From Lichenifustis flavocetrariae (GTDB lineage Bacteria > Pseudomonadota > Alphaproteobacteria > Rhizobiales > Beijerinckiaceae), in contig NZ_JAMOIM010000043.1 of the NCBI RefSeq assembly GCF_026130545.1, forward strand, positions 1 through 41,098: a stretch of DNA of 41,098 bases, written 5' to 3'. The position numbers were made by a program, and so were the translations under genes. The notes under the pieces were generated by a model that saw nothing but the letters and a program-made list of their open reading frames with translations, was not told the DNA's origin and did no database searches. Below are positions 1 to 41,098 of the stretch, in pieces. Position 1 is the stretch's first letter, and the number at the start of each line of letters is the position of its first letter.

Positions 1-222
1 CAAAGCCAGTGGAAGTCGATCCGCACCTCGAATGCGATCGAACGGCTGCATGAGGAGTTCAAGCGACGGATCAAGACGCAAACCGTGCTGCCGGCCGCCG
101 AGACCGCCGCCATGTTGTTCTGAGCATTGATGGCGTCAGGACAGATCACCATGCGGAAGGTCGACGGCTCGAAAACCCTCGCCGAAAAGCCATTCGATCA
201 GCTCATTGACCTCGCCGCATGA
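1..222 (+). pseudogene. IS256/Mutator-family transposase, C-terminal remnant with internal stop
   Basis: The first frame reads through the C-terminal hallmark of IS256-family transposases: RTSNAIERLHEEFKRRIKTQ, the region around the last catalytic glutamate. A TGA at 121-123 interrupts the frame where these proteins usually have a Trp codon (LFW-LMASGQI), and the same frame then continues as ALMASGQITMRKVDG to a final TGA at 220-222. The 5' part lies outside the window. This is therefore an inactivated, 5'-incomplete insertion-sequence transposase. No terminal inverted repeat could be identified after it. The family call rests on recognised motifs, not on an alignment. Confidence 0.8.
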
Positions 223-315
223 TCGGATAAGCCTCGTCACGCTGGAGATCGCGCCAAAAAGCAATTCCAACCAACTTCGCGACGGCACCTGTTGCGTTTG
301 CGCAGATCGACTCCG

Positions 316-1236
316 CTAAACGGCAATGTCGCCTGGCGGGGGCGGATCAAAGGCGTCGAGTTTAGCAAGTACGTCAGGGGGAAGGTCCATCGCGGCCGCT
401 GCGATGTTCTCCTCCAGGTGCCCGCGGTCGGCGGTGCCGGGGATGAGAAGGATGTTGGGCGCGTGAGCCAGCAGCCAGATCAGCCCGAGTTGGGTGGGCG
501 TGACTCCGAGCTCTCCGGCGATCGCGACGATCTCGGGCTGTTCGACCACCTTGGGCATCCCTGGATACGCTCCGCCAAGCGGGAAGAAGGGGACCCAGGC
601 GATATTCTCGCGGCGACATAGCGCCAGCACGTCCTCGAATTCCTGGTTCACCAGGCTGTAGGCGTTCTGGACGCAGGCGATGCGGGCCGGGATCGCCCGC
701 TGGACAGTCGCCAGGCTCACCGCACTGAGCCCGATCGCGCCAATCTTGCCCTCGCTGCGAAGCGCGATCATCGCCGCGAGCTGGTCGTCGACATCGACCA
801 CCTGATCGCCCTCCGCGCGCAGGCCGGGTCCAACGTCGAGCCGCCGCAGGTTCACCACCGGGATATGGTCCAGCCCGAGGCTGCGCAGATTGTCCTCGAC
901 GCTGGCTCGCAGCTGCTCAGGTCTCTGCGCGGGCCGCATCGGCACCTTGCCGCCGGGGTTGGGATCGGCCCCAATCTTGCTCGCGACGGTGACACCCACA
1001 TTCGATCGAGCCACGCGCCCGATCAGGGCATTGATCGCGCCGTCGCCGTAGAACTGCGCGGTGTCGAAATGGTCGACACCCAACGCGACGGCGCGCTCAA
1101 GCAGAGACGTGGCCTTCGCCGGTTCGGACGCGAGCTTGCGTAACTGCATCGCGCCGTAGCCCATCCGCGCGACAGATCGCTCACCCAGCTTATAGGTACC
1201 TGCGCGCGCAGCTGCTAACGGAGTCGGTGAGGTCAT
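316..1236 (-). CDS. Aldo/keto reductase family oxidoreductase
   Basis: A (beta/alpha)8 NAD(P)H-dependent oxidoreductase of about 306 residues, the usual size for the family. From the chosen start, the KLGERSVARMGYGAMQL strand comes first, then DHFDTAQFYGDG (catalytic Asp and Tyr), ASKIG (catalytic Lys), and the C-terminal cofactor-binding IPGTADRGHLEEN. The position that is usually the catalytic His (xxHrxD) reads VVNLRRLD, so His is replaced by Arg; related actinobacterial and proteobacterial members also have 'NLR' here. The start at 1236 (MTSPTP) has an AGGAG 8 bases upstream; a longer frame to 1317 exists but lacks such support. It is divergent from the truncated tetR at 1293 and was probably once its target. 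The substrate is unknown. Confidence 0.85.
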   Translation of the reverse strand: MTSPTPLAAARAGTYKLGERSVARMGYGAMQLRKLASEPAKATSLLERAVALGVDHFDTAQFYGDGAINALIGRVARSNVGVTVASKIGADPNPGGKVPMRPAQRPEQLRASVEDNLRSLGLDHIPVVNLRRLDVGPGLRAEGDQVVDVDDQLAAMIALRSEGKIGAIGLSAVSLATVQRAIPARIACVQNAYSLVNQEFEDVLALCRRENIAWVPFFPLGGAYPGMPKVVEQPEIVAIAGELGVTPTQLGLIWLLAHAPNILLIPGTADRGHLEENIAAAAMDLPPDVLAKLDAFDPPPPGDIAV

Positions 1237-1264
1237 TGGACTTGCTCCTGTGATGGGAGTGAAA

Positions 1265-1280
1265 CCGGAGGAGGCTCCGG
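1265..1280. promoter_or_regulatory. Inverted repeat between aldo/keto reductase and tetR
   Basis: CCGGAG-GAGG-CTCCGG is a perfect 6-bp dyad in the 56-base space between the divergent reductase and tetR starts. The position suits a TetR-type operator, though it is short for one, and an RNA hairpin in either leader is equally possible. The function is inferred from position only. Confidence 0.35.
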
Positions 1281-1292
1281 CTGTTCCCTGAG

Positions 1293-1505
1293 GTGAAGAG
1301 ACATCCCCAATTGTCAACTGCCGGGCCTCGTAGAGTCGATGCGCTCAAGAACCGCGAGCGGCTTGTGGCCGAGGCCGACGCGCTGTTCTCCCGCCTCGGC
1401 GGGCTGGTGACTCTGGACATGATTGCCAAGGCGGCCGGGGTCGGCATCGGCACGCTTTACCGCCATTTTGCGACGCGCGAGGCGCTGGTGGAGGCTGTGT
1501 ATCGG
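1293..1505 (+). pseudogene. TetR-family regulator, truncated after the DNA-binding domain
   Basis: The encoded residues are a typical TetR N-terminus: an opening helix (RVDALKNRERLVAEADALF), then the helix-turn-helix with TLDMIAKAAGVGIGTLYRHF and REALVEAVYR. Family resemblance ends abruptly near 1505. The frame stays open to 1928, but everything after that point is antisense to a group II intron and its reverse transcriptase, so the ligand-binding and dimerisation domain is lost. The frame begins at GTG 1293; the native start is uncertain because no convincing ribosome-binding site is visible. The gene diverges from the aldo/keto reductase at 1236. A protein of this length would keep the HTH but probably could not dimerise. 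Confidence 0.85.
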
Positions 1506-1721
1506 CTAGAACCGCTCCGTCTTCCCTTGCCTCGCTGCTTGCCGTACGCGCCCCAGCGCCTGTGTCACGCGAGCCCGGCCCTGGGTCCGGTGCGTGCTTT
1601 GCCAGTTTGCGTTCCCCTTGGTTCCCGGCCTTGGCTCCGCCGGCTCCGCCTCCGGTTGCCCGGGTTTGTTCGTCGGCTTCGCAGCTACTATGCCGGGATC
1701 AGCCTTCTCCCGATCGTTCAT
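1506..1721 (-). pseudogene. ltrA: Group II intron reverse transcriptase/maturase, N-terminal fragment
   Basis: About 71 codons from MNDREKADPGIVAAKPTNK to RVRQAARQGKTERF match the conserved opening of a bacterial group II intron-encoded protein (usually REKSDSGIVAAKPTN... LDRVRQAARQRKTERF). The stop after ERF is formed at the junction with tetR sequence. The reverse transcriptase palm, maturase and endonuclease domains are absent, so no activity is expected. It lies inside the intron 5' fragment, in the correct orientation and position for its open reading frame. Confidence 0.85.
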
Positions 1722-2083
1722 TGGCGGCTACGGCTCCTCGCCTTCTCGCCACGGACTGACCGACCAGAACGGTCGTCGGCCGATCGGGAGATCTCCCGGT
1801 TCCCGTACAAGGAACGTCCGCACATGCCAGGGTATTCGACCACGCCGGGCCAGCCAGGCGCTCGCGTTGACGCGCCTGTCCGTCTCGCCTTCCGACTACT
1901 CAACGCCGTCGGCGCCCGGGATATGTAACTTTCGCGGCTCAATGGCTGGCCTGTACGCTCCCCTGCCGACGCTTCGCCGACGACCTCGCGGACGCCTGCG
2001 CACGGCTCGGGGCCGATGCGGTTCGCTAATGCTTCATCGTGACGGACTTTCACCATCTATTCCTCGCCAGTCTCCCGGCGCAC
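1506..2083 (-). mobile_element. Group II intron, 5' fragment
   Basis: On the minus strand the sequence starting at 2083 reads GTGCGCCGGGAGACTGG, matching the GUGCG 5' end of group II introns. It continues with 'gatggtgaaagtcc', 'attagcgaacc' and 'gaaagttacat'-type stretches of domain I, and then the start of an intron-encoded reverse transcriptase at 1721. The element stops at about 1506, so the rest of the reverse transcriptase and the 3' RNA domains (V and VI) are missing from the window. The left edge abuts the broken tetR; the right edge (2084 onward) is the 5' exon side, where a debranching-enzyme scrap follows. It is non-functional by itself. Confidence 0.85.
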
Positions 2084-2096
2084 TGGGTAATTACGT

Positions 2097-2498
2097 ATGG
2101 ATAGCCATACTCACAGTGTCCTGCCGAAACCATCAGCTCACAAGGCGGCCCACGGCGGATGGGTACGGAACGGCGCCAACTTCCCGGTCCAATACGCGGG
2201 GGCGAACGTGCCCCAGGCCTGGGCTGCCGGCAGCGTCTTTTTCCTCCTGCAGGCGATCGTCGGGTTTCAAACGCGGGCTGAGGACGGGTTGCTGTACCGC
2301 GACCCCTGGCTGCCGTCGTGGCTGCCCGACCTGACGCTGAAGGATCTGCGCATTGGTGCGGAGACCTTCGAGATCCGCATCGAGGGCAGCGGGGCGGACG
2401 TCGCGATCTCCGTCCTTGCAGGCGACGCCGGCAAGGTGCGGCGTCGGCCGATCGTCGACACGATGGTGCAGCTGCGGGTGGGCCGGCCGGTCGCTTAG
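2097..2498 (+). pseudogene. Glycogen debranching / amylo-alpha-1,6-glucosidase-type protein, C-terminal fragment
   Basis: The frame encodes FPVQYAGANVPQAWAAGSVF, then LLQAIVGFQ and a terminal beta-rich stretch (LPSWLPDLTLKDLRIGAETFEIRI). This matches the last roughly 110 residues of bacterial amylo-alpha-1,6-glucosidase / glycogen-debranching-type proteins (PQAWAAGSVFxLLQA, LPxWL..LxIxxLRVG). The (alpha/alpha)6 catalytic core is absent and the first ~25 codons look unrelated. The fragment begins 13 bases from the 5' end of the group II intron, consistent with rearrangement at that edge. It is probably not expressed as a functional enzyme. Confidence 0.65.
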
Positions 2499-2855
2499 CC
2501 GTTGTCAGAGGATGATGCGCGAGCCGATCGGCCTACCAGGGCATGTGGACTAAACGTCAATAGCGCCTATGCGCATTTGCAAGGCAGCCAAAGACGATGG
2601 CATGCGTTTCCAGTCGGAGCACTTGCCATTTAGTGGTTCGGGTGTCTGGTGAAACTTATATCAATGTCAATCGGCGCAAAGCTAATGTTTAGCCAGTAGA
2701 GCTTCCTTCAAGACAGATGGACGACTATTTTCGCTCAGCATAGAAGTTCTCGCACGCGTTTCTAATTTCCAAAATAGTTCGGAACACTCGGCGCTTTGTT
2801 GCCGACCGATAGGCGGCGGCTTTAGTACGCGCATGATAAGGCGCCGGGAGACTAC
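2499..2855. other. Intergenic region upstream of the RND pump
   Basis: These 357 bases are more AT-rich than their surroundings and hold no convincing reading frame. They should contain the promoter of the RND operon. A GGGAG ribosome-binding site sits just ahead of the permease start. No clear operator palindrome or adjacent intact regulator was identified. Confidence 0.5.
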
Positions 2856-5800
2856 ATGAGTCTTGTCAAATTCGCCCTACGGTATCCCTATACGTTATAT
2901 GTCCTCGCAGCGCTGATGGTGTTCTTGGGCGTAAGTGCCATCATCGTCACGCCGAAAGACATCTTTCCAGTCATCGACGTTCCGGTCGTCACCGTCATCT
3001 GGCAGTACACCGGGCTGACGCCGGAGGAAATGGAGCAGCGGGTCAGCACCTACAGCGAATATTCGATGAGTTCGAACGTCAGCGACATCAAGAATATCGA
3101 AAGCCAGACACTGGAGGGACTATCAGTCGAGAGGGTCTACTTCCAACCCAACGTGAACGTGAGCCTGGCGATCAGCCAGATCGTGTCGGCAACCAACGCG
3201 ATCCGCGCCCTGATGCCAACCGGCATCGAACCTCCGATTATCGTCCAGTACAATGCGTCCAGCGTGCCCGTCCTCCAGATCAGCCTGACGTCCGACAAGC
3301 TCAACCAGCAGCAGCTCTACGATTACGGCCTCTACCAGATCCGTCAGGCCTTGGCGCCGATCCCCGGCCTGACTCTCCCGACCCCCTATGGCGGACAGTA
3401 TCGCCAGATCATGGTCGACCTCGATCCCGACGCCATGCGGGCCAAGGGCGTGGCCCCGACCGACGTCGTCAACGCAGTCAACGCCCAGAGCCTGACGCTG
3501 CCCTCCGGCGACGCCAAGATGGGCGACAAGCAGATGATCGTCAGCCTCAACTCCTCCGCGAAATCGATCGAGTCGCTGAACGAGGTTCCAATACGCCAGG
3601 TGGGTGGCGTAACCGTCCTGTTGAGCGACGTGGCGCATGTGCGCGACGGTTGGGCGGTGCAGCAGAACGTTGTGCACGATAACGGCCACGCTTCTGTGCT
3701 GCTGACCATCATCAAGAATGGTGACGCCTCGACCCTGTCCGTCGTCAATGCCGTCAAGGCGGCCATCCCGGCGATCCAGAAGGCTGCGCCGGAGGGCATG
3801 AAAGTCAGCCTGCTGTTCGACCAGTCGATCTTCGTGAAGAACGCCATCACGGGCGTGCTGCGCGAGGGCGCGATCGCCGCCGGCTTGGCCGCGCTGATGA
3901 TCCTGGTCTTCCTCGGCTCCTGGCGCTCCACCGTTGTCGTGATGGTCTCCATCCCGCTATCGATCCTCACCTCGATCGCCGTGCTCTCGGCCTTAGGGCA
4001 GACCCTCAACACCATGACGCTGGGGGGCCTCGCCCTGGCGGTCGGCATCCTGGTGGACGATTCTACAGTGACGATCGAGAACACGCACAGGCTTCTCGAC
4101 GACAAGGTCCCCTTCGACGAGGCGGTGCTGGAAGGATCCGCCACCATCGCGATCCCGACCCTGATCTCGACTCTGGCGATCTGCTGCGTGTTCGTCGCGG
4201 TCTTCTTCCTGCAAGGCGCCGCCCGTTACCTGTTCACGCCGATGGCCATGGCCGTGGTGTTCGCCATGCTGACCTCCTACGGCCTTTCCCGCACGCTCAC
4301 GCCAATCGTCATCCAGCTGATGGAGCGTTCGCAGTACACGGGTCCTGACGGGGGCAAGGCGCCGGGCTGGTTCGCACGATGGCATGCCGTCTTCAATCGC
4401 GGCTTCGACCGCTTCCGGGGTTTCTACGGCTACCTGCTCGCCACGATCCTGCGCCGCCGCATCGTCACGCCAATCGTGGCTTTGGTGCTGGTCGGCTTCG
4501 CCGGAGTCTTGAGCCTTCGGGTTGGCTCGGACTTCTTTCCGCCTGTCGATGCCGGTCTGATCCAGCTCCACGTCCGGGCGCCGGCGCGGACCCGCATCGA
4601 GCGGACCAGCAAGGACTTCGCCGCGATCGAGGACCGCATCCGCGAGATCATCCCGGCCAAGGATCTCGGCCTGGTGCTGGACGATATCGGCTTGCCCGCC
4701 ATCGTCTACAACATGGCCTTCGGGGACGGCACGACCATCGGCGTGAACGACGGCGAGATCATGCTTCAGCTCAACGAGGGTCACCGCGAAACGGCGACCT
4801 ACGTCAGCGCCTTGCGCCGCGAGCTGCCGATCGCCTTCCCCGAGATGTTGTTCTACTTTCAGCCGGCCGATCAGGTGACGCAGATCCTGAACTTCGGCGT
4901 GGCGTCGCAGGTCGACGTCCGCGTCGTCGGCAGGGATCGGCCCGGCAACCAGAAGGCGGCGGCAGAGATCAATCGCCGGCTCGCCGCGATCCCCGGCCTC
5001 GTCGACGTCCATGTCCAGCAGGAGCTGGATGCGCCGCAGCTCTTCTACACGGTCGACCGTACGCGTGCGCAGGAACTTGGGCTAACGGTGGGCCAGGTGA
5101 CCAACAACCTCAACATCAGCCTGAGTTCGTCCAAGCAGGTCACCCCGAACTTCTGGACCGATCCCAAGAACGGCATTCCCTATTTCCTCGCCGTGCAGAC
5201 CCCCGAGTACCGCATCCGGAACGTCAACGACGTCAACGAGACCCCGGTCACCAGTGCGATTGGAAGCACCGCGCCCATCCCCGGCCTGTTCGGCAACGTC
5301 GCCAGCTTCAAGCGGGTGGCCGTCCAGTCGGTCTTCAACCAGACCAACATCCAGTCGGTCTACGACGTCTACGGCAGCGTGCAGGATCGCGACCTCGGGG
5401 CCGTTTCGAAGGACATCAAGAAGGTGGTCGACGAGGTCCAGGCGAAGATGCAGGGCGGCAATCAGACCGTGGTCGCCGGTCAGATCCAGAGCATGAACGG
5501 CGCCTTCGCGAACCTGACCCTGGGGCTGCTCTTCGCCGCGGTGTTCGTCTACATGCTGATGGTCGTCAACTACCAGAGTTTCGTCGATCCGCTCGCGGTG
5601 GTGCTGGCGCTCCCCGGCGCCGGGTGTGGCATCATCCTGATGCTCTACGTCACAGGCACGACTTTCAGCGTGCCGTCGCTGATGGGCGCGATCATGTCGG
5701 TCGGCGTGGCCTCGGCGAACTCGATCCTGCTGGTCACCTTCGCGCGCGAGCAGCGCGAGAAGGGCATGTCCGCCGCCGAAGCGGCGCAGGCGGCCGGGAT

Positions 5801-6044
5801 CACCCGGCTGCGTCCCGTGCTGATGACGGCGGCCGCGATGATGGTCGGGATGCTGCCGATGGCGATCGGCGGTCCCGGCGAGGAGCAAAACGCGGTGCTG
5901 GCCCGGGCCGTGATCGGCGGCATGCTGGTCGGCACGATCGCGACGCTGCTCTTTGTGCCGTACCTCTACTCCGTCTTCGGCGGCGTCAAGCGCGCGACGG
6001 CATCGGAGCCAGCTCGCACCCCCCAAGAAGGTCAAGCCGCATGA
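2856..6044 (+). CDS. RND efflux pump, inner-membrane permease (HAE1-like)
   Basis: A 1062-residue, proton-driven RND permease of normal length for the AcrB/MexB/MdtB superfamily. It has the N-terminal TM1 (PYTLYVLAALMVFLGVSAI), a large periplasmic porter loop, then TM2-TM6, including the TM4 motif AVGILVDDSTVTIEN with the proton-relay pair Asp401/Asp402. A second periplasmic loop follows, then TM8-12 (SVGVASANSILLVTFAREQ; RPVLMTAAAMMVGMLPMAIG). The start has GGGAG about 7 bases upstream. It overlaps the membrane-fusion gene by 4 bases (ATGA), so the two are cotranscribed. No outer-membrane channel gene is present, so the pump probably borrows a TolC-type protein. The substrate cannot be read from sequence; it lacks an obvious heavy-metal (CusA) signature. 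Confidence 0.93.
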   Translation: MSLVKFALRYPYTLYVLAALMVFLGVSAIIVTPKDIFPVIDVPVVTVIWQYTGLTPEEMEQRVSTYSEYSMSSNVSDIKNIESQTLEGLSVERVYFQPNVNVSLAISQIVSATNAIRALMPTGIEPPIIVQYNASSVPVLQISLTSDKLNQQQLYDYGLYQIRQALAPIPGLTLPTPYGGQYRQIMVDLDPDAMRAKGVAPTDVVNAVNAQSLTLPSGDAKMGDKQMIVSLNSSAKSIESLNEVPIRQVGGVTVLLSDVAHVRDGWAVQQNVVHDNGHASVLLTIIKNGDASTLSVVNAVKAAIPAIQKAAPEGMKVSLLFDQSIFVKNAITGVLREGAIAAGLAALMILVFLGSWRSTVVVMVSIPLSILTSIAVLSALGQTLNTMTLGGLALAVGILVDDSTVTIENTHRLLDDKVPFDEAVLEGSATIAIPTLISTLAICCVFVAVFFLQGAARYLFTPMAMAVVFAMLTSYGLSRTLTPIVIQLMERSQYTGPDGGKAPGWFARWHAVFNRGFDRFRGFYGYLLATILRRRIVTPIVALVLVGFAGVLSLRVGSDFFPPVDAGLIQLHVRAPARTRIERTSKDFAAIEDRIREIIPAKDLGLVLDDIGLPAIVYNMAFGDGTTIGVNDGEIMLQLNEGHRETATYVSALRRELPIAFPEMLFYFQPADQVTQILNFGVASQVDVRVVGRDRPGNQKAAAEINRRLAAIPGLVDVHVQQELDAPQLFYTVDRTRAQELGLTVGQVTNNLNISLSSSKQVTPNFWTDPKNGIPYFLAVQTPEYRIRNVNDVNETPVTSAIGSTAPIPGLFGNVASFKRVAVQSVFNQTNIQSVYDVYGSVQDRDLGAVSKDIKKVVDEVQAKMQGGNQTVVAGQIQSMNGAFANLTLGLLFAAVFVYMLMVVNYQSFVDPLAVVLALPGAGCGIILMLYVTGTTFSVPSLMGAIMSVGVASANSILLVTFAREQREKGMSAAEAAQAAGITRLRPVLMTAAAMMVGMLPMAIGGPGEEQNAVLARAVIGGMLVGTIATLLFVPYLYSVFGGVKRATASEPARTPQEGQAA

Positions 6045-7354
6045 ATGAGCACGTTCCGACCCCGGACACCGACGTCGCAAACGCACGGCAGGACCAGCGG
6101 CCAAACCCTGGCTCTTCGCCTGAGAAGCCTGCTAAGCTATCTTCAGGCGACGGGGATAGGCCGGATCCCCAGCAGGAGCGCGGCCGTTTCCGGATTGCGG
6201 TCAGTCTCGGCGTCGCCATGGTGATCCTGGTGGCCGGGCTGGTGGCCTGGGGCGTAAGAGGTCACGCGCTGACCGACGCGACTGCGCAGGAGGCACTCGG
6301 CCAGTTGCACGATGCGGTGCCGCAGGTGCGGATCGCGGCCGTCAAGATGCTGCCCGGCTCGCGCCGCATCGACCTTCCGGGAGACATGCAGCCCTTCAAT
6401 GCCGCGACGATCTACGCGAGAGCCACCGGCTATATCAAGACGCGCTCCGTGGATATCGGCAGCAAGGTCCGCCAAGGTGACGTGCTGGCGGTGATCGCGG
6501 CGCCAGACCTCGACAAGCAGTTGGCCCAGGCCCAAGCGCAGCTGGACCAAGCCAGCAACTCTCATACGCAGGCGATGGCCAATCGAAAGCTGGCTGGGGC
6601 CACGGAAGGCCGCACGGCCGATCTCGTCGAGAAAGGCTGGGCCACGCGGCAGCAGGGCGACACCGATTCCGCTAACCTCGCTTCCAACAACGCCAATGTC
6701 GACGTGGCGAAGGCCACGATCAAGGCAGATAAGGCCAACGTTGGCCAGCTGACTGAACTTGTGGGATACGAGCAGGTCATGGCGCCGTTCGACGGGGTGA
6801 TCACGGTCCGCGACATCGACGTCGGCAACCTCGTCGTGGCCAACAATCAGACGGGCACCCAAATGTTCTCGATCGCCAGCACGGATGTGCTGCGCGTCCA
6901 GATTTACGTGCCGCAGGAAGACTATTTTGGGGTCAAGGACGGCCAGGACGCGACCGTCACCGTGCCCGAGCTGCCTGGGCGGGAGTTCCATGGAAAGGTT
7001 ACGCGCAACGCGAGCGCGCTTCAATCCGGGACCCGAACGCTCCTCGTCGAGGTCGACCTCGACAATCATGACGGCGCGCTGACGGCAGGGCTGTTTGGGA
7101 TCGTCCACCTCGACGTGCCCCGCACGACGCCAGTAGCACTTGTCCCTTCGGAGGCCGTGATCTTCGACAAGGATGGCCTCAGCGCGGCGGTATTCGACAA
7201 CGGCGTGCTGCGGCTGCGTCACCTCGACGTGCTGGTCGACAATGGCGCCGAGCTGGAGGCCAAGGCAGGGTTGAAGGAGGGAGACGAACTGATTCTCAAC
7301 CCTCCGCGGCTCGCGACCGACGGGATGCGCGTAACGACGGTACCCGCGAAGTAG
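6041..7354 (+). CDS. RND efflux pump, periplasmic adaptor (membrane-fusion protein)
   Basis: A 437-residue adaptor of the AcrA/MdtA type that links an RND permease to the outer-membrane channel. A charged cytoplasmic N-tail of about 50 residues precedes one membrane anchor (FRIAVSLGVAMVILVAGLVAWG). The barrel-sandwich half-motif IYARATGYIKTRSVDIGSKV, a coiled-coil hairpin (LDKQLAQAQAQLDQASNSHTQ onward), the second lipoyl half (VMAPFDGVITVRDIDVGNLV) and beta-barrel domains follow. The ATG overlaps the permease stop (ATGA), indicating translational coupling. The N-terminal cytoplasmic tail is longer than in lipid-anchored AcrA, so this adaptor is anchored by a transmembrane helix. The call is firm; the substrate is unknown. 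Confidence 0.93.
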   Translation: MNEHVPTPDTDVANARQDQRPNPGSSPEKPAKLSSGDGDRPDPQQERGRFRIAVSLGVAMVILVAGLVAWGVRGHALTDATAQEALGQLHDAVPQVRIAAVKMLPGSRRIDLPGDMQPFNAATIYARATGYIKTRSVDIGSKVRQGDVLAVIAAPDLDKQLAQAQAQLDQASNSHTQAMANRKLAGATEGRTADLVEKGWATRQQGDTDSANLASNNANVDVAKATIKADKANVGQLTELVGYEQVMAPFDGVITVRDIDVGNLVVANNQTGTQMFSIASTDVLRVQIYVPQEDYFGVKDGQDATVTVPELPGREFHGKVTRNASALQSGTRTLLVEVDLDNHDGALTAGLFGIVHLDVPRTTPVALVPSEAVIFDKDGLSAAVFDNGVLRLRHLDVLVDNGAELEAKAGLKEGDELILNPPRLATDGMRVTTVPAK

Positions 7355-8356
7355 CGGGTCCCGCCTCTGTGCCGCCGCCATGCCGCGGCGCGGCGCGCGG
7401 GAACATCAGCAATCGCGAAGGAACTCAACTTAAGCGCGACTCCGCCTTTTAATTGAAAAACCATGGCTGAAATCTGACCACTCTGATCGACGGCCAGCAG
7501 ATCCAGCCGCGCACCGGCCTCTTCGGCGTCGACCGCAGGCCACGGCGGGGCCCTGAGTGCCGACAATACCCGGCAGGGGCATTGGCCGCGAGCCTTTGGC
7601 CATCTTTTATACCTGCGATTCATTCGACACGCCCCCTACCACGCGGCCTCGGGCGCGACCTTCTTTACATTCATTTGCCATCCGGCAATGGTACAGAATT
7701 GGCGAAGACGTAGACCGAGCCCGGCCGATGCCCGGCCAAAGGCAGCAACCTTTCGAGCTTTCGATCTAGACCGTTCTGCCCTCATGATCGGGTGGAGGAT
7801 TTTCACGAACGCCGAGCCTTTCGGACTGGCGAGATCCTCCGCGAAGGACCGTGCTCCGGGCGGTGACGACTGCCGTGTTGGAGCGAGCGTCTCGATAGGT
7901 CGCCCCGAACGTGGAGGCGGTCGGCTCGTCGTCGATGACCGGTGGAATGGTGCGAACCAAGAGCGTAACACCCGAGAGTTAAGACACCAGTCGAGGCTTG
8001 CCTTGAACGGTCGGAACGACGCTGGCGATATGACACTCACCTATTGAAGCGCCGGACCATTCCCTGCGTCATCAGCGGCTGCTCGGCCGAGAAGTTTGCG
8101 GCGCCGACGACGATCTCCAGGTTGAGAGCTCAATCGCGTTGCGCGCGCCCCCAGCGCCATCAGATCCTAACACCCCTCATCTATTTACGACATGTTTATG
8201 AAAAAACCGATCAACGCTCATGGAGAACATATGCCCCCAAGCCAATTCTGAGGTTGAATTGAGCGATTGAACGATGCGACCCTTGCTAAGCGGAGAGAGT
8301 GGATCGCGATCGTCCGAAGGCGCCCGACCAATTTCGGATGAGATTAGAGTGAACTC
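7355..8356. other. 1-kb region without a recognisable gene
   Basis: Short frames exist on both strands (for example 7688-8047 plus and 7636-8040 minus), but none carries a recognised motif, a good start or a consistent codon pattern. The sequence may be decayed coding DNA. The last 200 bases before 8357 are AT-richer (around 8178-8215, cttcatctatttacgac-like) and plausibly hold the promoter of the downstream permease. No RNA gene or repeat family was identified. Confidence 0.4.
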
Positions 8357-10402
8357 ATGAGCGACCTGCGCCTCCGGCAGCCGGGCGAAACGCCCGCATT
8401 GGGTCGGTTTGTCGTTCCCGCGACCATCATGCTTTCGTTCGTTTCCTTCTGGCGCGCGTCCGCGATCGTGCTGAGCGATCTCGGGTCGTCCGCCTATTAC
8501 GTCGGCGGCATCGCCGAGCAGAAGGTCGGCAAGGCCGCTCCGTGGTTTGTGCTCGGCATCATGCTGTTCTCCTACGCCGTGCGTGCGGTGTATATCGAGA
8601 GCTGCAGCATGTTCACGCGAGGCGGAGTCTACAAGGTCGTTCGCGAGGCGATGGGCGGAACGGCGGCGAAGTTCTCCGTCAGCGCCCTGATGTTCGACTA
8701 CGTGCTGACTGGCCCCATCAGCGCGGTCAGCGCGGGGCTCTATCTCGCCAGCCTGCTCAACCAACTCGCCGGCGCTTTCGGAATGCCGCAGCTTCCCCTA
8801 TCGCCGCCTTTGATAGCGGCCGCCTTCGCCATCTTGGTGATTTCATATTTCTGGTGGACCAACACGGTCGGCATTCCGTTTTCGAGCACCCGAGCTCTCA
8901 GGGTCATGCAGATCACGACCGTGATGGTCGTCATCCTGGTCTCCTGGTGCCTCCTGACGATCGCGATGAAGGGTTATCAGCCAGTCCCGGCGCCGACCCT
9001 GGCCAACCTCAAATTCAGCGACGATGCGCTGGGATGGTTGAAGGGGACGCCCTTTCCTGGCGTCGCTGTGATCGCGATCGGCATCGGCCTCGGTCATTCG
9101 CTTCTGGCCATGAGCGGCGAAGAAAGTCTGGCCCAGGTCTATCGCGAGATCGAGGCGCCAAAACGCAAGAACCTCATTCGCACGGGCCTGATCATCTTCG
9201 GCTACAGCCTGGTGTTCACGGCCCTCGTCTCGTTCTTCGCCGTCATGCTGATCCCCGACGATCAGCGGCAGCAAGTCCAGGACAACCTTATCAGCGGAAT
9301 CGCAATGGTCCTAATCGGGCGGCACTGGCTGAAGCTGGCCTTCCAGTGCTTTGTCGTTCTCGTCGGGGTGCTGATCCTGTCCGCCGCGGTCAACACGTCG
9401 CTCATCGGATCGAATGGAGTCCTAAATCGCGTCGCCGAGGATGGGGTGTTGCCGGACTGGGTTTGTCAGCCACATAAAACCTACGGTACAAGCCACCGGC
9501 TCATCGCCATCGTCGCGGCGCTGCAGATCGCAACCGTTGTGCTCAGTCGCGGTGACGTGACGCTTCTGGGCGAAGCCTACGCGTTCGGCGTGGCTTGGAG
9601 CTTTGCCATGAAGGCGCTCGGGGTCACCGTCTTGCGCTTCACCCGGCCGGACGCCGAGCGCTGGCGTGTTCCGCTCAACATCAAGCTGGGCACGACCGAG
9701 CTGCCGCTAGGACTGATCATCATCACGACGATGCTGTTCATCCTCGCTGGCTTGAACCTATTCACCAAGGAAGCCGCCACCGTCGGCGGGGTCGCGTTCA
9801 CGGTTGTCTTTTTCGTCCTGTTCACCGTGTCCGAGCACTATCACAAGCGCGGAGGCGAAGAAGGCAATACGGCGGATAATACCCTCGACCGGTTTCGCCT
9901 GGAGTGCCGAAGGAACCTGTCGCCCGAAGCCCTCGGAGTTCGTCCCGGTTCCATTCTTGTCGCCGTTCATGACGCGGATCAACTGGATCACCTGCAAAAG
10001 GCTCTCGCCCACCACGACCCCAGCGAAGCAGATGTCGTCGCGATTTCTGCAAGTGAAAGCGGACCGGGGGACAACGTCCCGGACGATCAAGCCGCACAGA
10101 AGATTGTCGATGCCTGGGAGACCCGTGTGTTCTCCCGCGCAGTTGCTGTTGCCGAGAAGGAGGGAAAGCCGATCTCGTTGATCGGGCTTGCCGCGGCCGA
10201 TGGCTACTCCGCCCTTTTGGCGGCGGCAGCGACATTGCAGTGTTCCCGGCTGGTGCTCGCGGCCAGTACCAAAGAAAGCGTCCGTGAGCAGGAGCAGGAT
10301 GTGCGGACGTCCTGGCGCAAACGCCAGATTCAAACGATGGAGCTTCCCGTCGAGATCATCTCCCGATCCGGGACGTTCACCAGTTTCACACTGGAACGAT
10401 AA
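8357..10402 (+). CDS. APC-superfamily permease with C-terminal soluble domain
   Basis: A 681-residue membrane protein with about 12 hydrophobic segments over residues 15-490, in APC (amino acid-polyamine-organocation) order: an N-terminal unwound-helix region (VPATIMLSFVSFWRASAIVLSD), then SMFTRGGVYKVVREAMGG and MSGEESLAQVYREIEAPKRK, a conserved APC loop with E-E-x-x and basic residues. Residues from about 510 to 681 form a soluble tail with alternating beta strands and helices (GSILVAVHDADQLDHLQKAL; EADVVAISAS), resembling a universal-stress-protein-like domain; this is inferred. Such tails occur in other APC members and may sense nucleotides. The substrate is unknown. The gene heads a co-directional trio with the CDF and ZIP-like genes. 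Confidence 0.8.
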   Translation: MSDLRLRQPGETPALGRFVVPATIMLSFVSFWRASAIVLSDLGSSAYYVGGIAEQKVGKAAPWFVLGIMLFSYAVRAVYIESCSMFTRGGVYKVVREAMGGTAAKFSVSALMFDYVLTGPISAVSAGLYLASLLNQLAGAFGMPQLPLSPPLIAAAFAILVISYFWWTNTVGIPFSSTRALRVMQITTVMVVILVSWCLLTIAMKGYQPVPAPTLANLKFSDDALGWLKGTPFPGVAVIAIGIGLGHSLLAMSGEESLAQVYREIEAPKRKNLIRTGLIIFGYSLVFTALVSFFAVMLIPDDQRQQVQDNLISGIAMVLIGRHWLKLAFQCFVVLVGVLILSAAVNTSLIGSNGVLNRVAEDGVLPDWVCQPHKTYGTSHRLIAIVAALQIATVVLSRGDVTLLGEAYAFGVAWSFAMKALGVTVLRFTRPDAERWRVPLNIKLGTTELPLGLIIITTMLFILAGLNLFTKEAATVGGVAFTVVFFVLFTVSEHYHKRGGEEGNTADNTLDRFRLECRRNLSPEALGVRPGSILVAVHDADQLDHLQKALAHHDPSEADVVAISASESGPGDNVPDDQAAQKIVDAWETRVFSRAVAVAEKEGKPISLIGLAAADGYSALLAAAATLQCSRLVLAASTKESVREQEQDVRTSWRKRQIQTMELPVEIISRSGTFTSFTLER

Positions 10403-10479
10403 GCGTCGCTCGGACTTCAACAGAGCCAGTTAGCCAAGCAGGCCTTCGTCGTCCGCGCCCAAGCCTTTTTGGACCTCCT

Positions 10480-11424
10480 GTGGCCGAGTCTTCATCCAAG
10501 ATCGTTATTTACGCTGCACTGGCCGGTAACATCCTTGTCACCGTCATGAAGTGTGTCGCGGCCAGCTTCACCGGGAGTTCCGCCATGCTGAGCGAGGCGG
10601 TGCATTCCGCCGTGGATTGCGGCAATCAACTCCTCATGCTGCTCGGGGTGCATCGGGCTGCCCGACCGGCCAGCGTGACTCACCCCTTCGGACATGGTCT
10701 GCAGCTCTACTTCTGGACCTTCGTCGTGGCGGTGCTGGTCTTCGATATCGGCGCGGGTGTGCCCGCGCTCGAAGGGATCGGAAAGATCTGGTCGCCGCAG
10801 CCGGTCGAGCATCCCTGGGCCAGCTACGTCGTCATCGCGCTCGGTCTGCTTTTCGGGGGAGTCACCTGGCTTGTCGCGGTGCGTGCTTTTAGAAAGGTCA
10901 AAGGCGACCGCGGCTGGATCGAGGCGGTACGCTTCAGCAACGACCCAACCGTCTTCACCGTACTGTTCGAGGACAGTGCGGCTCTTCTCGGCCTGGTCAC
11001 GGCGCTCATAGGAATCTGGTGCAGCCAGGCATTAGGCATGCCCGTCCTCGACGGGGTCGCCTCGCTCATCATCGGCTTGATCTTGGCTGGAACAGCGGCC
11101 TTCCTGGCTTGGGAATGTCAGTCGCTTATGACCGGCGAGGCCGCTGCGCCCGAGGTCCGCAGAGGCATTCGCCAGATCGTCGGCGAAGCCGCCGCCGTTG
11201 CCCGCCCCAACGACATCTTGACCATGCATTTCGGCCCGCGCGACGTGTTGGCTGCGCTGAGCCTTGAATTCCAGCAGGATTGCCCTGCCGCAGAGGTCGA
11301 GGCCGCGGTCTCGCGCGTTAAGCAGCGGATCAAGGCCAACCATCCGGAAGTAACCCGCGTGTTCGTGGAAGCTCAGCGTGGCGAGGCGCACCGGCGCTCC
11401 CAAGACGCGCTCGTCCGCGAGTAG
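10480..11424 (+). CDS. Cation diffusion facilitator (CDF) family transporter
   Basis: A 314-residue protein with about six membrane segments and a cytoplasmic C-terminal domain, matching CDF divalent-metal/proton antiporters. TM2 carries the metal-site motif HSAVDCGNQ (HSxxD). The matching TM5 site reads FEDSAALLG, with Glu-Asp where YiiP-like members have HxxxD; this E-D-S form is typical of the SLC30A9-like branch. The C-terminal domain (about residues 210-300) has the usual alpha-beta fold pattern ending in VTRVFVEAQ. The start is a GTG 77 bases after the APC permease. Zn or another divalent cation is likely but not fixed by sequence; SLC30A9-like proteins may have different specificity. 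Confidence 0.88.
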   Translation: MAESSSKIVIYAALAGNILVTVMKCVAASFTGSSAMLSEAVHSAVDCGNQLLMLLGVHRAARPASVTHPFGHGLQLYFWTFVVAVLVFDIGAGVPALEGIGKIWSPQPVEHPWASYVVIALGLLFGGVTWLVAVRAFRKVKGDRGWIEAVRFSNDPTVFTVLFEDSAALLGLVTALIGIWCSQALGMPVLDGVASLIIGLILAGTAAFLAWECQSLMTGEAAAPEVRRGIRQIVGEAAAVARPNDILTMHFGPRDVLAALSLEFQQDCPAAEVEAAVSRVKQRIKANHPEVTRVFVEAQRGEAHRRSQDALVRE

Positions 11425-11501
11425 CGGGTTGAACGGGATCACCATGGCAAAGCCTTCTCTTTTGTTTAAGTCCATGCAGACAATGACGAGGGGCGACAAG
11501 C

Positions 11502-12812
11502 ATGACCGGCATCGGTGAAATGCTAGCTGTCGCGCTTGTCGGCCTGGGCACCACCTCATCGTCAATGGCAGGGGCGGCGATCGGTCTCTACCTGCCGATC
11601 TCCAAGCGGCTGCTGGCGTGCATCCTGGCTTTCGCCGCCGGTGCGTTAATCAGTGCGCTTGCCATCGACCTCGGGTACGGAGGCGCCGTTGAGCTCCGGC
11701 ACGCGAACTTTTCCAGCCGCTCAGCGTGGGGCTTCGTGGGCGGAGGCTTCGCAATCGGCGCGATTGTCTACTACCTCGCCTCTCTCTACCTCGAGAAGCG
11801 GGGAGCGGCCGTTCGCTTTCCGACCCGGTTCGAAGAATATGCACTCGGCCAGAAAAGGAAGAACAGCCGGGCGCTGATCAAGCTGCTCTCCACCTGCGAT
11901 CTGCTTCGCCATCTCCCGGCTGAAGGGATCGAGGGAATCCTGCGCACGGTGAAAACCGTCCGGCTGCCAGCGGGCGAAGAGTTGTTTCATGTTGGCGATC
12001 CGGGCGATGCTCTGTTCATCGTCGCTGATGGGTCGGTGGAGATAACCTCGGAGACGGGAAGCCCTCTGGCCAGCCTTGGAGCGGGGCAAGCCTTTGGCGA
12101 AATGGCGCTTCTGAGCGGAGGCTTGCGCACTGCGACTGTGCGGGCAAAAGGCGCCACGGATCTGCTCAGGATTGATCGCGACGATTTCGAAGACATGATC
12201 GAGGCGGACCATCAGCTCGCGAGCGCCGCGCAACGCCTCAGCCACGAGCGGGCAATCAAGAACCTTGCCACGGGCGGCCCCAATCCCGGCAGATGGGCAA
12301 GGGTGGCACGAAGCAATCTGCACAACCTCAGCCGCGGCGAAGTCGCCAAGCTGCTGACCAAGACGGGTGATGGCGCCGGCATGGCGATCATCTTCGGAAA
12401 CATTCTCGACACCATTCCGGGCTGCCTGGTCATAGGCGCGAAGTTCCACGGCTTCGCCAGCCTCTCGCTGACCCTGATGCTGGGGATGTTTTTCGGCGGC
12501 ATACCGGAAGCGGCAGCGAGCGCCGCGATACTCGCGCGGGCGGGATACAAGCCCAGGAAGATCTTTGGGCTGTGGTCAACCGTGCTGGTTGCCGGGCTTC
12601 TGGCGGCAGTCGCCGGCAAGTTGTTCATCGGCAACCCGCACTCGCTTGCTGCGGTCTTCTGTCAAGCCATTGCCGGGGGTGCCGTGCTTGCACTGGTCGC
12701 CCACGCCATGATCCCGGAGGCTATCCACGAAGGCGGGTCTCTGGTGGTGCTGCCGACCGTCGCCGGCTTTCTGTTTGCGCTCTATCTCTCGCTTGCCGAG
12801 ACGGTAACTTGA
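11502..12812 (+). CDS. ZIP-like metal permease with inserted cyclic-nucleotide-binding domain
   Basis: A 436-residue protein. Residues 1-100 hold three membrane helices. Residues ~120-245 form a Crp/cNMP-binding domain: LLSTCDLLRHLPAEGIEGIL, then GEELFHVGDPGDALFIVADGSVEI, and the phosphate-binding cassette FGEMALLSGGLRTATVRA. Residues ~285-436 hold the remaining helices with ZIP-type motifs: GNILDTIPGCLVIGA (cf. N-x-x-D-G-I-P-E-S), GGIPEAAAS and HAMIPEA. The Glu after IP in TM4 is replaced by Gly, so the metal site may be altered. The domain sits in the loop where ZIP proteins carry the variable cytoplasmic TM3-TM4 segment. A GAGGGG site precedes the ATG. It follows the CDF gene by 77 bases, suggesting opposing metal import and export in one unit. 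Confidence 0.75.
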   Translation: MTGIGEMLAVALVGLGTTSSSMAGAAIGLYLPISKRLLACILAFAAGALISALAIDLGYGGAVELRHANFSSRSAWGFVGGGFAIGAIVYYLASLYLEKRGAAVRFPTRFEEYALGQKRKNSRALIKLLSTCDLLRHLPAEGIEGILRTVKTVRLPAGEELFHVGDPGDALFIVADGSVEITSETGSPLASLGAGQAFGEMALLSGGLRTATVRAKGATDLLRIDRDDFEDMIEADHQLASAAQRLSHERAIKNLATGGPNPGRWARVARSNLHNLSRGEVAKLLTKTGDGAGMAIIFGNILDTIPGCLVIGAKFHGFASLSLTLMLGMFFGGIPEAAASAAILARAGYKPRKIFGLWSTVLVAGLLAAVAGKLFIGNPHSLAAVFCQAIAGGAVLALVAHAMIPEAIHEGGSLVVLPTVAGFLFALYLSLAETVT

Positions 12813-12902
12813 TTGATCTTCGCTGACTGCAAAGGCTCGATAGCATACTGGACAGAACGAGCGGGAGTCATCGTAAAAGATTCAGATGCCAACATAAACG
12901 CG

Positions 12903-12982
12903 ACGACAGTCCGATCTATATAAATTGATATGAATTGATCAGAACAAGTAAAAAAATTGATAATTTATGTTGAAACTGTCGT
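12903..12982. promoter_or_regulatory. Dyad-flanked AT-rich upstream region with phased AATTGAT repeats
   Basis: ACGACAGT at 12903-12910 and its exact reverse complement ACTGTCGT at 12975-12982 flank an AT-rich block. Inside it are three AATTGAT copies at 12923-12929, 12933-12939 and 12955-12961, spaced 10 and 22 bases apart, close to one and two DNA turns. The block lies 50-130 bases before the secreted-protein gene, where a promoter and operator should be. Role inferred from structure and position. Confidence 0.45.
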
Positions 12983-13024
12983 TCTATCTCCGCGTGACAT
13001 TTCACACGCCTTCGCGCCACCGCA

Positions 13025-13030
13025 TAGGAG
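13025..13030 (+). promoter_or_regulatory. Ribosome-binding site that favours a TTG start
   Basis: TAGGAG directly abuts the ATG at 13031, leaving no spacer. The in-frame TTG at 13037 is 6 bases away, the normal distance. The real protein may therefore start at TTG (MFKKIGVAFLV), two codons later than the obvious ATG. Confidence 0.5.
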
Positions 13031-13600
13031 ATGTCATTGTTCAAGAAAATTGGAGTAGCTTTTCTGGTCGCGGCCGCAACACTCACCGCCGCTCCTGCTT
13101 TCGCTTTTGAGACCTTAGTTTCTCAGATCCATAAAAATCAGGATGGCTCACATACTTTCTATTTCGCCATCAAACTGGGGCCGGACGAGACACTGACACC
13201 GGGCGACAAGGCGAGCGCGGACTTCATGACTGTTTACAACTTCTACGGGCTCATCGATGGGTCGGCGAAATCGCCGGAAGGTTGGGAGTTCTCGTCCGAG
13301 CAGTTCGGCCGTACACCGACCATGAACGGGTATCCGACGGTAATGCCATTGGATGTTCCCAACACGCCCAATCTGACGTGGACGGTCACCAGCCGGTCGC
13401 GGCGGGCGCAGGTGGACGGCTTCACCGCAACGACCCGGGTGAACACGACGATCCAAGGGGAATACTCGGCGCAGGTTACGCGCAACCCATCGGCGGTCCA
13501 AGTCGAAGCCTCCAGCACACCTGCAGTGACCCGTCAGTCTTCGAAGCAGGCACTCATCGGAATGCTTCCGACGCCAAGCTTCCTCGCAGAGGTGAATTAG
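13031..13600 (+). CDS. Secreted protein of unknown function
   Basis: A protein of 187-189 residues. It has a clear Sec signal peptide (Lys-Lys, then GVAFLVAAATLTAAPAFA) with cleavage after AFA. The mature part has no Cys and no recognised domain; it is polar, beta-rich in appearance, with aromatic segments (HTFYFAIKLGPDE, FMTVYNFYGLIDG) and a PEGWEFSSEQ stretch. It probably resides in the periplasm or outside the cell. The start may be ATG 13031 or TTG 13037. It stands alone behind the structured AT-rich promoter region, so it is probably regulated separately. I do not recognise the family. Confidence 0.75.
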   Translation: MSLFKKIGVAFLVAAATLTAAPAFAFETLVSQIHKNQDGSHTFYFAIKLGPDETLTPGDKASADFMTVYNFYGLIDGSAKSPEGWEFSSEQFGRTPTMNGYPTVMPLDVPNTPNLTWTVTSRSRRAQVDGFTATTRVNTTIQGEYSAQVTRNPSAVQVEASSTPAVTRQSSKQALIGMLPTPSFLAEVN

Positions 13601-13940
13601 AAAACGTCATTGATCGCCGGGCAGCGCCTTCAAAGCTGCATTCTACGGCGGTCGTGCTGCAAGCGTGACGGTGAATGGCTGAGAGCGGACAGATTGAAAA
13701 AGGCCGACTTGCTGGTTCGACAGATCGTCCGACCTGCGGCTGCCGTTGTCAAAGACGGAATCTGTATCGTGGCATCGGGCAGGAACTCGTCCTCACGAGG
13801 GGCACCCATCCACTCGCTCCCCTCCGCGGCAGGACGGCTTCGTCAAGATGGCGTTCAACGCTGTTCGCAGAACGCAAACCGGTCAATGCTCAAGGCATTC
13901 TACTCGCCTTGCTGAGGCGGCACACGTGCTAGGGTGAGAC
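13601..13940. other. Intergenic region before the HflX-type gene
   Basis: These 340 bases hold only short frames with no recognised product. One at 13675-13932 ends in a plausible-looking helix-like tail but has no support for its start or family. A GGGTGAG ribosome-binding site for the GTPase lies at the right edge. No terminator-grade hairpin with a T tract was seen. Confidence 0.4.
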
Positions 13941-15293
13941 ATGGAAACTAAACCGCTTGTCCTGCGTGCGATCCTCGTCGGGATCCAGCTTCCTGGCGTC
14001 GACGACGTGACCCATGCCGCGAGCATCGAGGAACTGGGCCGTCTCGTGACGACGCTCGGCTACGAGGTCGGAGGCACCTTGTCTCAGAAGCGCGACGCCC
14101 TCGATAGTGCCACCGTACTCGGCAAGGGACGGCTTCACGAACTCGCGGCCATCACCGGCGGTACGGGCATGGTCGGAACCATGGCCACCGCGCCAAAATC
14201 GAAGGCTCGCGAGCGCTTCGAGGAGGGCAAGGGCAAGCCGGCCTCTGTTCAGATCGAGCCTGAGCCGGATGCGCTGCCGAGGGCGGATTTCGTCGTCGTT
14301 GACCACGAGATCTCCCCGAGCCAGGCCCGCAACCTGGAGCGAGCGACCGGGGCGGAAGTGCTTGATCGGACTGGCGTGATCGTGGAAATCTTCCATCGTC
14401 ACGCCCGCAGCCGCGAGGCGCGGCTTCAGGTCGAGATGGCGAGGCTACAATATGTCTTTCCCCGCCTGCGGGAATCCTCGGCGGGCATTGGACGGCAGCG
14501 CGGCGTCGGCGCCGGTGAGTCCGACATCGATCTCGACCGTCGCAAGATCCGGGACCGCCGCGCGGAACTGAAGGGGCAACTGGACGAAATTCAACGAGGC
14601 GACGACCAGCGCCGGTCCGCGCGCAGGGATCAGCTCCGAGTTGCGCTGGTCGTCTACACCAACGCCGGAAAGTCCTCGCTCATGCGGGCTCTTACGGGCA
14701 GCGAAGTCTTGGTCGCTGACCAACTCTTCGCGACGCTCGACACGACGGTGCGGGTGATGCGGCCGGAAACGACGCCGCGGGTTCTCGTCTCGGACACGGT
14801 GGGTTTCATCAAGAAGCTCCCACACGACCTCGTTGCCTCGTTCCGGTCGACCTTGGCTGAAGCGCTCGACGCGTCGCTCTTGCTGTTTGTCGTCGACGCC
14901 TCCGATCCGACCTATGAGGCGCAGCTCGAAGTCACAAGGTCCGTTCTGGGCGAGATCGGAGCGGACGTCGTCTCCTCGCGCCTGCTCCTCAACAAGATCG
15001 ACCGCGTAGGCGAGGTTGATCGCGCAGCGCTCCTGGCGAAGCACCCCGAGGCGATCTTCCTCTCGGCGAAGTCCGCCGAGGACGTGGCGGCGCTGCGCGA
15101 GACAATCGTCGCCTTCTTCGAGTCGGCGATGGTGGAGGAGCAGCTTACGTTGCCGTACGCCAAGCAGGGCTTCCTCGGCGATGTTTACGAGAACGCGCGC
15201 GTGCTTTCGGAGGACTTCGATGCGACCGGCCGAGTCCTGAACGTTCGCGGCCTGCCGGGAGGTATCGCGCGCCTGCGAAAACTCCTCGCTTGA
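13941..15293 (+). CDS. hflX: HflX-type ribosome-associated GTPase (variant P-loop)
   Basis: A 450-residue HflX/Obg-superfamily GTPase, the family that splits stalled or stressed ribosomes. The N-terminal HflX domain includes GTLSQKRDALDSATVLGKGR and VVDHEISPSQARNLE. A glycine-rich linker motif (GIGRQRGVGAGESDIDLDRR) precedes a coiled coil, then the G domain: G1 VVYTNAGKSSLMR, G3 DTVGFIKKLPHDLVASFRSTL, G4 NKID, G5 SAKS. In G1 the first Gly of GxxxxGKS is Val238 (GTC; one base from GGC). An unusual stretch (about residues 74-110, GGTGMVGTMATAPKSKARER) sits in the N-terminal domain. The gene is not beside hfq, as the housekeeping hflX often is, so this may be a second copy. Confidence 0.88.
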   Translation: METKPLVLRAILVGIQLPGVDDVTHAASIEELGRLVTTLGYEVGGTLSQKRDALDSATVLGKGRLHELAAITGGTGMVGTMATAPKSKARERFEEGKGKPASVQIEPEPDALPRADFVVVDHEISPSQARNLERATGAEVLDRTGVIVEIFHRHARSREARLQVEMARLQYVFPRLRESSAGIGRQRGVGAGESDIDLDRRKIRDRRAELKGQLDEIQRGDDQRRSARRDQLRVALVVYTNAGKSSLMRALTGSEVLVADQLFATLDTTVRVMRPETTPRVLVSDTVGFIKKLPHDLVASFRSTLAEALDASLLLFVVDASDPTYEAQLEVTRSVLGEIGADVVSSRLLLNKIDRVGEVDRAALLAKHPEAIFLSAKSAEDVAALRETIVAFFESAMVEEQLTLPYAKQGFLGDVYENARVLSEDFDATGRVLNVRGLPGGIARLRKLLA

Positions 15294-15531
15294 TCACCGA
15301 CTCGGTGATTGTACCGGTGCTATGCCCACCTTCGTCCGCAACGCCCTGCGCGAGGACCACAAGCTCGGTCTGACCGAGGTCGAGGTCAGGCGCATGCGTC
15401 ACCACCGCAAACTGCCAAACCGCATCTCGATCGCCAGCCAGATTGTGTCTCATGGCTGCGGCTGCAGGCTCAAAACAGCGACCAACGGGAGGGTGCAGAT
15501 TTGCGCGGTCCACGAGATATCATTCTCATAA

Positions 15532-16012
15532 ATCTCTGAGCGCCCCAACCCACAGGGCGGATGGCCCAACAGTGACGCCGATCCGATTAAGTATTGGCTC
15601 TCGACCATGCCCGTAGAGACATCGATCGACGACTTAGTCCAGACAACCAAGATGCGCTGGCGTATCGAACGAGACTATCAGGACCTCAAGCAAGACCTTG
15701 GATTGGGCCACTACGAGGGTCGAGGGTGGCGCGGCTACCACCATCATGCGAGCCTCTGCATCGCTGCCTATGGATTCTTGACCGCCCTTCGCGGGATGAT
15801 TCCCCCCTCAGCTTCAGCCCGCACCAAGGGCGGCCCGATGCCTCACCTTCCCAGTGGTCGCCGACCCCGCGGCTCCCCCGGTCCGGCCCGAGCGCCACGT
15901 GCCCAACTCCATAACGACCATGCGGCGGCGGCTCACCCTCGCCCTCGTCCAGCGCCTCTCCGGATGTCCGTGCTGCAATCGACCCAACACACCCCATCAT
16001 CTCATTTTATGA
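15532..16012 (+). pseudogene. IS701-like transposase, C-terminal remnant with frameshift
   Basis: One frame from 15532 gives WPNSDADPIKYWLSTMPVET, then MRWRIERDYQDLKQDLGLGHYEGRGWRGYHHHASLCIAAYGF, the DDE transposase C-terminus of IS701-type elements with the catalytic Glu in the YQDLKQDLG helix. After about 15800 the family sequence continues in the next frame as RPERHVPNSITTMRRRLTLALVQ ... CPCCNRP, stopping at 16010-16012. A frameshift therefore lies between roughly 15800 and 15880, and the N-terminal two thirds are missing. It is a dead insertion-sequence scar. No terminal repeats were identified. Confidence 0.8.
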
Positions 16013-16282
16013 CGCAGTAAGACTAGGTCATCATAGCCTGCCAGAACGCTACTGGTCTAATCGCTGTTCGCTTAAATAATCGTCCTCAAAATACCGGTGT
16101 TCCCGGACGCGGTTTGATGCACTTTCAAACGATATCTTAAGACGCGGCGCTCACAATCTCGTGATCATTTCGACGCTTCTCCTTTTGCTCCGAAATCAAA
16201 GGCTCGACCCAGCTTTACCTGTCGTGGATCGGGATCTGTCGATTGCAGTCTCAGGCGATCTTCGCTTGAAGAAAGGTCTTTC

Positions 16283-18145
16283 GTGTTCGCTTCTCTCGCC
16301 GCTTGGGCCACCGACGAAAAAGCTGTGCTCAAAGCTCTGGGCTGCTCGCTGGCCATCATCGAATTCGATCCTAGTGGGACCATCCTCACCGCCAACGAGA
16401 ATTTTTGTAAGACCCTGGGTTACGATCTCGCCGAGATCAAAGGTCAGCATCACAGGATCTTTGTCGATCCTGCCGAGGCGAACGGCGGGGGCTACAAGGC
16501 GTTTTGGAGCAAGCTCGCTCGCGGCGAATTCCATGCGTGCGAGTACAAACGCAGCGCTAAAGGCGGTCGCGAAGTCTGGATCCAAGCCTCCTATAACCCC
16601 GTGATGAACGCCAAGGGCGTCGTGAACAAGGTGGTCAAGGTCGCAACCAATATTACGGCCGAGAAACTCAAGAACGCCGAGTTCGAAAGCAAGCTCAACG
16701 CGATCTCTCGTGTGCAAGCCGTCATCGAATTTAGCCCCGGCGGTGAGATCATCACCGCCAATGCGAATTTTCTGGCACTGCTCGGCTACCAGCTCGACGA
16801 GATCAAGGGTCAGCACCATCGGATGTTCGTCGCGCCGAGCGAGGGGCAGTCACCCGACTACGAGGCGTTCTGGCGTAAGCTGAACAGTGGCGAGGCTATC
16901 TCCGCCTCCTTCAAACGCATCGGCAAAGGCGGCAAGGAAGTCTGGATCCAGGCCTCCTACAATCCAATCTTCGACATGAACGGCAAGGTCACCAAGGTGG
17001 TAAAGTTCGCCAATGATATCACCGATCTCACGGAGATCGGTGCGGGCTTGGCCCGATTGGCGGATAACAAGATCGATCAGCGCATCGACAAGGCCTTTTC
17101 GCCAACCTTCGAGAAGCTTCGGGTCGACTTCAATATCGCCCATGACAAGCTGCAACAGGCTCTCCTGCATATTGCCGACGGTACGACGGCCATTCATGCC
17201 GGGGCTCTTCAGATTTCGACCGCAGCCGACGACCTGTCTCACCGAACGGAGCAACAGGCTGCAAGCCTTGAAGAAACCGCAGCGGCGCTCGATCAGATCA
17301 CCGCAACGCTCAAGAAGTCAGCGGATGGGGCCACTCACGCCCGTGATGTCGTGAGCGCGGCCGACCGTGATGCAAAGACCAGCGCCATCGTTGTTCGTCA
17401 GGCGGTCGAAGCCATGGACGCGATCGCAACCTCCGCGCGTCAGATCAGCCAGATCATCGGTGTGATCGACGAGATCGCCTTCCAGACCAATCTCCTGGCG
17501 CTCAATGCCGGCGTCGAGGCGGCACGCGCAGGCGATGCGGGTCGCGGCTTTGCGGTTGTCGCCTCCGAAGTGCGGGCCTTGGCCCAGCGCTCAGCCGAGG
17601 CCGCCAAGGAGATCAAAAGCCTGATCTCAGCATCCTCCACGCAAGTCGACACCGGGGTCAAGCTGGTCGCAGAGACCGGCAAGTCGCTCGACCGCATCCT
17701 GGGCCAGGTCACCGAGATCAACGGCGTCATGGACGAGATCGCCTCAGGCGCCAAGGAACAGTCAGCAGGGCTCGCTGAGGTCAATATCGCGGTCAATCAG
17801 ATGGATCAGGTGACACAGCAGAATGCAGCCATGGTCGAGGAAACCACGGCGGCAAGCCATTCTCTCTCTCAAGAGGCGATGCGACTATCAGGCCTGCTGG
17901 CAGAGTTTCAGATCGGCCGACCAGAAGGCGAACCATCGATCCGGAGCGCGCTTCAGAAGGCTGTACCTCACGCCTTTCGATCGACCGCAACGGGAATGAA
18001 GCCGAGTCGCGACGCTGGACCTGCAAAGAGAGCAGCGAGAGGCATCGCGAGCCGTAGCAACCCACAATCTGCTGCGACGTCCCAGACCAAGGTGGTCAAT
18101 GGCGCCCCGCTCGAAAGCGGCAGTGGCGCATGGGAAGAGTTCTGA
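16283..18145 (+). CDS. Soluble methyl-accepting chemotaxis protein with two PAS domains
   Basis: A 620-residue chemoreceptor with no membrane segment, so it is cytoplasmic. Two tandem PAS domains (about residues 15-130 and 137-252) are near copies of each other: both contain [13 protein letters not shown] and [18 protein letters not shown]-like linker ([24 protein letters not shown]) follows, then the signalling domain with the CheA/CheW-binding hairpin tip [20 protein letters not shown] and [18 protein letters not shown]. The C-terminus GAWEEF resembles the tethering pentapeptide (xWxxF) that recruits CheR or CheB. It starts at GTG with GAAAGG upstream. Aer-2-like PAS receptors often sense redox or heme ligands; the ligand here is unknown. 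cheW follows within 70 bases. Confidence 0.93.
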
Positions 18146-18213
18146 AGGCGAAACCGGTGGTTTGTGAACGGGATTGCGAGCTGCTTCGGTCTTGCAACAA
18201 TGGGCATTGTCTA

Positions 18214-18675
18214 ATGACGTCGAACGCTTCAAAAGAGACAGAACACCGGGAGCTGATCACCTTTCGATTCGACGCCCAGGAATTTTGTGTGGACGTGATG
18301 GTGGTGCGGGAAATCCGGGTGTGGACGCCGGCGACCCCGGTTGCGCATGCTCCGGACTTCATATGCGGCGTCATCAATCTCCGCGGGTCTGTCCTACCCA
18401 TCATCGACTTCGGCGCACGGCTGGGCTTGCAACTCACAACACCCTCATCGCGACATGCGATTCTGGTCGTTGAAATCGGTTCTCAAATCGTCGGCCTGCT
18501 GGTCGAAGGGGTGTCAGAGATCCTCACCGTCCCGCCAAACCTGATCCAGCCTCTCCCAGACGTCGCGTTGCAGAGCGCGAAGGACTTCGTCAGCGGCATT
18601 GTGGCTGTCGAGGTGCGAATGATCAGTCTGATCGCGCTCGAAGCGATCCTGCCACCACTCGCAGAAGCGGCTTAA
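18214..18675 (+). CDS. cheW: CheW-like chemotaxis adaptor
   Basis: A protein of 153 residues with the two-lobed CheW beta fold: ELITFRFDAQEFCVDVMVVREI at the start, the receptor-contact segment APDFICGVINLRGSVLPIIDF, then LVVEIGSQIVGLLVEGVSEIL and a closing VRMISLIALEAIL. CheW couples chemoreceptors to the CheA kinase. The ATG at 18214 gives a normal CheW length; an in-frame start further upstream at 18130 would overlap the receptor stop and add an unrelated N-tail. It is probably cotranscribed with the receptor. No cheA, cheY, cheR or cheB lies in the window, so it must join a system encoded elsewhere. Confidence 0.92.
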   Translation: MTSNASKETEHRELITFRFDAQEFCVDVMVVREIRVWTPATPVAHAPDFICGVINLRGSVLPIIDFGARLGLQLTTPSSRHAILVVEIGSQIVGLLVEGVSEILTVPPNLIQPLPDVALQSAKDFVSGIVAVEVRMISLIALEAILPPLAEAA

Positions 18676-19060
18676 GGCTGGCCCGCGATGATGGGCTGAT
18701 AACGTTCGGCAGCTTCATAAAAGGCTGAAACGTCTCACATTAGGCTCAAAGAGGATCTCTTGTCAGGATTTCGATTATGGCGACATGCTAAACAACTGTG
18801 CACCATCAAACGCAGCTGTCTTGCTTTGGACGGGTGATCAGACGGACTTATAATGCTCCCAAGGCGTGATCCGCTTATCGCCCGGCCGAACCCGCCGCAT
18901 GCGGCTGGATGGAGCCTGGTTGACGAAGTGGCTCCTTGTCGCAAATTGACGACTTCTCCTCTGATGCTGCCCACTTGTCGGAAGAGTTCAAAGTGCCAAA
19001 GACATGCAGGACGAGCAGCGCGCCAAGCACTTAGAACCTCAGAATCATGATTATAGGCCG
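18676..19060. other. Convergent intergenic region between cheW and the beta-propeller gene
   Basis: These 385 bases hold the 3' ends of two convergent genes and no recognisable reading frame. I saw no strong hairpin followed by a T tract on either strand, and no repeat family. Confidence 0.4.
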
Positions 19061-20146
19061 CTAGTTCGGCGCGAAGACATGGATGGTTCCATCTCCGCCG
19101 CCCACTGCACCGACCGGCACGTAGACGTGCCCGTTCGCCTCGCTCGATGTGACGGAATGCGGATTTCCGCCCTTCAGAGGAATGGTCTGGACCAGCTTGT
19201 TAGTCGTCGCGTCGATGACGCCCAATGCGGGGCCGCCGGGATTGTCGCGCGAGCCGGTATAGTACTGATTGTTGCGTGCATTGTAATTGACCATGTCGGC
19301 GCCGCCGATCCCTGCCACCGTAGCCACGACAGCCCCGCTCTCGGCATTCATCACGACAGTTTGGGCCGGTATGGTTTTACCATTTGCGTTGCATCCAAGC
19401 ACAAAATTGCCGTCCGGTCCGAATGCGAGGCCGGCGGGATGGCAACCGTCCACCGGCAGCATTTTGACGAGCTTGCCGGACTTTGGATCAATCACCGCAA
19501 CTGCACCCTTCTTCGGGTCTTTGCCGACCTGTGGGATCGACATGTAGAACATCCCGTCTTCTTTGTTGTAGGCGGGTTGCTCGGCGCCATCGCCCGCGTC
19601 GGCGAAGACAACCTTGCCGATCACCGCATGGTCGGCTTTGGTCGAAGTGACAGTGGCAAAAGGTGGATCCTCGGCATTGTTCACCGCGATGAAGGCTTGA
19701 TCTTTGGGATCGTAGGCCATCTCGTCGACCCGTGTCTTGCCGCCCGAGCTCAAGGCTGCAGTGGTTTTACCGGACGCTGAGTCGATCACCTTTACGGTGC
19801 TATCTCCGTCGCCTGCCCAGATCTCAGGTCCCACCACCAAAACGCCGTCGGGACCTGATGTGTCGTTGTCAACCTTGCCATCCTTCACGACGGCACCGAC
19901 GAAGCTTCCGACACGGCCCACATAGGCATCCTTGGAGGTGTCGAAGATGTCGATGGCCTTGTTGGATCGGTCTGCCAGATAGTAGAGGCCGGTCGTTGGA
20001 TCGATGTAGCTTATATCGAAGTTCGAAAGCTTGGTTCCCGGGACGTCGATCGTCCCGATTTGTTTAAGCTCCGTCGCGTGGGCGACGCCCGCCAGTCCAA
20101 TCGCTGCGCCGGCCAGCAAGGCGAGCCGCATTGTCCGATCTATCAT
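19061..20146 (-). CDS. Secreted YncE-like beta-propeller protein
   Basis: A 361-residue protein with a Sec signal peptide (MRLALLAGAAIGLAGVAHA) and a repeating blade pattern: DISYIDPTTGLYYLADRSNKAIDIFD, MAYDPKDQAFIAVNNA, FGPDGNFVLGCNANGKT, VNYNARNNQYYTGSRDN, SSEANGHVYVPVG. This matches YncE/surface-layer-type seven-blade propellers. It is periplasmic. A GGGAGG ribosome-binding site lies just upstream of the ATG at 20146. Two Cys residues (DGCHPAG, VLGCNANG) could form a disulfide. The function is unknown; the family binds ligands or serves as a scaffold. It lies at the distal end of a minus-strand set next to the malonate operon, so a link to that pathway is possible but unproven. Confidence 0.85.
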   Translation of the reverse strand: MIDRTMRLALLAGAAIGLAGVAHATELKQIGTIDVPGTKLSNFDISYIDPTTGLYYLADRSNKAIDIFDTSKDAYVGRVGSFVGAVVKDGKVDNDTSGPDGVLVVGPEIWAGDGDSTVKVIDSASGKTTAALSSGGKTRVDEMAYDPKDQAFIAVNNAEDPPFATVTSTKADHAVIGKVVFADAGDGAEQPAYNKEDGMFYMSIPQVGKDPKKGAVAVIDPKSGKLVKMLPVDGCHPAGLAFGPDGNFVLGCNANGKTIPAQTVVMNAESGAVVATVAGIGGADMVNYNARNNQYYTGSRDNPGGPALGVIDATTNKLVQTIPLKGGNPHSVTSSEANGHVYVPVGAVGGGDGTIHVFAPN

Positions 20147-20201
20147 CTAGTCCTCCCTTAGTTGCGTTTGTTGTAAAAGTTGCGACGGCACAGCCCCGCC
20201 G

Positions 20202-20522
20202 CTAACGCGGTATATCGAACCCGTTGGCTTTGAACGCAGCCTGAACCGGTCCACTGGGCTGCGTATCGAGAAGACGACGAGCGGCTTCTGGATGGGTAGA
20301 ATGCGCGGCAAGCGCACCCGAATAGGTGGTCTTCAACTGCGCTGCGTCGGGCAGCGGAGCGAGCAACAGCCCCTTTACAGGCGCCGCTTCGCTGATCTGG
20401 CCAAGGCCGAGTGCTACTTCGTGCCGAGCGACGGCCTCCATGGCGAGCTTGGCCCGATCGGTTCCTAGCCGCGACCCTTTCGGATCCTGCAAGGCGAGGG
20501 TGCATGAGGGTAATCCTGCCTT
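20202..20522 (-). pseudogene. Periplasmic substrate-binding protein (molybdate-binding-like), C-terminal fragment
   Basis: The frame encodes LQDPKGSRLGTDRAKLAMEAV, then EVALGLGQISEAAPVKGLLLAPLPDAAQLKTTYSGAL and HPEAARRLLDTQ. This is the C-terminal lobe of the ModA-like / type 2 periplasmic binding proteins. The N-terminal lobe and signal peptide are gone: upstream in the same frame is only the GntR gene, whose stop at 20523-20525 precedes the fragment immediately. The remnant is out of place between a regulator and a propeller gene, and no ABC permease or ATPase is nearby. It could be a deletion junction. Confidence 0.65.
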
Positions 20523-21206
20523 TCAGGAGCCGGCGTGTTCGGCAATGTAGCGGCCCAGCGCGCTGGCCGCGTTCAGCATGTGTGCGCGCATCCGTCGCGC
20601 CGCGAGATCGCCATCGCCCTCCGCCATGGCGGCCAAGATGCCAGCGTGCTCGGCGCGCGATGAGTGGATCCGGTTGGATTGCATGAGCTGCGTCCGACGA
20701 AAGGCGCTTAAACGTGTGCGGATCGCGAGGACTTGCTCGGCCATGAAGCCATTGTGAGTGGCCGCGTAGATCGACTCGTGAAAGTTCCGGTTGAAGGCAT
20801 CGTAAGCGTCAACGTCCTGAGCCTCCACCATCGCCAGCGAGGCATCATGCAGGTCGAGCAGGTGGCTGCGCTCAAGCGGAGTGATCCGAAAGGTGGCAAG
20901 GCGCACGCACATGGCCTCGACCTCGGCCGTGGTCTCGAACATGTCCATGACGCCCTCGGGCGTGAGCCGCGTAACCACGACGCCACGCCGTGGCCGCATG
21001 TCGACGAGGCCACTTGCTGCAAGCTGGCGTAGCGCTTCGCGCACCGGTGTGCGGGAGGCGCCGAAGCGGTCGGCGAGTTGCTGCTCGTCGAGCGCGGTTC
21101 CGGCTGCGAGACGGCCCGAGGCGATCTCATCGGCGAGCGCGTTTCGAATTTGCCCCGACAGAAGAACGCCATCGTCGATGATGTGCCCAGGGCGCTGGTG
21201 GTTCAT
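20523..21206 (-). CDS. GntR-family transcriptional regulator with FCD ligand domain
   Basis: A 227-residue regulator. Residues 15-80 form the winged helix (IRNALADEIASGRLAAGT, LADRFGASRTPVREALRQL, GLVDMRPRRGVVV). Residues ~95-220 form an FCD all-helical effector domain with the metal-binding set suggested by D..FH (FNRNFHESIY) and the later H residues (SSRAEHAGIL, RMRAHML). FCD regulators bind carboxylic acids, often through a metal ion. In Acinetobacter the malonate decarboxylase operon is repressed by MdcY, a GntR-family protein. This gene lies near mdc and could play the same part, but no operator was confirmed. It is on the strand opposite to mdc, with the MFS gene and a propeller-like gene between. 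Confidence 0.88.
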   Translation of the reverse strand: MNHQRPGHIIDDGVLLSGQIRNALADEIASGRLAAGTALDEQQLADRFGASRTPVREALRQLAASGLVDMRPRRGVVVTRLTPEGVMDMFETTAEVEAMCVRLATFRITPLERSHLLDLHDASLAMVEAQDVDAYDAFNRNFHESIYAATHNGFMAEQVLAIRTRLSAFRRTQLMQSNRIHSSRAEHAGILAAMAEGDGDLAARRMRAHMLNAASALGRYIAEHAGS

Positions 21207-21212
21207 CCTCGG

Positions 21213-21767
21213 TCAAGATTTGTCATTATGGCAGGGGAATAGGGCTGGTTGCCGACCCCAGTCACCGGGGCAATAAGGACTTTCTGCAGGAGATCCACAA
21301 TTCAGAATGGCTTCGATCGCAACGATTGTGTCGTTGTTGGATAGACCGAGCGCTTTCTTAACATAAAGCACAGTCACAGCACCAGGGTAGCCGTGCGGCA
21401 TTCCCGATTCTACGTCAACTGGACGAGAGATCCCGGCATGGTCAACCACATAGGCCTTCCCGCCGGCCGAGATGACAATGTTGTTGGATAGAGCGTCACC
21501 TGGCACATGGTTGACGCCAATGTATTTTGCATCCAAGCGCGAGGGGTCAATCGCGGGAACATCGGGCGTGATACGTATCCGACTGATGATCGCCTTCTGG
21601 GTCCCATCATTGGCAGGGTCAAGCGCCTTTGCAATGTCGATTACGATGACACGGGGATCGCGGCGTCCCGTAACTCGCGCAAAGGGGCCATCCGCGCAGG
21701 CCATGCTAGAGGATAGCACTGCTGTTCCCGTTACCAGGATCTGAATCAAGCGCATCATCACGATCAT
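21213..21767 (-). CDS. Secreted protein, probably truncated propeller-like N-terminal part
   Basis: Up to 184 residues. A signal peptide (MMRLIQILVTGTAVLSSSMACA) is followed by RVIVIDIAKALDPANDGTQKAI, VNHVPGDALSNNIVISAGGKAYVVDHAG and GAVTVLYVKKAL. These look like the first blades of a YncE/lactonase-type propeller, whose members are usually much longer. The reading ends soon after VAIEAI with a Cys-rich tail (LNCGSPAESPYCPGDWG), consistent with a truncated gene or frameshift. A GAGGAGG site lies so close to the first ATG (2 bases) that one of the ATG codons at 21755-21758 may be the real start. It ends 6 bases before the GntR gene start. Function unknown. Confidence 0.6.
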   Translation of the reverse strand: MIVMMRLIQILVTGTAVLSSSMACADGPFARVTGRRDPRVIVIDIAKALDPANDGTQKAIISRIRITPDVPAIDPSRLDAKYIGVNHVPGDALSNNIVISAGGKAYVVDHAGISRPVDVESGMPHGYPGAVTVLYVKKALGLSNNDTIVAIEAILNCGSPAESPYCPGDWGRQPALFPCHNDKS

Positions 21768-21841
21768 CTCCTCCTCTAGATCTTGTTATCTGAGAACCTG
21801 CGCCAGGGACCGCCAAGCGAATGGCTGCACCGGCACACTTA

Positions 21842-23164
21842 TCATCCTGGCAGAACTTGGCCTCTGGTCTCGGTTGCAAAGGGGATGATTAGCAGCCCAA
21901 GCCCGAACGCGATGGCCGTCAAGGCGACCGGGGTACCAAGCGTGCCCATCCCGTGCACCGCGATACCGAGCCCAAAATTGACACCCGCGCCGATAAAGCG
22001 GCCAATCGAGGTACAGAACGCGAAGGCCGTGGCACGGACCTGCGTGCCGAACAGCTCGGGCAGCCACAGACTGAACATGGCGAAGTTGGCGCCAGAGAAT
22101 CCGAGGAAGAACAAGATCGTCATGAATGTCGGCAAAGCGCGATCGGCAGGCAGATAGAACGCCCAGCCGAAGGCGAGCATTATGCACACCATCATGCCTG
22201 CAAAGTAGAGCGCCAGCGTCGGTCGGCGGCCAATCCGTTCAGCGAGCAAGGGAAGGACGAGGCAGCCCACAACCGTGCCGATGGAGAGCAGGCCGGTGCC
22301 ATAGGAGGCCATGCGCACGGCGTCGGCCTGCTGGTAACCACTGTTCTTAGCAAGCGTGATGATCGCGGTGGGTTCGTAAACACTGCCCGCCCAGAGCCCA
22401 ATGATGGCCACAGTCAGTAGCGCCGACATGACGAGGGTGCGTCTTCCATAGGGTGGCGCGAAGATCTGGCGCAATGGGCTGACCTGCCGAGTAACGTGGG
22501 CCTGAACCCGCTCCCAGCGCTCCGGCTCCTTAACCTTCATCAACGTTGCGATTGATACGATCACCGGCGCGAGGCCGCACAAGAACATGGCCCGCCAGCC
22601 GAAGGTGGCCCCGACTGTTGCATTGAGCGCTGCGGCAACGAAGAAGCCAAAATAATACCCGCTTTGAAGGTATCCGGCGCCCATCTTGCGCCTGTCCTCA
22701 GGCCAGGCCTCGGCAACATAGGTGCCAGCCATTGCCCATTCGCCGCCGATGCCGATGCCGGCGAGTAGGCGGAAGATGGCAAGCTCGTAGACGTTTTGCG
22801 ACAGGGCGGCGGCGCCCGTGAACACCGAGTAGATCAGCACCGTGGCCGCCAACGTCCGCGTGCGGCCGAAGCGGTCACCGATTGGACCCCAAATGAAAGA
22901 CAAGCCCCATCCCACCAGGAACAGCGCGAACAAGATGGACCCAGCATAGCCCACGTTGCCCGGCGTCGCCTCGATGCCCGAATGTGGGAGCAGTTCCGTC
23001 AAAGCCGGACCGAGCACCAGCGCATAGATCACGGAGTCCATCCCATCCAAGAGCCAGCCGGCCCAGGCAGCCCAGAATCCGAAGATCTGCTGACGGTTGA
23101 GTGGCGTGCGTACGCGCCCATTGAAATGGCCTGCAGCCGCCTTGGTGGCGTCGAGCCTCGACAT
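21842..23164 (-). CDS. Major facilitator superfamily transporter
   Basis: About 440 residues with 12 predicted membrane helices. The MFS signature in loop 2-3 is GPIGDRFGRTRT, the second half has the equivalent LAERIGRRPTL, and TM4-TM5 carries RLLAGIGIGGEWAMAGTYVAE. TM1 contains GWLLDGMDSVIYALVLGP, as in the aromatic-acid and sialate/metabolite:H+ symporter families (D-x-x-D-type motif). The start at 23164 (MSRLDATK) has GGGAGG about 6 bases upstream; a longer frame to 23260 lacks such a site. It is divergent from mdcA, with 230 bases between. No mdcF or mdcLM carrier gene is present, so it is the best candidate for malonate uptake. That is inferred from position only. Confidence 0.87.
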   Translation of the reverse strand: MSRLDATKAAAGHFNGRVRTPLNRQQIFGFWAAWAGWLLDGMDSVIYALVLGPALTELLPHSGIEATPGNVGYAGSILFALFLVGWGLSFIWGPIGDRFGRTRTLAATVLIYSVFTGAAALSQNVYELAIFRLLAGIGIGGEWAMAGTYVAEAWPEDRRKMGAGYLQSGYYFGFFVAAALNATVGATFGWRAMFLCGLAPVIVSIATLMKVKEPERWERVQAHVTRQVSPLRQIFAPPYGRRTLVMSALLTVAIIGLWAGSVYEPTAIITLAKNSGYQQADAVRMASYGTGLLSIGTVVGCLVLPLLAERIGRRPTLALYFAGMMVCIMLAFGWAFYLPADRALPTFMTILFFLGFSGANFAMFSLWLPELFGTQVRATAFAFCTSIGRFIGAGVNFGLGIAVHGMGTLGTPVALTAIAFGLGLLIIPFATETRGQVLPG

Positions 23165-23355
23165 TGTCCCTCCCCTGTCGTTCCGTGCCCTCGGCATTAA
23201 CGCCAAGGCCCGGTCGCACGCTCTTGTGGCGGCTAACTTCAGTATGCACGCGCCTCGCAAACTAGCAACTGTGTATCCAAAGACGCAGAATTAGGCCTTT
23301 CAGTTATGCGGAATGGGATTGATCTAGCCGCGTAGGCGTTGGATGGTACGGGGCG

Positions 23356-23372
23356 GCAGCGTCAGCCGCTGC
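23356..23372. promoter_or_regulatory. Inverted repeat in the mdcA leader
   Basis: GCAGCG-TCAGC-CGCTGC forms a 6-bp dyad with a 5-base spacer, ending 22 bases before the mdcA ATG in the shared mdcA/MFS control region. It could be a repressor operator or a leader hairpin. I did not find the ATTGTATACAAT-type MdcY site known from Acinetobacter. Support is structural only. Confidence 0.3.
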
Positions 23373-23394
23373 GTTAATAAACGGCGGGGCGGCA

Positions 23395-25041
23395 ATGACC
23401 GACTGGACACGGGAGAGAGAGGCCCGGGATGCGCGCATTGCCGCTGGCAGAGCTTTTGCGGACGGTAAGGTGGTGGCGAGGGAGTCTGCCAAGGCGCTGC
23501 TCGAAGTGATTATCAGACCCGGCGACCGGGTTTGTCTTGAGGGCGACAATCAGAAACAGGCCGACCTGCTGGCAGAGGCGCTGGCCCGCGTCGATCCGGA
23601 TAAGGTGCACGATCTCCACATGGTGCAGTCCGGGATCGTGCTGCCGGCGCATCTCGACGTGTTCGATCGCAAAATCGCGCGCCGGCTCGACTACGCCTAT
23701 TCCGGTCCACAGGCGGGTCGAATCGCCAAGATGCTGTTCGGTGGACAGATCGCCCTCGGCGCGGTCCACACCTACCTCGAACTCTTCGCACGCTATTTTG
23801 TCGACCTAACCCCGCAGGTCGCGCTGATCGCTGCAGTGAGTGCCGACCGAGAAGGCAACCTCTATACGGGGCCGAACACCGAAGATACGCCAACAGTCGT
23901 CGAGGCCACGACTTTCAAGAACGGCTTAGTCGTGGCGCAGGTCAACGAGATCGTCGACCGCGTGCCGCGGGTCGATATCCCCGGCGACCGCGTGCACTTT
24001 GTAGTTGATGCCCGCAAGCCGTTCTACGTCGAGCCGCTGTTCACGCGCGATCCCGGCGCCATCACCGAGACCCAGATTCTGACCGCGATGCTGGCAATTC
24101 GCGGGATTTACGCCGAATACGGCGTCCAGAGGCTTAACCACGGCATCGGATTCAACACAGCAGCGATCGAGCTGCTACTGCCTACCTATGGTGAGCGCTT
24201 AGGACTTAAAGGTAAGATCGCCACGCGTTGGGCTTTGAACCCACATCCCACCTTGATCCCGGCGATCGAATCGGGCTGGGTCCAGCAAATCCATTGCTTT
24301 GGCTCCGAAGTGGGCATGGACGACTATATTCGAGCTCGTTCCGATATCTTCTTTACCGGCCCCGACGGCTCGCTGCGTTCGAACCGCGCCTTCTGCCAAA
24401 CGGCCGGCCTTTATGCCTGTGACATGTTCATCGGCTCGACTCTCCAGATCGACTTGGAGGGTCATTCCTCCACTGTCACGACTTCGCGCATCGCCGGCTT
24501 TGGCGGCGCTCCCAACATGGGAAGCGACGCGCGCGGGCGTCGGCACCCCTCGGCTGCATGGCTGCAGGCCGGGCGGGAAGCCGATCCCGACAGGGCGCCG
24601 GCCTTGCGGCGCGGCCGCAAGCTGGTGGTGCAGATTGGCGAGACCTTCGGCGAGAAAAACGTACCGTTGTTCGTCGAGCAGCTCGACGCGCTGGCGCTGG
24701 CCGAAAAGCTCGATCTCGACCTCGCCCCGGTCATGGTCTACGCCGACGACGTGACACACATCGTCACTGAGGAAGGCATCGCCAACCTGCTACTATGCCG
24801 GAGCCGCGACGAGCGCGAGCAGGCGATCCGTGGTGTCGCTGGCTACACCGACGTCGGCCGTGGACGCGATGCCGGAATGGTGCGCCGCCTGCGCGAGCGC
24901 GGGGTTATTCGTCGGCCCGAGGACCTCGACATCGATCCGCTCGACGCGGACCGGAGCATGCTGGCCGCTCGGTCCATCAAAGAGCTGGTTCAATGGTCGG
25001 GCGGGCTCTATCGTCCGCCTTCGCAGTTCCGCAACTGGTAA
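23395..25041 (+). CDS. mdcA: Malonate decarboxylase alpha subunit (acetyl-ACP:malonate ACP transferase)
   Basis: A 548-residue protein matching MdcA along its length: VCLEGDNQKQADLLAEAL, HDLHMVQSGIVLPAHLDVFD, RLDYAYSGPQAGRIA, NPHPTLIPAIESGWV, CFGSEVGMDDYI and the C-terminal TRIAGFGGAPNMG-like CoA-transferase-type segment. MdcA exchanges the acetyl group on the carrier protein MdcC for malonate, releasing acetate and forming malonyl-MdcC, the substrate for decarboxylation by MdcD-MdcE. It is cytoplasmic. This is the first gene of the seven-gene operon; mdcC begins 12 bases after its stop. The ribosome-binding site (CGGGGCGG) is weak. Confidence 0.96.
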   Translation: MTDWTREREARDARIAAGRAFADGKVVARESAKALLEVIIRPGDRVCLEGDNQKQADLLAEALARVDPDKVHDLHMVQSGIVLPAHLDVFDRKIARRLDYAYSGPQAGRIAKMLFGGQIALGAVHTYLELFARYFVDLTPQVALIAAVSADREGNLYTGPNTEDTPTVVEATTFKNGLVVAQVNEIVDRVPRVDIPGDRVHFVVDARKPFYVEPLFTRDPGAITETQILTAMLAIRGIYAEYGVQRLNHGIGFNTAAIELLLPTYGERLGLKGKIATRWALNPHPTLIPAIESGWVQQIHCFGSEVGMDDYIRARSDIFFTGPDGSLRSNRAFCQTAGLYACDMFIGSTLQIDLEGHSSTVTTSRIAGFGGAPNMGSDARGRRHPSAAWLQAGREADPDRAPALRRGRKLVVQIGETFGEKNVPLFVEQLDALALAEKLDLDLAPVMVYADDVTHIVTEEGIANLLLCRSRDEREQAIRGVAGYTDVGRGRDAGMVRRLRERGVIRRPEDLDIDPLDADRSMLAARSIKELVQWSGGLYRPPSQFRNW

Positions 25042-25053
25042 GGGAGAAGCCGC

Positions 25054-25371
25054 ATGGAGCGCTTGAGCTTTTTGCACAAGGCCGAGCGGCGCGCGGGGGG
25101 CCGCAGACCGATGGCGATCGTCGGTGTGGTGGCCTCCGGTAATCTCGAAGTATTGGTCGAGCGCGTGCTGCCAAGCACCGAGTGCGTCGTCGAAATCGCC
25201 ACCACCGCGCACGGTTTTGGGGAAGTCTGGAGGGCTGTTGTCGCCGACTTCGTCGAGCGACGTTCGCCCGGCGGCCTGAAATTCTCGATCAACGACGGCG
25301 GGGCACGTCCTGACACCGTGGCGCTGCGGCTCGCGCAAGGCGCCCGGACCATCGAGATTGACACGTTGTGA
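25054..25371 (+). CDS. mdcC: Malonate decarboxylase acyl carrier protein (delta subunit)
   Basis: A 105-residue carrier protein, the normal MdcC size. The segment GVVASGNLEVLVE matches the conserved GSGDxEVL motif, and Ser28 is the expected attachment site of the 2'-(5''-phosphoribosyl)-3'-dephospho-CoA prosthetic group (Ser25 in Klebsiella). The C-terminal SINDGGARPDTVALRLAQG corresponds to IHDFGATPGVxRLRxEQ. The carrier holds acetyl and malonyl groups as thioesters during catalysis. It has GGGAG about 9 bases upstream of the ATG and ends in a GTGA overlap with mdcD. MdcG attaches the cofactor and MdcH primes it with malonate; both are encoded downstream. Confidence 0.93.
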   Translation: MERLSFLHKAERRAGGRRPMAIVGVVASGNLEVLVERVLPSTECVVEIATTAHGFGEVWRAVVADFVERRSPGGLKFSINDGGARPDTVALRLAQGARTIEIDTL

Positions 25372-26306
25372 CCGAGGCCACTCTCAGCCCCCCGCTCGCC
25401 GGTGCCCCCTCGCTGATCAGCTGGTACGAGGCGACTGCGCGGCAGCGTCTCGCGGCGCTGCTTGACCCGCCTTCGTTCGACGAATTTCTTGGCCCGGATC
25501 AGCGCGAGGTCAGCCCGCACTTGCCGATCTTCGACCTGCCAGAGCAGTTTGATGACGGCATGATCGTGGGGCGTGGCCTGCTGGACGGGTGCCCCGTGCT
25601 CGTAGCCGCCCAGGAGGGTCGTTTCATGGGTGGAGCTTTTGGGGAGGTACATGGCGCCAAACTCACCGGCCTGCTGCGCGCTGCCCGCGACATTCCGGGC
25701 GTCACGGTTCTGATACTGTTCGATACCGGCGGCGTCCGCCTGCAGGAGGCCAATGCGGGCGAGCTCGCTATCGCCGAGATCATGCGGGCTATGATTGAGG
25801 CGCGCCGCGCGGGCACCCGCGTCGTGGGCCTCATCGGCGGGCGGGCCGGATGCTACGGCGGCGGCGGCCTCATCGCGGGCTGCTGCTCGGTCCTGGTCGT
25901 TTCCGAACAGGGGCGCATCAGCGTTTCGGGACCGGAAGTCATTGAGACCAATAGGGGCGTCGAGGAATTCGACGCCCGTGACCGTGCCCTTGTGTGGCGC
26001 ACCATGGGCGGCAAACATCGGCGCTTGATCGGTGGTGCCGACCTTTTCGCGGGCGACTCGGTTGACAGCTTCAGGGCGGCTGCGATCACGGCAATCCAGC
26101 GGGCCGAACCTTTCAGCCAGGACGTTCTCGCAGCTGAGCAGGCGCGGTTGAAGGAGCGCCTCTCCCGATTTGGTGCCTGCACGGACGCGACCGAGGTGTG
26201 GGCGGCCCTTGGTATCGAGCGGCCAGAGTTGGTGCCGGCTATGGTCACAGATGATTTTATCACCCTCGCGAACTCGAAGCAGGAGGCACACCGTGGGGCT
26301 CGATGA
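25368..26306 (+). CDS. mdcD: Malonate decarboxylase beta subunit
   Basis: A 312-residue carboxyltransferase-fold (crotonase-like) subunit; with MdcE it decarboxylates malonyl-MdcC to acetyl-MdcC and CO2. Conserved stretches are FDDGMIVGRGLLDGCPVLVAAQEG, FMGGAFGEVHGAKLTG, LFDTGGVRLQEANAGE, RAGCYGGGGLIAGCCS (oxyanion-hole glycines) and SGPEVIETNRGVEEFD. It begins at GTG overlapping the mdcC stop by 4 bases, so translation is coupled. It is somewhat longer than Klebsiella MdcD (about 277), mainly at the C-terminus, which runs past the mdcE start. Confidence 0.95.
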   Translation: MTEATLSPPLAGAPSLISWYEATARQRLAALLDPPSFDEFLGPDQREVSPHLPIFDLPEQFDDGMIVGRGLLDGCPVLVAAQEGRFMGGAFGEVHGAKLTGLLRAARDIPGVTVLILFDTGGVRLQEANAGELAIAEIMRAMIEARRAGTRVVGLIGGRAGCYGGGGLIAGCCSVLVVSEQGRISVSGPEVIETNRGVEEFDARDRALVWRTMGGKHRRLIGGADLFAGDSVDSFRAAAITAIQRAEPFSQDVLAAEQARLKERLSRFGACTDATEVWAALGIERPELVPAMVTDDFITLANSKQEAHRGAR

Positions 26307-27021
26307 CATCCTCGTTTCCCTGTTTCCTTTCGGCCATGACGTGGTGGTCGCCGATGATGGCCTGATCCTCGGCTCGGGCTTCTTCGCCGCTGAGCGACTG
26401 GCTGAGGTGGTGGGACTCGCGAAACGAACCGCGCTCGGGGTGGAGGGCGCACTGGCACTTGCCGGCCGGTTGCTAGAAATTCTAGGTCGCTCCCCGGAAG
26501 GGCCAATCCTGGTTTTGCTGGACAGCGACAGCCAAAGGATGAGCAAGCGCGATGAATTGCTTGGTCTCAACGAATTTCTGGCGCATCTGGCCAAGGCCCT
26601 GATCCTGGCGGACCTGAATGGCATTCCCACCATAGGCGTGCTCTACGGCCATACCGCGGCGGGCGCCTTTATCGCCACTGCACTTGCGACCCGCATCCTT
26701 GTGGCCCTGCCCGACGCCGAGCCCGAAGTTATGGACCTTCCGTCCATGGCACGCATTACCAAGCTGCCGCTCGCGGTGTTGCAGGACAAGGCACGCGACA
26801 CTCCGGTCTTCGCGCCGGGGCTGGCCAACTTGGCCCAGACCGGGGCCGTGCACAAAACCTGGAATCCCTCGGAAAGCTTGTCCGCGCAGTTGCAGGAGCT
26901 TCTGATGCAGCTCGATCCAGGCGGCGACCGACGCGATATCCTTGGGCGGGAGCGTAACGGCCGTCCCAAGGCGGCAGAGATCGCCAGCCGAGTAGAGGCG
27001 CTGGCCCGTTCGTATGCTTGA
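26293..27021 (+). CDS. mdcE: Malonate decarboxylase gamma subunit
   Basis: A 242-residue partner of MdcD in the decarboxylase core. The segments GPILVLLDSDSQRMSKRDELLGLNEFLAHLAKAL, GIPTIGVLYGHTAAGAFIA and DLPSMARITKLPLAVL are characteristic of MdcE (SQxxSxxxELLGxNE; GHxxSGAFLA). The GTG start at 26293 lies 6 bases after a perfect AGGAGG (26281-26286), inside the end of mdcD (14-base overlap); longer in-frame openings upstream lack such a site. It ends 8 bases into mdcG. The segment corresponding to GHSxSGAF reads GHTAAGAF. Confidence 0.94.
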   Translation: MGLDDILVSLFPFGHDVVVADDGLILGSGFFAAERLAEVVGLAKRTALGVEGALALAGRLLEILGRSPEGPILVLLDSDSQRMSKRDELLGLNEFLAHLAKALILADLNGIPTIGVLYGHTAAGAFIATALATRILVALPDAEPEVMDLPSMARITKLPLAVLQDKARDTPVFAPGLANLAQTGAVHKTWNPSESLSAQLQELLMQLDPGGDRRDILGRERNGRPKAAEIASRVEALARSYA

Positions 27022-27676
27022 GCGACTGCGCCGGCACGACCTCGTGTTTGTCGATCCGGACGTCTGGGCAGCCCGGCTGTGCGATTATCCCGAGTTGCGC
27101 GCTGTCGATCTCGTCGTGGAATGGGCTGATGCCGGTCGTCCGTTGGTCGTCCGGCGGCGGAGCGCCGACGATCCAGACGGGGATTTGGCGCTCGGTCTGC
27201 CGCTACCGCCGGCGTATGGAAAGCGGCGCGTAGCTGTGTCGCTTGATCCTGCCGGCGCACTGTCCGCCGGGCACTTTCCCACCCTACGCGCCGCGCAAGT
27301 ATCGGCCCCGGTCCGTTGGCTTCCGTCGATTAAGGCTTTGTTGGTACTGGCGGCGGAGGTTCAAATTGAGCCGCTCGTGTTTGGTAGCCTTGCTTGGTCG
27401 ATCCTCACGCGGCTCGACTATGTCGTCCCAACCTCCGACCTTGACCTGCTTTGGCCACTGAACGTCGGAGCGAACGCGGCCGCTCTTCTCGATGGGCTCG
27501 CCCGCATCGCGTCTACATCGCCTATGCGGGTCGACGGCGAAATCATCGATGGCGACGGTCGTGGAGTGCAATGGCAAGAATTGGCATCCGATCGATCTGA
27601 AGTGCTGGCGAAGGGACTGTTGTCGATTGCGCTAGTGGCGCCTAGCGACTTTCTTCGTTTGCGGGTCGCCGAATGA
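27014..27676 (+). CDS. mdcG: Phosphoribosyl-dephospho-CoA transferase
   Basis: A 220-residue nucleotidyltransferase that loads the 2'-(5''-triphosphoribosyl)-3'-dephospho-CoA precursor onto Ser of MdcC, with loss of pyrophosphate. Matching features are RHDLVFVDP at the N-terminus, WADAGRPLVVRRR, LGLPLPPAYGKRRVA, and the nucleotidyltransferase core VFGSLAWSILTRLDYV plus TSDLDLLW (the G-S pair and metal-binding D-x-D). It overlaps mdcE by 8 bases and mdcB by 4 bases (ATGA), so all three are translationally coupled. Confidence 0.93.
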   Translation: MLERLRRHDLVFVDPDVWAARLCDYPELRAVDLVVEWADAGRPLVVRRRSADDPDGDLALGLPLPPAYGKRRVAVSLDPAGALSAGHFPTLRAAQVSAPVRWLPSIKALLVLAAEVQIEPLVFGSLAWSILTRLDYVVPTSDLDLLWPLNVGANAAALLDGLARIASTSPMRVDGEIIDGDGRGVQWQELASDRSEVLAKGLLSIALVAPSDFLRLRVAE

Positions 27677-28536
27677 ATGCGCCGCTTGCCTTCATGGATC
27701 CAGCCGCCGCCGGACTACAGATCGGCGGCGCCGCGGCGCGAGCGCTTAGCCTGGAACTCGATACCTGGCCAAAACCCGGTCTCGTCAGCCCTTTCGACTG
27801 CGGCAGCCACGACGACATGGACGCGGCCATGCTGCTCCGGAGTATCGCGGTTCTCGAGCCTTTTCTGATCAACCTTGCCGAGGCCGGCGCGGCGGAGGCG
27901 GATATGGCCACCTTACGCAGGATCGGCATTGCGGCCGAAGCCGCAATGCTGCGCGCCACCCGCGGAGTGAACACGCATCGAGGCGCGATCTTCGGGCTGG
28001 GGTTGCTCTGCGCGGCCTGTGGCGCGACCGCGAATGGCCTAGAGCCGAAGGCCGCTCGTTTGGGCAACATCGTGCGCAGCCGCTGGGGCGCGGCCATCCG
28101 CCATATGCCCGTTGATTGCACGAGCCACGGTGCAGTTGCTGTCAGACGCTACGGAGCACGTGGCGCTCGACTCGAAGCGGCTTCCGGCTTTCCTAGTGTG
28201 TATGAGGTGGGGCTACCGGCCCTCAGAGCGGGTCTTGCCCTAAGCGGCGGGGATGCAGAGGCCGCCCGGGTGCAGGCCTGCTTCGCGTTGATCGCCGTTC
28301 TTGATGACACCAACCTGTTGCATCGGGGCGGCTCCGACGGACTGGCGTTTGCGCGGCGGGAGGCCCGACACTTTCTCGAGAGCGGCGGCGTCGGGCTGGC
28401 AGGTTGGCGCGACCGGGCAGCACAAACCCATCGCGCTTTCGTGGAGCGCCATCTCAGTCCCGGCGGAGCGGCGGACGTCCTAGCTATGGCTCTGTTCGTC
28501 TGCTCGGTCGAGGGAAGGCTGCAGGTCGCGGTATGA
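27673..28536 (+). CDS. mdcB: Triphosphoribosyl-dephospho-CoA synthase
   Basis: A 287-residue member of the CitG/MdcB family; it makes the MdcC cofactor precursor from ATP and dephospho-CoA. The family motifs are PKPGLVSPFDCGSHDDMD, GVNTHRGAIFGLGLLCAACG and LDDTNLLHRGG (the last usually TxDTNxxHRGG). The gene sits after mdcG; in Klebsiella and Pseudomonas mdcB directly follows mdcA, so the order here is rearranged. The start and the stop each overlap a neighbour by 4 bases (ATGA). Confidence 0.94.
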   Translation: MNAPLAFMDPAAAGLQIGGAAARALSLELDTWPKPGLVSPFDCGSHDDMDAAMLLRSIAVLEPFLINLAEAGAAEADMATLRRIGIAAEAAMLRATRGVNTHRGAIFGLGLLCAACGATANGLEPKAARLGNIVRSRWGAAIRHMPVDCTSHGAVAVRRYGARGARLEAASGFPSVYEVGLPALRAGLALSGGDAEAARVQACFALIAVLDDTNLLHRGGSDGLAFARREARHFLESGGVGLAGWRDRAAQTHRAFVERHLSPGGAADVLAMALFVCSVEGRLQVAV

Positions 28537-29465
28537 GGCTCACCCTTTTGTGCTCGGGCCAAGGCCGTCAACACGCAGCCATGTTTGCCCTTACAGGACC
28601 AGCCTCTGAAGCCGCGCCCGTGTTCGCCGCCGCAGCAGCAGCCCTAGATGGACAGGATCCGAGAGGCCTCTTCCGCAACGGAGCCGGGGCCACCGAGGCC
28701 AATTGGGTTGCCCAAATCCTGTGCTGCACTCAGGCGTTGGCGGCTTGCGCGGTCCTCGGCGACTTGATTGAGGGGCCGCTGACGATCGCCGGCTATAGCG
28801 TCGGTGAACTTGCCGCTTGGGGTTGCGCCGGCGTTCTGTCGGTCGAGGCGACGCTCCGCCTCGCCCGTCGGCGCGCCGTCGAAATGGACCGGGCTACAGG
28901 CCCGGGCTTCGGGCTTGCGTTCGTGCGCGGGCTGCGGCGCACTTTCGTCGATGCACTTTGCGCCAGATTTGACGCCGAGGTATCAATCATCAACCCAGGT
29001 GAAGCCTATGTGCTCGGCGGAGAACGACAGAGCCTCGAAGCCCTCTGCGAACAAGCGCGCCTGGGCGGAGCAAGCCGAGTGGGGCTGCTTCCCGTCCATG
29101 TCCCGTCTCACACGTCGAGGTTGGCCCCGGCATCGGTCGAGTTCCAGGCAGCGCTCGACGCCGAGCGCCTGGGGTTCATCCGGCCGGACACAGAGCTTCT
29201 CAGTGGTATCGACGGCAGCCGTGTGACTGACCTTCACGCCGGGACCAGAAAGCTTGCTGCCCAGGTCTCAAGAACAATACTCTGGTCAGATTGCATGTCT
29301 TCCTGCATTGAGGCAGGTTCCACCGTGTTCCTCGAGCTCGGTCCAGGAAGAGGCCTTGCTGATATCATCGTCGGCGCACACCCTGAAGTTCAGGCGCGAA
29401 GCCTTGACGAGTTTCGAACGCTCGCTGGCGTGCGTTCATGGGTGAGGAAAGCATTGGAGAAGTAG
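28533..29465 (+). CDS. mdcH: Malonyl-CoA:ACP transacylase of malonate decarboxylase
   Basis: A 310-residue FabD-like acyltransferase that primes MdcC by transferring malonyl from malonyl-CoA. It has LLCSGQGRQHAAMF at the start, the nucleophile elbow GYSVGELAA with Ser89, a later Arg/His pair region (VHVPSHTSRL, catalytic His) and the closing VFLELGPGRGLADI. The ATG at 28533 overlaps the mdcB stop by 4 bases; an in-frame opening upstream lies inside mdcB and is not credible. It is the last gene of the operon. Confidence 0.94.
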   Translation: MRLTLLCSGQGRQHAAMFALTGPASEAAPVFAAAAAALDGQDPRGLFRNGAGATEANWVAQILCCTQALAACAVLGDLIEGPLTIAGYSVGELAAWGCAGVLSVEATLRLARRRAVEMDRATGPGFGLAFVRGLRRTFVDALCARFDAEVSIINPGEAYVLGGERQSLEALCEQARLGGASRVGLLPVHVPSHTSRLAPASVEFQAALDAERLGFIRPDTELLSGIDGSRVTDLHAGTRKLAAQVSRTILWSDCMSSCIEAGSTVFLELGPGRGLADIIVGAHPEVQARSLDEFRTLAGVRSWVRKALEK

Positions 29466-29600
29466 AGCCGGGGGTTGCCGATCTCTTAACCCCTACTCCG
29501 CGATTGGGATAGACATGCCGAATTCCTGAATGCCCTTGAACAAACCTGCCTTTCGGCTGCTCGACGCCGGGCTTTGGTGTTAGTCTAGGAGAGTGCGTTC

Positions 29601-29644
29601 CGACGCGCCACCATTCGTTATCTGAGGAATGCGGCGGCGCGTCG
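29601..29644. repeat. Long inverted repeat / hairpin between convergent operons
   Basis: CGACGCGCC (29601-29609) pairs perfectly with GGCGCGTCG (29636-29644), and the inner cattc/gaatg can extend the stem around a loop of about 10 bases. No T tract follows on either strand, so a classic terminator is unlikely. It may be a transcript-end stabiliser, a rho-dependent end or a REP-like palindrome. Confidence 0.5.
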
Positions 29645-29724
29645 ACCGGGTGACAATCCTGGATTCTGGTGGACGCGAGATGAATCGCCCCCGGATTGGG
29701 GTAGATCAATCTTGCACTCAATTA

Positions 29725-29756
29725 GGCTTGGTGACCTCGAGGCCAAGCCAACCCAA
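29725..29756 (+). terminator. Possible terminator of the mdc operon
   Basis: GGCTTGG (29725-29731) and CCAAGCC (29743-29749) form a 7-bp stem around an 11-base loop that itself holds CCTCGAGG. The sequence aacccaattttta follows, so the T run begins about 7 bases after the stem. That is a weak but plausible intrinsic terminator 260 bases after mdcH. Confidence 0.4.
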
Positions 29757-29870
29757 TTTTTAGAAGGTTACCGCTTTGCGGGCCTGAACGACCCAGAAAG
29801 TGTCAGCATCATCAACCGCGTTCTCTTCGTGTTTTGTCCTCAGGCATGGAATCAGGTTGCCCGGCAACCT

Positions 29871-30314
29871 TCAGGTTTCGGTCAGCAATTTATGGAGCGA
29901 CACGGCCCCCCGTGTGGCACGAAGCCGACCCGCGAGCACGGGATCACGAAGACACCGGGCGACGCAGGCCATCGATTTGAGTTGCCCCTCCGGGAGCTGT
30001 TCCGGAAGCAGGAGGAGGAACACGAGATCGACGGGCCGCTCGTCGATGGCATCGAACTGGACGGCCGGTTTGAGCAACGCAAAAAGCCCGAAAGGCTTCG
30101 CAATGTTGCCGATCCGTGCGTGTGGCAGGGCGATGCCGCCGCCCAGTCCCGTCGAACCCAGATCCTCGCGCTTGATGAGCGCCTTTGCGATCATCTCATA
30201 ATCGAACTCCAGAAGGGCCGCCGCCCGACGAGCCAATTCCTTTAGGACGCGTCCCTTGTCGGCTTCCCGCAATTCAAACACGGCCTCAGGGCAGAGAAGA
30301 TCCTTTATATCCAT
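29871..30314 (-). CDS. PTS EIIA-Ntr (PtsN)-type phosphocarrier in the kdp gene set
   Basis: About 147 residues with the EIIA fructose/Ntr fold: MDIKDLLCPEAVFELREADKGRVLKELARRAA at the start, and GLGGGIALPHARI with the phospho-accepting His65 (His73 in E. coli PtsN), followed by a terminal helical region. The start is ATG 30314; an in-frame GTG at 30323 adds three residues. It begins 61 bases after the SPFH gene (52 if GTG is used) in the same direction, after kdpE. In E. coli dephosphorylated PtsN binds KdpD and raises kdp expression, and it also controls TrkA. The location here suggests a paralogue devoted to potassium control. The housekeeping ptsN normally lies beside rpoN, which is absent. 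Confidence 0.88.
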   Translation of the reverse strand: MDIKDLLCPEAVFELREADKGRVLKELARRAAALLEFDYEMIAKALIKREDLGSTGLGGGIALPHARIGNIAKPFGLFALLKPAVQFDAIDERPVDLVFLLLLPEQLPEGQLKSMACVARCLRDPVLAGRLRATRGAVSLHKLLTET

Positions 30315-30375
30315 GGCCGGCACTCTTTATCGGTTCTTTGGAACATCCGGGACCCCCCTCCCTCATCCGCTCTCA

Positions 30376-31398
30376 TTATTTTTGCGCCGGGGGCAGGTTC
30401 AACATCGCGAGCGGGCTGGTAGAGCTCCCGAGCACGGTCGAGGGCATTTGTCCGTTCCAGCGATGGGCGGTCTCGTAGGACACAACGACGGCATTGCCAT
30501 TCACGGCCGCGCCGACTTGCTGGATGACCCTCGCTTGCGCTTCGCCGACCAAGCTTGCGGCTTGCGCGTCCCCCTCGGCCCTGAGGATCGAGGCCTCACG
30601 CTGCGAGCGCGCCTGCGCAATGGTCGCCTGCGCCTCGCCATTTGCCTGGGCGATGCGGACCGCCGCTTGCGCGTCGGCCTGCACCTTCTGCTGCTCGCCT
30701 TCGTAGCGGACCTTCACGACGGTGTTCTCAGCGCGGATGGCATCGTTCTTCGCCTGTACGGCCGCCTCCACAGAAGCTTGAAAGCTGGGACTATAGGCGA
30801 TGCTGCTCAGTTGGAGATCAACGAGCTCGATGCCGAAGATGCCGCCGAGCGCTTCGCTCACCCCCTTGCGGATCTCGCCGGCAATCTGCTCGCGATTGGC
30901 CGAGATGCTCACCGTGTTCTGGGTGGAGAACACGCGGAGGACGCGGTCGGCGAGAACCGGGCGGATGTTCTCCGAGATGTCGACGTTGCCGCTACGGCCT
31001 ACGCTGTAGAGGAGTTTCAGGACGGCGGCGGCAGGTATCTTGTAGGAGAGCCCGACGCCGACGTTCACGGCTTGGTTGTCGACTGTATAAACGGTCAGAT
31101 TGCTGAGTTGAAACGTGTCGAGGCTCGTCTGGATCGTGTCGACAGTGTCGATGAACGGCACCTTGTAGTGCAGGCCGGGGCCGACTGGTTCGGCAGTCAC
31201 GATGGTGCCGAGGCGGCGCACGCCGGCCATCTCGGTCGGCTGGACCGTGTAAAAGCTTCCGAAAGAGGCAGCGATCAGGGCGCCGACAGCGACGAGGACC
31301 GCGACTCCGCCCATCGGCACGGGGGGAAGGGTCAGTTTCGGCTTGCCCTGTTGAGGAGCGCCCCAGGGCTGCTGCTCGTTCGACGGAATGACGTTCAT
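30376..31398 (-). CDS. SPFH/band-7 (prohibitin, HflK-like) membrane protein
   Basis: A 340-residue protein. It has a Pro/Gln-rich N-tail and one membrane anchor (MGGVAVLVAVGALIAASFGSFYTV). An SPFH domain follows with VQPTEMAGVRRLGTI, GPGLHYKVPFID, and RPVLADRVLRVFSTQNTVSISANREQIAGEIRKGV; a long Ala/Gln/Glu coiled coil (VRYEGEQQKVQADAQAAVRIAQANGEAQ onward) completes it. Such proteins form large membrane rings that gather or protect membrane complexes, as HflK/C does with FtsH. The gene begins 23 bases after the kdpE stop, so it is very likely in the kdp transcript. Its partner is unknown; KdpD or KdpFABC are natural candidates. Confidence 0.9.
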   Translation of the reverse strand: MNVIPSNEQQPWGAPQQGKPKLTLPPVPMGGVAVLVAVGALIAASFGSFYTVQPTEMAGVRRLGTIVTAEPVGPGLHYKVPFIDTVDTIQTSLDTFQLSNLTVYTVDNQAVNVGVGLSYKIPAAAVLKLLYSVGRSGNVDISENIRPVLADRVLRVFSTQNTVSISANREQIAGEIRKGVSEALGGIFGIELVDLQLSSIAYSPSFQASVEAAVQAKNDAIRAENTVVKVRYEGEQQKVQADAQAAVRIAQANGEAQATIAQARSQREASILRAEGDAQAASLVGEAQARVIQQVGAAVNGNAVVVSYETAHRWNGQMPSTVLGSSTSPLAMLNLPPAQK

Positions 31399-31421
31399 GG
31401 CGATAGCTTTCGTAGAGCGGC

Positions 31422-32132
31422 TCAGGTGTGGGTGGCAAGGTTGGCGGGGGCGGCAAGCCGGTAGCCGACGCCGGCTTCAGTCAGCAGAAGGCGCGGCTGG
31501 GCGGCATCGACCTCGATCTTCTGGCGAAGGCGGCTGACGAAGACCCGGAGATATTGAGCGTGCGCGCCGTGGGTTGGGCCCCAGACTTCGTGGAGGATGT
31601 GCTGATGGGTCAGCATGCGCCCGGCATGACGGGCGAGCAGGTGCAGCAGGTCGTATTCCCGTGGCGTGAGCTTGATAGGCTCGCCCTTGAGCGTGACGCG
31701 ATGGGCGAGGGTGTCCACCCTCAGGTCGCCGGTCTCGAAGACCACGGTGGCGCCGGCCGAAGTGACCGCATGCCGAAGCGCAGTGTTGATGCGCGCGATC
31801 AATTCATCGACCCCAAACGGTTTGCTGACGTAATCATCCGCGCCGGCGTTCAGGAGCGCGACCTTCTCGGCCTCGTTGTCTCGGGCCGACAGGATGACGA
31901 CGGGAACGCTGGACGTCTGGCGGATCGCGGCCAGCACGTCAGAACCATCCATGTCGGTCAGTCCGAGATCGAGGACGATTAATTCGGGTGGCGACACACG
32001 GATCTTCTCCAAGGCTTCGGCGCCCGTGAAGGCCGACGCGACGGTGAACCCCGCCGCGACAAGCGTCGGCCGGAGGAAGCGGTGAATCTGCGGCTCATCG
32101 TCAACGACGAGAATGTAACGCGACGCCGGCAA
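31422..32132 (-). CDS. kdpE: KdpE response regulator
   Basis: A 236-residue OmpR-family regulator. The receiver domain has the acidic pair in VVDDEPQ, the phospho-acceptor Asp55 (LIVLDLGLTDMDG), the Ser/Thr switch (VVILSAR) and YVSKPF with the conserved Lys. The winged-helix domain has LTPREYDLLHLLARHAGRMLTH and the C-terminal YLRVFVSRLRQKIE. It activates kdpFABC on phosphorylation by KdpD. I place the start at TTG 32132 (LPASRYILVVDDE): GAGGAG lies 7 bases upstream and no ATG fits. It overlaps the end of kdpD by 32 bases; longer in-frame openings upstream are antiparallel shadows within kdpD. Confidence 0.93.
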   Translation of the reverse strand: MPASRYILVVDDEPQIHRFLRPTLVAAGFTVASAFTGAEALEKIRVSPPELIVLDLGLTDMDGSDVLAAIRQTSSVPVVILSARDNEAEKVALLNAGADDYVSKPFGVDELIARINTALRHAVTSAGATVVFETGDLRVDTLAHRVTLKGEPIKLTPREYDLLHLLARHAGRMLTHQHILHEVWGPTHGAHAQYLRVFVSRLRQKIEVDAAQPRLLLTEAGVGYRLAAPANLATHT

Positions 32133-34851
32133 GGGCTTGCTCCTCTTCGGCAGCCGGGAATTTGGCTGCACTGGGTTCAGCGACGGGAAGGGCGATGGTG
32201 ATCCGCGTGCCTCGGCCGGCCCGCGCGGGGCTCTCGGCCCGGATGGTGCCACCCATGGCCTCGACGACGCCCTTGGCGATGGCGAGACCCAGGCCGGTGC
32301 CGGCCGGACGTCCGTCGCCGGAACCGAGGCGCGTGAACTTTTCGAAGACGCGGTCGAGATCGGCCGCCGGAATGCCTCGACCCTCGTCCTCGATCGTGAC
32401 GATAACACGCTCGGCCCTGGCTTCTGCCACGACGACGGTCGGTGTGCCGGGTTCGGCATACTTGTCGGCATTGTCGAGGATGTTAAAAAGAACCTGTTCG
32501 AACAGCATCGGATCGCCTCCGACCGGCAATTCCGTTGCCGGCACCCGCGTCTCCACGATCCGAGACGGGAAGGACTTCCTGCTGCGCGTGACGGCGGCCA
32601 TGATCACATCGGCCGTCTCGATCCAGTCCCGACGCAATGCCAAACTACCAGATTCGACGCGCGTCATGTCGAGCAGGTTGGCAACGAAGCGGGTTAGGCG
32701 ACGGGCTTCCTCCACGATGGTCAGGACGAGGTCGTCGCGGTCGGCCTGCTCCATCCGGCCGCCGTATTCACGCAGGCTCGTAGCGGATCCGAGGATCGAG
32801 GATAGCGGTGTGCGCAGGTCGTGGCTGATGGAGGACAGCAGGGTCGTCTGCAATCGCTCCCGCTCGGCGAGCGCCTCGCCTCGCCGCGCGTCGACGACCA
32901 GAATGGCCCGTTCGATCGCCAATGCGCCCTGATCGAGCAGAGCCGCGAACGCCCGCTCCTCCTCGGCCGATAACGGCTTGCCCCGATCGGACGGAGAAAT
33001 GCCGATCGTGCCGATCGTACCGGATGATGTGCGGATCGGATGGAATTGGTAGAAAGCATTGGGGAGGGTGCCGGTGCGCCAGCCCGCGACCTCCGTCCGG
33101 CTGAACGCCCAGCGCGCGGCCGCCCACTCGCTTGGCTGAAGGGTGTCCTCGGGCGGAAATGCCGCCTTGATGGTCAGTTCGCCGGCCTCCGGTCCGTCGC
33201 TCTCGCACAGCAGCATGACGACCTGGCCTCGAATGGCGCCGGCGGTCTGACGGGCCAGGACCCACAGAACATCCTCCATGCTCACCGTGGCCGACAGCTT
33301 GCGGGAGACGTCGTAGAGCGACTGCATGGTTTTCATGCGCGCACGAGCGGCATTCGCCTGATCGCGCACCCGTCCGGCGAGCCCGCCCGTGACCATGCCG
33401 ACGAGCAGGAAGATGATGAGCGTGAAGAATTCGTACGGCGTCGCGATCGAAAAGCTGAAGATCGGAGGGATGAAAAAGAAGTTGTAGGCCAGGAACGACA
33501 GGATGGCGGCTGCTATGGCCGGCCACTGGCCCACCGTGACGGCGCAGCCGAGCACGGCTGCGAGGAAGATCATCGAGAGGTTCGGCAGCGACAGATAGCG
33601 CGAGGCAAGCATGCCAACCAGGACGGCCGCGCCGACCGAGCCCAGCGCCGCTGTCAGCCCGATCGCCAGCGTGTTCCGGGCGGGCCACAACCGTCGCCTT
33701 GCAACCTTAGCGGTTCTCTCACCGACCACGACGTGCACCGCGATGTCGGACGCGCGCCGCAGCAGCATGCCGGACAGCGATCGGCCTCTCACGCGCGCCC
33801 AGAAGGTTGGGCTCGATCGACCGATCACGATCTGGGTTATGTTCTCCCGCCGGGCGAAGCGAAGGATCTCGTCCGGGAGATCGGGACCCGAGAGGCGGGC
33901 TGTGTCCGCTCCCAAGCGCTCGGCAAGCCGCATCGCTTCGTCGATCCGACCGAGCGCAACGGCGTCCGTCATTTCGAAATCGGATCTTTCCAGAGTGACG
34001 GCGACCCACGCCGCATTCAGGCCGTTGGCGAGCCGGCTGGCAGCGCGGACGACCCGCTCGGATGAGGGGTCGGACCCCACGCAGACCAGGATGCGTTCCG
34101 CGGTCGGCCATGCGCCTTCAATCGCGTTGCGGCGCAGGTGATCCACCATCTGGTGGTCGACGCTTTCTGCCGTGCGGCGGAGGGCGAGTTCGCGTAGCGC
34201 CGTAAGGTTGCCGGGCTTGAAGAAGCCGCCGGCAGCGCGCTTGGCGTTCTCCGGCAGGTAGATCCGTCCCTCGCTCAGCCGCGTGATGAGCTCGGCCGGA
34301 GTAATGTCGACGACCACCACCTCGTCGGCCTTGTCGATGACCGTGTCTGGCACCGTCTCCCGGACCAGCACGCCGGTGATGCGAGACACGACATCGGACA
34401 GGCTCTCGAGATGCTGGATATTGACCGCTGTCCAGACATCGATACCGGCGGCCAGAAGCTCCTCGACGTCGAGGTACCGTTTGGGATGCCGACATTCCTC
34501 AGCGTTGGTATGCGCGAGTTCGTCGACGATCAGCAGGGCCGGACGCCGCGCCAGGGCGGCGTCAAGATCGAACTCGCTGAGCTGCGTTCCTTTGTAGGCG
34601 ACGCTCTGGCGGGGCAGAACTTCGAGCCCGTCCAATACGGCCTCGGTCTCGACTCTGCCATGGGTTTCGACGACGCCGACCACGACGTCGAAACGAGCGG
34701 CTTGGAGGCGGCGGGCGCCTGACAGCATGGCGTAGGTCTTCCCAACGCCGGGTGCCGCGCCGAGGAACACCTTGAGGCGGCCCCGACCCTCCTGGCGCGC
34801 GGCAGCCAGCAGGGAATCGGGGTTTGGCCGCGTGTGGCTTGCGGGCGTCAT
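32101..34851 (-). CDS. kdpD: KdpD sensor histidine kinase
   Basis: A 916-residue membrane kinase. The N-terminal KdpD domain has a Walker A (GAAPGVGKTYAML) and LLIVDELAHTNAEE. A universal-stress-type domain follows (about 245-370; ERILVCVGSDPSSERVVRAA). Four membrane helices lie around 400-500, then a GAF-like region, then HisKA with the phospho-acceptor His677 (SISHDLRTPLSSILGSAT). The C-terminal ATPase domain has N, G1 and G2 boxes (NILDNADKYA; IEDEGRGIPAADL; GTGLGLAIAKGV). It senses potassium limitation or osmotic stress and controls KdpE by phosphorylation and dephosphorylation. It starts 56 bases after kdpC. Confidence 0.96.
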   Translation of the reverse strand: MTPASHTRPNPDSLLAAARQEGRGRLKVFLGAAPGVGKTYAMLSGARRLQAARFDVVVGVVETHGRVETEAVLDGLEVLPRQSVAYKGTQLSEFDLDAALARRPALLIVDELAHTNAEECRHPKRYLDVEELLAAGIDVWTAVNIQHLESLSDVVSRITGVLVRETVPDTVIDKADEVVVVDITPAELITRLSEGRIYLPENAKRAAGGFFKPGNLTALRELALRRTAESVDHQMVDHLRRNAIEGAWPTAERILVCVGSDPSSERVVRAASRLANGLNAAWVAVTLERSDFEMTDAVALGRIDEAMRLAERLGADTARLSGPDLPDEILRFARRENITQIVIGRSSPTFWARVRGRSLSGMLLRRASDIAVHVVVGERTAKVARRRLWPARNTLAIGLTAALGSVGAAVLVGMLASRYLSLPNLSMIFLAAVLGCAVTVGQWPAIAAAILSFLAYNFFFIPPIFSFSIATPYEFFTLIIFLLVGMVTGGLAGRVRDQANAARARMKTMQSLYDVSRKLSATVSMEDVLWVLARQTAGAIRGQVVMLLCESDGPEAGELTIKAAFPPEDTLQPSEWAAARWAFSRTEVAGWRTGTLPNAFYQFHPIRTSSGTIGTIGISPSDRGKPLSAEEERAFAALLDQGALAIERAILVVDARRGEALAERERLQTTLLSSISHDLRTPLSSILGSATSLREYGGRMEQADRDDLVLTIVEEARRLTRFVANLLDMTRVESGSLALRRDWIETADVIMAAVTRSRKSFPSRIVETRVPATELPVGGDPMLFEQVLFNILDNADKYAEPGTPTVVVAEARAERVIVTIEDEGRGIPAADLDRVFEKFTRLGSGDGRPAGTGLGLAIAKGVVEAMGGTIRAESPARAGRGTRITIALPVAEPSAAKFPAAEEEQALAGVALHSRR

Positions 34852-34907
34852 GATGCTCGCCAGGTTGTGAGCGGGCTAGGCCTAGGGGAGAGGGCGAAAG
34901 CGACCGT

Positions 34908-35585
34908 TCATTGTGCGGCTGGAGCCGCCGCTGCATTGGCGTTGTCTGCTGGCTTAGTGGTGGAAGACGCCGCTGGAGCCGCCGCCGCGGGCGTCGGGTC
35001 GAGGTCTTCGAGGGCGACGTTCAGCTGGAGGACCTGGACCCGACTATTGCCGAAGAGGGCGGAACCGACGGTATTGTTCGCGACGAGGGCCTGGATCTTG
35101 GCCGCGTCCAGCTTCCGGGCCGACGCGACGCGGCCGATTTGCATCGCCGCATAGGCCGGGGAGATATCCGGATCGAGCCCCGAGGCCGATGTGGTCACGG
35201 CATCCGCCGCGACGGACTTGGCCGGACTGCCGCCGAGAGCCGCCACGGAGGCCTTCACCCGATCGACCAGCTTCTGAGAGGTCGGACCGAGGTTGGAACC
35301 AGAGGAGTTCGCGGCATTGTAGGGCGCGTCCACCGTCTTGGTCGCGTCCTTCGGGTCGGGGGCGCTGGTGGCGGATGGGCGTCCCTGGAAGAACCGATCG
35401 GTGGCGAAGTTCTCGCCGATCAGCGCGGAGCCGACCACTGTACCGTTGCGGGTGATCATGCTGCCATCTGCAGGTCCCTTCATCGCGACCTGGGCGATGC
35501 CGGTGATGGCGAGAGGATAGGCGATCCCGGTGAGGGCTGTGAACAGCACGATCATCGCGATCGCGGGGCGAAGCTGGGAGAGCAT
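34908..35585 (-). CDS. kdpC: KdpC potassium-transporting ATPase subunit C
   Basis: A 225-residue single-span subunit, the K+-ATPase assembly and ATP-affinity factor. The start MLSQLRPAIAMIVLFTALTGIAYPLAITGIAQ is the membrane anchor. The conserved periplasmic region includes VGSALIGENFATDRFFQGRPSAT, NAANSSGSNLGPTS and TTSASGLDPDISPAYAAMQIGRVA. After LQLNVALEDLDP the protein has an Ala/Pro/Thr-rich low-complexity tail of about 30 residues not found in typical KdpC (about 190-200 residues). It follows kdpB by 9 bases. Confidence 0.95.
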   Translation of the reverse strand: MLSQLRPAIAMIVLFTALTGIAYPLAITGIAQVAMKGPADGSMITRNGTVVGSALIGENFATDRFFQGRPSATSAPDPKDATKTVDAPYNAANSSGSNLGPTSQKLVDRVKASVAALGGSPAKSVAADAVTTSASGLDPDISPAYAAMQIGRVASARKLDAAKIQALVANNTVGSALFGNSRVQVLQLNVALEDLDPTPAAAAPAASSTTKPADNANAAAAPAAQ

Positions 35586-35594
35586 GGAGCGACC

Positions 35595-37646
35595 TCAGGC
35601 CAGATGCAGCGTTGAGACGGCAAGATCGATGATCTTGATGCCGATGAATGGGACGACGATGCCGCCGAGCCCGTAGAGGAGGAGGTTGCGTCGCAGCAGC
35701 GCAGCCGCGCCGATCGGTTTGTAGGGCACGCCTTTCAGCGCGAGCGGGATCAGTGCGATGATGATCAGCGCATTGAAGATCACGGCCGAGAGGATGGCCG
35801 AACGCGGCGAGTGAAGCCCCATGACGTTGAGCGCGCCAAGCTCGGGATAGGTGGCGAGGAACAGGGCTGGAATGATCGCGAAGTATTTTGCGACGTCGTT
35901 GGCGATCGAGAAGGTCGTCAGCGAGCCGCGCGTCATCAGCAGTTGCTTGCCGATACCGACCACCTCGATGAGCTTGGTTGGATCGCTGTCCAGATCGACC
36001 ATGTTTCCGGCCTCGCGCGCCGCTTGGGTGCCGGTCTGCATGGCGACTCCCACGTCGGCCTGAGCCAGCGCCGGCGCGTCGTTGGTGCCATCGCCGCACA
36101 TGGCGATGAGGCGTCCACCCTGCTGCTCCTTACGGATATAGGCCAGCTTGTCTTCGGGAGTTGCCTTGGCGAGGAAGTCATCCACGCCCGCCTCGGACGC
36201 GATGGCGGCCGCCGTTACCGGGTTGTCGCCTGTCACCATGACGGTCTTGATGCCCATGGCGCGCAGGGCGGCGAAGCGCTCCTTGATGTCGGGCTTCACC
36301 GTGTCCTTGAGGTGGACGACGCCGAGCAGGCGCTGGTTCTCGGCGACCGCCAGCGGCGTGCCACCCGTGCGGGCGATCTTGTCAACCGCGGCGCGGAAGT
36401 CGGGGGGGCCCCCGCCGTCCCCCAAACCCACGCTGGCCAGCACTGAATCCACCGCGCCCTTGCGAAGCGAGCGGCCTTTCAGGTCGATGCCGGACATGCG
36501 AGTCTGAGCCGTGAAGGGCACGATGGTCGCGCCCGCTTGGGACAGATCCATTTCGGTCAGGCCGTAGCGGCTCTTGGCGAGCGCCACGATGGAACGACCT
36601 TCCGGCGTCTCGTCGGCGAGGCTCGACAACAGCACGGCTTCGGCCAGCGCCTGCTCGGGCACGCCGCTCACGGCAATGAATTCGCTCGGCATGCGATTGC
36701 CGAACGTGATCGTGCCGGTCTTGTCGAGCAGCAACGTGTCGACGTCGCCGGCCGCCTCGACGGCACGGCCCGATGTCGCCACCACGTTGAAGCGGATCAG
36801 GCGGTCCATGCCGGCGATGCCGATGGCCGACAACAGGCCACCGATGGTGGTCGGGATCAGACAGACCAGCAGCGCCACAAGCACGGTCACCGAAAGCGTG
36901 GCACCCGAGTAGAGCGCAACCGGCCACAGCGAAACGCAAACGATCAGGAAGATGATCGTAAGCCCCGAGAGCAGGATCGACAGGGCGAGTTCGTTCGGCG
37001 TCTTCTGCCGTTCTGCGCCCTCGACCAGAGCGATCATGCGATCGAGGAAGGTCGAGCCGGCCGCGGCGGTGACCCGCACCTTGATGCCGTCGGACAGCAC
37101 CATGGTGCCGCCGGTGACAGCCGAGCGATCGCCGCCCGACTCTCGGATCACTGGCGCGGACTCACCGGTGATCGCGGATTCGTTGACCGAGGCGATGCCG
37201 GCCACGACCTCTCCGTCGGAAGGGATCAAATCGCCGGGCTCGACCAGGACGATGTCGCCGACCTTGAGGTCGAGGGCATTGACCTCCTCGAAGGCCCCGT
37301 CGAGGTGCTTGTGGTCAACGAGACGCTTGGCCCGCGTGTCGCTGCGGGTCCTGCGCATGGCATCTGCCTGCGCCTTGCCGCGCCCTTCCGCGACGGCTTC
37401 GGCGAAGTTGGCGAACAGCACCGTGAACCAGAGCCATGCCGCGATTTGGCCCGAGAACAGCGCTTCGCCGTTACCGGTGATGAGGTCGCGTAAGAACAGG
37501 ATCGTGACGCCCAGTGAGACCACCTCGGTGACGAAGATGACCGGGTTCTTGGCGAGGGTTCTTGGATTGAGCTTGCGGAAAGCCTCGATCGCGGCTCGGC
37601 GCGCGATGGCCGGGTCGAACAGGCTTGTGGCTGAACGGGATGCCAT
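35595..37646 (-). CDS. kdpB: KdpB potassium-transporting P-type ATPase subunit
   Basis: A 683-residue P1A-type ATPase, the energy-coupling subunit. The A-domain has [16 protein letters not shown]. The phosphorylation motif [11 protein letters not shown] contains the aspartyl-phosphate Asp308 (Asp307 in E. coli), and the hinge [19 protein letters not shown] and [21 protein letters not shown] complete the set. Its expected role is to hydrolyse ATP and drive K+ import through KdpA. The gene starts 11 bases after kdpA and ends 9 bases before kdpC. Confidence 0.97.
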
Positions 37647-37657
37647 GAAGGACGCTT

Positions 37658-39367
37658 TCAGTAGGCTTTGCCGGCCAGCATCGCGAAATGCTCGACGATC
37701 GGACCAAGAGCGAGGACGGGGAAATACTGGAGCAGGTAGAGGATCACGATGATGCCGAGCAGCAGGCCCACGAAAAGCGGGCCGTCGGTCGGAAAGGTGC
37801 CGACCGAAGCGGGCGCCTTCCGCTTAACGGCCACCGATCCCGCCAAGGCCAGGACCGGCACGACGTAGGCGAAGCGGCCGAAGAACATCGCGAGGCCGAG
37901 GGTCGTGTTGTACCAGAGCGTATTTCCGGTGAGACCGCCGAAAGCCGAGCCGTTATTGGCGGTGGTCGACGCGAAGGCGTAGAGGATCTCACTCAATCCG
38001 TGCGGGCCACTGTTGTTCAGGCTGTCCAGCCCCGTCTTCAGCATCACCGACACGCCGGTAAAGCCGAGCACCAGCAGCGGGTAGATCAGGATCGCGAGCA
38101 TCGCGAGCTTCATCTCGCGGGTCTCGATCTTCTTGCCGAGATATTCCGGCGTGCGGCCCACCATTAGCCCGGCCACGAACACTGTGATCACGGCGAGCAC
38201 CAGGATGCCGTAGATGCCGGCACCGACGCCGCCCGGCGTGATGCAGCCCATGAGCATGTTGAACAGCGGCACCAGCCCCCCAAGCGGGGTAAAACTGTCG
38301 TGCATGGCGACGACAGAGCCTGTGCTGGTCCCCGTCGTGCCGACGCTGAACAAGGCTGTCAGAGCCTGACCGAAACGCAGCTCCTTGCCTTCGAGGTTGC
38401 CGGCCGCGCCATCCACGCCAAGCGCCGTGAGGATCGGATTTCCGAAGGTCTCCGCGGCGTAGAGGACGGTGACGCCGAGAATGAGCACAATGCCCATCGT
38501 GGCGAGAAGGGAACGCCCCTCTCTCCAGTTCCCGACCAGACGACCGAAGGCGATGACGGATGCCACCGGGACGAGCAGCAAGCTGAACGCCTCCAACATC
38601 ACGACCCAGGCGCTCGGACCTTCGAAAGGATGAGCCGAGTTCGCGTTGAAGAACCCACCGCCGTTGGTTCCGAGTTCCTTGATCGCTTCCTGGCTGGCCA
38701 CGGGCCCGACCGAAATCACCTGCTTGGCGCCTTCGAGGGTCGTGGCCTCCACGGAGGCCAGCAGCGTCTGGGGAATACCGCCTGCCACCATGACCAGCGC
38801 AAGCACGATCGACAGGGGAAGCAGCAAATAGAGAACGCCCCGCGTGAGATCGACCCAGAAGTTACCGATCGTCTTGGCTTCCGAGCGGGTGAAGGCACGG
38901 ATCAGCGCGAACGCCATGGCAAGGCCGGTCGCGGCCGATACGAAGTTGTGGACGGTGAGACCGGCCATCTGGGTCAGATGGCTCATCGTGGTCTCGCCGC
39001 CGTAGTTCTGCCAGTTCGTGTTGGTGATGAAGCTGACGGCGGAATTGAAGGCGAGGGCGGGATCGACGCCGTCAAAGCCCTGCGGATTGAGCGGCAGATA
39101 ACCTTGCAGGCGTTGCAGCGCGTAGAGGCTGAACAGGCCGGCGGCGCTGAAAGCCAGCATGGCCAGCGTGTAGCTGCGCCAGCCTTGCTCGCGCTTCGCA
39201 TCCACGCCTGACAAGGCATAGAAGACCCTCTCGACGGGCGCGATCACCGGAGTCATGAACGTCCGCTCGCCCGACATGACCTTGGCGATGTAGCGCCCAA
39301 GCGGAATGGCCGCGGCCACGACCGCGACGAGCACCAATAGAATCTGCAGCCAACCTAATACGGTCAT
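37658..39367 (-). CDS. kdpA: KdpA potassium channel-like subunit
   Basis: A 569-residue superfamily-of-K+-transporters subunit with ten membrane segments. The four selectivity-filter loops are visible: [50 protein letters not shown] and [13 protein letters not shown]. It binds K+ at high affinity and passes it to KdpB. The ATG at 39367 gives the expected start MTVLGWLQI. It lies 38 bases after kdpF. Confidence 0.97.
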
Positions 39368-39405
39368 GGCATCACCTTCGCGAACCGTCGCCGGTCTCGC
39401 GTCCT

Positions 39406-39492
39406 TCAGAAGCGTTCGGGGTGGATCAGCGTGTAAAGGAGGTAGAGGCCGAGCGCGGCGGCCACGACCAGTCCTGCGAAAGGTTCGAGCAT
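39406..39492 (-). CDS. kdpF: KdpF small membrane subunit
   Basis: A 28-residue hydrophobic peptide ([20 protein letters not shown], ending TLIHPERF), matching the one-helix KdpF subunit that stabilises the KdpABC complex. The Leu-Tyr-Leu-Leu-Tyr-x-Leu-x-x-Pro-Glu-Arg-Phe end is typical of the family. A GAGG site lies 5 bases upstream of the ATG. It sits between the 27-residue gene upstream and kdpA. Confidence 0.9.
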
Positions 39493-39499
39493 GGCGGCC

Positions 39500-39583
39500 T
39501 CACATCCGGTCGCAGGCGGAGGCGTAGGCGACCGTCGTTCCGAAAAGGGCGATGCCAAGGACGATGAAGACAAGATCGAGCAT
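39500..39583 (-). CDS. 27-residue membrane mini-protein ahead of kdpF
   Basis: A 27-residue frame: MLDLVFIVLGIALFGTTVAY then ASACDRM. One hydrophobic helix follows a single acidic residue, and the end 'CDR(L/M)' resembles small hypothetical proteins seen ahead of kdpF in other alphaproteobacteria (recalled, not checked). It ends 7 bases before kdpF in the same direction. A weak GGA site precedes the ATG. It is a second single-helix peptide in the same operon and might pair with KdpA/KdpF, but this is inference. Confidence 0.7.
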   Translation of the reverse strand: MLDLVFIVLGIALFGTTVAYASACDRM

Positions 39584-39667
39584 GAGCGTGGTCCGAGCGG
39601 CCCGAGCGGGCGAAGCTGGTTTATCGCTCGAAATCGCGTGAACGTTCGATACGCAATGCGGCGCTCC

Positions 39668-39686
39668 GATGTAAACAATGCATAAA
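39668..39686 (-). promoter_or_regulatory. Candidate KdpE operator upstream of the kdp operon
   Basis: Read on the minus strand, TTTATGCATTGTTTACATC matches the E. coli KdpE-binding segment TTTATACTTTTTTTACACC (recalled from the literature) at 15 of 19 positions. It lies 85 bases before the first small gene, a normal distance for an activator site. Direction and spacing fit a KdpE-activated promoter. Confidence 0.6.
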
Positions 39687-39809
39687 GAAAAGCGTGAGCC
39701 CACCAAAGCGACTGCAATCGGAAACTGATGAACTTCCGATTTCTTGGTTTTGTTATGAATTGTCTATGCGGCAGGTCGTTCTCACGTCTCGATTGGTAAC
39801 GCCGAAGCG

Positions 39810-40079
39810 ATGCATAGTCAGCGAACGCCACGGCGGCGCTGGATTACCTCGATGTTGCGACTTGCATGCGAACCTGCTGAGGCCAAGACCACGCGCGCCG
39901 AGCCGCGCTTCGTGGTCGGTCAGGACGCCAGCGGCTGCTGGCTGGCAATCGAGACCCGCAACCTTGGCGGCGGCATCTTCAAGAGCCGAGAGGACGCGCT
40001 TCACTTCGTCGACTTCGAGACGGGGCATCGCCCGGGTTCCATCGAACTGTCAACCGAGCCGTTGAAACTCATGTTCTGA
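39810..40079 (+). CDS. Small conserved-looking protein of unknown function
   Basis: Up to 89 residues, soluble. The core RFVVGQDASGCWLAIETRN then LGGGIFKSREDALHFVDFETGH reads like a compact beta-beta-alpha domain (compare short DUF2188-like folds, weakly). No signal peptide or membrane segment is present. The start is uncertain: ATG 39810, or the internal ATG 39852 (MLRLACEPAEAK), neither with a good ribosome-binding site. It is divergent from kdp and 9 bases upstream of the next gene. Confidence 0.6.
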   Translation: MHSQRTPRRRWITSMLRLACEPAEAKTTRAEPRFVVGQDASGCWLAIETRNLGGGIFKSREDALHFVDFETGHRPGSIELSTEPLKLMF

Positions 40080-40088
40080 GGAACCGGT

Positions 40089-41003
40089 ATGTCCGACCTC
40101 GACGTCTTCCGGCGGGATTTTTCGGGGATTTTGACCGGGTGTGCCAACGCCCGCCGGGCGTCGCTATGCGGCGGCAGTGGGAGCGGCGAGGATCTCAAGA
40201 TCATGGCGCTCTTCGAGCGGCTCGCTCGGGAAGCGGAGACCATCGATCCGGCCGTGTTCGCAGGCTTGCGCGCCGTGACTGAACAGGGTCTCGCCACGCG
40301 GCACTTCATCCCCCGACGCGAAGCGCTGCTGGCGCAGGTCGGCGTTCTCTACTGGCCGAAGGATGTCGTGGACCTCGTCCGATGGATCGCCGTTCAATCC
40401 TCGGAAGACCTCGACCTTTGTCGAAAGCCGGTCCCGATCCTGTCACCGGCGACACAACCTCGCCGGCACGCCGGCTTGGATCCCGCCAGAAGACGCCGTG
40501 ACATTTCCTACGGCCGGGCAAATGACTTCTACGCAGGGTTCGGCATCGTTGCCCTGCTGCTGTCGCTCTGGAACGTAACGCTTGCGTTCGGACAAATGCA
40601 CGATCGCGCCTTCGTGGCCGGGCACGCGACCGTGCCGGCGACCATCGTCTCCATCGAGCCCACGAGCGTCGGCAAAAGCAGCGGCTTGGCCCGCGACGTC
40701 GTTCTCACCTTCCAGCAGCCCCATGGCGAGATCTGCCGCGTGGTGTGGCACGCCGCCTTGCCGTCGTTCGAAGGGGCGCCGGGAGCATCACTGCCGGTGG
40801 TGCCCCGATCCTCGGCTTGCGAGGTGCCAATAATCCCCTCCCGTATCGGCGATCCCATGCAGACGTTCACCCTCGCGGCGGTGCTGATGGCGGGCGGCTT
40901 GGTGTCCCTGCATATGTGGGGTTGGCTGTTGCGGCATCCGCCGCGACCGTTTTTTCAGTCGTTGTGGCTGCCTCCTGAAAGTCGACGCCATGATCCCGCT
41001 TAG
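40089..41003 (+). CDS. Predicted membrane protein of unknown function
   Basis: A 304-residue protein. The first ~125 residues are soluble and helical (LFERLAREAETIDPAVFAGL; TRHFIPRREALLAQVGVLYWP). Two hydrophobic helices follow, about 150-170 (AGFGIVALLLSLWNVTLAF) and about 262-282 (FTLAAVLMAGGLVSLHMWGWLL), with a beta-rich stretch between (VPATIVSIEPTSVGKSSGL... VVLTFQQPHGE). The second half resembles DUF3592-type proteins; the first half is not recognised. GAGG lies 6 bases upstream of the ATG. It probably forms a transcription unit with the 89-residue gene. Confidence 0.65.
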   Translation: MSDLDVFRRDFSGILTGCANARRASLCGGSGSGEDLKIMALFERLAREAETIDPAVFAGLRAVTEQGLATRHFIPRREALLAQVGVLYWPKDVVDLVRWIAVQSSEDLDLCRKPVPILSPATQPRRHAGLDPARRRRDISYGRANDFYAGFGIVALLLSLWNVTLAFGQMHDRAFVAGHATVPATIVSIEPTSVGKSSGLARDVVLTFQQPHGEICRVVWHAALPSFEGAPGASLPVVPRSSACEVPIIPSRIGDPMQTFTLAAVLMAGGLVSLHMWGWLLRHPPRPFFQSLWLPPESRRHDPA

Positions 41004-41098
41004 GAAGCGTCGATAAATTTCTGAATCGCGACGAGGATTTTTGAGGGATTCCCTGCTGCGTCTTTACTTTGTAGATGGGGGCTGTGATCGATGTTGCC

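Follow-up and report, generated by a model that had tools for sequence, protein, structure and literature searches.

A potassium-starvation operon of the already described kdpFABCDE-ptsN2 type, with a gene for an SPFH/band-7 protein inserted between kdpE and ptsN2, is the reading that we propose, at a probability of about 0.5 and with the working described below, for the window, i.e., the whole stretch of DNA analysed here, which is an entire 41-kb contig of Lichenifustis flavocetrariae (41,098 nt, NZ_JAMOIM010000043.1). Reading frames combined with Pfam and NCBIfam searches confirmed the originally predicted order, kdpF-A-B-C-D-E followed by the SPFH and EIIA-Ntr genes, all on the minus strand, and showed a full kdp set in the order F, A, B, C, D, E: KdpF (39406..39492; PF09604, E 1.4e-9, and TIGR02115 over its cut-off), KdpA (37658..39367; Pfam 1.8e-234, and NCBIfam too), KdpB (35595..37646; NCBIfam TIGR01497, 1036.7 bits, over the cut-off), KdpC (34908..35585; PF02669, Pfam 5.6e-62), the KdpD sensor kinase (32101..34851; Pfam KdpD domain 7.7e-93) and the KdpE response regulator (31422..32132; Pfam and NCBIfam), which has a TTG start and overlaps the end of kdpD. 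According to Pfam, KdpD comprises KdpD, Usp, DUF4118, GAF-like, HisKA and HATPase_c domains, the GAF-like match being slightly below its cut-off (26.7 vs 27 bits), and both KdpD (740.9 vs 1123 bits) and KdpE (217.5 vs 325 bits) remained under the NCBIfam equivalog cut-offs of the E. coli type. The SPFH/band-7 protein of 340 residues (30376..31398; PF01145 Band_7, E 1.7e-24, 87.3 vs a cut-off of 23.6 bits) and the putative PtsN2-kind EIIA-Ntr paralogue (29871..30314; PF00359 PTS_EIIA_2, E 4.5e-21, 75.8 vs 27 bits) follow on the same strand with the tight gaps first reported, i.e., 23 bases between kdpE and the SPFH gene and 52 or 61 bases between the latter and EIIA, whose start may be ATG 30314 or GTG 30323. 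The ATG looks the better start because a purine-rich stretch (by eye) precedes it. Concerning a promoter and a terminator that would separate the two genes from kdpE, the minus strand scanned from kdpE to EIIA contained no terminator-like site and a single weak promoter-like match (9/12, at 30402-30375, before EIIA), for which the chance expectation over the 2.7 kb covered is 0.4. We counted the tight same-strand packing and this result of the terminator scan in favour of one operon, from which we infer that kdp, SPFH and ptsN2 would be co-transcribed in L. flavocetrariae. Beyond EIIA, an acyl-transferase-like gene (28404-29465; PF00698, 31.6 bits, slightly below the cut-off of 32.7) is oriented towards EIIA, which makes EIIA the last gene of the cluster.

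The EIIA half of this arrangement is already known as the PtsN2-kdp operon. A 2026 review puts at about 10% the share of alphaproteobacterial genomes in which a second ptsN forms an operon with kdpABCDE, and gives the name ptsN2 to the copy inside the kdpDE cluster (PMC13104625). In our survey, 199 genomes were sampled from the order, 69 of which displayed KdpD over the cut-off, and the 70 kdpD loci compared were all those of the 68 genomes other than L. flavocetrariae. An EIIA gene lies directly 3' of kdpE on the same strand in 11 of these 70 loci; five of the 70 (L049, L061, L095, L104 and L109) extend for less than 1.5 kb after kdpE, where EIIA or SPFH could be missed; R. leguminosarum (L028) and S. 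fredii (L119) display an EIIA after kdpE likewise. Mapped on the KdpB tree (a quick method with one support value, leaving out the L079 and L082 loci, which have no KdpB), the presence of ptsN2 requires 11 changes, with starred branches forcing at least 8 of them, and judging from this tree ptsN2 has therefore entered or left kdp operons many times. Thus, the operon-borne PTS-Ntr input of the original prediction holds in so far as an extra EIIA at the kdp end recurs in relatives, but it corresponds to the PtsN2 arrangement that was already described.

The EIIA of the window retains the phospho-histidine claimed at the outset, His65 when numbered from ATG 30314, as shown by alignment with other EIIAs. 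The protein fails the PtsN equivalog TIGR01419 (97 vs 138.7 bits) and, on sequence evidence, is a paralogue and not PtsN proper; it is very probably PtsN2. In a tree of 41 EIIAs, which omits C_L136 (a weak EIIA match within a 699-aa frame) and C_L120 (whose EIIA looked identical to that of C_L128), it grouped with kdp-linked EIIAs (L. minor, Methylobacterium BTF04 and others) on a branch with 90/87 support, not starred, that also includes one non-kdp EIIA (C_L030) adjoining an antiporter operon. A separate starred group (97/89) gathered 20 non-kdp EIIAs, including the canonical ptsN of L. flavocetrariae, and the kdp-linked EIIAs needed 2 changes on this tree, on which a single clade for them is neither proven nor excluded. 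In addition, the third-codon G+C of the EIIA gene is 0.70, vs 0.80-0.85 in six measured genes upstream, hinting at a separate origin. Gly-Lys follows the phospho-histidine in 0/19 kdp-linked EIIAs vs 18/24 other EIIAs; however, this PHA/PHGK difference appears to have no kdp specificity, since two of the 24 non-kdp EIIAs, one of them adjoining raiA, share the PHAR of the window EIIA and one reads PHAT.

The original prediction also described a self-contained potassium regulon, which the remainder of the genome, a 7.5-Mb draft in 180 contigs, does not bear out. Three PF00359 genes are present, namely the canonical ptsN in rpoN-hpf-ptsN on contig C125, one gene adjoining an EIIC-GAT permease gene and the kdp-linked one, and the possibility that the latter is the sole ptsN of the genome is therefore ruled out. 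The phosphate would have to be supplied by PtsP and HPr-family proteins whose genes lie outside the operon: the genome encodes a GAF-containing PtsP, an HPr-EI fusion and, next to EIIA-Man and HPr-kinase-like genes, an HPr. Moreover, there are two kdpD genes, and the second kdp operon (L006) contains neither SPFH nor EIIA after kdpE. Its DNA is similar to the window in two blocks within 31456-39585 (75% and 79% identical), its divergent upstream genes also match the window, and the KdpB tree places the window copy as sister to the L006 copy (99*), with the L. minor L123 copy next. Given this sister pairing and the DNA similarity, the kdp genes of the window appear to have arisen by duplication within the lineage. 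The SPFH-EIIA pair starts just past the end of the L006-similar block.

As for the SPFH protein, a hydrophobic stretch was seen by eye close to its N-terminus, its closest solved chains by profile are prohibitin, HflC and stomatin, and its AlphaFold model, computed from 4 sequences, is poor (mean pLDDT 54). HflC and HflK identities were ruled out by the NCBIfam equivalog cut-offs (62.4 vs 134.4 bits and 54.9 vs 159.4 bits, respectively). The gene belongs to a very rare family: the best other SPFH match inside the L. flavocetrariae genome is 28% identical, the best match after the window's own in the 199 genomes of the order is only 38% identical, and a scan of 84,980 species genomes, which relies on exact peptide patterns, gave ten relatives, four close (71-81% identical) and six others at 25-31%. 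On plasmids, 53 records were found, all less than 60% identical (and at most 32% among the best 40 of the 53), and the one plasmid neighbourhood examined contained no annotated kdp gene. Around seven distant relatives (29-38% identical; L033-L039), the surrounding 17-18 kb gave no kdp match. It was reported for P. aeruginosa that SPFH proteins have a patchy distribution and varied contexts (PMC13086221), and neither ‘kdp’ nor ‘potassium’ occurs in the main text of that study (PMC13086221); in the open-licence literature, we found no paper joining KdpFABC and SPFH, and broader pairings of potassium or kdp with the SPFH family showed no kdp term among the papers listed, plus a single paper on Campylobacter.

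The close carriers are Rhizobium lusitanum, Rhizobium sp. BK313, Methylobacterium sp. BTF04 and Lichenibacterium minor. In the last two, the SPFH gene adjoins kdp, being located upstream of kdpA and oriented oppositely: it lies about 3.5 kb from kdpA in BTF04, with apparent transposase genes between them (by eye), and about 0.5 kb from kdpA in L. minor, where its reading frame is broken and a part is missing. The examined flanks of the SPFH gene in R. lusitanum and Rhizobium sp. BK313 contained no kdp operon, and a DUF4118 protein is encoded about 2 kb away in R. lusitanum. Counting the window, three of the five known carriers thus have SPFH next to kdp, in two arrangements and with different KdpB lineages. 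Somewhere in each of the five genomes, EIIA follows kdpE in a kdp operon (in both operons in BTF04). A profile built from 15 SPFH sequences was applied to 80 kdp loci, comprising the above 70 and a further ten selected ones, and detected SPFH in those of the window, of BTF04 and of L. minor but in no other; as a control, the profile recovered the SPFH gene in eight loci known to contain one, seven of which were sources of the profile and one (L032) independent. In the other 70 kdp loci of the order, SPFH was found in none within the sequence compared, with nine loci in which it could be missed because less than 1.5 kb lies above kdpA or kdpA was not seen. A SPFH-kdp linkage common to the order is therefore ruled out. 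The link is narrow but probably not random: by a rough estimate, the probability that two of four other carriers would have the gene beside kdp by chance is well under 1%, although these two placements may share one ancestral arrangement.

The following working is proposed for the operon. When potassium is low, KdpD and KdpE would switch on the operon and thereby provide the Kdp pump plus extra PtsN2, which PtsP and an HPr-family carrier, both encoded elsewhere, would phosphorylate. Unphosphorylated PtsN2 would bind KdpD and raise the output of KdpE, so that, through PtsN2 and KdpD, the PTS-Ntr state would act on potassium uptake in a feed-forward manner. The binding step is drawn by analogy from the literature on relatives: in S. 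fredii, PtsN1 and PtsN2 were both reported to bind the GAF region of KdpD, with PtsN1 as the major homologue, and the change of KdpD Asp517 to Phe was reported to abolish PtsN binding (PMC9239096), and in R. leguminosarum 3841, EIIA-Ntr was reported to be needed for kdpABC expression (PMC3665714). PtsN1 as the major homologue in S. fredii also speaks against a regulon closed on itself. When the alignment is read by eye, Asp517 corresponds to Ser in the KdpD of the window and to Ala in two other KdpDs, including the L. minor KdpD adjoining ptsN2, and the same PtsN contact is therefore not assured in the window KdpD. Overall, the EIIA is rather likely to act on KdpD in L. flavocetrariae. The SPFH protein, produced along with the pump, would most likely assemble in the membrane and influence the stability or the clustering of the Kdp proteins. 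Its action on Kdp is put forward with low confidence. That the gene occurs next to kdp in two further species does no more than suggest a link, and the initial idea that the protein sets KdpD activity is weakened by its absence from the 70 other loci and by the broken copy of L. minor. A broader view, in which this rare family would provide PtsN2-type Kdp systems with a membrane scaffold or quality-control partner of their own and would complete, in some alphaproteobacteria, a three-part potassium module (pump and sensor, PTS-Ntr input and SPFH platform), draws on the two arrangements with different KdpB lineages and on the kdp-linked ptsN2 of all five carriers, and we consider it unlikely.

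The SPFH gene might instead be a passenger, i.e., a sporadic accessory gene that arrived next to a kdp region both duplicated and mobile and that is transcribed with the kdp genes but has no action on Kdp, which we regard as a possible reading although we would not bet on it. The rarity of the gene, its absence from the compared loci, the two Rhizobium carriers with no kdp adjoining and the decayed L. minor copy are all expected of such a gene, as is the observation that two kdp operons occur in each of the three genomes in which SPFH adjoins kdp, vs 2 of the 68 other kdp-bearing genomes, as if the region moves. However, a passenger would not be expected to recur beside kdp in two species, in a different arrangement and with a different KdpB lineage, nor to occur in five carriers that all have kdp-ptsN2.

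The EIIA, for its part, might mainly serve other targets (e.g., ABC transporters, or as a sink for NPr phosphate), its position in kdp only ensuring production under potassium limitation. It was reported that PTS-Ntr controls ABC transport too in R. leguminosarum (PMC3665714), and the difference after the phospho-histidine could be taken in the same sense, but PHAR in non-kdp EIIAs makes that motif unspecific, S. fredii PtsN2 was reported to bind KdpD (PMC9239096) and the position after kdpE recurs in relatives, which together leave this explanation improbable. Even less credible, in our opinion, is an own promoter that would make SPFH or EIIA functionally separate from kdp: the weak match before EIIA and the divergent orientation of SPFH in two relatives would agree with it, against which stand the short same-strand gaps and the terminator scan.

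The 5' end of the cluster deserves separate mention. The genes are as originally predicted, but the end given for the operon, 39583, is the start of an unannotated hydrophobic membrane peptide of 27 residues ending in ACDRM (39500..39583, minus strand), located upstream of kdpF, and KdpF itself starts at 39492. Pfam and NCBIfam contained no family over the cut-off for this peptide. Using a simple filter (no shuffled control), a similar peptide was identified in 56 of the 76 kdp loci with enough upstream sequence (80 examined), and the same kind of filter detected KdpF in 55 of the 76. Among 33 close pairs drawn from 52 sequences, non-synonymous changes per site were fewer than synonymous ones in 33/33 (means 0.09 vs 0.34), in contrast to only 8/33 and 3/33 for the shifted frames; by this substitution pattern, the peptide is under frame-specific purifying selection. 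In a phylum-wide sample of 30 kdpA loci, it was present in 8/11 loci of the order, in 1/3 from other orders of the class and in 0/16 outside the class, the last figure being weak as the same filter missed KdpF there too. The peptide may be a second small subunit or a regulator of the Kdp pump.

Altogether, PtsN2 confirms, for one more lineage, a theme that was already known, and the SPFH gene beside potassium-pump genes is unusual. If it is functional, it would provide a bacterial SPFH protein with a client suggested by the genome (a potassium-pumping P-type ATPase and its sensor kinase), and a tractable case for testing the function of such scaffolds. Compared with known systems, the window operon shares the core pump and KdpDE with the kdpFABCDE of E. 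coli, a locus that to our knowledge carries neither ptsN2 nor SPFH. It is closest to the alphaproteobacterial kdpFABCDE-ptsN2 of R. leguminosarum and S. fredii, with the same kdp genes in the same order and an EIIA-Ntr paralogue at the 3' end, but differs by the SPFH gene between kdpE and ptsN2 and by the KdpB lineage of its kdp genes, which is a different one and sister to the second copy of the genome. With prohibitin, HflK-HflC and stomatin, the SPFH protein shares the Band_7 domain and the hydrophobic stretch on the N-terminal side (by eye), whereas it remains far below both the HflK and HflC equivalog cut-offs and adjoins kdpE and EIIA instead of a second SPFH gene.

The genome carries two kdp operons with the same divergent genes upstream of each, and the paired segments (window positions 31456-40251 and positions 8129-17073 of L006, the locus of the second operon) look as if one segment had been duplicated. 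The SPFH and EIIA genes are found in the window copy only.

Directly 5' of kdpF, on the minus strand of the window (39500-39583), lies an unannotated hydrophobic peptide of 27 residues, which is conserved in the order, with 56 of 76 kdp loci having it; it occurs in the window, L006, the further kdp loci L121-L123 and L126, and many of the kdpD loci fetched from other genomes (L040-L109). Purifying selection on this peptide is frame-specific, and searches of Pfam and NCBIfam gave no family above the cut-off; it is possibly a second small Kdp subunit.

Regarding the SPFH gene, the copy adjoining kdp in Lichenibacterium minor (L021, 10001-10914) is disrupted, with fragments in different frames and a part absent; it is a pseudogene unless the assembly is at fault there. 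In Rhizobium lusitanum (L018), the SPFH gene has at a distance of about 2 kb a gene for a 290-residue protein (6967-7839) whose sole domain is DUF4118, the KdpD-type membrane domain. On plasmid RHOApa of Rhodovastum atsumiense, a monovalent cation/H+ antiporter operon lies directly 3' of an EIIA gene (L030, 8971-9450), a further case of EIIA adjoining cation transport genes.
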